From Fidelibacterota bacterium (GTDB lineage Bacteria > Pseudomonadota > Alphaproteobacteria > Rhodospirillales > Rhodospirillaceae), in contig CANJLF010000004.1 of the NCBI GenBank assembly GCA_947475295.1, forward strand, positions 62,001-126,000: a DNA stretch of 64,000 bases, read 5' to 3'. Position 1 is the stretch's first letter; each line of letters begins with the position of its first letter. Of this stretch, positions 1 through 64,000 are shown one piece after another. The translations under genes and the position numbers were made by a program. The notes beneath the pieces are model-generated. The model was not told the DNA's origin. It searched no databases and saw only the letters and a list, made by a program, of their open reading frames with translations.

Positions 1-1163
1 GGCGCGTCAGTTTTGAAGATCCGATCGTATTCACCCTGATGGGGAGTCATGACCACCGGCGCCGTGCGCCGCTTGATGGCTTTGAAAAGCTGCTCCGGGT
101 CGTCCTGAAAACTGGTGAGCGCGTCGGCGTCCAGCACAACCGCGCGGTCGGTCGCGAGAATTTTCAAGACGCGCACGACGGTCTCAGTTCCCACGCCACA
201 GCCAGGCCCGATCAACACGGCGTTGCGCCGCCTGTCTACCAGCGCCGCCTCCAGTTCCAAGGCCGTATCGACGGCTTGCACAAAAGCGCCCGGTGCATCG
301 GCGGCATAGATCGGCACGGCTGAGGCCGGAACCGCCAGCGTGAGCAACCCTGCCCCCGCGCGCCGCGCCGCGCGGGCTGCGAGCCGGGCCGCGCCCGTCA
401 CAGCGCCGCCGCCCACCACGACCGCATGACCGCGTGTGTATTTGTGATCGCTCCAGCGCGGGTCCGGCAGCGTCCATAAACCCGGTACGTTGTATGCGGT
501 TTTGGGCGCAATCGTCTCCAGCACACGCACAGGAATGCCGATATCGGCAACGGTCAGCTCGCCGCACAAACTGCGTCCGGGAAAAAGCAGGTGAGCCGGC
601 TTTTTCCGGAAGAAAGTCACCGTGGAGGCGCAACGCGGCGCGACGCCCTCTAGCACGACACCCGTATCTCCCGCGACGCCGCTGGGCACATCGACCGCGA
701 TGCAGGTCAGGTTTTCGGCGTTGATGCGCTCGACCACGGCCCGCGCCGCGCCGCTCAGCGCCCGACTGAGGCCGGCGCCAAAAATGGCGTCGATCACCAG
801 CGGTTTGCCATCCAGCACCTCGGGCGTTAGCGGCAGTACCGGACCCGTCCAGCTTTTTGCATTGATCGCCGCGTCACCGCGTAGTTCCACCGGCGGGCCC
901 AACAACGCCACGCGCACGGGCCAGCCGGCCCCCGCCAATAGCCGCGCGATGACAAAGCCGTCGCCGCCGTTGTTGCCGGGGCCGCACAGCACGGCGACGG
1001 CTTGCGGTTTCCAGCGGGCCTGAACCACGCGCGCAACCGCAGTGCCCGCCGCTTCCATGAGATCGAGACTGGCGATACCGCCCGCTTCCGCCGCTTTGTC
1101 GGCGGCATACATCTCAGCCACGGATAAGACGGCGCAGAATGATGGAATAACCGCAGAGCCCAT
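1..1163 (-). CDS. nnr: Bifunctional NAD(P)H-hydrate repair enzyme (epimerase + ADP-dependent dehydratase), C-terminus cut by window edge
   Basis: The enzyme repairs damaged nicotinamide cofactors. The N-terminal YjeF domain epimerises NAD(P)HX, and the C-terminal ribokinase-like domain dehydrates S-NAD(P)HX using ADP. The frame is open from the ATG at 1163 to the left edge (about 387 codons), so the stop lies outside the window. Residues 61-69 read GPGNNGGDG, the epimerase nucleotide-site signature. Further on are a GHAVVVGGG segment, a GPGCG motif, a DADAL motif and TPHQGE, all typical of the dehydratase domain. A good Shine-Dalgarno (AGGGGAA) precedes the start. The gene is divergent from the D-amino-acid dehydrogenase gene. 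Family members are usually about 500 aa, so roughly 100 residues are missing. The identification is confident. Confidence 0.93.
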   Translation of the reverse strand, partial: MGSAVIPSFCAVLSVAEMYAADKAAEAGGIASLDLMEAAGTAVARVVQARWKPQAVAVLCGPGNNGGDGFVIARLLAGAGWPVRVALLGPPVELRGDAAINAKSWTGPVLPLTPEVLDGKPLVIDAIFGAGLSRALSGAARAVVERINAENLTCIAVDVPSGVAGDTGVVLEGVAPRCASTVTFFRKKPAHLLFPGRSLCGELTVADIGIPVRVLETIAPKTAYNVPGLWTLPDPRWSDHKYTRGHAVVVGGGAVTGAARLAARAARRAGAGLLTLAVPASAVPIYAADAPGAFVQAVDTALELEAALVDRRRNAVLIGPGCGVGTETVVRVLKILATDRAVVLDADALTSFQDDPEQLFKAIKRRTAPVVMTPHQGEYDRIFKTDA

Positions 1164-1251
1164 ATGCAAGCGTTCCCCTAGCGAACAGGTATTTTCGACT
1201 ATACCTTGGACCTATGACTCAGACTCGTAAAAATCCGTACGGCAGGCATCC

Positions 1252-2523
1252 GTGAAAGTCCTTGTTCTCGGCGCCGGCGTCGTTGGCACGGCTACGGCTT
1301 ACTTTCTGGCGGAGGACGGCCACCAGGTCACAGTCCTCGATCGCGAGCCCGCGCCGGGGCTGGAAACCAGTTTCGCCAATGGCGCGCAGATTTCCGCCTG
1401 CCACGCTAAACCCTGGGCCGCGCCCCACGTGCCCGGTCAGGCCTTCCTGTGGATGTTCAAGCCCGATGCGCCGTTGCTGTTCAAGCCCTGGCGCTGGGAC
1501 CCGCCGCTGTGGAGTTGGGGCCTCAAGTTCCTACGCAACTGTACGTCCGCGCGGCTTCACACCAACATGGAACGCACGCTACGTGTTGCGCTTTACAGCC
1601 GCGGCGTGCTGAAAGCGCTGCGGCAACGCACCAATATCCAGTACGACCAGATCACGCAAGGCATCCTGCACATCTACCGCTCGGCCGGCGAATTCGCCGA
1701 GGGACGCGCCACCGGCGTGCAGCTCGCCGCCATGGGATTGCCGCAAGATGTTTTGACGTCAGCGGAATGCGTGGCTGTGGAACCAGCCTTAGCGCACGTG
1801 GCGAAAGGCGATCTCAAAGGCGGATTGCTCAGTCCCGAGGATGAAAGCGGCGACGCGCAGAAGTTCACAACTGAATTGGCCAAGCTGGCGGCGGCGCGCG
1901 GTGTGGTATTTCGCAACAACGTGACAATCAAACGCATCGAAGCCGCGCGCGGGCGCGTCACGCGCGTCATCACCGACAATGGCGACGGAAGGGGCGCCGA
2001 CGAAAAAGCCGATGCCTTTGTGCTGGCGCTGGGCAGCTACAGCCCGCACTTCGCGCGCGATCTCGGCCTCAATCTGCCGGTGTATCCGGCCAAAGGTTAT
2101 TCCATCACCGTCGAGATCGAGAACCCCGCCGCCGCGCCCACCGTCAGCATTACCGATGAAACCAACTTCATGGTGTTCTCACGGCTGGGCAACAAATTGC
2201 GCGTGGCGGGCACGGCGGAGCTGGCAGGATGGAATCCATCGCTCGATCCGGCGCGCGTCGAGCCCCTCGTGCGCAACGCCAAGAGTCTATTCCCCGCCGC
2301 GTCGTCCTACGCAGCATTGCATCCTTGGTGCGGCCTGCGGCCCGCCACGCCGGATTCCGTACCCATTCTGGGGGCTACGCCCTACGCCAATCTGTTCCTC
2401 AACACCGGACACGGCACGTTGGGCTGGACCATGGCCTGCGGCTCGGGGCGCATCATCGCCGACCTGATCGCCGGACGCACACCGGAAATTGATATGAGCG
2501 GCTTGGGGCTGGACCGGTTTTAA
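1252..2523 (+). CDS. dadA: D-amino acid dehydrogenase small subunit (FAD-dependent)
   Basis: This 423-aa flavoprotein of the DAO family oxidatively deaminates D-amino acids to 2-oxo acids and passes electrons to the respiratory chain at the inner membrane. The N-terminal dinucleotide-binding fold is visible as VLGAGVVG (residues 5-12), followed by an acidic end to the second strand (LDRE). The C-terminal FAD-contacting segment NTGHGTLGW lies near residue 390. The length matches the family (about 415-430 aa). The start is a GTG at 1252. No alanine racemase (dadX) or Lrp-type regulator is adjacent, so its use in alanine catabolism is inferred only from the family. The stop overlaps the convergent peroxiredoxin stop. 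Confidence 0.92.
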   Translation: MKVLVLGAGVVGTATAYFLAEDGHQVTVLDREPAPGLETSFANGAQISACHAKPWAAPHVPGQAFLWMFKPDAPLLFKPWRWDPPLWSWGLKFLRNCTSARLHTNMERTLRVALYSRGVLKALRQRTNIQYDQITQGILHIYRSAGEFAEGRATGVQLAAMGLPQDVLTSAECVAVEPALAHVAKGDLKGGLLSPEDESGDAQKFTTELAKLAAARGVVFRNNVTIKRIEAARGRVTRVITDNGDGRGADEKADAFVLALGSYSPHFARDLGLNLPVYPAKGYSITVEIENPAAAPTVSITDETNFMVFSRLGNKLRVAGTAELAGWNPSLDPARVEPLVRNAKSLFPAASSYAALHPWCGLRPATPDSVPILGATPYANLFLNTGHGTLGWTMACGSGRIIADLIAGRTPEIDMSGLGLDRF

Positions 2524-3089
2524 GCCGGGTTCTGTTTAAGCCATGCGATCACATCGCCCGCGTTGCGGTCCGGCGGAAACACCGGATAAAAAACCTTCTC
2601 GACGGCGCCATCTCTGATGATGAGCGCGAAGCGTTTCAACGGAGTCGTACCGCCGGCTTCAAACGTCGGCAGACGCATGGCGCGCGTCAATTTCAAACCT
2701 TCGTCCGACAAAATCGCGAAGGGCAAATGCAGCCGCAGGGCGGCTTCGCGCTGATAGTCGGTGTCCTGTGTCGATAGGCCAAATACATCTTTGATGCCTA
2801 AGGCCTTCAGCTCCGCGAAGTGGTCCCTAAAAGCACAGGATTGCGGCGTGCAACCGCGTGCGCCCGGAATCATATCCCAGCCATCGAAACTTGGTACCCC
2901 CGGCCGGCCGGTGCGCGGATAAGCATACGCCACCACCCGCCCCGGCAACTTTGAGAGATCAATCGGCCGGCCATCGGTCGCAAGCAGTGCCAGGGATGGC
3001 ATGGGCGTACCGAGGAGATGACGCATGGCGCCGTCATCCTGCGGCGCAGGAATCGTCGACCAATCGGGCGCGTCCACATTGCCGCTCAT
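2520..3089 (-). CDS. Peroxiredoxin (AhpC/TSA, BCP-like with a long insertion before the peroxidatic Cys)
   Basis: This protein of about 189 aa has a thioredoxin-like fold and probably reduces peroxides in the cytoplasm. The active-site region reads GARGCTPQSCAFRDHF, with Cys80 the likely peroxidatic residue and Cys85 a likely resolving residue. Normal BCP proteins have PGCTxExCxFRD directly after the YP strand. Here about 15 residues intervene between YPRTGRPG and GCT. That longer variant is a recognised subgroup, but its substrate is not settled. The ATG at 3089 is preferred because an upstream small gene ends at 3103. The longer in-frame start at 3134 would overlap that gene. No clear Shine-Dalgarno is present. 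Confidence 0.82.
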   Translation of the reverse strand: MSGNVDAPDWSTIPAPQDDGAMRHLLGTPMPSLALLATDGRPIDLSKLPGRVVAYAYPRTGRPGVPSFDGWDMIPGARGCTPQSCAFRDHFAELKALGIKDVFGLSTQDTDYQREAALRLHLPFAILSDEGLKLTRAMRLPTFEAGGTTPLKRFALIIRDGAVEKVFYPVFPPDRNAGDVIAWLKQNPA

Positions 3090-3102
3090 TGGAAAAGAAG
3101 AT

Positions 3103-3300
3103 TTAGATGGCGAGCCGCGGCGGAACGCTGCCATAGCCGCAGTCGCAGTCGTCCGACGGTTTGGACAGCCGCGCGACCAGAGGCGAGCCCTTCTCGGTCG
3201 GGATGCTTGGCTCCCAACGGAATTCGGCTTCGCATTTGCCGCAGACTTGCAGGGGCGGCAATTGCGGCGCGTTGGGCTTGGATGGAACTTTAGGCGTCAT
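3103..3300 (-). CDS. Small cysteine-pair protein, possible zinc ribbon
   Basis: This is a 65-aa protein of unknown function. Cysteines at 20, 23, 52 and 54 (CGKC and CDC) could coordinate one zinc ion, with a proline-rich N-terminus before the first pair. It lies 13 bp upstream of the peroxiredoxin start on the same strand, so the two are probably co-transcribed. A GTG or TTG start six codons further upstream (3318) is possible, but the ATG at 3300 is the simplest choice. No family is recognised. Confidence 0.6.
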   Translation of the reverse strand: MTPKVPSKPNAPQLPPLQVCGKCEAEFRWEPSIPTEKGSPLVARLSKPSDDCDCGYGSVPPRLAI

Positions 3301-3375
3301 AAACTTAACCTCGCGCAAAGCCGGTACACGACCTATCTTACCTCAAATCACGGCAAATGGCGCGGCTCCTGACAT

Positions 3376-3795
3376 ATGGCTTTAGGCTTTTTTGATTTCT
3401 TCGGCTTCGGCAGCAAGCGGCGCTCGGCTTTGCAGCTGTTCGACCGCACGCTCGCGGCCTTGGAAGTCAACCCGGCCTACGTCGATGATGGCATGCGCTT
3501 TGCCATCTACAAATGGGCGCTGGTCTTAGAGGCTAACGACGGGCGGCCCAGCATGGTCGATCACGCCATGCGCGAAGCCGCCGCGCTGATTTCTTTTTGT
3601 GTCCTAGGGCCGGCGGAGACCGAAGCGCTGTGGGGCGAGGCCGTGCGCGCGGAGCGTGAAGCGCGGTTGGAGGCCGTACTCAGCAAAGACGAACAAGACA
3701 GCTTCGACGCCATGCTGATCAAGCTGGTGCTGGCGAAAGACATTGCCGCGCCGGACATCCGGGCGAAAGTCAATCTGGACATCGCCGCGAGCTGA
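3376..3795 (+). CDS. Hypothetical protein, 139 aa
   Basis: This is a soluble, mostly helical-looking protein with no signal peptide or transmembrane segment. The N-terminus is Phe/Gly-rich (MALGFFDFFGFG), and the rest is acidic and alanine-rich. The gene stands alone between minus-strand neighbours. Codon use resembles the surrounding genes, which supports real coding. No motif identifies a function. Confidence 0.6.
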   Translation: MALGFFDFFGFGSKRRSALQLFDRTLAALEVNPAYVDDGMRFAIYKWALVLEANDGRPSMVDHAMREAAALISFCVLGPAETEALWGEAVRAEREARLEAVLSKDEQDSFDAMLIKLVLAKDIAAPDIRAKVNLDIAAS

Positions 3796-3840
3796 AGCCC
3801 CGCACGCGCTCGCACATGAACGCGCGCGGGGACTCGGACT

Positions 3841-4623
3841 CTAGTACCACTTAAGGCGTCGAACTTCGACGCTGTTACCCACGCCCTTCTCGAAGACCGA
3901 AAGATCGGATTGCCCGTAGTGGTAGGGATAGACAATCTTCGGCTTGAAGCCGAGCACGGCCGTGGCTGCCGCCTCCGGAGTCATCGTGTATGGGAGATTC
4001 ATCGGGATGAAAGCCGCGTCGATGTTCTTCAGCGCCAGCATCTCCGGGACGCCCTCGGTGTCGCCGGCGATGTAGATTCGCTTGCCACCCATGTTCAGCA
4101 CATAGCCGTTGTCGCGGCCCTTGGGATGGAACTGCAGCTTATCGGCCGAGACGTTGTAGGCCGGCACGGCCTCGATTTTGACGCCGGCGATGTCGGTGGA
4201 CATACCGTTGGCAAGCACCTTCGCTTTAGCCTTGAGATCGGCCGGCAGCTTGTCGGCGATATCCTGCGGCACAACCAGCACGGTATTCGCGCTGACGAGC
4301 TTCTGCAGGGCCGGGACACTAAAGTGGTCGCCATGCTGATGGCCAACAAGAATGAAGTCCGCGGGCGGCAGGCCTTGGAACCCGGCGGCTCCGTCGGCGC
4401 CAGCGGCACTGCCTGGCGCCGGAGCCGGGTCGACATAGATCGTCTTGCCGTTCCAGCTCAACGCCATGGTCGCATGGCTCACCGGGTGGATCACGAGGTC
4501 ACCGTTGCTGGTCGCCATTTTGTCGGTGCTCGCGGGCGCGGCCGCCATCACAGGGCTGGTGGCCGCAAGCGTCACGCCTGCGATCAATCCGACCAACGCG
4601 CTCAAGACTGCATTCTTTCTCAT
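3841..4623 (-). CDS. Exported MBL-fold metal-dependent hydrolase (UlaG/COG2220-like)
   Basis: This 260-aa protein starts with a Sec signal peptide of about 26 residues (positively charged MRKN, hydrophobic core, then ATSPVMAAA), so it probably acts in the periplasm. The metal-binding motif HQHGDH corresponds to the HxHxDH signature of metallo-beta-lactamase folds. Further histidines (VIHPVSHAT, AGDTEG, YPYHYGQSD) match the rest of the L-ascorbate-6-phosphate lactonase-like group. The ATG at 4623 is chosen because it follows a strong GGGAGGAG Shine-Dalgarno. The upstream in-frame start at 4662 would bury the signal peptide. The substrate is unknown. Confidence 0.85.
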   Translation of the reverse strand: MRKNAVLSALVGLIAGVTLAATSPVMAAAPASTDKMATSNGDLVIHPVSHATMALSWNGKTIYVDPAPAPGSAAGADGAAGFQGLPPADFILVGHQHGDHFSVPALQKLVSANTVLVVPQDIADKLPADLKAKAKVLANGMSTDIAGVKIEAVPAYNVSADKLQFHPKGRDNGYVLNMGGKRIYIAGDTEGVPEMLALKNIDAAFIPMNLPYTMTPEAAATAVLGFKPKIVYPYHYGQSDLSVFEKGVGNSVEVRRLKWY

Positions 4624-4813
4624 AGTTGCGCTCTCCTCCCAAACGGTGTCCAACACTGCCATCGTGGCAAGTTCTTGGTTTTAATGCGGGACGATCAACC
4701 TGACTAGCAATAATGTTAGATCATTTCAGACCCGCGGCAGCCGGTGAATGTCCTAAGATCGACGCACCGGCCTCTTTCGACCGTAGCCGGACAATCGCGG
4801 CGCCTCGAAACTA

Positions 4814-5536
4814 TTAGCCCTTCCGTTCGACCAGTTTCGCGCGCTCGCCAAACGCGAGCGCCACGCATTCCACGCCCATGTCGCCTTTTTTCCCCTGCTT
4901 GGGAATGCCCATCACCACAGACGGCGTCTCGGCGTAAAGCCGGTAGACGATCTGCGGCAACCACATCTCCTGGCTGGGCGGGCTGCTGCCGACCTTTTCG
5001 TAGGCCGCGCGGCTGGCAAAGAAGTGCGCAGCGCCTCCGCCCACAGAAACCTTGCCGACAATCAGCGCCAGCGGATAACCGGGATGCTCGAGATACTCGT
5101 GGGCATCGCGGATGACGATGCCGCCGCTTTCGCCGCCTTTGCGCGTGATGATGATGACACGCGGCATCTTGCCGGCGGCCGCCTCCTTGGCGAACTTTTC
5201 CCGCACCGCCGCCGCAGCGATCCAGCGTACGTTGTCGCGGAAATATCCTTTGCGTTGCGGCTTGCTGAAGTAGCGCCAGAGAAAATCGTAGGCCAGTTCG
5301 CGGCGCTGCTCTGCGTCACTCACGTCCACCTCAGCGAATTTCACCGCCGGCAGCATGAAGTGATCGGCGGCATAATCAAAATCTTCAGCCGACAAATACG
5401 TAAAGCCGAATCCTTCGCCTTTAACAACCTGAAGGAGGACCAAATCGGGATGCCGCCGCGCGCGTTTTGCCACCGCTTGCCTTCCCCGGCGGTCGCCGGA
5501 TGTTCTGGGATATAGCCAAAAATCTAAACCTGCCAA
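4814..5536 (-). CDS. Hypothetical protein, about 240 aa
   Basis: The family is not recognised. The protein lacks a signal peptide and transmembrane segments. It has a central hydrophobic strand (PRVIIITRKGGESGG) and an aromatic-rich first half. The annotated start is a TTG at 5536. A GTG about 21 codons in is an alternative. It is divergent from the frameshifted gene at 5682, and the shared intergenic region contains a perfect 20-bp tandem duplication. Codon use and length support a real gene. Confidence 0.6.
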   Translation of the reverse strand: MAGLDFWLYPRTSGDRRGRQAVAKRARRHPDLVLLQVVKGEGFGFTYLSAEDFDYAADHFMLPAVKFAEVDVSDAEQRRELAYDFLWRYFSKPQRKGYFRDNVRWIAAAAVREKFAKEAAAGKMPRVIIITRKGGESGGIVIRDAHEYLEHPGYPLALIVGKVSVGGGAAHFFASRAAYEKVGSSPPSQEMWLPQIVYRLYAETPSVVMGIPKQGKKGDMGVECVALAFGERAKLVERKG

Positions 5537-5624
5537 AGACTTGGGTCAAACTGCGCCATAAAAATGGCGGATTCCCTGGGTTTTTGCTGCAGCGCCGCGG
5601 CAACCGGACGGCGCTCAGGCACGT

Positions 5625-5664
5625 TTATGAGCTAACAGAACCACTTATGAGCTAACAGAACCAC
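5625..5664. repeat. Perfect 20-bp tandem duplication
   Basis: The unit TTATGAGCTAACAGAACCAC occurs twice without a gap or mismatch (5625-5644 and 5645-5664). It lies in the short region between divergent genes, immediately upstream of the frameshifted gene. Confidence 0.95.
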
Positions 5665-5681
5665 AATATTTGGTAGCTCAC

Positions 5682-6346
5682 ATGTTTGCCGATGCCATAT
5701 CCCCGAAACCCATCATTGAGCCGAAGGCGGCGATCGCCGCCTTTCTCAAGGACATGGTGAAGGTCGCAAAGCGCGGTTTTCCGGCGTGGCACAAGACGCT
5801 CACCACCGGGATCGAAGAGTGTCCGCTGGGCTACGACCAGCGCCGCGCCGTACTCGAAGTTCATCCGCTCGACGATTACTACTTCGCCGGCGTGGTCGCG
5901 CTGGAGGCGTCGAAATTCGTGTGCTGTTCGCGCCCGATGAAGCCAGCGAACTGCTGGGCCTACTGGCCGAACAGGTCGATGCGAGCGCCGAGCGCAGCGA
6001 CCGCGCGGTTTCCGATCTGGTGTTTTTCATCATCAACCGCATTGAGTTGGTGCGCGGGATCGACAAGTCGAAGATGCCCTACGACCAGGTGGTGAAAGCC
6101 ATCCTGCAGCGCCTCGGCGTCGATAAGCTTGAGGCTACCCAGCATCTCATGACCGAGACGGTCTATCGCCACACCTTGGGCGAACCTTTGGCGCTGGGCG
6201 TGCCGCAGTGGTGGAAAGCGTTCCAATCGAAATACAAATTGCCGGGCGACATCGAAGCCGCGCCGGCGGAGATCAGGGTCGACGGGCCCAAGCGCACGGC
6301 AGCACCACCGCCGCCCCGCAAACCCCGCCGCGCGGTAGCGTTCTAG
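5682..6346 (+). pseudogene. Hypothetical gene split by a -1 frameshift
   Basis: Two overlapping frames together give one protein of about 221 aa. The first frame runs from the ATG at 5682 through DDYYFAGVVALEASK, then loses sense. The second frame continues with RVLFAPDEASELLGLLAEQ to the stop at 6346. Adding one A to the AAA run at 5913-5915 joins them as LEASKIRVLFAPDE. The product has no recognised family, signal peptide or membrane segment. Its last 25 residues are proline- and basic-rich. The shift may be a real disruption or a base missing from the assembly. Confidence 0.7.
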
Positions 6347-6357
6347 CTCTTGGCGTT

Positions 6358-7467
6358 CTAACTTTTCTTGAAATGCGCCCGCGCCGCGACGGCGAAGGCT
6401 TCCATGTGTTCCAGGCGTCCCATGCTGACACGGGCCCAGGTATTGAAGGGCTCGGTCATCGGCTGCACGTAAATGGACTTGGCGCGCAGTGCGAGCGCGA
6501 AGTCGACGCTGGAGCCGCCGGTGTCGAACATCACAAAGTTGGCTTCGGTGGGGATGTAGGGCAGCTGCATGGATTTGAGAAATTCGCAGGTATAGGTGAC
6601 GCAGCCCCGCACCATGGACCGGCTGTAGTCCAGGAATTCCGAATCCTGATAGCTGGCCATGGCGGCTTTCAAACCCATGCGGTTGGGCACCGAGACGCGC
6701 ATCTCCTCAAGCCGCCGAATAACATCGGGCCGCCCGAGGCCGTAACCCACACGCAATCCGGCGAGCCCATGAATTTTGGAAAAGGTGCGCGAGATCAGCA
6801 CATTCCGGCCCAGCTTCACCTGATCCACCATGGTCGTGCGATCGGGATCGTCCGCGAGATCGATGTAGGCTTCGTCCACCACCACCAACGCGCGCTTTGA
6901 AACGCTCTCAACGAAGCTGCGCAGCCGCCCTGAGTCCACCACGGTGCCGGTGGGATTATTGGGATTGCAGATATAGACCGCGCCGGTCGCACTGCCGACC
7001 AGCGCTTCCATGGCGTTGAGATCGAGCCGGTGCGCGGCATCAAGATTGGCCCACTTCACCTGTCCGCCGTTGCGGGAGGCATACTGCGGCATGGCGAGGA
7101 ATGTCGGCAGGCCCGCCACCATGTCCTTGCCGTTGCCGGCGTAAAGTAAGGCAGCGACTTTCAGCAGCTCCGTCGAGCCTTCGCAGATAAATATGTTCTC
7201 GGGCTTCAACCCTTCCTTGGCGGCGATCACACGGCGGAGCGCCAGGGCATCCTCGTTGTCGTAGGCCCAGCCATCATCAAGAGCGGCGCGCATGGCTTGC
7301 TTGGCGCGATCGGAAGGTCCGTGAGGATTTTCATTCAGGTGAAGACGTATCAGCGTTCTAACACCATTTTGGTCCGCAGCACCCTGCGCGGCGATGGGTA
7401 ACGCCGACAACGCCGCGGCGCCCGTGGAGCCTTGCATCAGAATGCGTCGTGAAATCGGAGCAGGCAT
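6358..7467 (-). CDS. PLP-dependent aminotransferase, HisC-like, with a Tat signal peptide
   Basis: This 369-aa fold-type I aminotransferase resembles histidinol-phosphate aminotransferase. The N-terminus reads MPAPISRRILMQG followed by an alanine-rich hydrophobic stretch ending at AAQGA, a convincing twin-arginine export signal. Catalytic features are present: LHLNENPHGPS, CNPNNPTGT, VVDEAYIDL, and the PLP-lysine motif SRTFSKIHGLAGLRVGYG. The ATG at 7467 lies 8 bp after the JAMM gene stop, indicating an operon. A longer reading from 7584 would overlap that gene. Export makes a role in cytoplasmic histidine synthesis unlikely. The true substrate is unknown. Confidence 0.86.
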   Translation of the reverse strand: MPAPISRRILMQGSTGAAALSALPIAAQGAADQNGVRTLIRLHLNENPHGPSDRAKQAMRAALDDGWAYDNEDALALRRVIAAKEGLKPENIFICEGSTELLKVAALLYAGNGKDMVAGLPTFLAMPQYASRNGGQVKWANLDAAHRLDLNAMEALVGSATGAVYICNPNNPTGTVVDSGRLRSFVESVSKRALVVVDEAYIDLADDPDRTTMVDQVKLGRNVLISRTFSKIHGLAGLRVGYGLGRPDVIRRLEEMRVSVPNRMGLKAAMASYQDSEFLDYSRSMVRGCVTYTCEFLKSMQLPYIPTEANFVMFDTGGSSVDFALALRAKSIYVQPMTEPFNTWARVSMGRLEHMEAFAVAARAHFKKS

Positions 7468-7475
7468 ATGAGACC

Positions 7476-7910
7476 CTAAGGCGAGATCGCAACCGGGATT
7501 TCGGCAAAGCCATCGATATCGTGAGTGTGGCGGAAGGCTTTCGGCTGGGACGCAGTGCCAGCGGAGGCCGCCATAACCACCCAAATCGCCTCGGGATCAT
7601 AAGCCATGGCCAAGTCGTGTGAAGACGGTATCGCACGGCCGTCGGGATGGGAATGATAGTGACCGACGACGCGGCCTCGGCCCGCGCGGACGCGCCGCAA
7701 CAGATCGAACTGCGCCTGGGGATTGATGCTGAAGCCGCGCCTGGGATCGTCCGCCGTGTTCGTCGTCGGCACGATCTCCGTGATTACGATGGCGCTTTCC
7801 CCCTCGCCCACCAGCAATCCGCAACATTCATGCGGATAGGCCGCCGCAGCAGCCTGGCGAAGAATGTCGGCCTGATAGGCGGAGAGATGCAGCTGCAAGG
7901 ATTCGGTCAT
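7476..7910 (-). CDS. JAMM/MPN-domain metallopeptidase (Mov34/Rad24-like)
   Basis: This 144-aa single-domain protein carries the complete JAMM zinc site: Glu28, His86-x-His88, Ser96 and Asp99 (HSHPDGRAIPSSHD). Bacterial members cleave isopeptide or peptide bonds at the C-terminus of ubiquitin-like or sulfur-carrier proteins, or release cysteine from such carriers. No ubiquitin-like protein or E1-like (ThiF/MoeB) gene is adjacent here. The gene directly precedes the Tat-type aminotransferase with an 8-bp gap. Confidence 0.88.
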   Translation of the reverse strand: MTESLQLHLSAYQADILRQAAAAAYPHECCGLLVGEGESAIVITEIVPTTNTADDPRRGFSINPQAQFDLLRRVRAGRGRVVGHYHSHPDGRAIPSSHDLAMAYDPEAIWVVMAASAGTASQPKAFRHTHDIDGFAEIPVAISP

Positions 7911-8003
7911 GTGCCTATTCTAGGGCAGCGGGCCATCGCCTGAAACAGTCCCGGATATATAATTCCATTTAGAATATGGCCTTTGAATGGTAAAGCTCCG
8001 CTC

Positions 8004-8999
8004 ATGAAGGTCGCACGCCCTACAGGTAAAACCATCGCGGTGCCCGATACCGCGGCGGGCGCGCGCCTGGACAAATGGTTGTCGGACGCCGTGCCGACTG
8101 TCTCGCGCTCGCGCCTTAAACCCCTGATCGAGGACGGCGCCGTCACAATCGACGGTAAGCCCGCGCTTGATCCGGCCTATCGCTTGCGCGCCGCACAGAT
8201 TGTGCGCTTGACCATGCCCCCCACCATCGATGCGACGCCGGTAGCACAAGACATTGACCTCGATATCGTTTTTGAGGACGCGCATCTCATCGTGCTCAAT
8301 AAACCCGTGGGCCTCGTCGTTCATCCGGCTCCCGGCAATCTCGACAAGACACTGGTCAATGCTCTACTCGCCCATTGCGGCGATAGTCTGGCGGGCATCG
8401 GCGGTGTGCGCCGACCAGGCATCGTTCACCGCATCGACAAGGACACCAGCGGGTTACTGGTCGCGGCCAAAACCGATGCCGCCCATGCCGGACTGTCGGC
8501 GCAGTTCGCCGCCCATACCATCGAGCGCACATATGATGCGCTGGTCTGGGGCGTACCCAAACCATCCGCGGATCAGATCATCGGCGCCATCGGCCGCAGC
8601 CGGCACAACCGCAAAAAAATGGCGATTCTGCAACGCGGCGGCAAAGCGGCGGAAACCGGATACAGCACCGAGGCAAGCTTCGGCGAAATTGCTGCCCATG
8701 TGCGCTGCCGGCTGAAGACGGGACGCACACATCAAATCCGCGTGCATATGTCCAGCATCGGACATCCGCTGATCGGCGATTCCACTTATGGCAGCAACCG
8801 TCGCCGCTCCATGAAGGGCGTGCCGCCGGATGTGGCGGTGGCGTTGAAAGGCTTTTCGCGCCAAGCCCTGCACGCGACGACTCTAGGCTTTGAGCATCCG
8901 GTCACGGGCAAGAAATTGAAATTCGAAAGCCCGCCGCCGACGGACTTCACCGAATTGCTGGAGGCGCTCGAGAGCCTCGCCGACATGGAAATGGATTAA
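8004..8999 (+). CDS. RluA-family 23S rRNA/tRNA pseudouridine synthase
   Basis: The enzyme isomerises uridine to pseudouridine in RNA. An S4-like RNA-binding domain (RLDKWLSDAVPTVSRSRLKPLIEDGAVTI, broken across residues 20-50) precedes the catalytic domain. The catalytic Asp sits in RPGIVHRIDKDTSGLLV near residue 145. The C-terminal GRTHQIRVHM motif is also typical. Length and architecture fit the RluC/RluD branch, but which uridine it modifies cannot be decided. The ATG at 8004 is preferred over a TTG seven codons upstream. Confidence 0.92.
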   Translation: MKVARPTGKTIAVPDTAAGARLDKWLSDAVPTVSRSRLKPLIEDGAVTIDGKPALDPAYRLRAAQIVRLTMPPTIDATPVAQDIDLDIVFEDAHLIVLNKPVGLVVHPAPGNLDKTLVNALLAHCGDSLAGIGGVRRPGIVHRIDKDTSGLLVAAKTDAAHAGLSAQFAAHTIERTYDALVWGVPKPSADQIIGAIGRSRHNRKKMAILQRGGKAAETGYSTEASFGEIAAHVRCRLKTGRTHQIRVHMSSIGHPLIGDSTYGSNRRRSMKGVPPDVAVALKGFSRQALHATTLGFEHPVTGKKLKFESPPPTDFTELLEALESLADMEMD

Positions 9000-9002
9000 G
9001 CC

Positions 9003-9509
9003 TTAGCGCCTGGCGCCGGGTTCCGCGGTCGCATGATTATTCTTCTGCTCGGCGGCGGCCTTGCCACCTTCGGGCTCATAAACCGACTCAACATCCGGTC
9101 CCCACTTTTGCACTAACTCGCGCTGCTGCCCGCGCATGGCAGTAATGCGTTGGCTGGAGGTCATGGTCATGAAGGCGCTGACCGCGGCAGGCATCGTCGA
9201 ATAGATCGCCCAGCCGAACAGCGCCGCGCCGTAGAACATCATCCAGGCAAAAACATTGGTGATGATGCCGAGGGCTACGCTGACCGTGTGGCCTTGCGAC
9301 CATAGGTCGGCGAGATAGGGCGAAGTTCCGGCCAGGTTCATGGCGCCCACGGTCAAGCCGCCGTAGTAGCCCTTGCCGCGCTCCATGATGAAGGCAACGC
9401 CGGTCGGCACCAAGGCCACCGCCAGAACGATGACTGTTGGGATCATCATCAGCGCGATGGGAATGGCCAGCATCACATAAAGGAAAAGCGTGCTGCGTTT
9501 TTTCATCAC
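9003..9509 (-). CDS. Integral membrane protein paired with the pseudokinase
   Basis: This 168-aa protein has an N-terminal hydrophobic helix (residues 8-40) and two further hydrophobic stretches around 78-110. Its hydrophilic C-terminal tail ends in a charged, alanine-rich segment. Its ATG overlaps the stop of the kinase-like gene by 4 nt (ATGA), so translation is probably coupled and the two proteins may form one membrane complex. No family is recognised. Confidence 0.75.
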   Translation of the reverse strand: MMKKRSTLFLYVMLAIPIALMMIPTVIVLAVALVPTGVAFIMERGKGYYGGLTVGAMNLAGTSPYLADLWSQGHTVSVALGIITNVFAWMMFYGAALFGWAIYSTMPAAVSAFMTMTSSQRITAMRGQQRELVQKWGPDVESVYEPEGGKAAAEQKNNHATAEPGARR

Positions 9510-11668
9510 AGCACCTTGCCCAGCAGGACGACCAGGAAGGTGACAAACATGATGATGGTCGCAGCCGTCGCGCCGACTTGGCGGCCCATCTTGATGGCCG
9601 ATTCCTGGCGATCAATCTGGCCGTGCTCGAAGTCATAGACCATCTTTTCGGCGGTGGCGTATTCGGCCTTGGCCCACGCGAAGCCTTCAGCGTCCTTCTG
9701 ACGTTCCTCAGGATTGTCGAGATAGTTGTAGAGCTCGGCGAGGTTGCCCTTGCGCACCAGCTTGGGAATTTCCTTCTCCAAATCCTTGCGCTTGTTGCGG
9801 TTCTGATAGCTGTTGATGACCGGGCCCATGAGGCCGCCGACCCAACTCGCGAGACCAAAAAGTGCTTCGGGTCCCAAGCGCCACTGCACAATCGCCAGCA
9901 CGCTGAGCATGCCGATGGTGGCGCGGTCGGGCCTTGGATCATTCATGGAATCGATCTGCGTGCCGGTGCCTTTGGCGTAACGCGCGCGCAGGAAGGCGGC
10001 GACGTGACGGTCCACCGGCCACAGCTTGGTATTGGCGTTCTTAGCCATGGCGTCCAGCGCCGGCAGCACACCCTTCACTTCCATGACGTACTGACTTTCG
10101 ATCAGCGGACTCATGCAAGGCTGCCACTCGTTCAACTCGTAAACGCAACGCTCGACGCCGGCGCCCGAGTTGGGGTCCTTGAGATAGTTCTTGAGATCGC
10201 GGAACACCGTTTCGAATTGCTGATTTTCCGCCGCGGCTTTGCCTTGGGCGCCGATCCAGTGCCGCCACAGATCACGGTTGATGAAGTCCGAGAAAGGTTG
10301 AAGCTTTTGCTTGCGCAGCATGGCGATAGCCAAGGCTTGGCCGAAACCGTCGATGAAAACCCGGAAGTCCCGGTACCGGATCGGCGCCAGCGGATCCATC
10401 AGCATCAGCACACGCGCGATGATCACGTCTTCTGAATCGCTTTTACCATTGCCCATCATTGCCATGGCGCCGGTGCTTTTGATGGCCGTGGCAATACCGT
10501 CGGCAAGATCGTTGATTTCGTGGCCGCGCCGGATCCAAATTTCCAGCGTACCATCGGTGATGATGGAACTCGCTTTTTCCCAGTTCTGGTACATGGCGTA
10601 GGACAGAGGACGGATCGAATGGAATTCCTGGTCGGCGAAACGGATCGGGCGCTGCGCCTGTGACTCGGATTTTGCTTGAATTGGCGTGAGGCGCTTGCCG
10701 TTTAGCCATAGGTCGATGTTGGTCGCCGCCCAGCGTTGTTCTTTGTCGTCGGTCAATAGGCCGCGCAGACATTCGATTTGCGCCACGGGCATGCGCTCGT
10801 CGCCGACCAGCGCGGAGTAGGAGCCCATCTGAATTTTACGGCGGGTGATTTCCGCGTCAGGCACGCCCTGCAATGGATTGCGACCGATGGCGAGTATCAA
10901 CACCGTTGCGCCGAAGGCATACATATCGTCGGCGTAACTGCCACCGCCGCGCCCCGAAGGCATGGCCATCCCGGACTCGATGGTCTCCAACACGACAGGT
11001 TGGTCATGGGCCGGAACCGAAGTCACGCAGTCGCCGAGCACGATCTTGGTGCGCTGCTCGTCCATGTAATAGAGGTTGTCGGGGCGGATCGCGCGGTGGG
11101 CGACGCCCTTCAGACTCAACTCCACCAGCGCGTCGGCGATCGGTTTGATGATCGCGCGCGCGAACTGGTGATCGGGAACGCGCTTGAAGGTCGACGCCAA
11201 GGAGTCCATGACGCGGCCGCCCAGCGGCCGATGATAGATAACGATCACGCACTTGCGGTCCACCAGCGGCCATTCGGCCACGCCCCAGTCGACCATGTGC
11301 AGCACCGCCGGGATCTCGGTGCCCTTCAAGACGCGCATCACGCTGATGCGCGCCGGCATCTCCGGCTTTACGACCAGCGCGTAGAGCGGGCGGCCCTCCT
11401 GCTTTTTGTCGGCGACTTCGTAGGCCAGCGCGTTAGGCATATCGAGGGACGGAATCGGGCGGTCGCAATAGAGCGTGAAGCGATCGCGCACAACAATGAA
11501 ACTGCCGCCGCTGGACTGGCCGGGCGGCGGTGGCGGTGCTGGAGCGGTGGCGGCTTGCGGAACTGGCGCCGCTGCGGCCGCAGGAGCTGCGGCAGCCGGA
11601 GCAGGCGCGGGCGCCGCCGGGCGTGGAGGTGCCGGCGCCGGTCTGAGGTCCGTAGCCGCTTCGGCCAT
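9506..11668 (-). CDS. Membrane-anchored serine/threonine kinase-like protein, probable pseudokinase
   Basis: The 720-aa protein opens with about 50 Ala/Pro-rich residues. A kinase-like domain follows (about 55-350), then a long domain of unknown function (about 370-690), and finally one hydrophobic helix at the C-terminus. The catalytic loop at 191-198 reads HRAIRPDN where active kinases have HRDxKPxN, so the catalytic base is Ala. The DFG position reads GDC with its Asp retained (Asp213). DDMYAFG at 247-253 matches the DxWSxG helix F. A glycine-rich loop is not evident. The ATG at 11668 follows an AAGGA. The in-frame start 27 codons upstream lacks support. The gene is coupled to the small membrane protein downstream. 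Confidence 0.8.
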   Translation of the reverse strand: MAEAATDLRPAPAPPRPAAPAPAPAAAAPAAAAAPVPQAATAPAPPPPPGQSSGGSFIVVRDRFTLYCDRPIPSLDMPNALAYEVADKKQEGRPLYALVVKPEMPARISVMRVLKGTEIPAVLHMVDWGVAEWPLVDRKCVIVIYHRPLGGRVMDSLASTFKRVPDHQFARAIIKPIADALVELSLKGVAHRAIRPDNLYYMDEQRTKIVLGDCVTSVPAHDQPVVLETIESGMAMPSGRGGGSYADDMYAFGATVLILAIGRNPLQGVPDAEITRRKIQMGSYSALVGDERMPVAQIECLRGLLTDDKEQRWAATNIDLWLNGKRLTPIQAKSESQAQRPIRFADQEFHSIRPLSYAMYQNWEKASSIITDGTLEIWIRRGHEINDLADGIATAIKSTGAMAMMGNGKSDSEDVIIARVLMLMDPLAPIRYRDFRVFIDGFGQALAIAMLRKQKLQPFSDFINRDLWRHWIGAQGKAAAENQQFETVFRDLKNYLKDPNSGAGVERCVYELNEWQPCMSPLIESQYVMEVKGVLPALDAMAKNANTKLWPVDRHVAAFLRARYAKGTGTQIDSMNDPRPDRATIGMLSVLAIVQWRLGPEALFGLASWVGGLMGPVINSYQNRNKRKDLEKEIPKLVRKGNLAELYNYLDNPEERQKDAEGFAWAKAEYATAEKMVYDFEHGQIDRQESAIKMGRQVGATAATIIMFVTFLVVLLGKVL

Positions 11669-11850
11669 GGCGCAACAGTCCTTAAAGAGTTCTAGACAGG
11701 CTTCTGCCGGTCCAGCGGGCATTGTACGGGACATGAAAGCCCGGCACAACGCTGTAAAATCAGCCGAATTGCCCGGTTTTGGGCCTTTCGGCGGGCTAAA
11801 AGGTTAACAATCCCCGCCCCATAGCGCCCGCGAGCGCCCTGATCGCCGCC

Positions 11851-14309
<2,459 letters not shown>

Positions 14310-14434
14310 TAAATTGCTCGGATTTGGGGAGAACAGCCGGTTTTTTGCAAACGGGCGGTTATACGCTCCTGGCCGCCCAGCAACAAGTGTCCGCGCGCTC
14401 ATAAATCTTGGTTAATCAAGGTGTTTGGGATGCT

Positions 14435-14752
14435 TTAGCTGCGCGTCTTGCGGGTGGGTATGCGAAAGCGTTTCGATTCATAGAGGTCCCGCGCCCGTTT
14501 CATGTCGCGCTGGGCCAATCCTAAGACGAGTAACAGGCCGGCAACGGCGATGCCCAGGACGGGTGCGGCGTCTTTCACAATGCTGACGACGAGGGCTACA
14601 AACCCCGCCTCCGCCGAGAAATCGTAATTGGTCTGCACCAGGCCAACGACGACAATACCCGCGACAATGCCCAGCCGCGTGCGAGCGGCGGCGTGGACTT
14701 TGGCAAGTTCCGCTAGGAATTCCTCTTCAGCACGGCGTGGGTCGGGAAGCAT
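14435..14752 (-). CDS. Small membrane protein, 105 aa
   Basis: Two transmembrane helices are predicted (about 28-45 and 62-83), with a charged N-terminal helix and a basic C-terminus (KRFRIPTRKTRS). It lies between serA and hisZ on the same strand and probably belongs to that transcription unit. No family is recognised. Confidence 0.65.
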   Translation of the reverse strand: MLPDPRRAEEEFLAELAKVHAAARTRLGIVAGIVVVGLVQTNYDFSAEAGFVALVVSIVKDAAPVLGIAVAGLLLVLGLAQRDMKRARDLYESKRFRIPTRKTRS

Positions 14753-14802
14753 GCCCCCGAGTTTAACGCGAACCGCGGCGATCTTCCACTCCGTCGGCCG
14801 GT

Positions 14803-16386
14803 TTAGAACGCGAGACTTTGGGCCAGTTTGACGTGCGGCAAGGCTTTGACCTTGGCCAGCAATGCGTCGTTCACGGCTTGGTCCAGCTGCAAAAGCGCGA
14901 TGGCGTCGCCGCCGCTTTTGGCGCGGCCCAGGTGGAAGGAAGCAATGTTCACCCCCGCCTGCCCCAAGGTCGTTCCGAGCGCGCCGATAAAGCCCGGCTT
15001 GTCGGTGTTGGTGACATAGAGCATATGCGGGCCGACCTCGGCCTCGATATGGATGGAATCGATGTCCACCAAACGCGGCGCGCTGCCGCCGAAAAGCGTG
15101 CCCGAGACACTGGCGGTGCCGCGGTCGGTGACGACCGTGAGCGTCACCAGCGTCTGATAGAAATCATTGTCGTCGCGTTTGATCTCGGTGATCTTAATGT
15201 CGCGCTCGCGGGCGATGGCCGGCGCGTTGACCATGTTGACGCTTTCCATGAGCGGGCTCAGCAGGCCCTTGATCAGAATCGACGTCAGCGGACGCGTGTT
15301 GAGCGCCGCCACATGGCCGGAATATTCCACCGTCACGGCTTTCAGGCCCGACTGCACCAGTTGGCCGGCGAAGCTGCCGAGTTCTTCGGCCAATCGCATA
15401 TAAGGCTTCAGCTTGGGCGCGTCTTCGGCCGAGACCGACGCCATATTGAGGGCATTGGTGACCGCGCCCGACAGCAGATAGTCGGAAATCTGCTCGGCGA
15501 TCTGAAGGGCCACGTTTTCCTGGGCTTCGTTGGTGGAGGCTCCCAAGTGCGGCGTGCAAACCACCTTCTCCATACCAAACAGCGCATTGTTTTTAGCCGG
15601 CTCTTCCTCGAACACATCGAGCGCGGCGCCCGCTACGTGGCCGCTTTCAATGGCCGCCTTCAGATCGGCTTCCACCACCAGACCGCCGCGCGCGCAGTTG
15701 ACGATGCGAACGCCCTTTTTCATTTTGGCGAAGGATTTGGCGCTGATGATGCCGCGGGTGTTGTCGGTTAACGGCGTATGCAAGGTGATGAAGTCGGAGC
15801 GTGTGAAGATCGCGTCCAAGTCGGCCTTCTCGACCCCGAGATCGCGCGCGCGCTCCTCGGAGAGGTAGGGATCGTAAGCCAAAACCTTCATCTTCAGGCC
15901 GAGCGCGCGATCGGCAACAATCGAGCCGATGTTGCCGCAGCCGATGACGCCCAGCGTCTTGCCGTAGAGCTCGACCCCCATGAACTTGGACTTTTCCCAC
16001 TTGCCGGCGTGTGTGGAGGCGTTGGCGGTGGGAATGTCGCGGGCCAGCGCCATCATCATCGAAATAGCGTGTTCGGCGGTGGTTATGGCATTGCCGAAAG
16101 GCGTATTCATGACCACGACGCCGCGCGCAGTGGCGGCTTCGACGTCGACGTTATCGACGCCGATGCCTGCGCGCCCCACCACTTTCAAATTCGGCGCGGC
16201 GGCCAGAACGGCGGCATTGACCTTAGTGTTGGAGCGGATCGCCAGGCCGTCATAGTCCTTGATGATCGCCAGCAGTTCCTCGGGCTTGAGGCTGGTTTTT
16301 ACATCGACATCGACGCCGCGATTTTTGAAAATTTCAACGGCCGCGGCGCTCAGTTTGTCGCTGATCAGGACTTTAGGTTTTGACAC
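14803..16386 (-). CDS. serA: D-3-phosphoglycerate dehydrogenase
   Basis: The enzyme catalyses the first step of serine synthesis, NAD-dependent oxidation of 3-phosphoglycerate. The 527-aa length indicates the long form: substrate- and nucleotide-binding domains (GCGNIG in the Rossmann fold), an intervening domain and a C-terminal ACT domain for serine feedback (HMLYVTNTDKPGFIGALG region). Catalytic CARGGLV and the C-terminal His motif TPHLGAST are visible. The start is a GTG. serC lies upstream in the same orientation with rarD between them, so both serine-pathway enzymes are probably co-expressed. Confidence 0.96.
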   Translation of the reverse strand: MSKPKVLISDKLSAAAVEIFKNRGVDVDVKTSLKPEELLAIIKDYDGLAIRSNTKVNAAVLAAAPNLKVVGRAGIGVDNVDVEAATARGVVVMNTPFGNAITTAEHAISMMMALARDIPTANASTHAGKWEKSKFMGVELYGKTLGVIGCGNIGSIVADRALGLKMKVLAYDPYLSEERARDLGVEKADLDAIFTRSDFITLHTPLTDNTRGIISAKSFAKMKKGVRIVNCARGGLVVEADLKAAIESGHVAGAALDVFEEEPAKNNALFGMEKVVCTPHLGASTNEAQENVALQIAEQISDYLLSGAVTNALNMASVSAEDAPKLKPYMRLAEELGSFAGQLVQSGLKAVTVEYSGHVAALNTRPLTSILIKGLLSPLMESVNMVNAPAIARERDIKITEIKRDDNDFYQTLVTLTVVTDRGTASVSGTLFGGSAPRLVDIDSIHIEAEVGPHMLYVTNTDKPGFIGALGTTLGQAGVNIASFHLGRAKSGGDAIALLQLDQAVNDALLAKVKALPHVKLAQSLAF

Positions 16387-16437
16387 GTGCAGACCCCTTC
16401 TGTTGGCGGCCTTTTCTATATAGCCGCCGCATCTATT

Positions 16438-17334
16438 TCAAGCTGTTCTAGCCCTAGAAAACCGTCCCTCAAGACCCACAATCACCAGGGCCGTCCAGAT
16501 ACAGCCGAAGGAAATCAGATCCACGTTCGTAAAGGCTTCGTGGAAACCAAATACCGCCATCAGCAAGGTGATAGAGGGCGCTAAGTATTGCAGAAAACCC
16601 AGGGTGGTCATGCTCACGCGCCGCGCTCCGGCGGCAAACAATGCCAGCGGGAGGGCCGTTGTCGGCCCTGCCCCAAGCAGCAACATATCCTTGGTAACAC
16701 TGTCGGTGGAAAATGCCCCGACGCCCTCGACCTGCCACCACACAACCAAGCCGAGCGCGAAGGGAAAAAGCAGCGCGGTTTCAACCGTAAGACCGTCCAT
16801 CGCCGCGACTGGTGCGCGCTTGCGGAGGTAGCCATAGAGGCCAAAGCTGATCGCTAGCACCAGCGCGATCCAGGGAACACGGCCCAGTTCCCAAAGCTGC
16901 AGCACTAGCCCCAAACTGGCGACCGCGATGCCCGTCACCTTCACAGGTGACAGCACCTCGCGGAAAAACAGCAAGCCCAAGGCAAAAGATACCAGCGGCG
17001 TGATGTAATAGCCGAGGCTGGCCTCCACCAACTGATGGGTTTCGACGCAGTAGATGTACAGCGTCCAATTGGCGCTGATGAACAAACTGGTCATTGCAAG
17101 CGTGCCAAGCGTACGCGGCGTACGCATCACGGCCAGTGTTCGTGCGAGGTTTCCGCCCGCTACGGTCACGATGGCCGCGAAAACCCCGCACCACAGAACG
17201 CGATGGATCGTGAGCTGAAACGACGGCACGTCGCCCAGCAGCCGCCAGTAAAGCGGCATGAGTCCCCAAATCGTATAGGCTAGAGCGGCGTAGGCTGTGC
17301 CGGCGCGGACTTCTTCTTGGGGCGTTTGGCTCAC
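16438..17334 (-). CDS. rarD: EamA/RarD-type membrane transporter
   Basis: This roughly 298-aa inner-membrane protein has ten predicted hydrophobic helices. It matches the RarD branch of the drug/metabolite transporter superfamily: [14 protein letters not shown] at the N-terminus, [23 protein letters not shown] split over helices 3-4, and [16 protein letters not shown] near the end. The GTG start at 17334 overlaps the serC stop by 4 nt (GTGA), which indicates translational coupling. The longer reading from 17421 would overlap serC extensively. The substrate is unknown. Its position between serC and serA could indicate amino-acid export, but this is only inference. Confidence 0.86.
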
Positions 17335-18458
17335 GCTGCGGTTTGCGCCTCGGCATAGGCCCAGGAGAGCCAGGGCATCAGCTTTTCCAGATCGGACGTA
17401 TCCACCGTCGCCCCGCCCCAAATACGCAGGCCCGGAGGCGCATCGCGGTAGGCGCCGATATCGAGCGCGACCCCTTCGGCTTCCAGCAGCGCCGCCATCT
17501 TCTTGCCGGTCTCGCCGGGAATGGAAAGACAGATCGACGTGCAGGAGCGGATGTCCGGCGTCTCGGCCAGGAATTTGATCCAGTTATGCGTGGCGACGAA
17601 GTCCGAGATGACTTTGAGGTTGGCTTCGGAGCGCGCGATCAGCGCCTTCAATCCACCGATGCTCTCGGCCCAGACCAAACCATCGACCGCGTCTTCCACG
17701 CAGAGCATGGAAACGGTGTTGATGGTGTCGCCTTCAAAGATGCCTTCGCTAAGCTTGCCCTTGGACGTAAGGCGGAAAATCTTCGGCATGGGCCAAGGCG
17801 GCGTGTAGCTTTCCAGGCGCTCGACGGCGCGCGGCGAAATAATCAGCATGCCGTGCTGGGCTTCGCCGCCCAGCACCTTCTGCCAGGAGTAGGTGACGAC
17901 ATCGAGCTTGTCCCAGGGCATCTCCATGGCGAAGACCGCCGAAGTGGCGTCGCAGATGGTCAGGCCCTTGCGGTCCTTCGGTATCCAGTTGCCGTTGGGC
18001 ACGCGCACGCCCGAGGTGGTGCCGTTCCAGGTGAAGACCACGTCGTGATCGAAATTCACTTGGGTGAGATCGGGCAGCTTGCCGTAGTCGGATTTCAGAA
18101 CGCGGGCGTCCTTGAGTTTGAGTTGCTTCACCACGTCGGTAACCCAGCCTTCGCCGAAGCTCTCCCAGGCCAGCATGTCCACGGGGCGGCCGCCCAGGGT
18201 ATGCCAGAGCATCATTTCAACGGCGCCGGTATCGGACGCTGGAACGATGGCGATCTTGTAGTCGGCCGGCACGCCGAGAATGGCGCGGGTCTTGTCGATC
18301 ACCTGCTTAATGCGCGCCTTGGCGGGCTTCGCGCGATGGGAGCGACCGACGAGCGCGCCTTTAAGGGCGTCGAGCGTCCAGCCAGGACGCTTGGCGCAGG
18401 GACCTGACGAAAACTGGTTGCGCGCCGGTTTAACCGACGGCTTTTGATTGGCGGACAT
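17331..18458 (-). CDS. serC: Phosphoserine aminotransferase
   Basis: The enzyme is PLP-dependent and converts 3-phosphohydroxypyruvate and glutamate to phosphoserine. It is 375 aa. The PLP-lysine region is [17 protein letters not shown], and the N-terminal [12 protein letters not shown] is typical of the alphaproteobacterial/archaeal-like subgroup. The ATG at 18458 is annotated. A TTG two codons upstream is equally well placed after AAGGA. The 130-bp leader contains a GC-rich hairpin (18494-18513). The gene heads the serC-rarD-serA unit. Confidence 0.95.
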
Positions 18459-18493
18459 TGGCAATGAAATCCTTCGCGGGGGGCCGGAAATGA

Positions 18494-18513
18494 CCTTCGG
18501 ACTCGGCCGAAGG
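18494..18513 (-). promoter_or_regulatory. Hairpin in the serC leader
   Basis: CCTTCGG and CCGAAGG form a perfect 7-bp stem with a 6-nt loop, about 36 nt upstream of the serC start. A structured 'serC RNA motif' is known upstream of serC in some alphaproteobacteria. Membership cannot be confirmed by eye, because only this one stem is clear. Confidence 0.35.
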
Positions 18514-18596
18514 GGGCGGAGTTTAGGAACCGAGGCCTATGGCGTCAATTGCGGTATGGGCATAGCTGATACCCGCAGAATTCCGCGATTTTCGAC

Positions 18597-19406
18597 CTAT
18601 TTCCGCGGCACGAAAGGCCCGACGGTATGGCCGTGGTTGAGGGGACCATGGCCCTTCCCCAACCCTGGCGCCGTTAGAATCGCTTCACGAACGTAGGCGC
18701 GCGCGCGGGCGACCGCATCGGCCAGCGGCATTTTGTCGGCAAGGCCCGCGGCAATCGCCGAGGCCAGCGTGCAGCCGGTACCATGGGTGGCCTTCGTCTC
18801 GATGCGCGAGTCTTCAAAGCGCACAACGTCATTTGTGGTGATGAGGAGGTCGACAAGACGCGGACCTTCAAGATGGCCGCCTTTCAACAGAACGGCTTGC
18901 GCGCCGAGGACACGCAACGCCGGAACCGCCGCTTCCATCTCCGCGATCGTCTTGATGGAGCGGCCTGTCAGCACTTCGGCTTCGGGTAGATTGGGCGTGA
19001 TGATGGCCGCGCCGCGCACAAGCTGAGCCACCAGCGCCGCGGTGGCATCCGCCGCGAGCAAGGCATGGCCGCCTTTGGCGACCATCACCGGGTCGACCAC
19101 GCGCGGTATGCTCGGGCCATATTTGCGCAAAGTGGCGCCGATGGTCTCTATGATGCCGGTGGTGGCCAGCATGCCGGTCTTGATGACGTCGGCGCCGATG
19201 TCTTCAAGGACGGCGACGATCTGGCCGGCGACCACCTCGCGCGGAACACCGTGTACGCCGCGCACACCTTGGGTGTTCTGGATGGTGACAGCGGTGACGG
19301 CGGTCATGGCATAACCGCCCAGCGCCGTGACGGTTTTGATGTCCGCTTGAATGCCCGCGCCGCCGCCGGAGTCAGATCCTGCAATGATAAGAACGCGGCC
19401 GATCAT
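18597..19406 (-). CDS. thiD: Hydroxymethylpyrimidine/phosphomethylpyrimidine kinase
   Basis: This ribokinase-fold enzyme of thiamine synthesis makes HMP-PP, which is joined to the thiazole by ThiE (also in this window, at 40427). It is 269 aa. Motifs seen are IIAGSDSGGGAGIQAD at the N-terminus, the DPVMVAKGGHALL segment, and the anion-hole KATHGTGCTLASAIA near residue 210. The ATG at 19406 is chosen over a TTG three codons upstream. No TPP riboswitch was recognised in the 54-bp gap to glmM. Confidence 0.95.
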   Translation of the reverse strand: MIGRVLIIAGSDSGGGAGIQADIKTVTALGGYAMTAVTAVTIQNTQGVRGVHGVPREVVAGQIVAVLEDIGADVIKTGMLATTGIIETIGATLRKYGPSIPRVVDPVMVAKGGHALLAADATAALVAQLVRGAAIITPNLPEAEVLTGRSIKTIAEMEAAVPALRVLGAQAVLLKGGHLEGPRLVDLLITTNDVVRFEDSRIETKATHGTGCTLASAIAAGLADKMPLADAVARARAYVREAILTAPGLGKGHGPLNHGHTVGPFVPRK

Positions 19407-19438
19407 TTTGTCCAAGCCTCGACGTATCCTGTAAGCCC

Positions 19439-19455
19439 CTCCCCTTCGAGGGGAG
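19439..19455. repeat. Short GC-rich palindrome between glmM and thiD
   Basis: CTCCCCT and AGGGGAG pair as a 7-bp stem around TCG, directly downstream of the glmM stop. No T-run follows on the minus strand, so it is a weak terminator at best. It may instead stabilise the 3' end of the glmM message or be a REP-like element. Confidence 0.5.
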
Positions 19456-19460
19456 ATTAT

Positions 19461-20822
19461 TTAAGCCGCCGCCTTTGTGATCACCGCCGCCAGTTCCGCA
19501 ACTACCGTATCGACTTCCTTGGCGTCGTCGCCTTCGGCCATGATGCGGATCAAGGGCTCGGTGCCGGACTTGCGGATCACCAACCGTCCCCGCCCGTTGA
19601 GGCGTTGCTCGACATCGGCGATGGCTTGCCGCACGGCTTTCACTTCGAGCACAGAGTCGGCGCTGATGCTGCCGGTCAGCTTGATGTTGCGCAAAAGTTG
19701 GGGCACCGGCTCGAACAGGCGCAAGGTTTCGCTGGCGGCCTTGCCGCCATCCACCAGCGCCGCCAAGACTTGCAGCGCGGCGACGATGCCGTCGCCGGTG
19801 GTGGCGTGATGTCCCATGATAATGTGGCCCGATTGCTCGCCACCGAGGTTGTATCCGCTCGCCCGCATCTCCTCGACGACGTAACGGTCACCAACTTTGG
19901 TGCGAATCAGTTTCAAATCTTTGGACTGAAGATGACGCTCTAGACCAAGATTGCTCATGACGGTGGACACCACCGTGCCGCCGCTCAGCTGCCCGTTCTT
20001 CTGCAAGTGGCCGGCAATCAGCGCCAGCACTTGGTCGCCGTCGACCATGCGGCCGTTTTCGTCACAGAACAGAACACGGTCGGCGTCGCCGTCTAACGCC
20101 AAGCCCAAATGTGCTTTGTTGGCGATCACCAGTTCGCGCATGCGCGCAGGGTGAAGAGAGCCACATTCACGGTTGATGTTGAAGCCATCGGGCTCGACAC
20201 CAGTCTTGATGACTTCGGCGCCCAATTCCCAGAACACCGTGGGCGCGACTTTGTAGGCGGCACCGTTGGCGCAATCGACCACGATCTTCAGGCCGTCCAG
20301 CTTCAAGCCGCGCGGGAACGTGGTCTTGGCATGTTCGATATAACGCCCGGCGGCATCTTCCAGGCGTTTGGCGCGGCCCAGCTGCGCCGCAGGTGCACGG
20401 GCCTCGGCGAGACCGTTGTTCATCATGGACTCAATTTCAGCTTCGATGGCGTCCGAGAGCTTGTACCCGTCGGGGCCGAATAATTTGATGCCGTTGTCCT
20501 CAAAGGGGTTGTGCGAGGCCGAGATCATCACGCCCAGATCGCAGCGCATGGCGCGCGTCAGCATGGCAATTCCGGGGGTCGGGATCGGTCCCACCAGAAT
20601 CACGTCCATGCCGACGGAAATGAAGCCCGCTACCAAGGCGGGCTCCAGCATGTAGCCCGACAGGCGTGTATCCTTGCCGATCACAACGGTATGTCGATGT
20701 TGGCCGCGCGTGAAAAGTTTGCCGGCGGCCATGCCGAGGCGCATGACCGTATCGGCGGTCATGGGCTCGCTGTTGGCCAGGCCTCTGACGCCATCGGTTC
20801 CAAAAAGCTTACGGCCAGACAT
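19461..20822 (-). CDS. glmM: Phosphoglucosamine mutase
   Basis: The enzyme converts glucosamine-6-phosphate to glucosamine-1-phosphate for UDP-GlcNAc, peptidoglycan and LPS. It is 453 aa. The active-site phosphoserine lies in [15 protein letters not shown] near residue 100. The metal loop is DGDADR, and the C-terminal phosphate-binding loop is [19 protein letters not shown] Shine-Dalgarno precedes the ATG. It follows the usual ftsH-folP-glmM order, but a TonB receptor gene is inserted between folP and glmM. Confidence 0.97.
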
Positions 20823-20940
20823 ATCGGCTCCGGGGATTGGGTCTATTTCAGAGGTAAGTTTTGGGCCTTCAGGGCCCCTGAATCAAGCGCCTCCCGCAGC
20901 GCGGCAACAATATCGGCATTTTACCTGCGCCGAAGCGGGC

Positions 20941-22881
20941 TCAAAAATCAGCCGCGAGCCTGAACGACACATTGCGCACACCGCTGGGCGTAAACCGGCC
21001 TGAGGCGCCGTCGACTGTCCAGGCATAGGCGCCCATCACGTTATTGACTTGCACGCGCAAGCTGGCCTTAGCATCCAAGACCGTGAAGGGATAGCGCGCG
21101 CCCAAAGCCAGGGTGTTGAGCGGCGATACACGCAGTGTGTTGAGCCGATTGGCGAAGCCGCCTCCGTCACCATTGAGTTGGGCGTCGACAGCGAGGCCGC
21201 CCCACGACGGCGGTCCGTATTGGACATTGAGATTGAAGAGCCGCGGAGTTGTTCCCGTCGGCACGGGGCCAAGCAAGCCCTGATCCACCGGCGAGCCGCT
21301 GACGCGCGCGCGCAGGAACATGGCACCGGCCACGACATTCAAACCCTCGGCGACCTGCCCGGCAAAGGAAAGCTCTATGCCGCGATGGCGCAAGGCACCT
21401 ACGTCGGTATAGATGTTGGCGGCATTGCGGTCGAAGTAGGGTTTGGTCACGTCGAAAACTCCGGCGACGATGCTCATGCCAGGATAAATTTGATAACGTA
21501 CGCCGGCATCAATCTGTTTGGTGACGCCGGCCGGCATGGGTTCGCCGCGGTTGGCCGCGTTGTCGGGCGCGGTGCCGAACTCTTCCAATCCGCGCGTATA
21601 GCCGGCGTAGACCGTAAGGTCACGCGCCGCGAAGACCGCCAGTGTTCCGTTGTAGAGCCACGGCCGGCTCTGGGTTTTCGCGGGTGCGCCGCCTTCCTTT
21701 CCGTAGTCGCGGTCGTAAAAGGCCTTTTGCAGACCGACGCTAGCTTCCGCGACGCCAACCCATCGGCCAATGTAGGAAATCCCCGGCGCGATTTGGCGCA
21801 CGTGATCCTTGTCGCGCGTTGTCGGATTGAAGGTCGGTTCCGGTAGAGGCCGATAGACACCGATCTTGGCGGGGCCAAAGGATATGGTATCGCCGCCGCC
21901 GAAGAGCCGGTCCGTCAGGCGGCCGCGCACAGCAAGGTGAATTGTCTGCCGCCAGGCCGTGTCTTGCGTATAGAGGCCCGTGGCGCGCACTTCTCCCGAA
22001 TAGGAGGCGGAATCTTGTTCCGGATACCGCAGAATATCGAGGTTGGCCGTGCCGTCCGCCTGCGTGTTGCGATAAAAGATCACGTCACCTGTGGGGCGGT
22101 CGGATGTGGAACGGAACAGCCCGCCTTGCAGCAACCAGTTGGCGCCCACAGGCCGCGCCCGCGCGAACAAGCCATAGTTTAGGTCAATGGTCTGCCGGTC
22201 GGCCCATCCCTGACCGAAGAAGGTGCCGCGGTCGTATTTCGGCGGCAGGAAAGCGCCGGACGTATAGACAAAAGGCTGCACTTCCTCATTTTTTCTGCTC
22301 TGCCGATAAAAATAAGGTATGAACTCGAAGGTGTCATTGGGCGTGAAGCGCAGCAAGGCTGCACCTGTCAGCGACAGCGAATGGCCCCGCCAGTCGCTGT
22401 TTAGGTTCAGGGCGTTGACGCCAGCGACCAGCCCCAATTTTTCTTTGATGAGCGGCGTTTTTACATCGACGCCGAAACTGTTAAAACCCGTCGGCGTTTG
22501 ATACTGCGTGGTCACGCTAACGACCGTGTCTTCTCCCGGAAGATAGAGGCCCAAATCCACAATCCCGGTCGGCGCCGGAAAAGGAAAGGATTGGGCCGCC
22601 AGGCCGATCCGCATCGATGTCGAGCGTACAAGCCGTGGACCGAAAACACCCTGCTGGTCGAAATACAGGCCAAAGAGCCGCACATTTCCGGCCTGCTGCG
22701 GATTGAATCCGCGGGCACTCATTTGGCCGTAAAGTCCGGTGTTCTCGTTGCCGACCCGCGTGCCGAAGGCGTCGTCGGCATTGGTAATGGCGACTTCATT
22801 GGCCCGTTGGGCCCGCGCGCTCCCGCTCATGAGGGTGAGCACGCACGCCGCAAGGACGCAAAACCTAAAACCGACTAACAA
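20941..22881 (-). CDS. TonB-dependent outer-membrane receptor
   Basis: The 646-aa protein has a signal peptide of about 24 residues (LAACVLTLMSGSARAQ), a plug-like N-terminal domain and a long beta-barrel with alternating aromatic strands. It ends in Phe (RLAADF), the outer-membrane barrel signature. The barrel resembles siderophore receptors, but the ligand cannot be read from sequence. The start appears to be TTG. It sits inside the otherwise conserved folP-glmM block. An imperfect dyad upstream (22905-22928) may be an operator. Confidence 0.83.
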   Translation of the reverse strand: MLVGFRFCVLAACVLTLMSGSARAQRANEVAITNADDAFGTRVGNENTGLYGQMSARGFNPQQAGNVRLFGLYFDQQGVFGPRLVRSTSMRIGLAAQSFPFPAPTGIVDLGLYLPGEDTVVSVTTQYQTPTGFNSFGVDVKTPLIKEKLGLVAGVNALNLNSDWRGHSLSLTGAALLRFTPNDTFEFIPYFYRQSRKNEEVQPFVYTSGAFLPPKYDRGTFFGQGWADRQTIDLNYGLFARARPVGANWLLQGGLFRSTSDRPTGDVIFYRNTQADGTANLDILRYPEQDSASYSGEVRATGLYTQDTAWRQTIHLAVRGRLTDRLFGGGDTISFGPAKIGVYRPLPEPTFNPTTRDKDHVRQIAPGISYIGRWVGVAEASVGLQKAFYDRDYGKEGGAPAKTQSRPWLYNGTLAVFAARDLTVYAGYTRGLEEFGTAPDNAANRGEPMPAGVTKQIDAGVRYQIYPGMSIVAGVFDVTKPYFDRNAANIYTDVGALRHRGIELSFAGQVAEGLNVVAGAMFLRARVSGSPVDQGLLGPVPTGTTPRLFNLNVQYGPPSWGGLAVDAQLNGDGGGFANRLNTLRVSPLNTLALGARYPFTVLDAKASLRVQVNNVMGAYAWTVDGASGRFTPSGVRNVSFRLAADF

Positions 22882-22904
22882 AGCCTGTCCCCCGGTACAG
22901 CAAA

Positions 22905-22928
22905 CGATTCAGCTTACTATCAGAATCG
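22905..22928 (-). promoter_or_regulatory. Dyad upstream of the TonB receptor
   Basis: CGATTC and GAATCG are inverted around a 12-nt AT-rich centre, 24-47 nt upstream of the receptor start. The placement suits a repressor or activator site. It does not closely match the classical Fur box, so the regulator is not assigned. Confidence 0.3.
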
Positions 22929-22991
22929 CCTCATTTTTCCCAAGGAAAGGCGGCATGTCGCCTGAATGTGATGGAGAGTCGGACTGGATAT

Positions 22992-24095
22992 CTATGTCAA
23001 GGGTCCATGGGCGGCGGAAAGCTGGCGCGCGACGGCTAACGCCTGACGGGTTTCGGCGACGTCGTGAACCCGTAAGATTTGCGCTCCCTGCCCGGCTGCA
23101 TGGAGGGCCGCCGCGAGCGAGCCCGCCAAGCGGTCCTTCGCCGCCTCGCCCCGGCTCATGCGGCCGATGAAGCCTTTGCGTGATGCGCCCACCACAAGCG
23201 CGCAGCCGAGGCCGTGAAACATGGCGAGGTGGTCCATGATCGCAGCATTGTGGTCGTCGGTTTTGCCGAAGCCGAGGCCCGGGTCCACGGCGATGCGGTT
23301 CTTCGCAATCCCGGCGGCGACACAAGCCGCGATCCGGCTCGCAAGGAAGTCGTAGATATCCCCCGGCGCCCAGACATAAGTCGGATTGTCCTGCATGGTG
23401 CGCGGCTCGCCCTGCATGTGCATCAGCACGACAGGCAAGCCGGACTTGGCGGCGGCCGCGAGGGATTTGGCATCGGCCAGCGCGCTGATGTCGTTGATCA
23501 CCTTCGCACCCGCCGCGACGGCTTCGGCCATGACTGCGGCATGGCGCGTATCGATCGACACCGGCACGCCGCGCGTGGTCAGCGCTTTCACCACCGGCAC
23601 GACGCGCGCGATTTCGGCGTGCTCGCCGACGGGAACAGCACCGGGCCGCGTCGACTCGCCGCCGACATCGACCAAAGCCGCGCCGGCTTCAAACAGCGCG
23701 ACACCATGCGCGACGGCGGCCTCGGCGCTGTCAAAGCGCCCGCCATCGGAAAAGCTGTCGGGCGTGACATTGAGCACACCCATGAGGATCGGTTTGGAAA
23801 CATCGAAGCCTGCAAAAGCACCGCGCTTTGAGGCCAGCGCCGCCATTTGCATCTCGATAGACGCGCGTAAACCCTGCGGAATAGCCGAGGCGTCCTTGTC
23901 GTAGGCCGTGCGGACGATCGCACCCAGCCGCGTGACGGAACCGTTCTCGCGCGTCGATACCTCCATGGCGGCATAGGCGCCCTCGCCCAGCAGCGGCCAC
24001 GCCCAGCCGGCAGCGACGGCTTCGCGCGCTGCTGCGCCCGCCAACAAAGCGCGGGGCGTCACGTAAGCGGTGGCTTGAAGCGACTTGGCGGACAC
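22992..24095 (-). CDS. folP: Dihydropteroate synthase
   Basis: The enzyme condenses p-aminobenzoate with dihydropterin pyrophosphate in folate synthesis and is the sulfonamide target. The core begins at LMGVLNVTPDSFSDGG, with GGESTRPGA, a central NDISAL segment and GASRKGFIGR following. An N-terminal extension of about 100 residues before the TIM barrel is common in alphaproteobacteria. The GTG at 24095 is chosen because the ftsH terminator lies just upstream. The frame stays open further upstream only as a shadow of ftsH. Confidence 0.93.
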   Translation of the reverse strand: MSAKSLQATAYVTPRALLAGAAAREAVAAGWAWPLLGEGAYAAMEVSTRENGSVTRLGAIVRTAYDKDASAIPQGLRASIEMQMAALASKRGAFAGFDVSKPILMGVLNVTPDSFSDGGRFDSAEAAVAHGVALFEAGAALVDVGGESTRPGAVPVGEHAEIARVVPVVKALTTRGVPVSIDTRHAAVMAEAVAAGAKVINDISALADAKSLAAAAKSGLPVVLMHMQGEPRTMQDNPTYVWAPGDIYDFLASRIAACVAAGIAKNRIAVDPGLGFGKTDDHNAAIMDHLAMFHGLGCALVVGASRKGFIGRMSRGEAAKDRLAGSLAAALHAAGQGAQILRVHDVAETRQALAVARQLSAAHGPLT

Positions 24096-24114
24096 AGGCA
24101 GATTCCCAAAAGCA

Positions 24115-24141
24115 AAGACCCCGCCTTTTGGGCGGGGTCTT
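24115..24141 (-). terminator. Intrinsic terminator of ftsH
   Basis: A perfect 11-bp stem (AAGACCCCGCC / GGCGGGGTCTT) with a 5-nt loop lies 25 bp after the ftsH stop, followed on the minus strand by TTTGCTTTT. It separates ftsH from folP. Confidence 0.9.
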
Positions 24142-24165
24142 ATATTACTGCTTATTATGGCGGGT

Positions 24166-26094
24166 TTAAGCCCCTGGTTGCGGGGTCGGCTCCTGGCCGA
24201 AGCCCGGCGCGGGGCGGGCCTCGGAGCCCGACGTCGGCACGGAACTGCGGCGGCCCGGCTCGCGCGGACGCGGCGGGTTCTTTTCTTTGTCGATCTTCTC
24301 GCCGCGCAGCAAGGCTTCGATCTCTTCGCGGGAGAGGGTTTCGTGTTCGAGCAGACCCTGGGCAATGATTTCCAACTGCGGACGGTGCTTCTCCAAGATC
24401 GCACGCGCGGTTTCTTCGCCGGCTTCGACGAACTTGCGCACTTCCTCATCGATCAGGCGCGCCGTGGCGTCCGAGACATTCTTGGTTTGCGTCACCGAGT
24501 GACCCAGGAAAACCTCGCCCTGGTTGTCGGTGTAGCGCAAGGGCCCGAGCTTCTCGGAGAAGCCGTATTCGGTGACCATCTTGCGCGCGATGTCTGTCGC
24601 GCGGCGGATGTCATCCGACGCACCGGTGGTCACGCGGTCCATGCCGAAAGTCATTTCCTCGGCGACACGTCCGCCGAACAGGCTGGCGAGCTGCGCCTGC
24701 AGTTCGATCTTGGACATGCTGTACTTGTCGCGCTCCGGCAGGAACATGGTCACGCCCAGCGCACGGCCGCGCGGAATGATCGTGACCTTATGCAAAGGCT
24801 CGTGGCTCGGCACGTGCAGCATGACCAGCGCATGGCCGCCTTCGTGATAAGCCGTCAGCTTCTTCTCGTCCTCGGACATGACCATGGAGCGGCGCTCGGC
24901 GCCCATCAGCACCTTGTCCTTGGCTTCCTCGAATTCCTGCATACCGAGCACGCGCTTGGCCTTGCGGGCGGCCAGCAATGCGGCTTCGTTCACCAGATTG
25001 GCGAGATCGGCCCCGGAGAAACCCGGCGTGCCGCGCGCAATGACTTTCAAGTCCACGTCGGTGCCCAGCGGAGTCTTTTTGCTGTGGACCTGCAGAATGC
25101 GCTCGCGGCCGACGATGTCGGGGTTTGGCACCACGACCTGACGGTCGAAGCGGCCCGGACGCAGCAAGGCCGGGTCCAGCACGTCGGGACGGTTGGTGGC
25201 GGCGATCAGGATGACGCCTTCGTTGGCCTCAAACCCGTCCATCTCGACCAGCAGCTGGTTCAAGGTCTGTTCGCGTTCGTCGTTACCGCCGCCCAGGCCG
25301 GCGCCGCGATGGCGGCCGACGGCGTCGATTTCGTCGATGAAGATAATGCACGGCGCGTTCTTCTTGCCCTGCTCGAACATGTCGCGCACGCGGGACGCGC
25401 CGACGCCAACGAACATTTCAACGAAGTCGGAGCCCGAGATGGTGAAGAACGGCACGTTAGCTTCGCCGGCGATGGAGCGCGCGAGCAAAGTCTTGCCGGT
25501 GCCCGGCGGGCCGACCAGCAGCACGCCCTTGGGGATCTTACCGCCCAGGCGCTGGAATTTCTGTGGATCGCGCAGGAATTCGACGATTTCTTCGAGTTCT
25601 TGTTTGGCTTCCTCGACGCCCGCCACGTCGTCGAAGGTGACACGGCCCTGCTTCTCGGTCAGCAGCTTGGCGCGGGACTTGCCGAAGCCCATGGCCTTGC
25701 CGCCGCCGGACTGCATCTGGCGCATGAAAAAGACCCACACGCCGATGAGCAGCAGCATCGGGAACCAGGAAATGACCACGCCCCAGAACGACAGCTCGTT
25801 GTCACTGCGCGGGACGGCCTTGATGGTGACGCTATGTTCACGCAGGGTCGGCACCAGGCCCGGGTCTTCGGGCGCATAGGTGCGGAAATCCCCGCCCGAC
25901 TTGAAGGAGCCGGAGATATTGTTGCCCTGGATGGTCACGTCCTGAATTTCACTGCGCTCGACAGCGGCCATGAAATCCGAGAAGTAAATCTCGCGGCTGG
26001 CGTTACGCGGTGCCGACCCCTGGAAGAGGTTAAAAAGGGCCACGACGCAGACCAGGATAATGGCCCACAGCATGAGGTTGCGGCTGATATTCAA
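24166..26094 (-). CDS. ftsH: ATP-dependent zinc metalloprotease FtsH
   Basis: This membrane AAA+ protease degrades misfolded membrane proteins and regulators such as LpxC or sigma-32. The 642-aa protein has two N-terminal transmembrane helices (about 7-25 and 100-120) flanking a periplasmic domain. Walker A is GPPGTGKT, Walker B is IIFIDEIDA, and the second region of homology follows. The zinc site HEGGH lies near residue 418. The C-terminal tail is proline/arginine-rich. A strong terminator follows the gene. Confidence 0.98.
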
Positions 26095-26216
26095 ATCGGA
26101 CCCCTACTCACAAAAATTGGAGCGCAGTTTGGAATGGTTGTTACCTAAATAGTGCGCCAAAGCCTTAACGCAAGCAAAGCGTTTGTAGCCCTCAAAATTG
26201 TGACCATACGAGAGTG

Positions 26217-27548
26217 TCACAATTTGGCATCACCGCCCGCGGAATCCGCCAGAGGGGCGGAAATGCTAACAACGCCAAGGCTAAAGCCCGGGAGGCGGGC
26301 GATGTCGGCGCGGACATACCCGGCGTGCGGGACCGCCGCGAGGCCGCCCGAGTCATACAGCGCGGGTAAAGTGCCGCGAACGCGCGCCGGCAAGTCGGCC
26401 AGCACCGGCTGTGCGGATTTCGAACTCTTGAAGCGCGAGACCGTGAAAACCGACGATAGGCCTTCGACCGCAAGAGTGAGTTTGTAACGGCAATCCCAGA
26501 TCACGGAAGTGTTACCAGCGAGCGTTTTATCCTCGGTGATTTGCGCCGGCTCACGGGCGATGACCAGATCGGCGCCATCGCGGCCGATGAGGCAGCCGTG
26601 CAAGGTCGCATCGCTCCAAGGACCCGCCGCAAGGCGCGCATAAAGGCGAGTGAGACTCTCGAAACGCGGACCAAAGGCCTGTCCGCCGGCCGCCGTGAGC
26701 AATCGTGCCAGGGCCCGGAGCGCAATCTCGTCGGGGGCCGCCAAAAGGTCGGCCACCGGCAGGCGCGCAACGCCAAATTTGTCCCACGACCCCCGCGCCA
26801 GCAGGGCCGCCACCGCATGATCCAGAGCCGCCCGCGCCCGCTGCAGGTGCCCGACCGTCGCCAATAGGCGCTCTCGCGTCAGCCCTTCCCGCGCCAGAAC
26901 CTCCTGGGCCTGGCGAAAGCGCACGCGCGCGCTGGCGCTGCTCAGATTCGACGGGTCTTCGATCCAGGGCTGATCCAATTCGCGGCAGATCGCCGTCAGT
27001 TGCGCCTTGGTGAAGCCCAACAAGGGCCGGGCGATGACAATGCCGTCGCGCGACGACGCCGACGCCATGGCGGCCAGGCCGTCGACGCCGCTGCCGCGCG
27101 CAAGGCGCAACAAAAACGTCTCGACCTGATCGTCGGCATGATGGGCGACAAACAGATGCGTGCAGTCGTTGGCTAGGCACCAATCCGTCATCAGACGATA
27201 GCGGGCTTCGCGCGCGGCACTTTGCGCGCTGCGGGTCAGCGTGCGCGCGTGAGGTCCGTCGTTCCAGCGCAAGATCACGTGGGGAATGTTGTGGGGTGCG
27301 AGCCAGGCGCCGACCTGGGCGGCTTCCACCGCCGCGGCATCGCGCAATTGATGATCCACCGTCAGGCCGAATACCGCGATCTGGCGTTGGCACGCCCAGG
27401 GCGCGAGCAGACGGATAAGCGCGAGACTGTCCGCACCGCCCGAGACTGCCACGGCGATACACGCGCCCAACGGCAGCCGAAACTGCGCCATGGCCGCCGC
27501 GAACTGCGCCGGCGTGACCGCGCCGGAGGAGACGGCCTCAAGACGCAT
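26217..27548 (-). CDS. tilS: tRNA(Ile)-lysidine synthetase
   Basis: The enzyme attaches lysine to C34 of the CAU-anticodon tRNA-Ile so that it reads AUA. The PP-loop SGGADSLALI lies near residue 36. The adjacent region reads FGLTVDHQLR, and HHADDQVETFLLRLARGSG is the usual TilS signature. The protein is 443 aa with a C-terminal substrate-binding region. It starts 1 bp after the cpoB stop, so it is part of the pal/cpoB unit, a conserved alphaproteobacterial order. Confidence 0.95.
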   Translation of the reverse strand: MRLEAVSSGAVTPAQFAAAMAQFRLPLGACIAVAVSGGADSLALIRLLAPWACQRQIAVFGLTVDHQLRDAAAVEAAQVGAWLAPHNIPHVILRWNDGPHARTLTRSAQSAAREARYRLMTDWCLANDCTHLFVAHHADDQVETFLLRLARGSGVDGLAAMASASSRDGIVIARPLLGFTKAQLTAICRELDQPWIEDPSNLSSASARVRFRQAQEVLAREGLTRERLLATVGHLQRARAALDHAVAALLARGSWDKFGVARLPVADLLAAPDEIALRALARLLTAAGGQAFGPRFESLTRLYARLAAGPWSDATLHGCLIGRDGADLVIAREPAQITEDKTLAGNTSVIWDCRYKLTLAVEGLSSVFTVSRFKSSKSAQPVLADLPARVRGTLPALYDSGGLAAVPHAGYVRADIARLPGFSLGVVSISAPLADSAGGDAKL

Positions 27549-27549
27549 G

Positions 27550-28791
27550 TTATTTACACTTAAGTTTGGTGCGCTCGGTTTTGGCGGAGGTCAGCACCTC
27601 GGCGGGCGCGTCGGGATAATCCTTGGCGATGCGGCTCAAAGCCGTGCAGGCGCCCTGCGACTGATTGAGCTTGGACATGGACATGCCGAGCTTCAGCAGA
27701 TTGTCCGGGCCCTTGTTGGTCTTGGGATAGTTCTGATAGCCCGCCATGAACTCTACGGCCGCCTGCTGGAAGTCGCCGCGCACGTAATAGGTTTCACCCA
27801 GCCAATACTGCGCGTTGCCGGCAAGCGCGTCTTTAGGATGTTTCTTGAGAAATTCGCGAAGCGTCGATTCCGCTTTGGGATAGTCCTGGCGTTTCAAAAA
27901 CTCGAAGGCGAAATCGTATTGCTGCTTCGGCGTGCCGTCGGGCAAAGCCACGGTGGCGCCTGGCAGCGAAGCGACTTGCGCGGACGACACCGGGCCGGGC
28001 CCAGGCGCTGCTTTCGGCGCCAGTTGCTGCGGCGAAGGCTCGGGTGCGGCCGGCGGTGGAGTCTGCAGCGCATTGGGATCGGGCGGCAGCGGGCGCCCTT
28101 GCGCATCGGTGCGAATCACAAAGCCGCCGTTGGTGGCGACGGCGGCGGCTCCTGGCGCGGGAACCTGAACCGGCGTGCCCGCAGCTGTCGCTGCGGGCTG
28201 CGGCGTAACAGGGGCCGTCGCGGCGCGCGCGGTCGGCTGCGACGCCACCGGCTGCGAGATCGGCGCGCCGGCCGAAGGCGTGCGCAATTCCGGCGGGACC
28301 GTATTGTCCGTCGGCGCGGAGGCGACAACCGGTGCGGTCGCAACCGCCGCGGCGGCGGCAGGCACACCTGGCGGCACCTGGTTCTGTGCGGAGGGCACGC
28401 CGCCGGTTAGCCCCCCTGTTAGTCCGAGGGACTGTTCCATCTTCGCCACGCGCAGGCTGAGGTCGTCCTGCAGCACTTGCAATTGGCGGGCGGTGCGGTC
28501 CGACGTGAATTTGGCTTCTTCGACTTGGCCGGTGAGTTGTTCAAGGACGCGCTCGATCGCCAAGATGCGGACAGTCATGTCGCCGCTGTTGTCGTCGGCC
28601 ACCGCGCCGGCCGCAGGTGTACCCTTGGCCGCCGGCAGCTGCTTTTGCAAGCGCTGCAGATCCTGTTCGATCTTGGTCAGGCGATTGGCGAGATCCCGGT
28701 CGCTTTGCGCATAAGCTGTGCCGCTAAACAGGAATACGGCAATAGCGGTTGCCGTGAGGCCTCTCAAAACCTGTTGCATAAGCGTGTTCAT
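27550..28791 (-). CDS. cpoB: Cell division coordinator CpoB (YbgF), TPR protein
   Basis: This periplasmic protein links Tol-Pal constriction to peptidoglycan synthesis. It has a signal peptide (ending GTAYAQ), then an N-terminal trimerising coiled coil (RDLANRLTKIEQDLQRLQKQ). A long Pro/Ala-rich linker of about 130 residues follows, and the C-terminal TPR repeats begin at QYDFAFEFLKRQDYPKAE. At 413 aa it is longer than the E. coli protein because of the linker. The ATG at 28791 is chosen over a start nine codons upstream. Confidence 0.92.
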   Translation of the reverse strand: MNTLMQQVLRGLTATAIAVFLFSGTAYAQSDRDLANRLTKIEQDLQRLQKQLPAAKGTPAAGAVADDNSGDMTVRILAIERVLEQLTGQVEEAKFTSDRTARQLQVLQDDLSLRVAKMEQSLGLTGGLTGGVPSAQNQVPPGVPAAAAAVATAPVVASAPTDNTVPPELRTPSAGAPISQPVASQPTARAATAPVTPQPAATAAGTPVQVPAPGAAAVATNGGFVIRTDAQGRPLPPDPNALQTPPPAAPEPSPQQLAPKAAPGPGPVSSAQVASLPGATVALPDGTPKQQYDFAFEFLKRQDYPKAESTLREFLKKHPKDALAGNAQYWLGETYYVRGDFQQAAVEFMAGYQNYPKTNKGPDNLLKLGMSMSKLNQSQGACTALSRIAKDYPDAPAEVLTSAKTERTKLKCK

Positions 28792-28864
28792 CGCGACATT
28801 CCCAAAAAGCCGACCCATTCGAGGGCCGCATCAGCGTTACGCTGAACCATTATCCGGGCAAGAA

Positions 28865-28916
28865 TAAGGCGCATGCAACTGTCTGGCCAAAAGCCTCACA
28901 GTCGCCATGCGCCTTA
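28865..28916 (-). repeat. Long inverted repeat between pal and cpoB
   Basis: TAAGGCGCATG and CATGCGCCTTA pair perfectly over 11 bp. An inner ACTGT/ACAGT stem brackets the loop. It lies after the pal terminator and before cpoB, and may reinforce termination or act as a 3'-end or processing structure. Confidence 0.7.
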
Positions 28917-28930
28917 AAAGAAACAACACA

Positions 28931-28952
28931 CCCCCGGCGCGAAAACCGGGGG
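28931..28952 (-). terminator. Intrinsic terminator of pal
   Basis: A 7-bp all-GC stem (CCCCCGG / CCGGGGG) with an 8-nt loop lies 13 bp after the pal stop. It is followed on the minus strand by the U-rich TGTGTTGTTTCTTTT. Confidence 0.8.
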
Positions 28953-28965
28953 CGTATCGAATATC

Positions 28966-29460
28966 TTACTGCACAACCGAGGTGCCGCGACGATTTCTGC
29001 CGTAGCAGGTTTCGTCGGAGGACACGCAGATCGGGCGCTCTTTGCCGTAGGAAATGGTCTTGATGCGGGCGGTCGGTACGCCTTCAGCGATCAGGAACGT
29101 TCTCACGGCGTTAGCGCGGCGATCACCGAGGCCAAGGTTGTACTCGCGCGTACCGCGCTCGTCACAGTGACCTTCAACCGTAAGAGTGCGCGCCGGGTAC
29201 TGCTTCAGCCAAGCGGCTTGGCCCCGGAGCTTGGTCTGGGCGGCGGCGTCGAGGTCATACTTGTCGTAGGCGAAGTTGACCATGTTGCCGACGACGGTGT
29301 TGAAATACTCGAGCGAATCCGGAGCCGGACCTCTCGGCGGCGCCGGAGCAGCAGCCGGCGGGGGGGCAGAAACGGCCGTCGCGGCGGTTTCAACGGGCTT
29401 TTTCGCGCAAGCTGCAAGCAGGACCGCAACGGCGATCACGCTTAAAAAACGGAGTTTCAT
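28966..29460 (-). CDS. pal: Peptidoglycan-associated lipoprotein
   Basis: This outer-membrane lipoprotein binds peptidoglycan and TolB. Its lipobox is LAAC, with Cys18 lipidated after a short signal peptide. An Ala/Pro linker follows, then an OmpA-like domain with the peptidoglycan-binding signature TVEGHCDERGTREYNLGLGDRRA (broken here across residues 95-118). It is 164 aa, typical of the family. It lies between cpoB and tolB, with a terminator on its downstream side. Confidence 0.97.
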   Translation of the reverse strand: MKLRFLSVIAVAVLLAACAKKPVETAATAVSAPPPAAAPAPPRGPAPDSLEYFNTVVGNMVNFAYDKYDLDAAAQTKLRGQAAWLKQYPARTLTVEGHCDERGTREYNLGLGDRRANAVRTFLIAEGVPTARIKTISYGKERPICVSSDETCYGRNRRGTSVVQ

Positions 29461-29663
29461 TATTATTCCCCTAAGGTTTAGTGACTTAAATGACGAGCAC
29501 TGAACGGACGACCCCAGGAGGAGTCCAGCGCAATTTCGCCCTTCTTTTACCAGTTAAACGACAGGAATCAATAGCCTACCGCACCGCACGCGCACGTTAT
29601 GAGCGGTAACTATAGGGCGATTCCCGTAGCATGGGCTAGCTGTTACAAAAAAGTCCAATAATC

Positions 29664-29687
29664 CCAAGGCTTAAGACCAGCCTTTGG
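29664..29687 (-). terminator. Possible tolB terminator
   Basis: CCAAAGGCT and AGCCTTGG pair with one bulge. A run of six T residues follows about 14 nt later on the minus strand. The T-run is too distant for a textbook terminator, so the call is tentative. Confidence 0.4.
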
Positions 29688-29738
29688 CCGTTTCCAGCAG
29701 CCTGACTTCCGGGACTCCGAGACAAAGACTTTGGCTGA

Positions 29739-31070
29739 TTAGGGCGACAGCGGCGACCACGCCGGGTCGGACGCATCCTGCGGTGTCAGGATTTCTCTTT
29801 GGTTGTAGCCGCTTAGATCGATGGAAAAGAGCCGCACTTTGCCGCCGTTTGGCGCCTGCGCGTCATACATCAGAACTCGGCCGTTGGGCGACCATGTGGG
29901 GCCTTCCACCAGGAAGCCTTGCGCGAGTGTGCGCTCGCCGGACCCGTCGGGCTTCATGACGCCAATATAAAAATTGCCGTCGGTGCCGTAGCGGGTGAAG
30001 GCGATCAAGTCGCCGCGCGGCGACCAAACCGGCGTGCCGTATCTGGCTTTGCCGGCACCGAAGCTAATGCGCTGCTGATTGCTGCCGTCGGCATTCATGA
30101 CATAGATTTGCTGAGCGCCGCCGCGATCTGACGCGAAGGTGATCTGATCACCCTTCGGTGAAAAACTCGGCGAGGTGTCGATGGCCGGATTGTCGGTCAA
30201 CCGCACCATTTTGCGCGAGCGCAAGTCCATCGTGTAGACATCGGAGTTGCCGTTCAGGGACGCGGCGAAGGCAACCGCATTTCCATCGGGCGAAAACCGC
30301 GGCGCGTATTGCAGGCCTGGAAAATCGCCGAGAACTTCCTGGCGGCCGGTGTCGATATTGAACATGTACACGCGCGGCACGTTGCGGAAATACGAGAGAT
30401 AAGTGATCTCCGGTCCCGACGGCGAGAAGCGCGGTGTCAGCACCAGTGCCGAGCCGTCGGTCAGATAGCGATGGTTGGCGCCGTCCTGATCCATGATGGC
30501 CAAGCGCTTGACGCGATTAATCGCCGGGCCGCTTTCGGCGATATACACGACGCGTGTATCGAAATAACCGCTTTCACCGGTAATCGTGGAATAGATCAGA
30601 TCGGCGATCATATGCGCGACGCGGCGCCAGTTGCCTGAGTCCGTGCCGTAGCCCTTGCCTTCCATCTGCTGGCCGCCGAACACATCCCACAGGCGGAAAG
30701 CGATGCGGATCTGGCCGTTGGGCTGCATGTCGACGGAGCCTTGCACCAACGCCTGGGCCGCAAGCGTGCGCCAGTCGGCAAAACGCGGCTGCACGTCCAG
30801 CGACGTCAAATCCTGCAGGAAGGCCTTCTGGTCGATAGGGCGGAACAAGCCCGAGCGTTCCAGGTCCTTGGCGATGACCTCGGAGACATCCTTGCCCATC
30901 TGCTTGAGTTCTTCGGTATTGCCGGGAAACAGCGGGATCGCGATCGGCATCGGTTCGACGCGGCCGCGCGTAATGTCGATCCGGGCCTGGGCATAGACGT
31001 TTGGCGCATGGGCCGCCGCCAGAAGTACCACGGCGCAGACCAAGAGGACCTTCTTCAAAGCATTCCGCAT
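29739..31070 (-). CDS. tolB: Tol-Pal system beta-propeller protein TolB
   Basis: This periplasmic six-bladed beta-propeller binds Pal and is released by TolA. A signal peptide (LLVCAVVLLAAAHAPNVYAQ) precedes the N-terminal domain. WD40-like repeats follow, with the recurring FSPxG and SPRGD patterns (for example RFSPSGPEI, RFSPDGNAV, SFSPKGDQI, WSPRGDLI, WSPNGRVL). The ATG at 31070 is chosen because it starts the signal peptide. The mature length fits the family. Confidence 0.96.
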   Translation of the reverse strand: MRNALKKVLLVCAVVLLAAAHAPNVYAQARIDITRGRVEPMPIAIPLFPGNTEELKQMGKDVSEVIAKDLERSGLFRPIDQKAFLQDLTSLDVQPRFADWRTLAAQALVQGSVDMQPNGQIRIAFRLWDVFGGQQMEGKGYGTDSGNWRRVAHMIADLIYSTITGESGYFDTRVVYIAESGPAINRVKRLAIMDQDGANHRYLTDGSALVLTPRFSPSGPEITYLSYFRNVPRVYMFNIDTGRQEVLGDFPGLQYAPRFSPDGNAVAFAASLNGNSDVYTMDLRSRKMVRLTDNPAIDTSPSFSPKGDQITFASDRGGAQQIYVMNADGSNQQRISFGAGKARYGTPVWSPRGDLIAFTRYGTDGNFYIGVMKPDGSGERTLAQGFLVEGPTWSPNGRVLMYDAQAPNGGKVRLFSIDLSGYNQREILTPQDASDPAWSPLSP

Positions 31071-31206
31071 CACGATATGTCCGTTTCCCGAATGTTGCCG
31101 CAAGAGCCCAGAGGGCCAGCATGTGCGGAGATTGTGGCGATGGCGTGTCAACGTTGCAAGCCGGCCCTGCTCTAGTGAGCCCTATCAACCCTTAACGATA
31201 CTGGCC

Positions 31207-31254
31207 CCTCAGTTGATCCGCCCCTAGTTGATACGCCCCCTAATTGATGCGTCC
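31207..31254 (-). repeat. Three degenerate 15-16-bp tandem repeats at the tolA 3' end
   Basis: On the minus strand the units read GGACGCATCAATTAG, GGGCGTATCAACTAG and GGCGGATCAACTGAG. The first encodes the last residues and stop of TolA (GRIN-stop). The other two repeat it beyond the stop. Confidence 0.8.
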
Positions 31255-32127
31255 TTGGGGCGAGAAGTTCATGATGATCTCTTTCAGCTCATTATAGTGT
31301 TCCGGTGAAATCGGAATGTTGCCGCAAGCTAGCACGGCGTTGCGCGCTGAATTGGCGAAGGTCCGGAACGCGGAATCGACAAAATAGCGCGTCATATCGA
31401 CGATCTCGGCCCTGGCCGAACCATCCGGGTTGATGAAGACCTTGACCTCGGCCGAAAGGTTTTCGTTGCCCTCTTTGCCCGGATCGATGCGCCAGCAACC
31501 CTCGATATGGCGCCGGATGGCATCGAGCTCGGTCATGGACGCCCGATCCGAGAGCGTGGGCGCGATGTTGTTGGTCGGCGGCGCCTTGTTGTCGGCGGTC
31601 TGCTGCGGCGGCTTGGGCGCGTTCTTCTGCATGTCCTTCAAAAGCTTTTGTAGCGACGCGATGTCGTCCTGCTTGGTCTTAGGCGGCACCGGCTTAGGCG
31701 GCGGCGGCTTCGGCTTCGGCGGCACGACCTTTGCCGGCTCGGGCTTTGGTGGATCGGGCGGTGGCGGCGGCGGCATGGTGTCGGGCGGCGGCGTGTCGGC
31801 GGCCGGAGCCGGCTTGGGCGGCTCCGGCACCACCGGCGTCGGCTCAGGCGTGGGTTCCGGCGTCGGCGGCGGTGCCGCGGACGTGATGTCCTCGATCGGC
31901 ACAAGGTCGACGATCAAGGGCGGCGTTGGTGGAATTTCGCGATGGAAAAACGGCACGCCGATCCAGGCCAGCGCGAGAATGCCGCCGTGCAGCAGCAGCG
32001 AGAATGCATAGCCCTGCCCGGTATAGCGGCCGCCCGAAAAACTGCGTTCGGTGACGACGCGCTCGACCTTGCCGTCCTTCGAGCGGCTGGGTTTGATCGG
32101 TGTGGGTGTTACGGAATCGCGCGACAT
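31240..32127 (-). CDS. tolA: TolA envelope-spanning protein
   Basis: This protein links the inner-membrane TolQR motor to TolB/Pal and the outer membrane. The 295-aa protein has one N-terminal helix (GYAFSLLLHGGILALAWIGV). A long Pro/Lys-rich periplasmic segment follows (about 70-190, PEPTPEPTP and KPKPPPPKP patterns). The small C-terminal domain has the pattern GCWRIDPG...EVKVFINPDG typical of alphaproteobacterial TolA/TonB_C. It is in operon order with tolR and tolQ upstream and tolB downstream. Confidence 0.93.
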   Translation of the reverse strand: MSRDSVTPTPIKPSRSKDGKVERVVTERSFSGGRYTGQGYAFSLLLHGGILALAWIGVPFFHREIPPTPPLIVDLVPIEDITSAAPPPTPEPTPEPTPVVPEPPKPAPAADTPPPDTMPPPPPPDPPKPEPAKVVPPKPKPPPPKPVPPKTKQDDIASLQKLLKDMQKNAPKPPQQTADNKAPPTNNIAPTLSDRASMTELDAIRRHIEGCWRIDPGKEGNENLSAEVKVFINPDGSARAEIVDMTRYFVDSAFRTFANSARNAVLACGNIPISPEHYNELKEIIMNFSPQGRIN

Positions 32128-32166
32128 AACGGCGGCAACGGTCCTACAATTCTGGCGTGGGCAATT

Positions 32167-32637
32167 CTAGCGTGGGGCTCTCGGGTTTAGTCTGGGCTCG
32201 GTGACAAAGGCAACCTGGGTGATGCCGGCAGCGGTCACGCCGGCCATCACCTCCATCATGATGCCGTAGGCCACATCTTTGTCGCCTTTCACATAGACCC
32301 TGATCTGCGGATTAGCTTCGCGCACGGCAGCGAGGCGTCCGACCATGGTGTCTATATCGAGCGTCACGGCATCTTGCTTGACCGCGCTCAAAGTCACCGT
32401 GCCATCTTTTTGGACGGTCAGTGTGAGCGCGGTGTTGTCCTGGGGCAGCGAGCGCGCGCGGCTGGTTTGCGGCAAGTTGACGTTCACGCCCGTCGTGAGC
32501 AACGGCGCCGTGACGATGAAGATCACCAAGAGGACCAGCATCACGTCGACCATAGGTGTCACGTTAATTTCCGCGACTGGTGCGAAGGATCTGCGGCTGG
32601 TCTTCGTGCCCGACGATGGTTTTATGAATGAGGCCAT
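32167..32637 (-). CDS. tolR: TolR/ExbD biopolymer transport protein
   Basis: This component of the proton-driven TolQR motor is 156 aa with one N-terminal helix. EINVTPMVDVMLVLLVIFIV contains the conserved membrane Asp that carries protons. The periplasmic domain follows. The ATG overlaps the tolQ stop by 1 nt. Confidence 0.96.
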   Translation of the reverse strand: MASFIKPSSGTKTSRRSFAPVAEINVTPMVDVMLVLLVIFIVTAPLLTTGVNVNLPQTSRARSLPQDNTALTLTVQKDGTVTLSAVKQDAVTLDIDTMVGRLAAVREANPQIRVYVKGDKDVAYGIMMEVMAGVTAAGITQVAFVTEPRLNPRAPR

Positions 32638-33359
32638 TATTTTGTGTCCAGTTGCCGGGACAAGATCGCCCCGAACTCGCCGGCGAAATTCTCCAGACGC
32701 AGTGCGTAGCGCGCGAGGTCGCTGGAAATCTTGTTGTAGAACACCACGGCCGGAATGGCGGCGATCAGGCCCAGCGCCGTCGCAAACAACGCTTCGGCGA
32801 TGCCGGGCGCAACCGTTGCCAGACTGGTGTCGGCAGCGGCGCCGATGGAGGTGAAGGTGTTCATGATGCCCCAGACCGTGCCGAGCAGACCCAGGAACGG
32901 CGACACCGATCCGGTGGACGCGAGGAAAATCATGCGGCGGTTGAGGTGGTCCATCTCGCGTTCAAGACTGATCTTCATGACGCGGTCCATGCGTTCGGCG
33001 ACCTGAACGGTCCCCGTGGCCGGCGGCAATCCGCCCTTACTCGAAGACCTGCGCCATTCCTTCATCGCGGCGACGAAGATCGACGACATGGGATCTTTGG
33101 GGCGCTGCCCGACGCGCTCGAAGAGTTCCTCGAGCGAACTGCCCGACCAAAAACGATCTTCAAACTGTTCGGCCTGATTGGCCAGCGAGCGCAGCCGAAA
33201 GATTTTGTCGAAGATGATTCCCCAGCTCCAGAGGGAGGCAAACACCAACATGGCCATAACGGCTTTGACAACCGGATCGGCCTGCAAGATCAGGTTTGTC
33301 ACCGAAAGGTGGATGACGCCCGGCGCGGCTATGGCCGCTGTTGCTACGGTACTTTCCAT
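32637..33359 (-). CDS. tolQ: TolQ/ExbB proton channel protein
   Basis: This 240-aa inner-membrane protein has three helices. The MotA/TolQ/ExbB signature STGSVSPFLGLLGTVWGIMNTF is near residue 135, and GIAEALFATALGLIAAIPAVVFYN forms the third helix. It forms the stator with TolR and drives the Tol-Pal constriction apparatus. Confidence 0.97.
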   Translation of the reverse strand: MESTVATAAIAAPGVIHLSVTNLILQADPVVKAVMAMLVFASLWSWGIIFDKIFRLRSLANQAEQFEDRFWSGSSLEELFERVGQRPKDPMSSIFVAAMKEWRRSSSKGGLPPATGTVQVAERMDRVMKISLEREMDHLNRRMIFLASTGSVSPFLGLLGTVWGIMNTFTSIGAAADTSLATVAPGIAEALFATALGLIAAIPAVVFYNKISSDLARYALRLENFAGEFGAILSRQLDTK

Positions 33360-33387
33360 TCGACTCTACCCCGTTTCACGTTTCGTT

Positions 33388-33870
33388 TTATTTTCCAGTC
33401 TCGCTCACATAAGCTTCCAGCGCCTGCCGCAAGGCCTGGGGCATGCGCATGGGTTTTCCGTCCAGACCCGTACATGCCACATGGGCCATGAACCACGCTA
33501 CTTCTTCGTTGCTCTCGCCCTCACGTCTAATGACCTGGCGCATCCGCACCGACGCAGCCCCCAATTCGACCAGCGCGGTTTCTACCAGCAGTGCATCGTC
33601 GAGGCGCGCCGGGCGTCGGTATTTCACCTCGCCGTCGCGCATAACGAATTGCATGCCGGACTCTTCCCGTAGACGCTCCTGCCCTACGCCCAAGGTACGC
33701 AGCATTTCGGTGCGCCCGCGCTCGGCGTACTTCAGGTAGTTGGCGTAATAGACGATGCCGGCGGCATCGGTATCCTCGTAGTAGACCCTGACCGGCAGTA
33801 CATGAACGCGCCCGCGCAGGACTCCCGTGGTCGGCATCAAAAACTGCGTGGTCGACGAGGCGGGGGTCAT
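33388..33870 (-). CDS. ybgC: YbgC acyl-CoA thioesterase
   Basis: This 160-aa hotdog-fold enzyme hydrolyses short-chain or phospholipid-derived acyl-CoA thioesters and is commonly the first gene of tol-pal operons. The catalytic signature is [27 protein letters not shown] (split at residues 27-53), with the key Asp in EDTDAAG. Its ATG overlaps the ruvB stop by 4 nt, so the resolvase and tol units are coupled. Confidence 0.94.
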
Positions 33871-34931
33871 GCGTTCTCTCCGCCCCGACTTTCAACATTA
33901 TCGAGCAGATTGAACTGCGCCGGATCACGGCGCGGCGCCGGCAGACCCATCTGCCGGTAGCCCGCGTCGGAGATCACGCGGCCGCGCGGCGTGCGCTGGA
34001 TCAGTCCCTGCTGAATCAGAAAAGGCTCAATGACGTCTTCGATGGTGTCGCGTTCTTCGGCCAGCGCCGCCGCCAGCGTTTCCACGCCGACCGGGCCGCC
34101 GCCGTAGTTCTGCGCGATGCAACTCAAATAGCGCCGGTCCATGGCGTCGAGCCCAAGAGCATCCACATCGAGACGGCGCAAAGCTTTGTCGGCCACTGCG
34201 GTGGTGACCTTGGGTTCATTATCGACGGCGGCAAAATCGCGCACGCGCTTCAGAAGGCGTCCCGCGACACGCGGCGTACCGCGCGAGCGTTTGGCGATCT
34301 CAAGCGCGCCGTCGTCACTGATATTGACGCCGAGCACGCGCGCGCCGCGCTGCACGATCTCGACCAGTTCCGGCGCACTGTAGAACTCCATGCGCAAAGG
34401 AATCCCAAACCGGTCCCTGAGCGGTGTGGTCAGGAGACCCGAGCGGGTAGTGGCGCCGACGAGGGTGAAAGGCTGGAGTTCGATGCGTACCGAACGCGCC
34501 GCCGGACCCTCGCCGATGATGAGGTCCAGTTGGTAGTCCTCCATGGCCGGATAAAGGACTTCTTCTATGGCAGGATTGAGGCGGTGGATTTCATCAATAA
34601 AGAGAACGTCGTTGGCTTCGAGGTTGGTCAGGATCGCGGCCAAGTCCCCGGCCCGTGCGATCATTGGACCTGAGGTCGCGCGAAATCCTACGCCCAATTC
34701 GCGGGCGATAATCTGCGCCAGGGTGGTTTTGCCGAGGCCCGGCGGCCCATGTAACAGCACGTGGTCGAGGGATTCCTTGCGCTCGCGGGCGGCGGCGATG
34801 AAAACGCTTAAATTCTCGCGCACCGCGCGCTGGCCGATAAAATCGGCCATGCGTTTGGGGCGCATGTGAGCGTCGGCGTCTTCTTCCTGCCGAACAGCGG
34901 AAACGGCGCGGGCGACATCATCATTAGCCAC
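33867..34931 (-). CDS. ruvB: Holliday junction branch-migration helicase RuvB
   Basis: This AAA+ motor forms hexamers on either side of the RuvA-bound junction. It is 354 aa. Walker A is GPPGLGKTT, Walker B is VLFIDEIHR, sensor 1 is VGATTRSG, and the C-terminal winged helix carries TPRGRVIS. It overlaps ruvA by 8 nt. The order ruvC-ruvA-ruvB is conserved. Confidence 0.98.
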
Positions 34932-35553
34932 CGGCCCCTCCTAACTCGCGCAACGAAGCTTTGATCAAAGCATTGAGTTGGGCGCTTTCGCCCATGATCT
35001 GCGCTGTGCGCGCAACGGCGCCGAAAGCTTCCATGCGCGCGTAGCCCAAATTCACCAAGGCCGAGACGGCGTCCTCGCGCACATTGCCGCCGGCGGCTTT
35101 GCCGGCACGCGTCGTACTCGCGGGCGTGAGGCTGGGTGTTGTGAAGGCGAAAGCGCCGAGCTTGTCCTTGAGTTCAACTACCAGCCGCGCCGCGAGCTTG
35201 GGTCCGACGCCGCTCGCGCGCTTGAAGGCGGCCTGGTCGCCGGCGGCAATGGCTTGTGTCACCTGCTCCGCCGATAGCGCCGACAGAATAGCGAGCCCGA
35301 CCTTTGCGCCGACACCTTGCACGGTCGTCAGGGTACGAAACATCTCGCGGTCGGCAATTGTCGAGAAACCATAGAGGTGAATGTGATCTTCACGCACGTG
35401 GGTTTCGACCGCCAGCTCCACCGTCTCGCCGACCGGCGGCAGCGCCGCCAGTGTGCGTGAAGCGCAAAACAGCAGGTAGCCGACGCCGTTCACGTCGATC
35501 ACGGCCCAATCATCACCTGTGGAGTCCAGCCTCCCGCGCAGTTTGGCGATCAT
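34924..35553 (-). CDS. ruvA: Holliday junction DNA-binding protein RuvA
   Basis: This protein tetramerises on four-way junctions and recruits RuvB. It is 209 aa from the ATG at 35553 ([10 protein letters not shown]). That start overlaps the ruvC stop as ATGA, so longer in-frame starts are rejected. An N-terminal OB fold and two helix-hairpin-helix motifs are visible ([13 protein letters not shown] and [13 protein letters not shown]). Confidence 0.97.
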
Positions 35554-36092
35554 CGCGGCGGCCTTTTGGCGGCGACCAGCCGCAAAGCCGATGCGCGATG
35601 GTGCGCATGACAGACCGCGACCGCCAAAGCATCGGCGGCGTCCTTGGAGCCAGACTTGCTGCCCGGCAATAGCACGCGCATCATCGCCACCACCTGTACT
35701 TTGTCGGCGTGACCGGCGCCCACTACCGACTTCTTCACGAGATTGGGTTTGTACTCCGCCACCGGGACACCGGCCACAGCGGGCGCCAGCATGGCGGCGG
35801 CGCGGGCATGGCCCAGCTTCAACGTCGAAACCGGGTTCTTGTTGACGAAACTCTCTTCCACTGCGCATTCGTCGGGCGCATAAGCCGCGACGATGCCCTG
35901 CACTCCCAGAAACAGCGCCTTCAGGCGTTCGGCCAGCGGCAACGACGGATCGGGCTGCACAACGCCGTCGGCGATGAAACTCAGGCGGTTGCCGTCGGCT
36001 TCGATCACGCCCCAGCCAGTGTGGCGCAAGCCGGGATCGATCCCCAGAATACGCACAGTTCCAGACGCAGCCGCGCGCTTTACGGGGGGCAT
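35550..36092 (-). CDS. ruvC: Crossover junction endodeoxyribonuclease RuvC
   Basis: This RNase H-fold resolvase cleaves Holliday junctions. It is 180 aa from the ATG at 36092. The catalytic acidic residues are in RILGIDPGL (Asp), CAVEESFVN (Glu) and the C-terminal SKDAADALAVAVCHAH (Asp pair). The upstream in-frame extension runs into yebC and is rejected. Confidence 0.96.
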   Translation of the reverse strand: MPPVKRAAASGTVRILGIDPGLRHTGWGVIEADGNRLSFIADGVVQPDPSLPLAERLKALFLGVQGIVAAYAPDECAVEESFVNKNPVSTLKLGHARAAAMLAPAVAGVPVAEYKPNLVKKSVVGAGHADKVQVVAMMRVLLPGSKSGSKDAADALAVAVCHAHHRASALRLVAAKRPPR

Positions 36093-36132
36093 AGGGGTGG
36101 CGTTGCCGGCGGGCTTGTGAGCCGCCAAGGAT

Positions 36133-36879
36133 TCAATCGCTGAGATTGGCCATGACCTCATCTGACATTTCATAATTGGCCGCGACGCGCTGAACATCGT
36201 CGTTGTCGTCCAGCACATTGAGCAGGTTCATCAGGGTTTCGGCTTTGTCCGCCGCAATGTTCACAGTCAAAGTCGGGCGCCAGTCGAGGCGCGCGGTTTC
36301 GGCTTCACCGAGCTTGGCTTCAAGCGCCTTCTGCACGGCGTGGAGATTGTCGGGTGCGCAATAGATGTCGTGACCGCCCTCGCCCGAGGCCACGTCATCG
36401 GCGCCCGCGTCGATGGCGGCTTCCATGACTTTGTCTTCGCTCCCCGCCGCGACCGGGTAATGAATCACGCCCAGCCGCTGAAAGTTATGGGCGACGCTGT
36501 TGGTCGCACCCAAGTTGCCTTCGTGCTTGTTGAAGGCGATGCGCAGCTCCGAGGCGGTGCGGTTGCGGTTGTTAGTCAGCGCCTCGATGATCAAGGCCAC
36601 GTTCCCCGGTCCATAACCCTCATAGCGGGCTTCTTCGTAATTTTCCTGATCGGCGCCGCTGGCTTTCTTGATGGCGCGCTCGATGTTGTCCCTAGGCATG
36701 CTCTCGGCCTTGGCGTCGTTGATGGCCGCCCGCAGGCGCGCGTTATAGACCGGATCGGGCAGGCCCAGCTTGGCCGCGACGGTGATTTCGCGCGCGAGCT
36801 TGGTGAAGATCTTGGCGCGCTTGGCATCGCGCGCGCCCTTACGATGCATGATGTTCTTAAACTGCGAATGGCCGGCCAT
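36133..36879 (-). CDS. yebC: YebC/PmpR-family protein
   Basis: This is a 248-aa member of a family described as transcriptional regulators and, more recently, as factors easing ribosome stalling. The N-terminus [25 protein letters not shown] (split across residues 1-25) and [17 protein letters not shown] are diagnostic. It precedes ruvC in the common bacterial order. A hairpin (36944-36964) lies in its leader, downstream of ymdB. Confidence 0.96.
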
Positions 36880-36943
36880 CTCACGTCCCGTTATCCGATT
36901 TGGACCCCCGCCGCACCCTCGCCGATGAGGGCGTGCTTAAAGG

Positions 36944-36964
36944 GCCGCTTACACAATAAGCGGC
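36944..36964 (-). terminator. Hairpin between ymdB and yebC
   Basis: GCCGCTTA and TAAGCGGC form a perfect 8-bp stem with a 5-nt loop. CCTTTAA follows on the minus strand. It is either a weak terminator for ymdB or a leader element for yebC. Confidence 0.45.
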
Positions 36965-37017
36965 TGATAATCTTAGCGCTTATACCAAATGTTGGGGGAA
37001 ACGCATAGAGTCGGCGG

Positions 37018-37830
37018 CTAGCCGGGCACGGACTGCTTCAAGATCCCACCCATGCGCACCGGCTCGGCCCGCAGTGCCAAGCCCGTGCGGTCGTCGGTCT
37101 CGACATAAACCCCGCACAGCGTGCCTTCGCCGTCGGCCGGCTCCAGCCGCTCGGTCGGCATTTTCGTCACAAAGCGCTGCGTGGCCGTGTGCTTCTTCAT
37201 GCCTATAACCGAATCAAAGGGCCCGCACATGCCGGCATCGGTCTGAAAGGCCGTACCGCCCGGCATGATGCGCGTGTCGGCGGTCGGGATATGGGAATGG
37301 CTGCCCACGACCATGGACGCACGCCCGTCGGCGATATGGCCAAGGGCGCCCTTCTCGCTGGTGGCCTCGCCGTGAACATCGACAATGATGGCGTCGGCGG
37401 CATCGCGGAGGGGATGATGTTCCAGGCAGCCTTCAAGGGCGCGGAAAGGATCATCCAGCGCATCCATGTACAAACGGCACATGACCTGCACAACGATCAC
37501 GCGGCGGCCTTTGGCGGTGGTGAACAAACCCATGCCGCGGCCCGGCGCTTCGGGCGGATAGTTGAGCGGCCGGAGCAGACGCGGTTCGGCCGAGATATAG
37601 GTGATGATCTCGCGCTGGTCCCAAGCGTGATTGCCGAGCGTGATGACATCGACGCCGGCGTCGAAAAAGACCTGGCAGATGGCGGCGGTAATGCCGAAGC
37701 CGTGGGCGGCGTTCTCGCCGCAGGCCACGACAAAATCCAGATTCAGATCGCGGCGCAACTGCGGCACATAGGTGACGATGGCGTCCCTGCCCGGACGGCC
37801 CATGATGTCTCCGCAATAAAGAAGACGCAT
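37018..37830 (-). CDS. ymdB: YmdB-family metallophosphoesterase
   Basis: The family (TIGR00282) hydrolyses phosphodiesters such as 2',3'-cyclic nucleotides. The 270-aa protein has the metal-binding pattern CGDIMGRPGRD, GENAAHGFGI, TLGNHAWDQRE and VVGSHSHIPTAD. In the conserved order, it follows the 5-FCL ligase gene (14-bp gap). Confidence 0.92.
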   Translation of the reverse strand: MRLLYCGDIMGRPGRDAIVTYVPQLRRDLNLDFVVACGENAAHGFGITAAICQVFFDAGVDVITLGNHAWDQREIITYISAEPRLLRPLNYPPEAPGRGMGLFTTAKGRRVIVVQVMCRLYMDALDDPFRALEGCLEHHPLRDAADAIIVDVHGEATSEKGALGHIADGRASMVVGSHSHIPTADTRIMPGGTAFQTDAGMCGPFDSVIGMKKHTATQRFVTKMPTERLEPADGEGTLCGVYVETDDRTGLALRAEPVRMGGILKQSVPG

Positions 37831-37844
37831 GTCCTATCCAGACC

Positions 37845-38447
37845 TTACGGTTTGAGCGTTTGATTGAACCATAACGTCCGCTGGTCGGTTATGACCGCGT
37901 CCATCCGCTGATCATGGCCATCCACCGGCAGGGTGGGAATCTCTTGCTCGTCATAAGCAATGCCGACGGTTAGAACCTGCCGATCCCGGCGCAGCGCCTC
38001 CACGGTGCGGTCGTAATAGCCAGCGCCGTAGCCAAGCCGAAGCCCCATACCGTCGAAAGCCATCAGCGGCAAAAGCAGAACATCGGGCTTCACCAACGCC
38101 GCGCGCACCGCCGGGTGCATGGTCCCGAAGGGGCCTTGATCAAGCGTGTCACCGGGAAGCCAATTGCGGAAAATCAGCGCCTGTCCCTGCCCCGCCACCA
38201 CCGGCAACGCGACCTCGGCGCCGGCGGCTTTGAGCGCTTCCAGAGCCGGGCGGCAATCGAGCTCGGTCCCGATGGGCCAATAGCCGGCTATGGTTTTGCC
38301 AATAGTGGGAAGTCCGTGAACGAGGCGCTGGGTAAGGGCGGCGGCGGCTTGGTCATGGCGCGCGGCATGGACGAGTTTCCGGCGTGCCAGGGATTCACGG
38401 CGTAACCCAGCCTTGAGAACTGCCGCACGGGCAGACGGCGTCGTCAT
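37845..38447 (-). CDS. 5-formyltetrahydrofolate cyclo-ligase
   Basis: The enzyme converts 5-formyl-THF to 5,10-methenyl-THF using ATP, clearing an inhibitor of one-carbon enzymes. It is 200 aa. The C-terminal GMRLGYGAGYYDR-type motif (here MGLRLGYGAGYYDR) binds the nucleotide. The ATG at 38447 is preferred to a TTG seven codons upstream. In many proteobacteria this gene (ygfA/fau) lies directly downstream of zapA and 6S RNA, exactly as here. Confidence 0.93.
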   Translation of the reverse strand: MTTPSARAAVLKAGLRRESLARRKLVHAARHDQAAAALTQRLVHGLPTIGKTIAGYWPIGTELDCRPALEALKAAGAEVALPVVAGQGQALIFRNWLPGDTLDQGPFGTMHPAVRAALVKPDVLLLPLMAFDGMGLRLGYGAGYYDRTVEALRRDRQVLTVGIAYDEQEIPTLPVDGHDQRMDAVITDQRTLWFNQTLKP

Positions 38448-38490
38448 GGGAAAACCAAGGAGAGACAAAACCCCAAGTGGTGAGAGTTAA

Positions 38491-38654
38491 GTGGAGCCGC
38501 CGAAACCGTCGGCCTAGCGTGACCTCCCAATGGGCCACAGGTAAAAGTGGGCGCCATATCACCGGACGTTAAGCGGCATCCGGTGAGAGACAGCTCCCGA
38601 GCGTAGTTTATCGCCCCTGGGGGTTCAAAGGTCTAACCTGTCCAGCAGCTCCAC
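38491..38654 (-). ncRNA. ssrS: 6S RNA candidate
   Basis: The region between zapA and the 5-FCL ligase has no ORF. On the minus strand its ends pair over 11 positions (GTGGAGCTGCT with GGCGGCTCCAC, two G-U). Inside are a GACCT/AGGTC plus CCCA/TGGG stem, a GGGCG/CGCCC pair and a terminal TCACCGGA/TCCGGTGA hairpin, with an unpaired stretch between. This long, interrupted rod of about 164 nt fits 6S RNA, which mimics an open promoter and sequesters housekeeping RNA polymerase. The zapA-ssrS-ygfA position is conserved in proteobacteria. The exact ends are inferred. Confidence 0.72.
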
Positions 38655-38661
38655 CAGCAAC

Positions 38662-39009
38662 TTAGGTCCCCTCAAGGCGCGCGGCAATACGTTCAATGCG
38701 CTCGGCGAGGCCATTCATGGCTTTAACCGCATCTTTCTCAGCTTCTTCACGCGCAGTTCTCGCCTGGGTGGTGTTCCCGCCGGCGGCATTCAGACTTTCA
38801 AGTTCAGCCGAGGTGTCGGCCAGTTCGTCGGCGACCATCAAGGACACCATGACCAAAAGCAGCGCATCGCTGACCGATCCGGCGGAAGCCGCGACCTGCT
38901 CCGCGCGCTGGTCGAGATAGCGTCCGAGCCGCGCGAGATGGGCCTCCTGGCCGTCGTCGCAGGCGATCTGATACTGACGCCCGCGAATGTGTATGGAAAC
39001 CTGTCCCAC
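38662..39009 (-). CDS. zapA: Cell division protein ZapA
   Basis: This FtsZ-associated protein cross-links FtsZ filaments at the Z-ring. The 115-aa protein has an N-terminal IHIRGRQYQIACDDGQEAHL globular region and a C-terminal coiled coil. It precedes the 6S RNA candidate. Confidence 0.92.
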   Translation of the reverse strand: MGQVSIHIRGRQYQIACDDGQEAHLARLGRYLDQRAEQVAASAGSVSDALLLVMVSLMVADELADTSAELESLNAAGGNTTQARTAREEAEKDAVKAMNGLAERIERIAARLEGT

Positions 39010-39023
39010 GGCCGTGTCCGTCC

Positions 39024-39266
39024 CTAATCCTGTATCGACGCTGAGAGCCGGCCGATGGCGGCATCGAGGCGCTGGGCGACGCGCCCGGCGGTCTCTTTCA
39101 ACGTGCCGTGGGCCTCGGTTAGCTGGTCGAGTTTTTTCTCGAGCGCTGCGTTCGGCTTAGCCGTGCCCACCTTGGCCGCGGCGGACTCCAGGCGCGCCAA
39201 GGCGTGGTCCAGCCGTTGAAGCGCATCCTGGACCGGCGGCAGCTTAGAGTTTTCAATATCTTTCAA
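39024..39266 (-). CDS. Small coiled-coil protein (DUF4164-like)
   Basis: This roughly 80-aa charged helical protein has heptad-like leucines and alanines (ALQRLDHALARLESAAAKV, QLTEAHGTLKETAGRVAQRL). Such proteins commonly lie immediately upstream of zapA in alphaproteobacteria. Start choice is uncertain. A TTG at 39266 begins the helical part, while a GTG at 39386 would add 40 residues of low-quality basic leader. The function is unknown. Confidence 0.65.
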   Translation of the reverse strand: MKDIENSKLPPVQDALQRLDHALARLESAAAKVGTAKPNAALEKKLDQLTEAHGTLKETAGRVAQRLDAAIGRLSASIQD

Positions 39267-39485
39267 AGAAATAGCGCCCCAACCTCGAATTCTGCATGAA
39301 GCATAGGAAGGAGTCTTAGGGACGTCAACACGCTCGCGGCCGCCCGGCCCTTCCCGCCCTCGAAAAAGGCCTCGGAAACGGGTCACTTCAATCGCCCCCT
39401 AGGCTTTAAAGATCGGGGCCTTTATATGTCGCGGCCAAGCTCTGTTTTCCGACCCCCAACGTCTCAGCCAGAGGATACCCCGTTC

Positions 39486-40418
39486 ATGAAGATCACACCC
39501 CGGGTGAAGAAGATTCTTGGCGCTTACGACAGCGACAACCCAGGCACCAAATCCAAGCTCGCCAGCATCCTCATGAACGGTCGCCTCGGCGGCACCGGCA
39601 AGCTGGTGATCCTGCCCGTGGACCAAGGCTTTGAACACGGGCCCGCCCGCAGCTTCGCCCCTAACCCGCCGGGCTATGAGCCGCACTACCACTGGCAGCT
39701 GGCCATCGACGCGGGTCTTTCGGCCTTCGCCGCGCCGCTGGGCATGATCGAGGACGGCGCCGGCACCTTCGCGGGCGCCATTCCCACCATCCTCAAGGTC
39801 AACAGCGCCAACTCGCTCAACGGCGAAAAAGACGCCCCGGTGCAGGCGATCACGGCCGGCGTCCAGGATGCGCTCCGCCTCGGCTGCGCCGCCATCGGAT
39901 ACACAATTTATCCAGGCTCCGAGCGCGCCTACGACATGATGAACGACCTGCGTGAGCTGACCGCCGAAGCCAAGGATGCGGGCCTGGCCGTCGTCGTGTG
40001 GTCCTATCCGCGCGGCAAATATGTCACCAAGGACGGCGAAACAGGGTTTGACGTCATCGCCTACGCCGCTCACATGGCGGCCCTCATGGGCGCGCATATC
40101 ATCAAAGTGAAGCTTCCAACCGATTACTTGGAACCCGGCGAAGCTAAGAAGGTCTACGAGGCCCAGAACATTCCGCGCGCCACCCTCACCCAACGCGTTT
40201 CCCACATCGTGCAAAGCTGCTTCGGCGGACGCCGCATCGTGGTGTTCTCGGGCGGTGCCAAAAAAGGCGAAGAAGCCCTTTATGAAGAAGCCAAGGCCAT
40301 CCGCGACGGCGGCGGCAACGGCTCGATCGTCGGCCGCAACGCCTTCCAGCGCCCCCTGCCCGAAGCCAACAACCTCTTGGGCAAGCTGATCGACATCTAT
40401 AAAGGCAAGGAAGAGTAG
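39486..40418 (+). CDS. Class I fructose-bisphosphate aldolase (DhnA type)
   Basis: The enzyme cleaves fructose-1,6-bisphosphate by Schiff-base chemistry. The 310-aa protein has the DhnA/FbaB pattern: [12 protein letters not shown] near the N-terminus, [14 protein letters not shown], and the Lys-containing strand [24 protein letters not shown] and [14 protein letters not shown] bind phosphate. The ATG at 39486 is preferred because upstream residues are not conserved-looking. It is followed by thiE at an 8-bp gap. Confidence 0.93.
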
Positions 40419-40426
40419 CCGGGGCC

Positions 40427-41080
40427 GTGTCACCCGCCAACGATGGTAAGCCCGGCTGCCGGCTTTATCTGATCACGCCGGATAAAATTCCCGATTCGCA
40501 GGCTTTCGCGCGCGTTCTCGACGAAGCCCTGGCTGCAGGCGACGTGGCTTGCGTGCAGTTGCGCCTGAAGGACGCTGGCGATGACGCGGTGGCCGCCGCC
40601 GTGAAAGCGCTAATGCCGGTGTGCCACCGGCACGACGTCGCCTTCATCCTCAACGACCGGCCCGATCTCGCCGCCCGGCTCGGCTGCGACGGCGTTCATA
40701 TTGGGCCCGACGACATGCCCTATGACGAAGCGCGGGACATCATGGGACCCGATGCGACGGTGGGCGTAACTTGCAAGGACTCCCGCCACCTCGCCATGGA
40801 ACTGGCCGAAGCCGGCGCCGATTACGTTGCTTTCGGCGCGGTGTTTCCCACCACAACCAAGGACGGCGCGACGCCCGTTGACCTGGAGGTCATCGAGATC
40901 TGGGCCGAGACCACCAACGTGCCCTGCGTCGCCATCGGCGGCATCACGGTTGAGAACTGCGAAGCCGTGGTCAAAACCGGCGCGGACTTCATCGCCGTGT
41001 GCACCGGCGTTTGGAATTACGCGAGCGGACCGGCGGCGGCGGTGCGTGATTTCAATGCGGTGTTTGTGCGGCTTGCGTAA
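40427..41080 (+). CDS. thiE: Thiamine-phosphate synthase
   Basis: The enzyme joins HMP-PP and the thiazole phosphate to give thiamine monophosphate. It is 217 aa with a TIM barrel. Motifs seen are VQLRLKDA (near residue 43), [24 protein letters not shown] (split, residues 72-95) and [12 protein letters not shown] for the phosphate loop. The start is a GTG. It is co-directional with the aldolase. Confidence 0.93.
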
Positions 41081-41085
41081 AGCCG

Positions 41086-42036
41086 TCACGCCTTTTTAAA
41101 GTGGGCATAGAACTGGTCTAGGCTTGCCGAGCACAGCTTAATACGCTGATCGTCACTTTTGGCTGCGGCGCAGACGCCAGAAATCATGGCTGCTAAGCCC
41201 GCCGTTTCCGGCCGTTCGTATCGACCATCTTCGATATCGAGGTCATGGACAATCTCGCCGATTGCACGCAAGGCAGGATTAGATTCTAAGCCCGCATGAC
41301 GCAGCAGCGTCTCGAAAGTGCATCTGTCGCCTTCATGTGTGTATTCGGCATTGGCCATGTCGAAGCGCAACTCCCCGGTAACCGGCTTATAGGTCTTTGA
41401 ATCGACGAATTTAATGATTCCGGCAGGGTCGATAAACCGCTGGATCAGCCACGCTGAAGCGATACGGTCAATATGGACGTCGCGGCGCGTCACCCAGGTG
41501 CGTTTTTTCAGTTGTGATCGCTTCAATCGCGGCGCCGCATCACGTCGGCTGACGTCTTCATGGCGCATGAGCCTGCGGTCGAGATCGGCGAGCGCGACAT
41601 CGGCGCCTTGGCGACCACGGGCGCCGAAGAAGTCGATCTTGGAAATCTCCTCGCGCCGCCTACGTATCCGGCGAACATCCGTGGCCGACAGCTCGGTCGC
41701 CTTTAACAGCGCTTGCGCTTCCGCGATCAATTCGTCGTAATCGGCGTCACGGCTCGCATCAAACAGCTGGCGAACCTCAGCGTCCGTCAGGCCATCGGTG
41801 AATCGCGACTCACAGACAAAAGCCTCGCCGCCACTTTCGACGATTTCCGCCGCCAGCGTTCGAAAAGCCGGTACCGTCGCCGCATTCACCGGCAGCGCAT
41901 GGACAGCGTTCTTGACCGCGATCGCACCCAGGGCCTGCAGCTTGCGGCCGACTTTAACCCGGCCGTAAGCAGGCTTTGCAGGCAGCTGATGTATCATCAG
42001 CAGCCATCTGACCTTGCCATTGTTGGCATTACTCAT
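41086..42036 (-). CDS. chrB: ChrB chromate-resistance regulatory protein
   Basis: This 316-aa protein has the two-part ChrB architecture. The N-terminal domain contains WLLMIHQLPAKPAYGRVKVGR and LGAIAVKNAVHALP. The C-terminal domain contains TWVTRRDVHIDRIASAWLIQRFIDP and EGDRCTFETLLRHAGL, likely metal-contacting His/Cys/Asp positions. In described systems ChrB is a chromate-responsive regulator of chrA. No chrA efflux gene is adjacent here. No Shine-Dalgarno precedes the ATG, and a -10-like TATAAAT lies about 20 nt upstream, so the mRNA may be nearly leaderless. It is divergent from the cytochrome operon. Confidence 0.88.
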   Translation of the reverse strand: MSNANNGKVRWLLMIHQLPAKPAYGRVKVGRKLQALGAIAVKNAVHALPVNAATVPAFRTLAAEIVESGGEAFVCESRFTDGLTDAEVRQLFDASRDADYDELIAEAQALLKATELSATDVRRIRRRREEISKIDFFGARGRQGADVALADLDRRLMRHEDVSRRDAAPRLKRSQLKKRTWVTRRDVHIDRIASAWLIQRFIDPAGIIKFVDSKTYKPVTGELRFDMANAEYTHEGDRCTFETLLRHAGLESNPALRAIGEIVHDLDIEDGRYERPETAGLAAMISGVCAAAKSDDQRIKLCSASLDQFYAHFKKA

Positions 42037-42051
42037 GATACGTATGTATCA
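42036..42051. promoter_or_regulatory. Palindromic operator candidate at the chrB start
   Basis: TGATAC and GTATCA form a perfect dyad around GTAT, overlapping the chrB start region. TATGTATCA at 42043-42051 recurs at 42076-42084, 33 bp away (about three helical turns), in the divergent promoter region. This suggests one DNA-binding protein controls both directions. Confidence 0.55.
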
Positions 42052-42151
42052 ATTTATATGAAAAAAAGTAACCCATATGTATCATTTTTATTGTAACACG
42101 CGCAACCGTACGTCTAAGGTCCAGCAGTGCTCTATGGAATTCGGAAGAGGC

Positions 42152-42898
42152 ATGATGGTGTCGTGGATATATGCGGCTGGCGCTCTGCTCATAGCGACCA
42201 CGCTCATCAGCTGGCCGCAGCGCGCCCTCGCCTATAGGCCCTTCGATTCCACCGATGCCTCAGTCGCCGATAAAGGCGAAGTTGAAATCGAACTTGGGCC
42301 CATCGGCTACGTCAAAAGGGGGCCCGAGAAGACGCTCGTTTCGCCGGCCCTCGTCTTTAGCTACGGCCTTACCGAAAACTGGGAGCTGGTAGCGGAAGGA
42401 CGCGGCAATACCGCCTTAAGCGGCGACGCGCGGCAAACAGCTTTCTCCGACGATCAAGTGTCTCTCAAAGGAATACTTCGCCAGGGTAGTCTCCAGGAAC
42501 AATCCGGTCCCAGCGTCGCCGTCGAAATTGCTGCGCTGTTGCCGGAGGTCCGAGGCGAACACGGCGCGGGGGCATCCGCAGCCGCGATCATCTCGCAGCA
42601 GATGACATGGGGCACGCTGCATTTCAACGCCAAGACAACATGGGTTCGCGCGCATAAAGCTGAAATCTCTTTAGGCGGCATCGCCGAAGGGCCCGCACCT
42701 TGGAAAGTTCGTCCGGTGGCGGAGGTGTTCTATGAACGCACCAAACGTGAGCCGCGTACCGTCTCGGGCTTGGTCGGCGCCATCTGGCAGGTAAAAGACA
42801 ATCTCGCCCTTGATGTTGGACTGAAGCACACACGCTCTGCCGGCCCGTCAGCGAATGAAATTCGTCTGGGGCTCACCGTCGCCTTTCTCGGCGCCTAG
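42152..42898 (+). CDS. Outer-membrane beta-barrel protein (transporter-like)
   Basis: The 248-aa protein has a signal peptide ending near ALAYRPFDSTDA. The mature protein is made of alternating amphipathic strands with Gly/aromatic patterns (ELGPIGY, FSYGLTENWELVAEGRG, EIRLGLTVAFLGA), resembling small putative outer-membrane transporter families. The ATG at 42152 follows GGAAGAGG. An earlier ATG at 42134 is possible. It lies 11 bp upstream of the multiheme cytochrome, so the two probably form an operon. The ligand is unknown. Confidence 0.75.
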   Translation: MMVSWIYAAGALLIATTLISWPQRALAYRPFDSTDASVADKGEVEIELGPIGYVKRGPEKTLVSPALVFSYGLTENWELVAEGRGNTALSGDARQTAFSDDQVSLKGILRQGSLQEQSGPSVAVEIAALLPEVRGEHGAGASAAAIISQQMTWGTLHFNAKTTWVRAHKAEISLGGIAEGPAPWKVRPVAEVFYERTKREPRTVSGLVGAIWQVKDNLALDVGLKHTRSAGPSANEIRLGLTVAFLGA

Positions 42899-42909
42899 GA
42901 GGAACACTC

Positions 42910-44568
42910 ATGATCCGCAAACGTCACGTCGTCGCCGCCTTCATTGGAATCGTCGCTGTTCTGGGATTGGCGCTGGTTGCTTATCATCTGGTGCTTCCGG
43001 GTTTGTCGGTCGCGACACAAGAACCGCCGGCACTGGAAGTAAAAATCGCAACATGGCTGTTGCATCAAAGCGTGCCCGAGGACGCAAGAAAAGCCGTCAA
43101 TCCCTTGGGCAAAGATGTCGCCGACATTACGGCCGGGCGCGATCTTTACCGGCAGAAGTGCGAAATCTGCCATGCCAACGACGGCAGCGGGCGAACGGCT
43201 ATAGGTTCCGGTCAATATCCGCGTCCGCCCGCGTTGCGGACGCTTGTGCCGTCGTTATCGGACGGAGAGATTTTCTATCACATCCGCAACGGCATCCGTA
43301 ACACCGGGATGCCGGCATGGCCGGAACCGGACCAGCAGATCTGGCAGTTGGTGTCCTATATTCGCACCCTGCCCGCCACGACGCCCAGCACAGCGGATAT
43401 GGCGAACGTCACGGCGCAGCCGGGTCCGTCGCATACGGCAGGATTCGTTGGATCGGCCGCGTGCAAAAGCTGCCATGCCGAAGTCTATGATCGCTGGGCC
43501 AAGACCAAAATGGCCAATGTCGTGCGTGATCCGAAGGAGCATCCCGACGCGATCATTCCCGACTTGTCCAAACCCGATCCCCTGGTCGACTTCACCAAGG
43601 ACGACATCGCGCTGACCTACGGCAGCCTCTGGAAACAGCGCTACTTCAAGAAGGTCGGCGACGACTATTATCCGTTTCCCGCGCAGTGGGACGTTACCAA
43701 TAAAATCTGGCGAAGATATTTCGTCGCCGACAACACCGATTGGTGGGTCCCGTTCTACCCTAAGGATAACTTCGGGCGGCCCACCGGACCGTTGTGCGAC
43801 GGTTGCCATTCAGTCAACTACAACATTGAAACCAAGGCCGTCACGGAATGGAACGTGGGCTGTGAGCGCTGTCATGGCCCAGGGTCCGAGCACGTCAAGA
43901 ACCCGGTTCTGGCGAATGTATTGAACCCCGCCCGCATGGACTTTGTGCACGCCAACGACACTTGCATTCAGTGCCATTCTCAAGGCCAACCCCTTAGCAA
44001 TCCTAAAGCCGGCAGGTACTACGACTGGCCTGTTGGCTACCAGGTCGGCTTGAACCTCAAGGACTTCTGGAAGTTAGAAGAGCACAAGCTCGGCGAAACC
44101 ACATTCACGCACTATGCCGACGGCACGGCGCACAAGAACCGCATGCAAGGCAATGACTTCGTGCAGAGCCTGATGTACGAGCGCGGCGTGACCTGTTTTA
44201 GCTGTCACGATCCGCATGGCAGCGATAACACCGCGATGCTGCGCAAAACCTCGACCGAAACATGCATGATGTGCCACGGGCCGAATACGCAAAATGGCCC
44301 GCATACGGTTTCAATAGAGGCGCACACTCACCACAAGGCGGGAAGCACGGGCAGCGAATGCGTATCGTGCCACATGCCGAAAATCGCGCAGACAATCGCC
44401 GACGTGAATGTGCGCAGCCACACATTTAATTTCGTCACGCCCACGGCTACGGACGAGTTGAAGATTCCCAACGCCTGCAATGTCTGTCACAAGGACAAGG
44501 ACACGGCTTGGGCAAGAGATGCGCTCGGGACATGGACCGATCGCTCGCCGTGGCGGATGGCTAAGTAA
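42910..44568 (+). CDS. Nine-heme membrane-anchored cytochrome c
   Basis: The 552-aa protein has an uncleaved-looking N-terminal helix (residues 8-30) and nine CxxCH sites. Their first Cys residues are 84, 185, 296, 318, 352, 429, 452, 484 and 523. The first site belongs to a class I cytochrome c domain (CEICH, with GMPAWPEPD supplying a likely Met ligand near 136). The remaining eight form a multiheme region resembling the cytochrome c554 and related families. The gene has a GGAGG Shine-Dalgarno. It is downstream of a beta-barrel gene and divergent from chrB. Its 3' end overlaps the convergent epmA stop by 8 nt. Confidence 0.9.
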   Translation: MIRKRHVVAAFIGIVAVLGLALVAYHLVLPGLSVATQEPPALEVKIATWLLHQSVPEDARKAVNPLGKDVADITAGRDLYRQKCEICHANDGSGRTAIGSGQYPRPPALRTLVPSLSDGEIFYHIRNGIRNTGMPAWPEPDQQIWQLVSYIRTLPATTPSTADMANVTAQPGPSHTAGFVGSAACKSCHAEVYDRWAKTKMANVVRDPKEHPDAIIPDLSKPDPLVDFTKDDIALTYGSLWKQRYFKKVGDDYYPFPAQWDVTNKIWRRYFVADNTDWWVPFYPKDNFGRPTGPLCDGCHSVNYNIETKAVTEWNVGCERCHGPGSEHVKNPVLANVLNPARMDFVHANDTCIQCHSQGQPLSNPKAGRYYDWPVGYQVGLNLKDFWKLEEHKLGETTFTHYADGTAHKNRMQGNDFVQSLMYERGVTCFSCHDPHGSDNTAMLRKTSTETCMMCHGPNTQNGPHTVSIEAHTHHKAGSTGSECVSCHMPKIAQTIADVNVRSHTFNFVTPTATDELKIPNACNVCHKDKDTAWARDALGTWTDRSPWRMAK

Positions 44569-45637
44569 GCGGCGCCCACAGCACGTCGGTGATGTCGGAC
44601 GCGCCCGACGCCAGCATGACCAGACGGTCAAACCCGAGTGCTGCCCCCGCGCAAGCCGGCAGGCTTTCAACGGCTTTCAGGAAATCGTCGTCCGGCGGCG
44701 GGGCGCTGCCGTAAAGCCGCGCATGCAGGGCGCGGTCGTGATCGAAGCGCGTGCGCTGTTCGGCGGCGTCGGTGAGTTCTGAATAGGCGTTGGCCAGCTC
44801 CACGCCGCAGGCATAAAGCTCGAAGCGTTCGGCGACGCGCTCGTCGCCGGGCTTCTTGCGCGCGAGCGCGGCGAGGTTGGCCGGATATTCGCAAAGGATG
44901 GTCGGTCCGCCGATCCCCAAATGGGGCTCGATGCGTTCGAGCATGACGCGGAAGAACACATCCTCCCAGGTATCGGTGTCGCTGACGTACAAACCTTGTT
45001 CGCGGGCTTTGGCTTTAAGTTTTTCCGCCGCCGGTGCTGGACTGGCGGGATCGTCAATCGTGGCCAAGAGGTCAATGGCGGCATGGCGCGCGAAGGCGTC
45101 CTGCACTGTTAAACGCTCGGCCGGCTTGGCGGGATCACACACGCGCCCCTGCCAGCGCAGGCTTTCGCCTTGCTGAAGCGTGCGTTCGGCGGCTTTGGCG
45201 ACGCCGCGCAGCAAAGCTTCGCAATCGGCCATGACCACGTTGTAGTCGGCACCGGCGCGATACCACTCCAGCATGGTGAATTCGGGATGATGCAGGGGCC
45301 CGCGTTCGCCGTCGCGCCAGACGTGGCAGAGCTGGACGATCTTGACCATGCCGCCGGCCATGAGCTTCTTCATGGCGAATTCGGGCGAAGTGTGGAGATA
45401 GCGCGGCACAGCACTGCCCTCCTCCCCGCCCGGCTCGCGCAAGGTGGTGGCAAAGGGGCGGATGTGGCGCTCGACGCCGGGCGAGACCTGGACGGCGGGG
45501 GTCTCGACCTCGATAAAGCCTTCGGCCTGAAAATAGGCGCGTAACGCCTTGGTCGCGGCCCGGCGCACATCGAGATAGGGCCGGCGCCGCGCCAGGCTCT
45601 CGGGGCTCCACCAGGACGGGGTTGATGCGGGCGTCAT
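44561..45637 (-). CDS. epmA: EF-P beta-lysylation ligase EpmA (PoxA/GenX)
   Basis: This truncated class II lysyl-tRNA synthetase paralogue adds beta-lysine to EF-P. It is 358 aa without the anticodon domain. Motif 2 is VWRDGERGPLHHPEFTMLEWY and motif 3 is ALGFDRLVML. It is divergent from efp, the expected partner. The lysine 2,3-aminomutase gene epmB is not in this window. Confidence 0.95.
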   Translation of the reverse strand: MTPASTPSWWSPESLARRRPYLDVRRAATKALRAYFQAEGFIEVETPAVQVSPGVERHIRPFATTLREPGGEEGSAVPRYLHTSPEFAMKKLMAGGMVKIVQLCHVWRDGERGPLHHPEFTMLEWYRAGADYNVVMADCEALLRGVAKAAERTLQQGESLRWQGRVCDPAKPAERLTVQDAFARHAAIDLLATIDDPASPAPAAEKLKAKAREQGLYVSDTDTWEDVFFRVMLERIEPHLGIGGPTILCEYPANLAALARKKPGDERVAERFELYACGVELANAYSELTDAAEQRTRFDHDRALHARLYGSAPPPDDDFLKAVESLPACAGAALGFDRLVMLASGASDITDVLWAPLT

Positions 45638-45812
45638 TAACCCCTGTTAGACCATCGGCGGGAGGCAACCAAGCCCTTTCAAACCGGGGCCTTGCGGATA
45701 CGCCGGGACGGTTGCCAACTGGTTGCCAGTGGGGGGCCAACCTGATACAAGCGCGCGCGATTTCAAGGCTTCTCCCCCTTCCAAACAGCAGCGAATAGAC
45801 GGGCTTTTTCCC

Positions 45813-46376
45813 ATGAAGATTTCAGCCAACGGCATCCGCCCCGGCATGGTCATCGACCACGAAGGCAAGCAGTGGATGGTGCTCAAGAATCAGGTCGTGC
45901 AACCCGGCAAGGGCGGCGCCTTCATGCAAGTCGAAATGCGCGACATCAAATTCGGCAACAAGAGCCAGGCCCGCTGGCGTACGGCCGATACGGTTGAGCG
46001 CCTAGATGTGCGCGAGCTGGATTGCCAATATCTGTTCAAGGAAGGCGACATGTTCACCTTCATGGACAGCACGACCTTCGACCAGTTCAGCATCCCCGCC
46101 GAAATGCTGGGTGACCAGGCCGCCTTTCTGCAAGACAACATGGAAGTGTCCGTCAACTTCATTGAAGGCGTGCCGGTGGGTGTGAAGCTGCCTTCGACCG
46201 TGGTGCTGACGGTTGTGGAAGCCGACCCGGTTGTGAAGGGTCAAACCGCCGCTTCGTCCTACAAGCCCGGCCTGCTCGAGAACGGCCTGAAGGTCTTGAT
46301 TCCGCCGTTTATCGAGGCGGGCACCAAGATCGTCGTCAACACCGAAGATGTGTCCTACGTCGAACGCGCGAAATAG
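45813..46376 (+). CDS. efp: Elongation factor P
   Basis: EF-P relieves ribosome stalling at polyproline. It is 187 aa with three beta-barrel domains. The modification loop reads QPGKGGAF, with Lys33 the target for EpmA. GVKLPSTVVLTVVEADPVVKGQT and a basic C-terminus are standard. The ATG at 45813 is chosen because the upstream 30 codons are not conserved-looking. Several proline-rich genes in the window (tolA, cpoB, the gene at 47378) would need it. Confidence 0.97.
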   Translation: MKISANGIRPGMVIDHEGKQWMVLKNQVVQPGKGGAFMQVEMRDIKFGNKSQARWRTADTVERLDVRELDCQYLFKEGDMFTFMDSTTFDQFSIPAEMLGDQAAFLQDNMEVSVNFIEGVPVGVKLPSTVVLTVVEADPVVKGQTAASSYKPGLLENGLKVLIPPFIEAGTKIVVNTEDVSYVERAK

Positions 46377-46388
46377 GGATTTCACATA

Positions 46389-47180
46389 ATGGCGTTGCGC
46401 TCGGCCCTATGGACGGTAATGACGGGCGCAGCCCAAAAAGCGGCCCGGGCGCTTAAACGCGACTTCGGTGAAATCGAGCAGCTGCAGGTTTCGCAAAAAG
46501 GCCCCAGCGACTTCGTCAGCGCCGCCGATCTTAAGGCCGAAAAAGTCCTGCGCATGGAGCTGGCCAAGGCCCGCCCCCGCTTCGGGTTCCTGATGGAAGA
46601 GAGCGGTGAAGTCAGCGGTGAGGACAAGCACCACCGCTGGATCATCGACCCCATCGACGGCACGACCAATTTCCTGCACGGCATTCCCCATTTCGCCATC
46701 TCCATCGGCCTGGAGATGGACGGCGAGATCATTGCCGGCCTGGTGTTCAATCCGATTACCGATGAGACCTATTATGCCGAGAAGGGCAAAGGCGCCTTTC
46801 TCAACGACAAGCGCTTGCGGGTTTCGTCGCGCAGCAATCTCGCCGACAGCGTGATTGCCACCGGCATTCCCTTTAACGGCCGACCCGGGCATAAGCCGTT
46901 TTTGAAGCAGTTAGAGCGCGTCATGGGCGCGGTCGCGGGCGTGCGGCGCATGGGCACGGCCTCGCTCGATCTGGCTTACGTGGCCGCCGGACGTTACGAC
47001 GGCTATTGGGAAACCGGCCTGCAGCCCTGGGACATCGCCGCAGGCATTATCCTGGTGCGTGAGGCCGGCGGCTTCATCACCGAAGCGAACGGCGGCAAGG
47101 ATATTATGAAAAGCGGCGACGTCGTGGCCGCTAACCCCAAGATCCATAAGCAACTTTTGGACATTGTCGTGGCCGCCTAG
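46389..47180 (+). CDS. suhB: Inositol monophosphatase family protein
   Basis: This 263-aa Mg-dependent phosphatase shows the three metal motifs: MEESGE, the WIIDPIDGTTNFLHGIPHF core near residue 80, and GLQPWDIAAGIILVREAGG near 220. E. coli SuhB also binds RNA polymerase/NusA in rRNA antitermination. Whether that applies here is not shown. It is 12 bp downstream of efp. Confidence 0.95.
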   Translation: MALRSALWTVMTGAAQKAARALKRDFGEIEQLQVSQKGPSDFVSAADLKAEKVLRMELAKARPRFGFLMEESGEVSGEDKHHRWIIDPIDGTTNFLHGIPHFAISIGLEMDGEIIAGLVFNPITDETYYAEKGKGAFLNDKRLRVSSRSNLADSVIATGIPFNGRPGHKPFLKQLERVMGAVAGVRRMGTASLDLAYVAAGRYDGYWETGLQPWDIAAGIILVREAGGFITEANGGKDIMKSGDVVAANPKIHKQLLDIVVAA

Positions 47181-47377
47181 GCGGCGCGGCCACACCCTTT
47201 GTAGGCCGCTTGGCAGCCCTTACCCGGCGTCATCCCCGTTGTGCGAAGCAAACCGCATGTTGTACGTTCGGGGCTTGGGAAGACGCGCAAAGCACCGAAA
47301 TTTCAAAGACTTTGCTATACTTCGTGGAGCTTCGCCGATGGACGGTGAGCCGACGTAAGACCGGGGTGGAGACGAAG

Positions 47378-48952
47378 GTGAAAAATACGACGCAGCGGCG
47401 GGTTGGGCACGTCCAGTCCGGCCAACGTTGCCAACCTTGGAAGATGTCGTCCGTCGCTATGACGGGACTGGCCACGGTCCTCGCGGCCGGGATGGCTGTC
47501 TCTGCCTTCAGCGTGGCCTTCAGCTCGGGGGCCCGGGCCGATGGCGTCCTGAGTGGCAAGCCCAAATCGGAGGTCGCCAAAGCCCTGTCCCTCCGCCCCT
47601 CGAACGACGTTTCGGTCGATTTCAGCGTGCTGAACTCTCTGTCCCGCGCGCCGCGGCTGCTGGTCCCCGAAAGCGGCAGCGCCTTTGATGAGCCGCCCGT
47701 GATTCTGCGCCCGCCCGCAGGCGTAGCGCCGACTTTGATTCCGCCGGCGGGTCAACGAACCGCCGCCATCAAGCTGCGGCCCCCCGCCGGCATGCGTATC
47801 GCGGCAGCGCCCAAACCCGTTGAAACCAAAATCGCCGAGGCCAAGCCGGCGGAGGTCAAACCAGCGGCGCCGAAGCCCGCAGCCCCCGTCCAGACCGCCA
47901 AGGTCGAAGAGCCCGCGCCGAAAGTCATTGCGCCGCTAGCCGCCGTGGCACCGGCGCCAGCGCCGAAGGCGGCCGCACCCGTAGCGCCTGCGCCGGCTGC
48001 GCCGCCGCCCGCCGCTGCCAAGCCGGCGACCACCGCAACGACGCCGCCACCGGCAGCGCAAGCGCCCGCGCCCGTTGCGCCGCCGGCTAAGGTTGTCACC
48101 GCACCACCAGCTGCCGTGACGCCTCCGGCACCGGCAGCGAAACCCGCAGCCCCACCCGCACCTACCGTTGTCACGCCGCCGCCCGCCAAGCCCGCAGCTG
48201 CATCACCGCCGGAAGTCAGAACCGCAGTGGCAACGCCGCCCGCTGCAACCCAAACTCCCGCGACGCCCGCGGCCAAACCGCCGGCTGCCGTTGCGCCAGC
48301 ACCCGCACCCTCTCAAGCGCCAGCCGCAGCGAAGGCGGTCGCGCCACCCGTGGTCGCGCCGCCGCCCGCCGCCGTTACGCCACCGCCGGCCGCCACCGCG
48401 CCGCCCGCACCGCCGAAGGCCGTTGCGGTTGCGCCGCCGCCTGCTGCCGCACCTTCTGCTCCCGCGCCGGCCACATCCCCGAGCGCCCCGCGCTCTTTGC
48501 TGACACCGCCGGAAACCAAAGTCGCGGTTCTGCCGCCGCCGGTTGAAGCCAAGCCCGAGATTAACGCCGAAGAACCGAAGCCCGCGGAGCCCAAAGCCGC
48601 CGTGCTGACGCCGGCTCCGGCCACAACGCCGACCACGGCGCCCGACACGTTCTCGATCTCTTTTGCCGTGGGTGTGCCGGATGTTCCGGCCGATGCCAAT
48701 GCCGGCTTGAGAACTTTGATCGCGCGCATGAAAGCCGATCCGGCCTTGCGCGTGCAGCTGCTGGCCTTCGCGTCGGACCCTGAAAAAAGCATCAGCCGCT
48801 CGCGCCGCCTTTCCACGGAGCGCGCGGTCAATGTCAGAAAGCAATTTTTGAGCGCCGGTATTGAATCAACGCGCGTCGATGTTCGCGCACTCGGCGAACT
48901 GTCCGGCGACGGCCCACCCGATCGGGTTGACGCCGTTATGTCGCGGCGCTGA
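47378..48952 (+). CDS. Exported Ala/Pro-rich protein with C-terminal OmpA-like domain
   Basis: The 524-aa protein has a signal-peptide-like segment (VLAAGMAVSAFSVAFSSGARAD) about 25-50 residues in. A very long Pro/Ala/Lys-rich region follows (about 140-420, PAAPP and PKPAAP patterns) that could span the periplasm. The C-terminal OmpA-like domain is ISFAVGVPDVPADANAGLR...RLSTERAVNVRKQFLSAGI. The GTG at 47378 follows GGTGGAGA. It heads a four-gene set with a MotA-like and a MotB-like protein. It lacks its own recognisable lipobox. Confidence 0.75.
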   Translation: MKNTTQRRVGHVQSGQRCQPWKMSSVAMTGLATVLAAGMAVSAFSVAFSSGARADGVLSGKPKSEVAKALSLRPSNDVSVDFSVLNSLSRAPRLLVPESGSAFDEPPVILRPPAGVAPTLIPPAGQRTAAIKLRPPAGMRIAAAPKPVETKIAEAKPAEVKPAAPKPAAPVQTAKVEEPAPKVIAPLAAVAPAPAPKAAAPVAPAPAAPPPAAAKPATTATTPPPAAQAPAPVAPPAKVVTAPPAAVTPPAPAAKPAAPPAPTVVTPPPAKPAAASPPEVRTAVATPPAATQTPATPAAKPPAAVAPAPAPSQAPAAAKAVAPPVVAPPPAAVTPPPAATAPPAPPKAVAVAPPPAAAPSAPAPATSPSAPRSLLTPPETKVAVLPPPVEAKPEINAEEPKPAEPKAAVLTPAPATTPTTAPDTFSISFAVGVPDVPADANAGLRTLIARMKADPALRVQLLAFASDPEKSISRSRRLSTERAVNVRKQFLSAGIESTRVDVRALGELSGDGPPDRVDAVMSRR

Positions 48953-49000
48953 AGACGCTCCTCAGCACGCGCCACCGCTTCGCCATAGGACTGCCACACT

Positions 49001-49030
49001 TCGATAAAAGTATGGTCGATAAAAGTATGG
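49001..49030. repeat. Perfect 15-bp tandem duplication
   Basis: TCGATAAAAGTATGG occurs twice in direct succession (49001-49015 and 49016-49030), 25 bp upstream of the MotA-like gene. Confidence 0.95.
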
Positions 49031-49055
49031 CGCAGCTGGATACGCAAAGGATTCC

Positions 49056-50270
49056 ATGACCGATACCAAAACCTATCTGACGCGGATGGTGCTGTTTCTG
49101 GCGGTGGTCGGCGTCGGCCTCGCGTTCATCGCGCAGGCTTTGGCGACGATCTTCATGGTCAATCCGCTGCTGAACGGATTCATCTTCGCCATCATCATCA
49201 CCGGCATCGCCTTCAATTTCCGCCAGGTGATCATGCTTGGCCCCGAAGCCAAGTGGATCGAAGGCTTTCAGGGCGACGGCGCGGCCAAGGAAAATCCTTT
49301 GGGCGAGATGCCCACGGTCTCGGGCAGCAGCGAACTCAAGCTGCTGTCGCCCATGGCGCGCATGCTGGAGGAAAAACGTTCGCGCGGCAGCAGCGGGCGC
49401 ATCACACTGAGCGCACCCGTCATGCGCACGCTTCTGGACGGCATCGGCGCGCGGCTTGAAGAAAGCCGCGATCTCGCGCGTTACCTCACCGGCCTTTGCA
49501 TTTTCTTAGGCCTGCTCGGCACCTTCTGGGGCCTCTTGGGCACGGTCGGCTCCATTGCCGACGTCATCAAAAACCTGACCGTGTCCGGCGAAGACATGGC
49601 GGTGATGTTCGCCGCGCTGAAGCAAGGCCTGGAAGCGCCGCTGGCCAGCATGAGCACGGCCTTCGCCTCGTCGCTGTTTGGCCTGGGCGGCTCGCTGGTG
49701 CTGGGTTTTTTCGATCTGCAGGCGGGACAGGCTCAAAACGCGTTTTACAACGAGCTTGAGGAATGGCTGTCGGGCCTGACGCGGCTTTCGTCCGGTACCG
49801 GGCCCGGCGACGGCGAACAGGGCGTGTCGGCTTATACCGAGGCGCTCTTGGAACAGACCGCCGAAAGCCTGCAAGAACTTCAGAACATCATGGCGCGCGG
49901 CGAGCAGACGCGCAGTTCCGGCAATGACCATCTGGCCGAACTGAACGCCAAGCTGTCGACCTTCGCCGATCATATGAAGGCGCAGCAGCAAGTTCTGCTC
50001 CGCGTCGCCGAGACGCAGCGCGATCTGGGGCCCCTGCTCCGCAGCATGGGCGACGTGGCGGCGGCTTTGAGCACGCCGACGTCCACCGGCGGCATCGACG
50101 AGGCAACGCGGAGCCACATCCGCAGTATCGATACCGGCCTTACGCGTCTGGCCGCCGCGCTGGAAAGCGGGCGCAGTGAAAGCGTGCGCGAACTGCGTAA
50201 CGAAATCAAACTGCTGGCCAAGACCGTCGCCGCAACCCGCGACGGCGCCGCCGGCGACGGCGGCGAATAG
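49056..50270 (+). CDS. MotA/TolQ/ExbB-type proton channel protein
   Basis: The 404-aa membrane protein has two N-terminal helices (about 10-55) and two further helices. These contain CIFLGLLGTFWGLLGTVGS and MSTAFASSLFGLGGSLVLGFF, the proton-channel signature of the family. The cytoplasmic C-terminal region is long and helical. It sits 8 bp upstream of a MotB-like partner, so the pair probably forms a second ion-driven stator besides TolQR. No flagellar genes are nearby. Confidence 0.85.
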   Translation: MTDTKTYLTRMVLFLAVVGVGLAFIAQALATIFMVNPLLNGFIFAIIITGIAFNFRQVIMLGPEAKWIEGFQGDGAAKENPLGEMPTVSGSSELKLLSPMARMLEEKRSRGSSGRITLSAPVMRTLLDGIGARLEESRDLARYLTGLCIFLGLLGTFWGLLGTVGSIADVIKNLTVSGEDMAVMFAALKQGLEAPLASMSTAFASSLFGLGGSLVLGFFDLQAGQAQNAFYNELEEWLSGLTRLSSGTGPGDGEQGVSAYTEALLEQTAESLQELQNIMARGEQTRSSGNDHLAELNAKLSTFADHMKAQQQVLLRVAETQRDLGPLLRSMGDVAAALSTPTSTGGIDEATRSHIRSIDTGLTRLAAALESGRSESVRELRNEIKLLAKTVAATRDGAAGDGGE

Positions 50271-50278
50271 CAGCACCC

Positions 50279-51481
50279 ATGGCCGCCTTTGCCCGACGCG
50301 CGCGACGCACCGTCGATATCTGGCCCGGCTGGGTCGACGCGCTGTCGACGCTGCTGATCATCATCATATTTGTGCTGCTGGTGTTCGTCATCGGCCAGTT
50401 CTATCTCGGCCAGGCGCTGTCGAACCGCGACCAATCGCTTGCCGCGCTCAACAAACAGGTGGCGCAGATCGGCGACATGCTCAACCTCGAGCGCAAGGCG
50501 CGCGCCGATCTGGAATTGACCATCGGGCGTCTGTCCAGCGACCTGCAGTCGGCCAACCAACAGCTGGAGGTTCTTGGACAGGTCCAGGCCGCCAACGCCG
50601 ATCTGACCGCGCAGCTGCAGGATAGGACCACCGAGAACGCACAATTGAAGGCGCAGCTGGGCAGTGCCGCCCAACTGGCCGAGCGCGACCGTCAAGCCAT
50701 CGCCAAGCAGGTTCAGGACCTGTCCCTCTTGCAGCAGAACATCAAAGCCATGGAGGCTTTGAAGGTCAGCCTTGAAAAGCAGGTGACGGAGTTGGGCGCC
50801 AAGGTCGCCAACAGCGACAGCGAGATCGCCAAAGAGCGCGGCCTGACGGTGGAGGCGCAAGCCCAAGCCGCGCTGATGAGCCAACAGCTGCAGGATTTGC
50901 AGAGAGAACTCGAGAAGCTTTCGGCCACCCTGGATGCCTCGGACAAACTCACCGCCGAACAGAAGGCGCAGATTTCCGATCTCGGCAAACGCATGAATCG
51001 GGCGCTGGCCGGCAAAGTGCAGGAGCTGCAGCGCTACCGTTCGGAGTTTTTCGGACGCTTGCGCGATATTCTCGGCACGCGGCCCGGCGTCACCGTGGTC
51101 GGCGACCGCTTTGTGTTCCAATCGGAAGTGCTGTTCGCTTCGGGCTCGGCGGAGTTGGGCCTCGACGGCCAGCGCCAGCTAGGCCAATTGGCGCTGACGC
51201 TGCTCAATATCGCCAAGGATATTCCGCCGGAAGTGAATTGGATTTTGCGCATCGACGGGCATACCGATACGGTGCCCATCGCCACGGCCCAGTTCCGCTC
51301 CAACTGGGAGCTTTCATCGGCGCGGGCGATTTCAGTGGTGAAATATCTGGCCTCGCAGGGTGTGCCGGCCGAGCGTCTGGCCGCCGCCGGCTTCGGCGAA
51401 TTCCAGCCCCTCGAGTCCGGCAACAGCGCTGACGTGCGTGCGCGTAACCGCCGCATCGAACTCAAACTGGATCAGCGCTGA
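50279..51481 (+). CDS. MotB/OmpA-like peptidoglycan-binding stator protein
   Basis: The 400-aa protein has a short basic N-terminus, then WPGWVDALSTLLIIIIFVLL. Here the Asp at the start of the single helix matches the proton-carrying Asp of MotB/TolR. About 200 residues of periplasmic coiled coil follow (QLQDRTTENAQLKAQLGSA and similar). The C-terminal OmpA domain contains VLFASGSAELGLDGQRQL and DGHTDTVPI for peptidoglycan binding. Its stop shares one base with the next ATG (TGATG). Confidence 0.86.
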   Translation: MAAFARRARRTVDIWPGWVDALSTLLIIIIFVLLVFVIGQFYLGQALSNRDQSLAALNKQVAQIGDMLNLERKARADLELTIGRLSSDLQSANQQLEVLGQVQAANADLTAQLQDRTTENAQLKAQLGSAAQLAERDRQAIAKQVQDLSLLQQNIKAMEALKVSLEKQVTELGAKVANSDSEIAKERGLTVEAQAQAALMSQQLQDLQRELEKLSATLDASDKLTAEQKAQISDLGKRMNRALAGKVQELQRYRSEFFGRLRDILGTRPGVTVVGDRFVFQSEVLFASGSAELGLDGQRQLGQLALTLLNIAKDIPPEVNWILRIDGHTDTVPIATAQFRSNWELSSARAISVVKYLASQGVPAERLAAAGFGEFQPLESGNSADVRARNRRIELKLDQR

Positions 51482-51795
51482 TGGGCACGGTTCTGACCTA
51501 CCGCAATAACGGCGAGCGGCCCTTCTGCGAGGTGGCGCTGGACAACGGCGACCGCGTCCAGCTTCACCTCGACAAAGCGGGCGTCATGATCGAACGTCAG
51601 GCCTTGGAAGGACGACCCGCGGAAATTCTATTCAAAGGCGATCCCGATCTCGTGACCGGCATGTGCGTGGCGTTTCTGGGCAGGACGCCGACCGACAATA
51701 CCACGCCGCTCGATCTTTTGATTTCCATCGTCACGCAGATCCCCTCGGCCAAAGAGGTGCGTGAGGCTTGCCGCGCCGCGGCGAGAGCATTTTAG
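51481..51795 (+). CDS. Hypothetical protein, 104 aa
   Basis: This small soluble, probably beta-rich protein ([19 protein letters not shown]) has no signal or membrane helix. It is translationally coupled to the MotB-like gene and is probably the last gene of that unit. It overlaps the convergent dioxygenase stop. No family is recognised. Confidence 0.65.
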
Positions 51796-52472
51796 GCGTC
51801 CGCCCAGAGTCTCAGCAGATTGTGATAGACGCCGGCGAGCTGAACCACAGCCGGGTGCTGGGGCACGTCGCGGCCCAGCTGCTGAATGGACGTGTCGAGA
51901 TTGAACAGCAGCGTGCGTTGGGTATCGTCGCGCACCATGCTTTGAATCCAGAAGAATGACGCGAGCCGCGTACCGCGCGTGACCGGCTCGACGTGGTGCA
52001 CGCTCGTGCCCGGATAGAGCACCATGTCCCCGGCCGGAAGCTTGATACGGCGCGGACCGAAGGTGTCTTCGATGACCAGCTCGCCGCCGTCGTAGTCCTC
52101 GGGTGCTGTGAGAAAGAGCGTGGCCGAAAGATCAGTGCGCACGCGAAATGGCGTACCCGCCACCGGCCTGATGGCGCCGTCGACGTGGCGGCCGTAGTTC
52201 TGATTGCCGGTGTAACGATTGAACAGCGGCGGCACCACTTTCAACGGCAACGCCGCCGACGTAAACAGCGGATGCTTTTCCAGTATGCCCAGGATCATCT
52301 GGCCCAGCTGCTTGCCCACCGGGTGCATATCGGGCACCTGGGTGTTGTCCTTGACCCGCTGCGAGAGGTAACCGGCGGTATTGCGGCCGTCGGCCCACTC
52401 GGCCTTGTCCAGTTCAGCGCGGACGTGCGTTACCTGCTCGGCCGTTAGAATTTTCGGGATATGAATGAGCAT
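51792..52472 (-). CDS. piuC: PKHD-type Fe(II)/2-oxoglutarate hydroxylase (PiuC/YbiX)
   Basis: This is a 226-aa dioxygenase of the family usually found beside TonB-dependent siderophore receptors. The iron site HVD...H is visible in [12 protein letters not shown] and [13 protein letters not shown]. The 2-oxoglutarate Arg lies in [13 protein letters not shown]. The receptor gene lies upstream on the same strand, separated by a large inverted repeat. The substrate is unknown. Confidence 0.92.
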
Positions 52473-52574
52473 GATGTGACGTCTTCAATTTGGGTTCCCC
52501 TTCACCGCCGGTCCAAACTTAAAGAGGGGGAGAGTCCGGACGGGAGTGGCGATGAAGGGGAATTACGTCACATC
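52473..52574. repeat. 102-bp imperfect inverted repeat filling most of the receptor-piuC intergenic gap
   Basis: Outer arms GATGTGACGT (52473-52482) and ACGTCACATC (52565-52574) are perfect. Inner arms TTCCCCTTCACCGCC and GGCGATGAAGGGGAA match 14 of 15. A further GGTCC/GGAC pairing continues inward. About 10 extra bases bulge on the left side. The element begins at the base next to the piuC start codon. Confidence 0.85.
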
Positions 52575-52604
52575 TTTTGGCGATAATCCAGTCTTACCGC
52601 CACA

Positions 52605-54827
52605 CTAGTAGTTCACATTGACGGCGAACATCGCCGAGCGCCCGGCGCCCGGGACAACGTGCTGTTGATGCAACGCATCGTAATAGTACTTGTCGGTCAG
52701 ATTCTTCAGATTGACCTTGAAGGTAAGGTGGTCCGAGACGTTGTACTGGGCCATGGCGTCGAAGGTCCAATAGCCCGGCACTGAGCGGATCGGGGCTGTA
52801 TTCTGGGCGTAACGCAGGCCCACGCGCTGACCGCCGGCGCCCACCTGAATATCACGCGTAATCAGGTAGGACGTCCAGAACGAGAAGGAATGCTTCGGTG
52901 CGTAAGGCAGCGGCGCGCCCACAGCCGGAGCACCGGTTATGGCCGGCGCCTTGATCACTTTGCCGTCGAGGTAGACGTAGCCGGCGATGATCTGCCAGGC
53001 GTCGGTTATGCGGCCGGTGACGCTGACATCGACGCCTTGCGCCCGGAAGGTGCCGCCCAGCGTGTTGAAGCCCGGGGTCGACGGGTTCGGAATGCGCGCG
53101 TTTTCCTTGTCGGTACGGAAGAGCGCCAAGTTGGCGGCGAGCCCGCCCCCCAGAAGATCCCACTTGGTGCCGAACTCAAAGCTCTTGTTCTTTTCCGGAT
53201 CGAGATTGATGTTGGCGGTGGGGAACGCGCCGCGCGCGCTGGTTACGAACGTCAGCGTTTCAGCGGACGGATTGAACGAGTTGCCGAAACTGGCATAGAC
53301 CGTGCCCTCTTCCATCGGCTTGAAGATAACGCCGGCCTTATAGCTGAATTCCTTATCCGTATGGAGATAGCGCTCGGCACCCGTGAAGACACCGGTGGCA
53401 GCGACATAGCGGGTGGCGCCGTAGTTGACGCGGAAGCCATCCCACCGTAGGCCGCCGACGACCTGGAACATGTCGTTGATCTTGATGGTATCGAGCGCAT
53501 AGATCCCAATGCCGTCGCCGGTGGTGTCGGCAATCAGGTTGGGTGGGGTGCCGGTGGACGAGAAGAAGGCGTTCTTCGCAGGCGTCAGCAAGTTGGTGCC
53601 CGGCACGCCTTGGGCGAAACCCATCCACGGCGCGGAACGTTCGCGACCCGCTTCAAGACCCGTGACGATCTTATGCGTGAGCGGGCCGGTCTCGAGTATG
53701 GCGTTTAAATCAACCTGGCCCTGCAGGAAGGTTTCGGTGGCAAAACCGGCGAAGACGTTGCGATTTACGGTGACGCTGGCGACCGCTGTGCCCACCGCCG
53801 CGGCGATCTGCGGTTCGGTGATGCGATTCTCGCGGCTGTAGTGGCCGTAGCGCAGTTGGGTATGCAGTTTCAGATTGTCGCTGAAGTCATGGTCGGCTTT
53901 GGCCGTGACGATGTCGGCGTTGGCTTTCTGATAGTCGCTATTGAAGCCGTAGAAATTGTTGCGCGGCACTTGGGCCACTTGTGTCCCAAACCACGGCAGT
54001 CCGTAGTCGGGCACGTCGTTATTGGACTGATGCACATAGTCGATCACCAGGCGCGTCGGCGTGCCGAGGCCAAGCGCAAGGCTGCCGGCCATGCCCCAGC
54101 GCTGCTGTTTGCCGCCATCGCGGCCCGCGACCTTGCCGTCGTTACCCATGGCGTTGAGGCGAACCGCCGCACCCTCGCCCAGTTCCGGCAGCAGTTCATT
54201 GATGTCGGCCGCAACGCGCTTGGTGCTGTCGGTGCCGAAGTTGACCGAACCGAAAAGGTGCGGCGAGAGGTTGGCTTCTTTCGACACGGAGTTGATCACG
54301 CCGCCGGTCGAGCCGCGGCCGAAAACCATGGAGGCCGGGCCTTGCAACACGTCGATCTGCTCGAGGTCGAAGGGGTCGCGGAAGTACATGCCGAAGTCGC
54401 GCATGCCGTCGAGGAACATGTCGGTGCGCGAGTTGAAGCCGCGGATATTGGGGTTGTTGCCCTGCCAGTTGAATTCACTGGCGCCCAACGTGATGCCGGG
54501 CACGTTGCGGAACGCGTCCTGCATGCTGGTGATGTTGCGCTCTTCGATGACTTCGCGGGTCACCGTGCTGATGGTCTGCGGTGTATCGCGCAACGGCTCC
54601 GTCAATTTATTGAGACCGGAATTGTCGGCCTTGAAATCGCTCGGCGCACGGCCTTCCACGGTGATCGTGGGCATCTGGCGCGACTCAGGCTTGGCAGCCG
54701 CTGTCTGATCGGCGGCAGCGACCTGCTGCTCAGCGGGCTCAGCGGCGGCGGCGAACTCAGGTGCGTTCAGCACAAGCGCGATGGCGGTGCCGGCCAGAAG
54801 TTGGGTGGAAAAGCGCGGCGAAAACAT
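52605..54827 (-). CDS. TonB-dependent siderophore receptor (Fiu/FhuA-like)
   Basis: The 740-aa outer-membrane receptor has a signal peptide (GTAIALVLNAPEFAAAAEP), a plug with NPNIRGFNSRTDMFLDGMRDFG, and VLQGPASMVFGRGSTGGVIN, the hallmark of siderophore receptors. A 22-strand barrel follows, ending in Tyr (FAVNVNY). The ATG at 54827 follows GGAG. PiuC downstream and the TCS plus membrane module upstream suggest a ferric-catecholate-type uptake locus. The ligand class is inferred. Confidence 0.92.
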   Translation of the reverse strand: MFSPRFSTQLLAGTAIALVLNAPEFAAAAEPAEQQVAAADQTAAAKPESRQMPTITVEGRAPSDFKADNSGLNKLTEPLRDTPQTISTVTREVIEERNITSMQDAFRNVPGITLGASEFNWQGNNPNIRGFNSRTDMFLDGMRDFGMYFRDPFDLEQIDVLQGPASMVFGRGSTGGVINSVSKEANLSPHLFGSVNFGTDSTKRVAADINELLPELGEGAAVRLNAMGNDGKVAGRDGGKQQRWGMAGSLALGLGTPTRLVIDYVHQSNNDVPDYGLPWFGTQVAQVPRNNFYGFNSDYQKANADIVTAKADHDFSDNLKLHTQLRYGHYSRENRITEPQIAAAVGTAVASVTVNRNVFAGFATETFLQGQVDLNAILETGPLTHKIVTGLEAGRERSAPWMGFAQGVPGTNLLTPAKNAFFSSTGTPPNLIADTTGDGIGIYALDTIKINDMFQVVGGLRWDGFRVNYGATRYVAATGVFTGAERYLHTDKEFSYKAGVIFKPMEEGTVYASFGNSFNPSAETLTFVTSARGAFPTANINLDPEKNKSFEFGTKWDLLGGGLAANLALFRTDKENARIPNPSTPGFNTLGGTFRAQGVDVSVTGRITDAWQIIAGYVYLDGKVIKAPAITGAPAVGAPLPYAPKHSFSFWTSYLITRDIQVGAGGQRVGLRYAQNTAPIRSVPGYWTFDAMAQYNVSDHLTFKVNLKNLTDKYYYDALHQQHVVPGAGRSAMFAVNVNY

Positions 54828-54976
54828 AACAAACTCTCCTAACATCAGCTGCAATAACGCGCCCGCGGTGCGGACAAAGCTCTAGCGTGCGGGACTTCTG
54901 CATCCCGTTTTAGGCATTTTTAGTCGAGGCTAACCGGTTGCTTTAGCGTACCCGCACCTTCATTAGCCGGTGGGCA

Positions 54977-55303
54977 TCAGCCGGTGGGCGGCGCGAGGAA
55001 CCACGAGCGTTCGGTATAGATACCGCACACGAGAATCACGAACGGCAGAACGTAAAACACCGCGGCCGGAATCTTGTTGTCAATGCGCTTCGGAACGACG
55101 ACGGCGGCAATGACGCCGGCGATCGCAGCGTAGGACATCCAGCCGTACCAGTTCATGGACGGCCCGTTGGACAGATCGACCAGATCGGTCAGGGAGAACT
55201 TGCCGACCAGCGGATAGTAACGCCACAGCGGCATCTCCAGGAGGTGCGCGACGGTATAGACCAGTCCGAACACCAACGAAAAAACGCGAGGTGAAAAGCT
55301 CAT
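54977..55303 (-). CDS. Small membrane protein, module copy B, short subunit
   Basis: The 108-aa protein has three predicted helices. It shares a pattern with the short subunit at 55877: FSLVF, VY, R(Y/F)YPLVG, GP, YGW, VVP.R, and a closing (E/T)R.W. The start codon shares one base with the stop of the upstream partner (TAATG). It lies upstream of the siderophore receptor on the same strand. No named family is recognised. Confidence 0.75.
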   Translation of the reverse strand: MSFSPRVFSLVFGLVYTVAHLLEMPLWRYYPLVGKFSLTDLVDLSNGPSMNWYGWMSYAAIAGVIAAVVVPKRIDNKIPAAVFYVLPFVILVCGIYTERSWFLAPPTG

Positions 55304-55761
55304 TATACCAACCCCTTGGTGTTATTAAGGATGTGACCGACGACCAAGTTCCACCACACGGCAACCATGATAACGGTCGTCACGAAGCGGCGGATTCCGG
55401 TGTCCTCAGTCAAAGGAACTGTGCGCCAGTAATGCCAGTACACCGGCAGCAGGGCGAGCGCGACGACGGCCACATGCTCTTTGATCTGGAACAGGCCGAC
55501 TTGGCCCGATAGACCGGCGGCGAAAAGTGAGCTTTTCACGTCAAGCACATAGGGCGGATAAATATAGCAACCTAAAGCAAAGGTCACGAGATACAGGACG
55601 ACCACGGCATTGGCGTAGCCGGGCCCATTTACGGCGCGAAAGCGGTCGATAAAGGCCCGCGCCGGCGCGGGCTTGCGCCAGACCGACAGCCCTTGGTGCG
55701 TCACCGCACCCAAAAGTAGCATCGCGAATATCGCGTGCAGAACATCCCAGAACGCAATCAT
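55303..55761 (-). CDS. Four-helix membrane protein, module copy B, long subunit
   Basis: The 152-aa protein has four predicted helices with His9, His22, His96 and His143 inside or next to them. It aligns without large gaps to the protein at 56233. THQ, the GY-A-AV-LY segment, KEH, LLPxYW and WWNxxVGHxLNN are shared. Four conserved histidines in a four-helix membrane protein suggest bis-His heme b binding, but this is inference. The ATG at 55761 is preferred over an upstream start. Confidence 0.78.
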   Translation of the reverse strand: MIAFWDVLHAIFAMLLLGAVTHQGLSVWRKPAPARAFIDRFRAVNGPGYANAVVVLYLVTFALGCYIYPPYVLDVKSSLFAAGLSGQVGLFQIKEHVAVVALALLPVYWHYWRTVPLTEDTGIRRFVTTVIMVAVWWNLVVGHILNNTKGLV

Positions 55762-55876
55762 GTATCCCCCTTCGAAGCAGCCCAATTCGGCAGGCTAGAT
55801 TAGCAAGCTAAGCCGCCGCCACAAATGCTACAAATTATCATTGGATTAACAAAGCTGAGAGCTTTGGACAGCGGCT

Positions 55877-56236
55877 TTAATGCAACAGCCAGCGGGTCTC
55901 ATAAATAAAGGTAAAAAGTGTGGCGAAGGCCGGCACCAGCCAAGACCAGCCGGCCCACAGATGCGCCGTCCAGCGCGACGGCACGACGGCCGCCGCCACC
56001 GCAGCCGCGAAGGTGGAGACAATAATCCAGCCGTAATAGATCATGGCCGGACCGAAAGTGGTCGGCTGGATATTGAGGTGCAGCTCGCCCACCAGCGGGT
56101 AAAAGCGGAACAGCGCCAACTCATTATAATAGAGGACGACGTAGACCACCGGAAAAACCAGCGAGAATACGGTCAGCGCCGAAAACAGCCGCTCGGAGGG
56201 GGAACGCGACAGTGTGCTTTGCGGATCAGCCATCAC
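55877..56236 (-). CDS. Small membrane protein, module copy A, short subunit
   Basis: The 119-aa protein has about three helices and is paralogous to the protein at 54977. It shares FRFYPLVGEL, the GPAMIYYGW segment, AAAVVPSRW and the closing YETRWLLH. Its ATG overlaps the stop of the long subunit (ATGA), so the two are translated together. The function is unknown. Confidence 0.76.
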   Translation of the reverse strand: MMADPQSTLSRSPSERLFSALTVFSLVFPVVYVVLYYNELALFRFYPLVGELHLNIQPTTFGPAMIYYGWIIVSTFAAAVAAAVVPSRWTAHLWAGWSWLVPAFATLFTFIYETRWLLH

Positions 56237-56694
56237 GGCAACCCATGAATATTATTGAGCACGTGGCCCACCAGGAAATTCCACCAGATATAAAAAGCCA
56301 ACAGCAGCGTGACGTACTTGCGCTCCGTCGAATGGTTGGTCAGCGCCGGCGCCTTCCAAAACAGCCAATAGGCCGGCAGCAAGCCGAGCCCTAAAGCCGC
56401 CAGATGCTCTTTGGTTTCGAAAGACCCAGCCGCGATATACAAGTCGGCATTTTCCAGATAGGGGCGCACTTCAAGGCGGTAGGAGGCATAGATGATGGCC
56501 CCCAGCAAAAAATCGATCGCGTAAAGGATCGCCACAGCGTCGGCGTAGGAACCGGCCCGCACATTCCTGAGACGGCCGAAAAAGGTGTTGGGCGTCGCCG
56601 GGGCGGTGCGCCATAGCGCCAGAACCTGATGCGTGATGGCGCCGATCAAAGCCACCGCCACCAGTCCGTGCGTTATCAGGAGAACCGTGCTCAT
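56233..56694 (-). CDS. Four-helix membrane protein, module copy A, long subunit
   Basis: The 153-aa protein is paralogous to that at 55303, with equivalent His9, His22, His97 and His144. It starts 9 bp after the sensor-kinase stop, so it is probably co-transcribed with the two-component system. Conserved motifs are GAITHQVLALWR, ETKEHLAALGLGLLPAYW and WWNFLVGHVLNN. Confidence 0.78.
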   Translation of the reverse strand: MSTVLLITHGLVAVALIGAITHQVLALWRTAPATPNTFFGRLRNVRAGSYADAVAILYAIDFLLGAIIYASYRLEVRPYLENADLYIAAGSFETKEHLAALGLGLLPAYWLFWKAPALTNHSTERKYVTLLLAFYIWWNFLVGHVLNNIHGLP

Positions 56695-56703
56695 GGCGCG
56701 GTC

Positions 56704-58074
56704 CTAACCCTGACTTACGGTCTGCAAGGTCAGGCGCGCGCGCAAGCCCGGATGGTTATTGGCCAAAGTCAGACTTCCCCCATGCAGCGCGGCGATGGCC
56801 GAAACCAGGCTCAAGCCCAGACCGGCGCCGCCGGTTCCGCGCGCCGGATCTCCGCGATAGAACCGCGTGGTCACTTTAGACTTCTCGGCGTCGGGAATGC
56901 CAGGGCCGTTGTCGTCCACCAGGATCGCGGCCCCCCCGTCGACACCGGTGCTCAAGGCCACCCCAATACGCCCGCCGCGCGGCGTATACTTGATGGCGTT
57001 GTCGATGAGATTGCCGACGGCCTGGGCGATGAGCGACGGATCACCGGTGACGTCAAGCCGCGGCGGAATATCGGCGGTAAGGTCGAGGCCCTTCTGTTCG
57101 GCCACATGCTGATAGAATTCCACGGTCTCCGAGACGACGCTGGGCAATTCCACGCTCCTGAAGCCCGACTGGCGCGCGCCGGTTTCAATCTGCGCAAGGC
57201 GCATAAGCGCGTTGAAAGTACGGATCAGCTTATCGATGTCGGCGATACCGGACTCAATTTCCTTCTTGGCGACTTCGTCCGAGGACGGCCACTTCGCCAA
57301 GAGGCCCTCGAAGCGCGCACGCGCTTCGGCCAAGGGCGTGCGCAAATCGTGGGCGATGGAGTTTGAGACATTTGTGATGCCGCCGACCAGATGCTCGGTG
57401 TGATCCAGCATGCGGTTGATGGTGGCGGACAAAAGGTCGAGTTCGGTGTTGTCGCCGCGCTCGGGAACGCGCTCTTTCAGATTACCGTGCATGATGGCGC
57501 GGGCGGCGTCGCTGATGGCGTCGATCTGACCCAGGAGCGAACGGCGGATAAAGAAGCCCAGCAGCAGCACCGTCACGAGCAAGGGGATCGAGACGCCGAG
57601 GAAGGCCGCGACGAAGGCTTTACGTCCGGCCAGGAAGTCGGTGAGATCGTAGCCATACAGGAAATGCGAGCCGTCGGACATAATGCGGTGAAGAACCCGG
57701 GCCTCGCTGGGCCCCGGTTCGCGCATGATGTTGATGGTATACCACCCAGGAACGTCGCCGATTGCCTCGGGCCACTCATTCAAGTTGCCCGCCAAGGGCT
57801 TGAAATATTCGTCGGTCAGCAGCGCGACTTGGTTCTGGATGGACTTGTGGTCGAACCGGCTGCCCACTTCGTGAACGGTGTTTTCAAGGCCGCCGTCGCG
57901 CACCGCGACGAAGATCGTGTAGGACTCGCTTTCGATCAGCTGTGTCAACTGGGCGTCGACCTGCCCGGCCGTGATGCTCCAGATCCAGGCCGCAAGGCCG
58001 ACCAGCATCAACAACGCCGCACCCGCGTAAACGAAGGCCTGTCGGAACGTACCGGGTGGCAGAAATCTAATCAT
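56704..58074 (-). CDS. Sensor histidine kinase
   Basis: The 456-aa inner-membrane sensor has helices at about 12-32 and 165-187 bracketing a periplasmic domain of about 130 residues. A HAMP domain follows, then the HisKA box SNSIAHDLRTPLAEARA with the phosphorylated His. The ATPase domain has NLIDNAIKYTP (N box), DDNGPGIPD (G1) and GTGGAGLGLSLV (G2). It overlaps the response-regulator gene by 8 nt. The signal is unknown. The neighbourhood suggests metal or iron. Confidence 0.93.
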   Translation of the reverse strand: MIRFLPPGTFRQAFVYAGAALLMLVGLAAWIWSITAGQVDAQLTQLIESESYTIFVAVRDGGLENTVHEVGSRFDHKSIQNQVALLTDEYFKPLAGNLNEWPEAIGDVPGWYTINIMREPGPSEARVLHRIMSDGSHFLYGYDLTDFLAGRKAFVAAFLGVSIPLLVTVLLLGFFIRRSLLGQIDAISDAARAIMHGNLKERVPERGDNTELDLLSATINRMLDHTEHLVGGITNVSNSIAHDLRTPLAEARARFEGLLAKWPSSDEVAKKEIESGIADIDKLIRTFNALMRLAQIETGARQSGFRSVELPSVVSETVEFYQHVAEQKGLDLTADIPPRLDVTGDPSLIAQAVGNLIDNAIKYTPRGGRIGVALSTGVDGGAAILVDDNGPGIPDAEKSKVTTRFYRGDPARGTGGAGLGLSLVSAIAALHGGSLTLANNHPGLRARLTLQTVSQG

Positions 58075-58750
58075 CTGCGGTCAACATATATCCAACGGTG
58101 CGTATGGTGCGCAGCAAGGGCTTGTCGAAGCCGGCGTCGATCTTATTGCGAAGCTTGCTGACTTGCACGTCAATGACATTGGTCTCGGGGTCGAAATCGT
58201 ATTCCCAGACGTTCTCGAGCAACATCGTGCGGGTTACAATCTGGCCGGCATGGCGCATGAGGTATTCCAGCAAGCGGAATTCGCGCGGACGCAGCGTGAT
58301 GAGCTTTCCCGCGCGGGTGACTTTGTGCGTGCGAAAATCGATGCGCAGATCATGCATCGATAACTCGGATACCGCCGCCTGCGGACTTGAGCCGCGCCGC
58401 GCCAAAACCTCGATGCGCGCCATGAGTTCACCAAAGGCAAAAGGCTTGGTGAGGTAGTCGTCGCCGCCCGCCTTAAGCCCGCGGATACGCTCGTCAACAT
58501 CGCCCAAAGCCGAGAGAATCAAGATCGGAGAACTATTGCCGGTGGAGCGCAACTGTTGAATCACCGCAAGGCCTTCCAGATCGCCCGGCAGCATACGGTC
58601 GATGATGATGACGTCGTGCCCGCCTTGCGTCGCCAGGGCCAAGCCATCGCGGCCATTGGTGGCCGCCTCAAGCGTGTGGCCTTCCGCCGCGAGACGATCG
58701 CGGACGAAAGCGCTCAAACGCTCGTTGTCTTCCACCAGCAGGATTTTCAT
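58067..58750 (-). CDS. OmpR/PhoB-family response regulator
   Basis: The 227-aa protein has a receiver domain with acidic EDN at 7-9, the phospho-Asp in VIIIDRMLPGDL and Lys in YLTKPFAFGEL. The C-terminal winged helix (TLRPREFRLLEYLMRHAG) has the DNA-binding region VDVQVSKLRNKID. It heads the minus-strand cluster that continues through the membrane modules. Confidence 0.95.
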   Translation of the reverse strand: MKILLVEDNERLSAFVRDRLAAEGHTLEAATNGRDGLALATQGGHDVIIIDRMLPGDLEGLAVIQQLRSTGNSSPILILSALGDVDERIRGLKAGGDDYLTKPFAFGELMARIEVLARRGSSPQAAVSELSMHDLRIDFRTHKVTRAGKLITLRPREFRLLEYLMRHAGQIVTRTMLLENVWEYDFDPETNVIDVQVSKLRNKIDAGFDKPLLRTIRTVGYMLTADD

Positions 58751-59076
58751 CGATGACCTGTATCCGGGTCCCGGGCGATGCTAGCGGATGCTGCGAGCGC
58801 CGTCTTGTCGGGGAAGGCGGCGAAGGGGCTAGGTAATGCAATGATAATGAAGACGATTTCAAATATCCTCGCCGTCCCCGGGGCGGAAATAAGTCACCTA
58901 TCTACTAATTATGGGTGCATAATTACATTATACATCTATAAGATGCATTTCCGCCGGGTTGAGGCCTATCCGGGACATCTTGCGGGCTGCGGGCGAAGTC
59001 GCTATACACCCGCCTTCCCGCGCGGAACCCCGGATTATTCGGGCGCCAACCCGCCCGCGTATTTATGAGGCGTGCC
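58751..59076. other. 326-bp intergenic region between the response regulator and rpmE
   Basis: No ORF with coding character is present. An AT-rich stretch around 58850-58945 probably holds the divergent promoter for the response regulator. A good sigma-70 promoter for rpmE lies at 58980-59008. No operator repeat was recognised. Confidence 0.6.
58980..59008 (+). promoter_or_regulatory. Sigma-70-type promoter of rpmE
   Basis: TTGCGG and TATACA are separated by exactly 17 bp. The predicted transcript would have a leader of about 60 nt before the rpmE ATG. Confidence 0.6.
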
Positions 59077-59304
59077 ATGAAGAAAGAAGGTCACCCGGAT
59101 TACCACGAGATCACTGTGGTGATGACCGATGGAACCGAGTTCAAGACCCGTAGCACCTATGGCAAGGCGGGCGATACCATGCGTCTTGAAATCGACCCCA
59201 AGACCCACCCGGCTTGGACCGGCGTTCATCGCCTGAACGATGCCGGCGGCCAGCTCGCTAAATTCAACAAGCGCTTCAAGGGCTTCGGTTCGTCGAAGGC
59301 CTAA
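59077..59304 (+). CDS. rpmE: 50S ribosomal protein L31
   Basis: The 75-aa protein starts [14 protein letters not shown] and ends with [13 protein letters not shown], both typical of bL31. It lacks the CxxC pair, so it is the zinc-independent form, as usual in alphaproteobacteria. The ATG at 59077 is chosen over a start four codons upstream. A strong terminator follows. Confidence 0.95.
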
Positions 59305-59340
59305 AACGCCTCACCTCGCGCCTGAGACACAATATCTAGT

Positions 59341-59364
59341 AGCCGCGTCGGACACGACGCGGCT
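59341..59364 (+). terminator. Intrinsic terminator of rpmE
   Basis: A perfect 10-bp stem (AGCCGCGTCG / CGACGCGGCT) with loop GACA is followed by TTTGTG. It lies 36 bp after the rpmE stop. Confidence 0.92.
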
Positions 59365-59529
59365 TTTGTGTTATTAGTTGATGCTCATATTGGCGGACTT
59401 TAGCAACACCTTGCCCTTCTAGCCGTTAATGCGGCGAGCACTGACGCCGTCGGCGCGACCTCCCAAAAATGTCCCCTTTAGAATAAAGGGTACATAGGGC
59501 GGATAACACATAAGGCTGAATGGGCCCTC

Positions 59530-61473
59530 ATGTTAGCCATCACGCAGTTTGAAGTTCACGTGCTTCAGAAGGGACGCTGGACGATTCATGCACGCTATCC
59601 CGGCGAGGAGCGCAACCAAGCGATCCAAGATGCCCGGGCCACGGAAGCCGGAACCGGCTTCGCCACCAAGGTCATTCGCGAGACCTACTTCCCTGAGGTC
59701 AACGAGAGCGAACGCATCACGGTTTACGCCAGCCCCAAGGCCAAGGAGCAAGATAAGCCGCTGCTGGCCAAGCAGCGCCGCAAACCGCTGGCCAGCGTGG
59801 CGCGCGCCGCGACCGGAGTCGTCACCCGCCGCAACCGCCAGACCGTCGCCCGCCAACCGTTGACGGCCTCGCAGATGTTTTTCCGCGTCATTGTCGCCGG
59901 CGGGTTCAGCCTCGCGGCGGCGACGTTAATGACCGGCGTTCTGGTCTTGACCCTGAATCTGTTCGCCAGCTCCGGCGTGGAATTAGCGCCCGATACGCGC
60001 ACGATGCTACTGACCTATGCCTACATTTTGATGTTCCTATTTTTCTTCCTGTCGCTATTCCGTTCGCGGCTGCCGCTGCACCCGCTTCTGGCCGAACTGT
60101 GGCAGAAGGCCTCCAAGGCGGCCACACCCTCGGTCGTGGCGTTAAATGACGGAAAGCCACCGCGTGTCAGACCGAAGCACGAGCGCGCACCTTCGCCGGA
60201 GACATTGCGCGAGTGGGAAGACCTGAAGGTCAAACGCGGCGATCTTGATCCGCTGAAACTCCAAGAGATGGCGGGCCCGCCGCCCGTGGCCGCGCCGGCG
60301 CCTGCCGAACCGCCGCCGATTGGGGACGTGCCGCCGCCACCCGAGGTCGCGAAAGCCGACGCTAAGAAAGCCGAAGCCGAGAAGGCCGCGGCTAAAAAGG
60401 CGGCCGATGCTAAGAAGAAAGACGATGACGCCAAGAAGGAAGACGCCAAACAGAAAGAGGACTTGGCGCCGGCCCCTGCTGCGCCCACGGAAACCGCGCC
60501 CGATACCTTAAATCTGGAACGTATGGTCTTGCGCCGCTTCGCGGTCGACGTCGTCAAGCCGGCCATCATGAGTTCCATGCCCGACGATCCGGTGGCCCGT
60601 CGTGGAGCCGCTGTGGTTTTGGCCGGCGGCGCTGCCGGCGTTGCCGCGACCGCGCAGTTGACCCCTGCTGGCGAGATGGAGCTGCTGACCGATGTCCTAC
60701 ATCATATCGGCATGACTCAGGGCGCCATCGATTCATTCATGAGTCAGCACGACCAGCAAACCACCGCGCCCGCCAATGCCGGATTGCTCGGCGCCGGACG
60801 CAGCGCGCTGGCTGCCTATCTGGAAGGCGGCGTCAATATCTCCGCCGTGCTGGCCCGCGTTCTGACCAGCTGGCGGACACCCATGGGGCAAAACAATCTG
60901 CCAGACCAAGCGTTCGGTGGCGGCGACATCAATGCGGTACCTTTGCTCGATGTCTATATGATGACCGAATTGCGCGAAGACGCACGCTTCGAGAAAAACG
61001 AAACCGCCGTGGAGGCCCTGCACGATCAGGCCATGGGCATGCATAACGGCGTCGTGCGCGCGGCCATTACCGCGCACGGCGGTCACGAGGTGAAACACAC
61101 CGGCAAAGGCATTTTCGCGCGCTTCGCGTCGGCGCGCGAGGCCGTCGACGCGGCGGTGGACATGCAGCGCGCGTTCACCGAAATCGGCTCCAAGCTCGCC
61201 ATCGGCCTCGTCGGTAATAACACCGCCGGGAATGACCCGATCCTGTCGGCTAACCTGGTGCACCAGGCGCAGGCGGTCGTCGCACGCACCGGCGCCGGCG
61301 AGATTCTCTGCGAAGCCCAGGTTCAAGCGGCCGTGCGGCGTCAACGCGGCATCACTGAGACCGGCGACCTCGATCATGTCTCGGAGGAGTTGGACTTGGT
61401 GCGTCTGGGGACGGCAGCGCCCGACTTTGAAGCCCCTAAACACAATGCCGGCGCCGGTTCCGTCAGCCTTTAA
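59530..61473 (+). CDS. Two-helix membrane protein with degenerate class III cyclase domain
   Basis: The 647-aa protein has an N-terminal alpha/beta domain (residues 1-70, VLQKGRWTIHARYPGEERNQAI), two membrane helices (about 116-142 and 155-178) and a Pro/Ala/Lys linker (about 240-325). A helical domain follows, then a C-terminal nucleotide-cyclase homology region. The two metal-binding Asp positions are replaced by Glu480 (TEL) and Lys526 (HTGKG), so catalysis is unlikely. It is a tandem paralogue of the following gene, with matching length and domain order. It may regulate that protein by heterodimerising. Confidence 0.78.
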   Translation: MLAITQFEVHVLQKGRWTIHARYPGEERNQAIQDARATEAGTGFATKVIRETYFPEVNESERITVYASPKAKEQDKPLLAKQRRKPLASVARAATGVVTRRNRQTVARQPLTASQMFFRVIVAGGFSLAAATLMTGVLVLTLNLFASSGVELAPDTRTMLLTYAYILMFLFFFLSLFRSRLPLHPLLAELWQKASKAATPSVVALNDGKPPRVRPKHERAPSPETLREWEDLKVKRGDLDPLKLQEMAGPPPVAAPAPAEPPPIGDVPPPPEVAKADAKKAEAEKAAAKKAADAKKKDDDAKKEDAKQKEDLAPAPAAPTETAPDTLNLERMVLRRFAVDVVKPAIMSSMPDDPVARRGAAVVLAGGAAGVAATAQLTPAGEMELLTDVLHHIGMTQGAIDSFMSQHDQQTTAPANAGLLGAGRSALAAYLEGGVNISAVLARVLTSWRTPMGQNNLPDQAFGGGDINAVPLLDVYMMTELREDARFEKNETAVEALHDQAMGMHNGVVRAAITAHGGHEVKHTGKGIFARFASAREAVDAAVDMQRAFTEIGSKLAIGLVGNNTAGNDPILSANLVHQAQAVVARTGAGEILCEAQVQAAVRRQRGITETGDLDHVSEELDLVRLGTAAPDFEAPKHNAGAGSVSL

Positions 61474-61798
61474 AGGCGGACCCGGCGCGATACTCTCAGA
61501 ACCGCAGTTACACTTTTCACGGGAGTAATTTGATCATGCGCCAAAAATGCGCCTATCGATTGAAACTGTCATGCCTTGTGTGTCATTTTGCGCCCGATTG
61601 GGCTTCCTGGCCGCGGTTGAGGCCGCCACATTTAAGGTATCTTTAGGGAATCCCTAGCATTTTCTAATGTGCGGACGCGTGCGTGGCATGACGCACAGGG
61701 CTAGCCCGCCGTCGATTTATTTGCAACCGCCGGCGGCGAAAAGGGGAAGTGCGAGGATCGGGATACGCCGCGTGAGGCGACCCGGCGCGCTATGACGC
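61474..61798. other. 325-bp intergenic region between the two cyclase-like genes
   Basis: No coding ORF is apparent. A perfect 13-nt palindrome (TAGGGA-A-TCCCTA, 61644-61656) is the only clear local structure, and no terminator was recognised. The promoter of the second cyclase gene is presumably here but could not be placed. Confidence 0.5.
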
Positions 61799-63733
61799 AT
61801 GGCTCGGGAAAGTTACGAAGTCTATTATCAGCAGAACGGACGCTGGCAGCTTCATGCCAGCTACGAAGCTAATCAGCGCGAACAAGCGATCGAGGACGCC
61901 AAGGGTATCGAGGCCAAGGAAGGCTTCCCCTCGCGCGTCGTGCGCGAGACATTCTCGGACGACACCAATACCTCGGAAGAAGTTGTCACCTGGCAAAGCG
62001 CCAAAGCCAAAAATATCAACGACGCCGATTCCATGTTCGGCGAGAAGAAGGCCAAAGCGCCGAAGAAAAAGCGCCAGCCTCCGCCGCCGCAACCGGCGCG
62101 CCCAGCGCCTGATCAACCGCGCCCTTAGCAACCCAAAACCAAACCGTCGCCGCCCAAGCCGACGGGACAAAAACAGCGCAAGCCCAAGAGCAAGAAAAAG
62201 CGCAGCGGTTTTGTCCGCTTCCTACTAGCCATCGTCATCAGCCTTGCGCTGGCCATCGTTTCGATGGTCACCGCGTCATTGATTGTCGCGCAGGTGATGA
62301 GCATGGGCATGCTGCCGCCCGCGAACTATACGCAGCTCATCATTGGCGCCTCGGTGCTGGTATTCTTCCTGGCGCTATTCATCAACCTCCAGCGGCAGTT
62401 TAACATTCTGTCGATGCTGCGCGGCAGCGGCAAAGCGAAGCAGGCGCAAGCACCGGGACCTGGGCAGATGCTGGCCGCGGCCAAAAAGAAGGCTCCGGTC
62501 CAGGACATCGAATTCGACCAGGTTGAAATCGAAGATTTACGCGCCAAGGTCGAAGCCGACGATGCCGCCGCAGCGATGGACACCGAGGAAGCCGAAGCTC
62601 AGGGCGAACTCCAGGTGCTCGACGCTGACATGGGCTCGGAGGTTTACACCAGCGAGCCGGTTGCCGAAGAACCACCGGCTATGGAAGAAGCACCTCCGCC
62701 CCCGCCAACACCTCAGCCCGCCGCCAGGGCCGAGCCCAAGGCGGAGCCGCCGCCGCCCAGACCCGAAGAGAAAAAGCCCGCAGCACCTAAAACGCCGGAG
62801 AAATCGCCGGCGGAAATGGAAGCGCGCAGCGGCCTGACCAAATTCATCAGCGATGCCTTACGCACCGCCAAACCTGAGCCGACTAATGCCTTCTCCAAGT
62901 TCGGCATGAATCTGTATTTGGCGGGCGGCGCCTCGGTCATCGGCCAGTCGAAGAAGCTCGGCAAGGACGCGCAGCTTTCGGTATTGAAGGACGGCTTGGT
63001 CGCGGCCGGAAATACGCCCGAACGGGCCGAGAGTTTCTGCGTCGAGTTGCCGACCTACGGCAAGAATCCGCGCTATACGTTCATGGTGCAGGCCGGCGCT
63101 AAGGCCATGACCCTGCAGATGCGCGGCGACGCCAACGCCACCCAAGACATCGGCGCCCTGCTCTCTGAATGGAACCTGCCGGAGAAGCGCCCCACGGTGC
63201 CTTCGGTGTTCACCTTTGTGTTTACCGATATCGTCGGCTCGACCGCCATGACTCAGCGTCTCGGCAATGCCGGCGCGCAAAAGGCGGTGCGCGCTCACAA
63301 TACCGCCGTGCGCGGCGCGTTGCAGGCCCACAAGGGCCGCGAAGTGAAGCACACCGGCGACGGCATTATGGCGGTGTTCCCCGACCCGGTGTCGGCGGTG
63401 CAAGCCACCATCCGCATGCAGCGCGAGGTCGCCGCCCACAACGGTGCAAACCCCAATATCGAAGTCATGATTCGTGTGGGCGTCAACGTCGGCGAAGCGG
63501 TGGAAGAGGACAACGACTTCTTCGGCGCGGCCGTGCAGATGACGGCGCGCATTTGCGACAAGGCCACCAAGGGCAATATCTGGGTATCGCAAGCCGTGAA
63601 AGACGCCTGCAAAGGCCAGAAGATCGGTTTTATCCCGCGCGGCGGTTTTGAGATGAAGGGCATTCAGGGCAAGAAGTCGCTTTATGAAATCGGCTGGAGC
63701 GACACCCACAAGAACGAGCTGGCCGACCTTTAG
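61799..63733 (+). pseudogene. Membrane class III adenylate/guanylate cyclase gene interrupted by an in-frame TAG
   Basis: Read through codon 110 (TAG at 62126-62128), the frame encodes 644 aa. It comprises the N-terminal domain homologous to the preceding gene, a basic linker, two helices (FLLAIVISLALAIVSMV and LIIGASVLVFFLALFI), a Pro-rich linker, a helical domain and an intact cyclase domain. Both metal Asp residues are present: Asp477 in FTDIVGS and Asp521 in HTGDGIMAVF. The first in-frame start codon after the stop is the ATG at 62264, inside the first helix. CAG-to-TAG is the simplest mutation. Genuine disruption, readthrough or a sequencing error are all possible. Confidence 0.8.
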
Positions 63734-64000
63734 GGTTTTCCGAGGCCCCTCACCTCGGCCTGCACGACAATCTCTCCCGCCCGCTCGAACTTCAACGTCA
63801 AGGGAACGGTTTCACCCGCCTTCAGGGGCGCCTTGAGATTCATAACCATGATATGCAGGCCGCCGGGCGAGAGCTCCACCGTCTGGCCGGGCTTGATGCT
63901 CAACGCCGGGACTGCCGCCATGGTCATGACGCCGTTGGTCGTGGCGCTGTTGTGAACATGGGCCATGGCTGCAGCCGGTGTTGATACCGAGAGCAGTTTG
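63730..64000 (-). CDS. PCu(A)C periplasmic copper chaperone, N-terminus beyond the window
   Basis: The frame is open to the right edge (about 89 residues present). The upstream residues SVSTPAAAMAHVH, then GVMTMA and GGLHIMVMNL, match the H(M)x10Mx21HxM copper site of PCu(A)C proteins, which deliver Cu(I) to the CuA site of cytochrome oxidase. The internal ATG at 63966 is not the true start. The stop overlaps the convergent cyclase gene. Confidence 0.88.
   Translation of the reverse strand, partial: KLLSVSTPAAAMAHVHNSATTNGVMTMAAVPALSIKPGQTVELSPGGLHIMVMNLKAPLKAGETVPLTLKFERAGEIVVQAEVRGLGKP

Follow-up and report, generated by a model that had tools for sequence, protein, structure and literature searches.

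A two-subunit membrane module with invariant histidines in a TonB-PiuC iron-uptake locus: a possible electron-transfer unit behind a candidate regulatory box

Pairs of a TonB-dependent receptor and a PiuC-type dioxygenase, as represented by CciT-CciO, function in iron uptake (PMC12004947), and catechol receptors are controlled by the PirRS two-component system (PMC9426570). The Caulobacter protein HiuB and the small protein HiuC constitute a two-part reductase that is comparable to the module described here (PMC13001220). Heme b has been demonstrated for DUF4405 and FezC, and FezC may build its heme sites by homodimerisation (PMC10979944).

The window (the whole 64,000-nucleotide stretch of DNA that was analysed) derives from a freshwater bacterium and carries, in two copies, a hitherto undescribed gene pair for small inner-membrane proteins, the long and short subunits. 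The features of the locus are as follows.

51792-52472, minus strand: PiuC/CciO/YbiX-type Fe(II) dioxygenase (NF003975, 356.7 bits, cut-off 180; PKHD_C and 2OG-FeII_Oxy_3)
52605-54854, minus strand: TonB-dependent siderophore receptor, Fiu-like (TIGR01783, 267.9 bits, cut-off 223.5)
54977-55303, minus strand: copy B short subunit, 108 aa
55303-55761, minus strand: copy B long subunit, 152 aa, ATG at 55761, H9/H22/H96/H143
55830-55852, minus strand: DNA box 2, core 55834-55849 TTAATCCAATGATAAT, about 70 bp upstream of the copy B long gene
55877-56236, minus strand: copy A short subunit, 119 aa from GTG, three helices, conserved YP...GPxM..YGW outer loop
56233-56694, minus strand: copy A long subunit, 153 aa, four helices, H9/H22/H97/H144
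56704-58074, minus strand: sensor histidine kinase, 456 aa; HAMP, HisKA, HATPase_c
58067-58750, minus strand: OmpR-family response regulator, 227 aa; PF00072 and PF00486
58830-58852, plus strand: DNA box 1, core 58833-58848 GTAATGCAATGATAAT, 80 bp upstream of the response-regulator start

The original prediction described two adjacent four-helix/three-helix gene pairs with overlapping genes, and both pairs exist as drawn: the start of the short gene overlaps the stop of the long gene in copy A, and the copy B genes overlap likewise. It also placed the copy A long gene 9 bp past the sensor kinase, whose stop is indeed at 56704, and the TonB receptor and PiuC genes downstream on the same strand, where they are found at 52605-54854 and 51792-52472. 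The motifs that it listed, KEH and GHxLNN in the long subunits and R(Y/F)YPLVG and YGW in the short subunits, are all present in both copies. Elsewhere in the window, two tandem large adenylate-cyclase-like proteins (59530-61473 and 61799-63733) share an N-terminal domain and are kept beside rpmE across the genus.

The locus resembles PirR-PirS/PirA and PiuA-PiuC of Pseudomonas and CciT-CciO of Caulobacter in combining an OmpR-type two-component system, a catechol-type TonB receptor and a PiuC-type dioxygenase (PMC9426570, PMC12004947). As in the PirRS/PfeRS-type layout, the OmpR-type regulator and kinase adjoin a TonB siderophore receptor, an order that is kept in five genomes, and as in CciT-CciO and PiuA-PiuC the receptor is followed by a PiuC-type dioxygenase, with TIGR01783 and NF003975 both above cut-off. 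The top model of the receptor is Fiu (NF007349), but its score lies below that model's cut-off. The locus differs from these systems in the long/short module in between, in a distinct DNA box and in promoters that display no recognisable Fur box in a simple consensus scan. A Fur box in place of the regulator box was rejected given that the window's promoters match at most 12 of 19 positions of the E. coli consensus, which may miss divergent Fur sites.

The module is conserved far beyond chance, given that single-protein and profile searches retrieve 28 homologous long genes in about 20 genomes and that the short gene lies directly 3' of the long gene in 27/27 testable cases, the 28th being at a contig edge. 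H9, H22, K95, E96 and H97 of the long subunit are present in 28/28 members and H144 in 27/28 (Tyr in L081), so that the predicted conservation of histidines 9, 22, 96/97 and 143/144 extends from both copies to wider homologues. The KEH motif is invariant even in long subunits down to about 40% identity. The short subunit conserves the YP, GP and W residues of its loop and has no conserved histidine. The family is common but patchy in the window's genus (8/19 genomes, its own included) and in its family, and becomes rare in the order (16/317 genomes, 7/115 genera) and the class (4/385). A further phylum sample yielded no convincing long-subunit match, and a plasmid search for the long subunit yielded none. 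Regarding taxonomy, four of five related MAG records (L001-L005) are labelled Candidatus Marinimicrobia; their MotA/MotB-like, PiuC and Fiu-like TonB proteins look proteobacterial, and these four labels are probably wrong.

The word 'duplicated' in the original prediction is correct in that two copies exist and misleading as to their history. In the maximum-likelihood tree, copy A and five other kinase-linked genes stand opposite copy B and five others, and this A/B separation has the highest support among the family's deep splits (97/94). By their placement in the tree, copies A and B are two old paralogues, and a recent tandem duplication is rejected because the copies lie on opposite sides of that split. 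In genome G011, a C-type module is located directly behind copy A, where the window has a B-type module, which indicates that the position next to copy A was filled by different second modules, depending on the lineage.

To which described proteins is the module related? The Pfam profile search that had been called for was run on both subunits and found no established family; neither the long nor the short subunit matches curated Pfam or NCBIfam models, and a PDB sequence search returned no related chain for either, so that the earlier statement that no named family is recognisable holds for these three resources. The module shares with the PepSY reductases (FoxB, PiuB, and HiuB with HiuC) the small inner-membrane proteins, the conserved histidines and an adjacent TonB receptor, and HiuB, like the long subunit, has a small membrane partner (PMC13001220). 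However, the module is smaller, lacks the periplasmic PepSY domain and gives no PepSY profile match: 0/23 long subunits match PF03929 or PF16357 at E values up to 10, whereas a comparable scan picks up a Sphingomonas PepSY protein with PF16357 at 2e-79. Moreover, its histidine depths do not form two clean pairs, and most copies have no TonB neighbour. Likewise, 0/23 members match cytochrome b561 (PF01292), whereas a true b561 in locus L226 matches at 7e-27, and other cytochrome models gave no convincing match. Like DUF4405 and FezC, the module is recognised through conserved membrane histidines, but it is encoded by two genes and has other neighbours, and when 23 members were scanned with Pfam none hit DUF4405.

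Among known families, DUF2269, HemJ and CopD resemble the long subunit in size (about 150 aa), in the presence of four helices and in a conserved histidine in helix 1, DUF2269 being the closest, and differ in that the other three module histidines are not shared. One of 23 long subunits matches DUF2269 (PF10027) at E=0.0052. DUF2269 has been noted as distantly similar to the membrane domain of PuuD (PMC4562309), and the match is one reason to consider that the module, like the membrane urate oxidase PuuD, oxidises a small periplasmic or membrane substrate and passes the electrons to cytochrome c. In an hhalign profile comparison, however, the DUF2269 similarity amounts to 5.8% probability across 38 residues, and HemJ and CopD score 1.2% and 0.3%. 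HemJ/CopD kinship was rejected for this lack of profile similarity, in a weak test whose small alignments also missed the HemJ-DUF2269 link. An ABA4-like (PF14108) kinship of the short subunit is a chance match, with 17.1 bits against a cut-off of 27 in 1/23 members and 0.35% in hhalign.

Foldseek gave no confident match for the long subunit, only common four-helix bundles at E values of 0.26 or more, including designed bundles, FAT and vinculin domains and cytochrome oxidase subunit III. The best fold Z, 13.5, is one that ordinary helical bundles also reach; for 4D2, a designed bundle with two hemes, the alignment covers 104 residues at Z 12.4 and an rmsd of 2.2. The fold search with the short subunit gave no match of note.

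In AlphaFold (AF2) models of copy A, built on a shallow alignment of nine rows from the window and related loci, the long subunit comprises helices 2-27, 47-75, 86-113 and 122-149 (pLDDT 82, pTM 0.78) and the short subunit comprises three helices (pLDDT 83.5). Loop 1-2 of the long subunit averages 3.8 Lys and Arg residues and loop 2-3 is net negative, which suggests an N-out/C-out topology with the N-terminus, loop 2-3 and the C-terminus on the periplasmic side. The model thus suggests that H9, H97 and H144 face the periplasm, as would the conserved short-subunit loop. With depth taken as the number of residues from the predicted helix centre times 1.5 A per residue, H9, H97 and H144 are predicted to lie about 8, 4 and 13 A periplasm-ward and H22 about 11 A cytoplasm-ward. 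Because three histidines are near the outer face and one is near the inner face, two bis-His hemes per subunit are unlikely, and the predicted depths are compatible with a single bis-His heme or a single metal site close to the periplasmic face. The bis-His heme b that was originally predicted is plausible, and its simple two-heme form is not favoured. By analogy with the proposal for FezC (PMC10979944), a homodimer could alter the heme count. The conservation moment directs H97 away from the conserved face of helix 3, and H97 may perhaps point to the short subunit or to a second long subunit.

The clustering of three (nearly) invariant histidines at a similar predicted depth by the outer face is also what a membrane unit that binds or handles a metal (copper, iron or zinc) would present, with H9, H97, H144 and E96 forming a periplasmic-face site and no electrons crossing the membrane. 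We consider this reading unlikely, yet it is the main rival of electron transfer. No member of the module matches a metal-transport family, and the gene neighbourhoods bear on the same choice.

The arrangement kinase-long A-short A is found in six loci (the window, G016, G010, G014, G001 and G011). The response regulator is called ahead of the kinase in five of them, and in G011 the matching start is conserved; five of the six continue to TonB and PiuC, or to TonB at the contig end. An orthologue of the kinase, at 76% or more identity, was found in the six copy A genomes and in none of the other 35 examined. Such 6/6 co-inheritance, together with a 4-bp overlap of the kinase and long A genes in sister genomes, would suit an accessory protein that senses for the histidine kinase or modulates it. 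This role is the least probable of those considered, and 22/28 copies, all outside the A clade, have no kinase directly ahead. In the sister genomes G003, G007, G008 and G013 the site is empty and the MotB-like gene adjoins rpmE, and in G009 and G017 a TonB-PiuC pair stands next to the MotB-like gene, the regulator, the kinase and the module all being absent.

Outside the six loci, a secreted CarboxypepD_reg-like protein is encoded directly 3' of 13/19 copies (two matches being weak), and a large protein with CarboxypepD_reg, a cytochrome c motif (CMGCH) and a Vgb-like propeller lies near 6/19. Most copies outside the six loci are thus adjacent to a secreted beta-sandwich protein and not to siderophore genes. 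The CarboxypepD_reg-like protein has an ANGDEFF start and a VYFGxVKDxxG core and often carries a Tat signal (L038:10773-11342, L080:3251-3772); the large propeller protein is exemplified by L042:7582-9531 and also occurs in L045, L046, L047, L079 and L080. These Vgb-like cytochrome c proteins near the module in six loci, and catabolic genes close by, for instance that of a Rieske oxygenase in L082, would also be expected of the PuuD-like oxidising enzyme considered above, which we regard as improbable, the loci having no common substrate pathway. The same cytochrome c/propeller partners argue against a metal-handling unit. On contig C5 of G011, both kinds of partner gene follow a cytochrome b561 gene and the module is absent, a hint that the module does a job similar to that of b561 and a further argument against metal handling. 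In Sphingomonas, TonB-PiuC is followed by PepSY_TM, DUF2271, DUF4198 and ApbE. Membrane electron transfer is judged most likely because the long/short pair stands where PepSY proteins stand in comparable loci. A small secreted, helical-looking protein with a YDRIPHENEEF-like motif also recurs near boxes and module loci (L224:4526-4999, L226:6217-6663, L227:7082-7621 and L079:583-1038); one of these was checked and has no Pfam match.

The regulatory side of the locus is marked by a DNA box. Alignment of the response-regulator upstream regions reveals one block around ATTATCATTGCATTA that is conserved in 6/6 genomes, the intergenic DNA being otherwise variable, and the same box recurs once per locus, inverted, upstream of the next unit, which is copy B in the window and G016, TonB in G010, G014 and G001, and the C-type module in G011. 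Its common form is the 16-bp TTAATnCAATGATAAT, a TAAT-N7-TAAT direct repeat with an 11-bp period, and direct repeats with this period are usual for OmpR-type regulators. Sites with at most one mismatch number 16 in the six genomes with the system and 0 in five without it, although 12 of the 16 defined the pattern and only four are independent. In G011, where the regulator is on another contig, a box lies 47 bp upstream of TonB-PiuC, independently of the pattern definition, and the TonB-PiuC pairs of G009 and G017, which have no regulator, have no box ahead of them. The box is a candidate target of the response regulator. The regulatory half of the earlier idea, control by the adjacent two-component system, thus gains support from a box that lies ahead of the regulator and of the next unit in all six loci and ahead of the separately located TonB-PiuC pair of G011, and that is missing ahead of TonB-PiuC in G009 and G017.

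Box 2 corresponds to the promoter element found ahead of TonB in sister loci. A promoter-like stretch downstream of it is common to the copy B and TonB promoters, and copy B was therefore apparently inserted downstream of the TonB promoter, ahead of TonB itself. Given this position behind the boxed promoter, copy B would form one unit with TonB and PiuC.

Further boxes with at most one mismatch lie ahead of a TonB energy-transducer gene in G016 and of a PAP2 and azurin-like gene pair in G014, and G011 has another, flanked by a SelO-like gene and a small divergent gene. Azurin-like cupredoxin genes (L225:5066-5536, L224:5036-5617) near a box, with one mismatch in G014 and two in the window's genome (G000), are possible regulon members. 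These boxes speak for the metal-handling unit, as does the closest NCBIfam model of the response regulator, the heavy-metal subfamily CztR/SilR/CopR, though its score is below cut-off; the two-mismatch site, however, is near background. The window's genome also encodes a second TonB-PiuC pair (L229:1527-4628, contig G000:C17), separated by a two-mismatch box from a TonB energy-transducer-like gene that is divergent to it, and a third box-like site in G016 (L033:13063-13085) lies behind PiuC between convergent genes.

We propose, tentatively and with somewhat less than even confidence, that the long and short subunits make up a new family of modules for membrane electron transfer. At this locus the module would have been recruited instead of a PepSY (PiuB/FoxB-like) reductase and would serve to reduce siderophore iron. 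We infer that the two subunits would assemble in the inner membrane as a single complex with a periplasm-facing working site. Electrons would travel from the quinone pool or the inner side to a periplasmic acceptor, by way of heme b or of a different metal coordinated by histidines. In the window, two diverged copies would act in a TonB-PiuC iron-uptake island under the OmpR-type two-component system, copy B lying between an apparently ancestral, boxed TonB promoter and TonB. The module would stand in for the PepSY reductase that is encoded next to TonB-PiuC in other bacteria and would help to free iron from the imported siderophore; outside these loci, the same module would serve other periplasmic partners. 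Of the original functional claims, membrane electron transfer is plausible in light of the invariant membrane histidines, the cytochrome c neighbours and the b561 beside the same partners, the heme being putative. A ferric-siderophore reductase is possible at six loci at most, and the other 19 copies have different neighbours. Against the proposal, the histidines do not form two pairs of equal depth, neither the PepSY, b561 and other cytochrome models nor Foldseek gave a convincing match, G009 and G017 retain TonB-PiuC but have no module with it, and 19/28 copies have no such TonB neighbour. A broader claim, in which we place still less confidence, is that the module exemplifies a new two-subunit transmembrane electron-transfer class with an outer three-histidine site that is unrelated to PepSY, b561 and DUF4405, interchangeable with them, and swapped between iron-uptake and periplasmic-oxidation clusters.

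Bacteria require inner-membrane proteins that send electrons outward, for example to free siderophore iron, and classes of such proteins, including FezC and DUF4405, have been recognised only recently. The present analysis adds a 16-bp box that ties the two-component system, the module copies and TonB-PiuC together. The module family has no named relative; its proteins are small, their histidines are strictly conserved, the same partner gene recurs beside them, and at this locus a candidate regulatory box is added.
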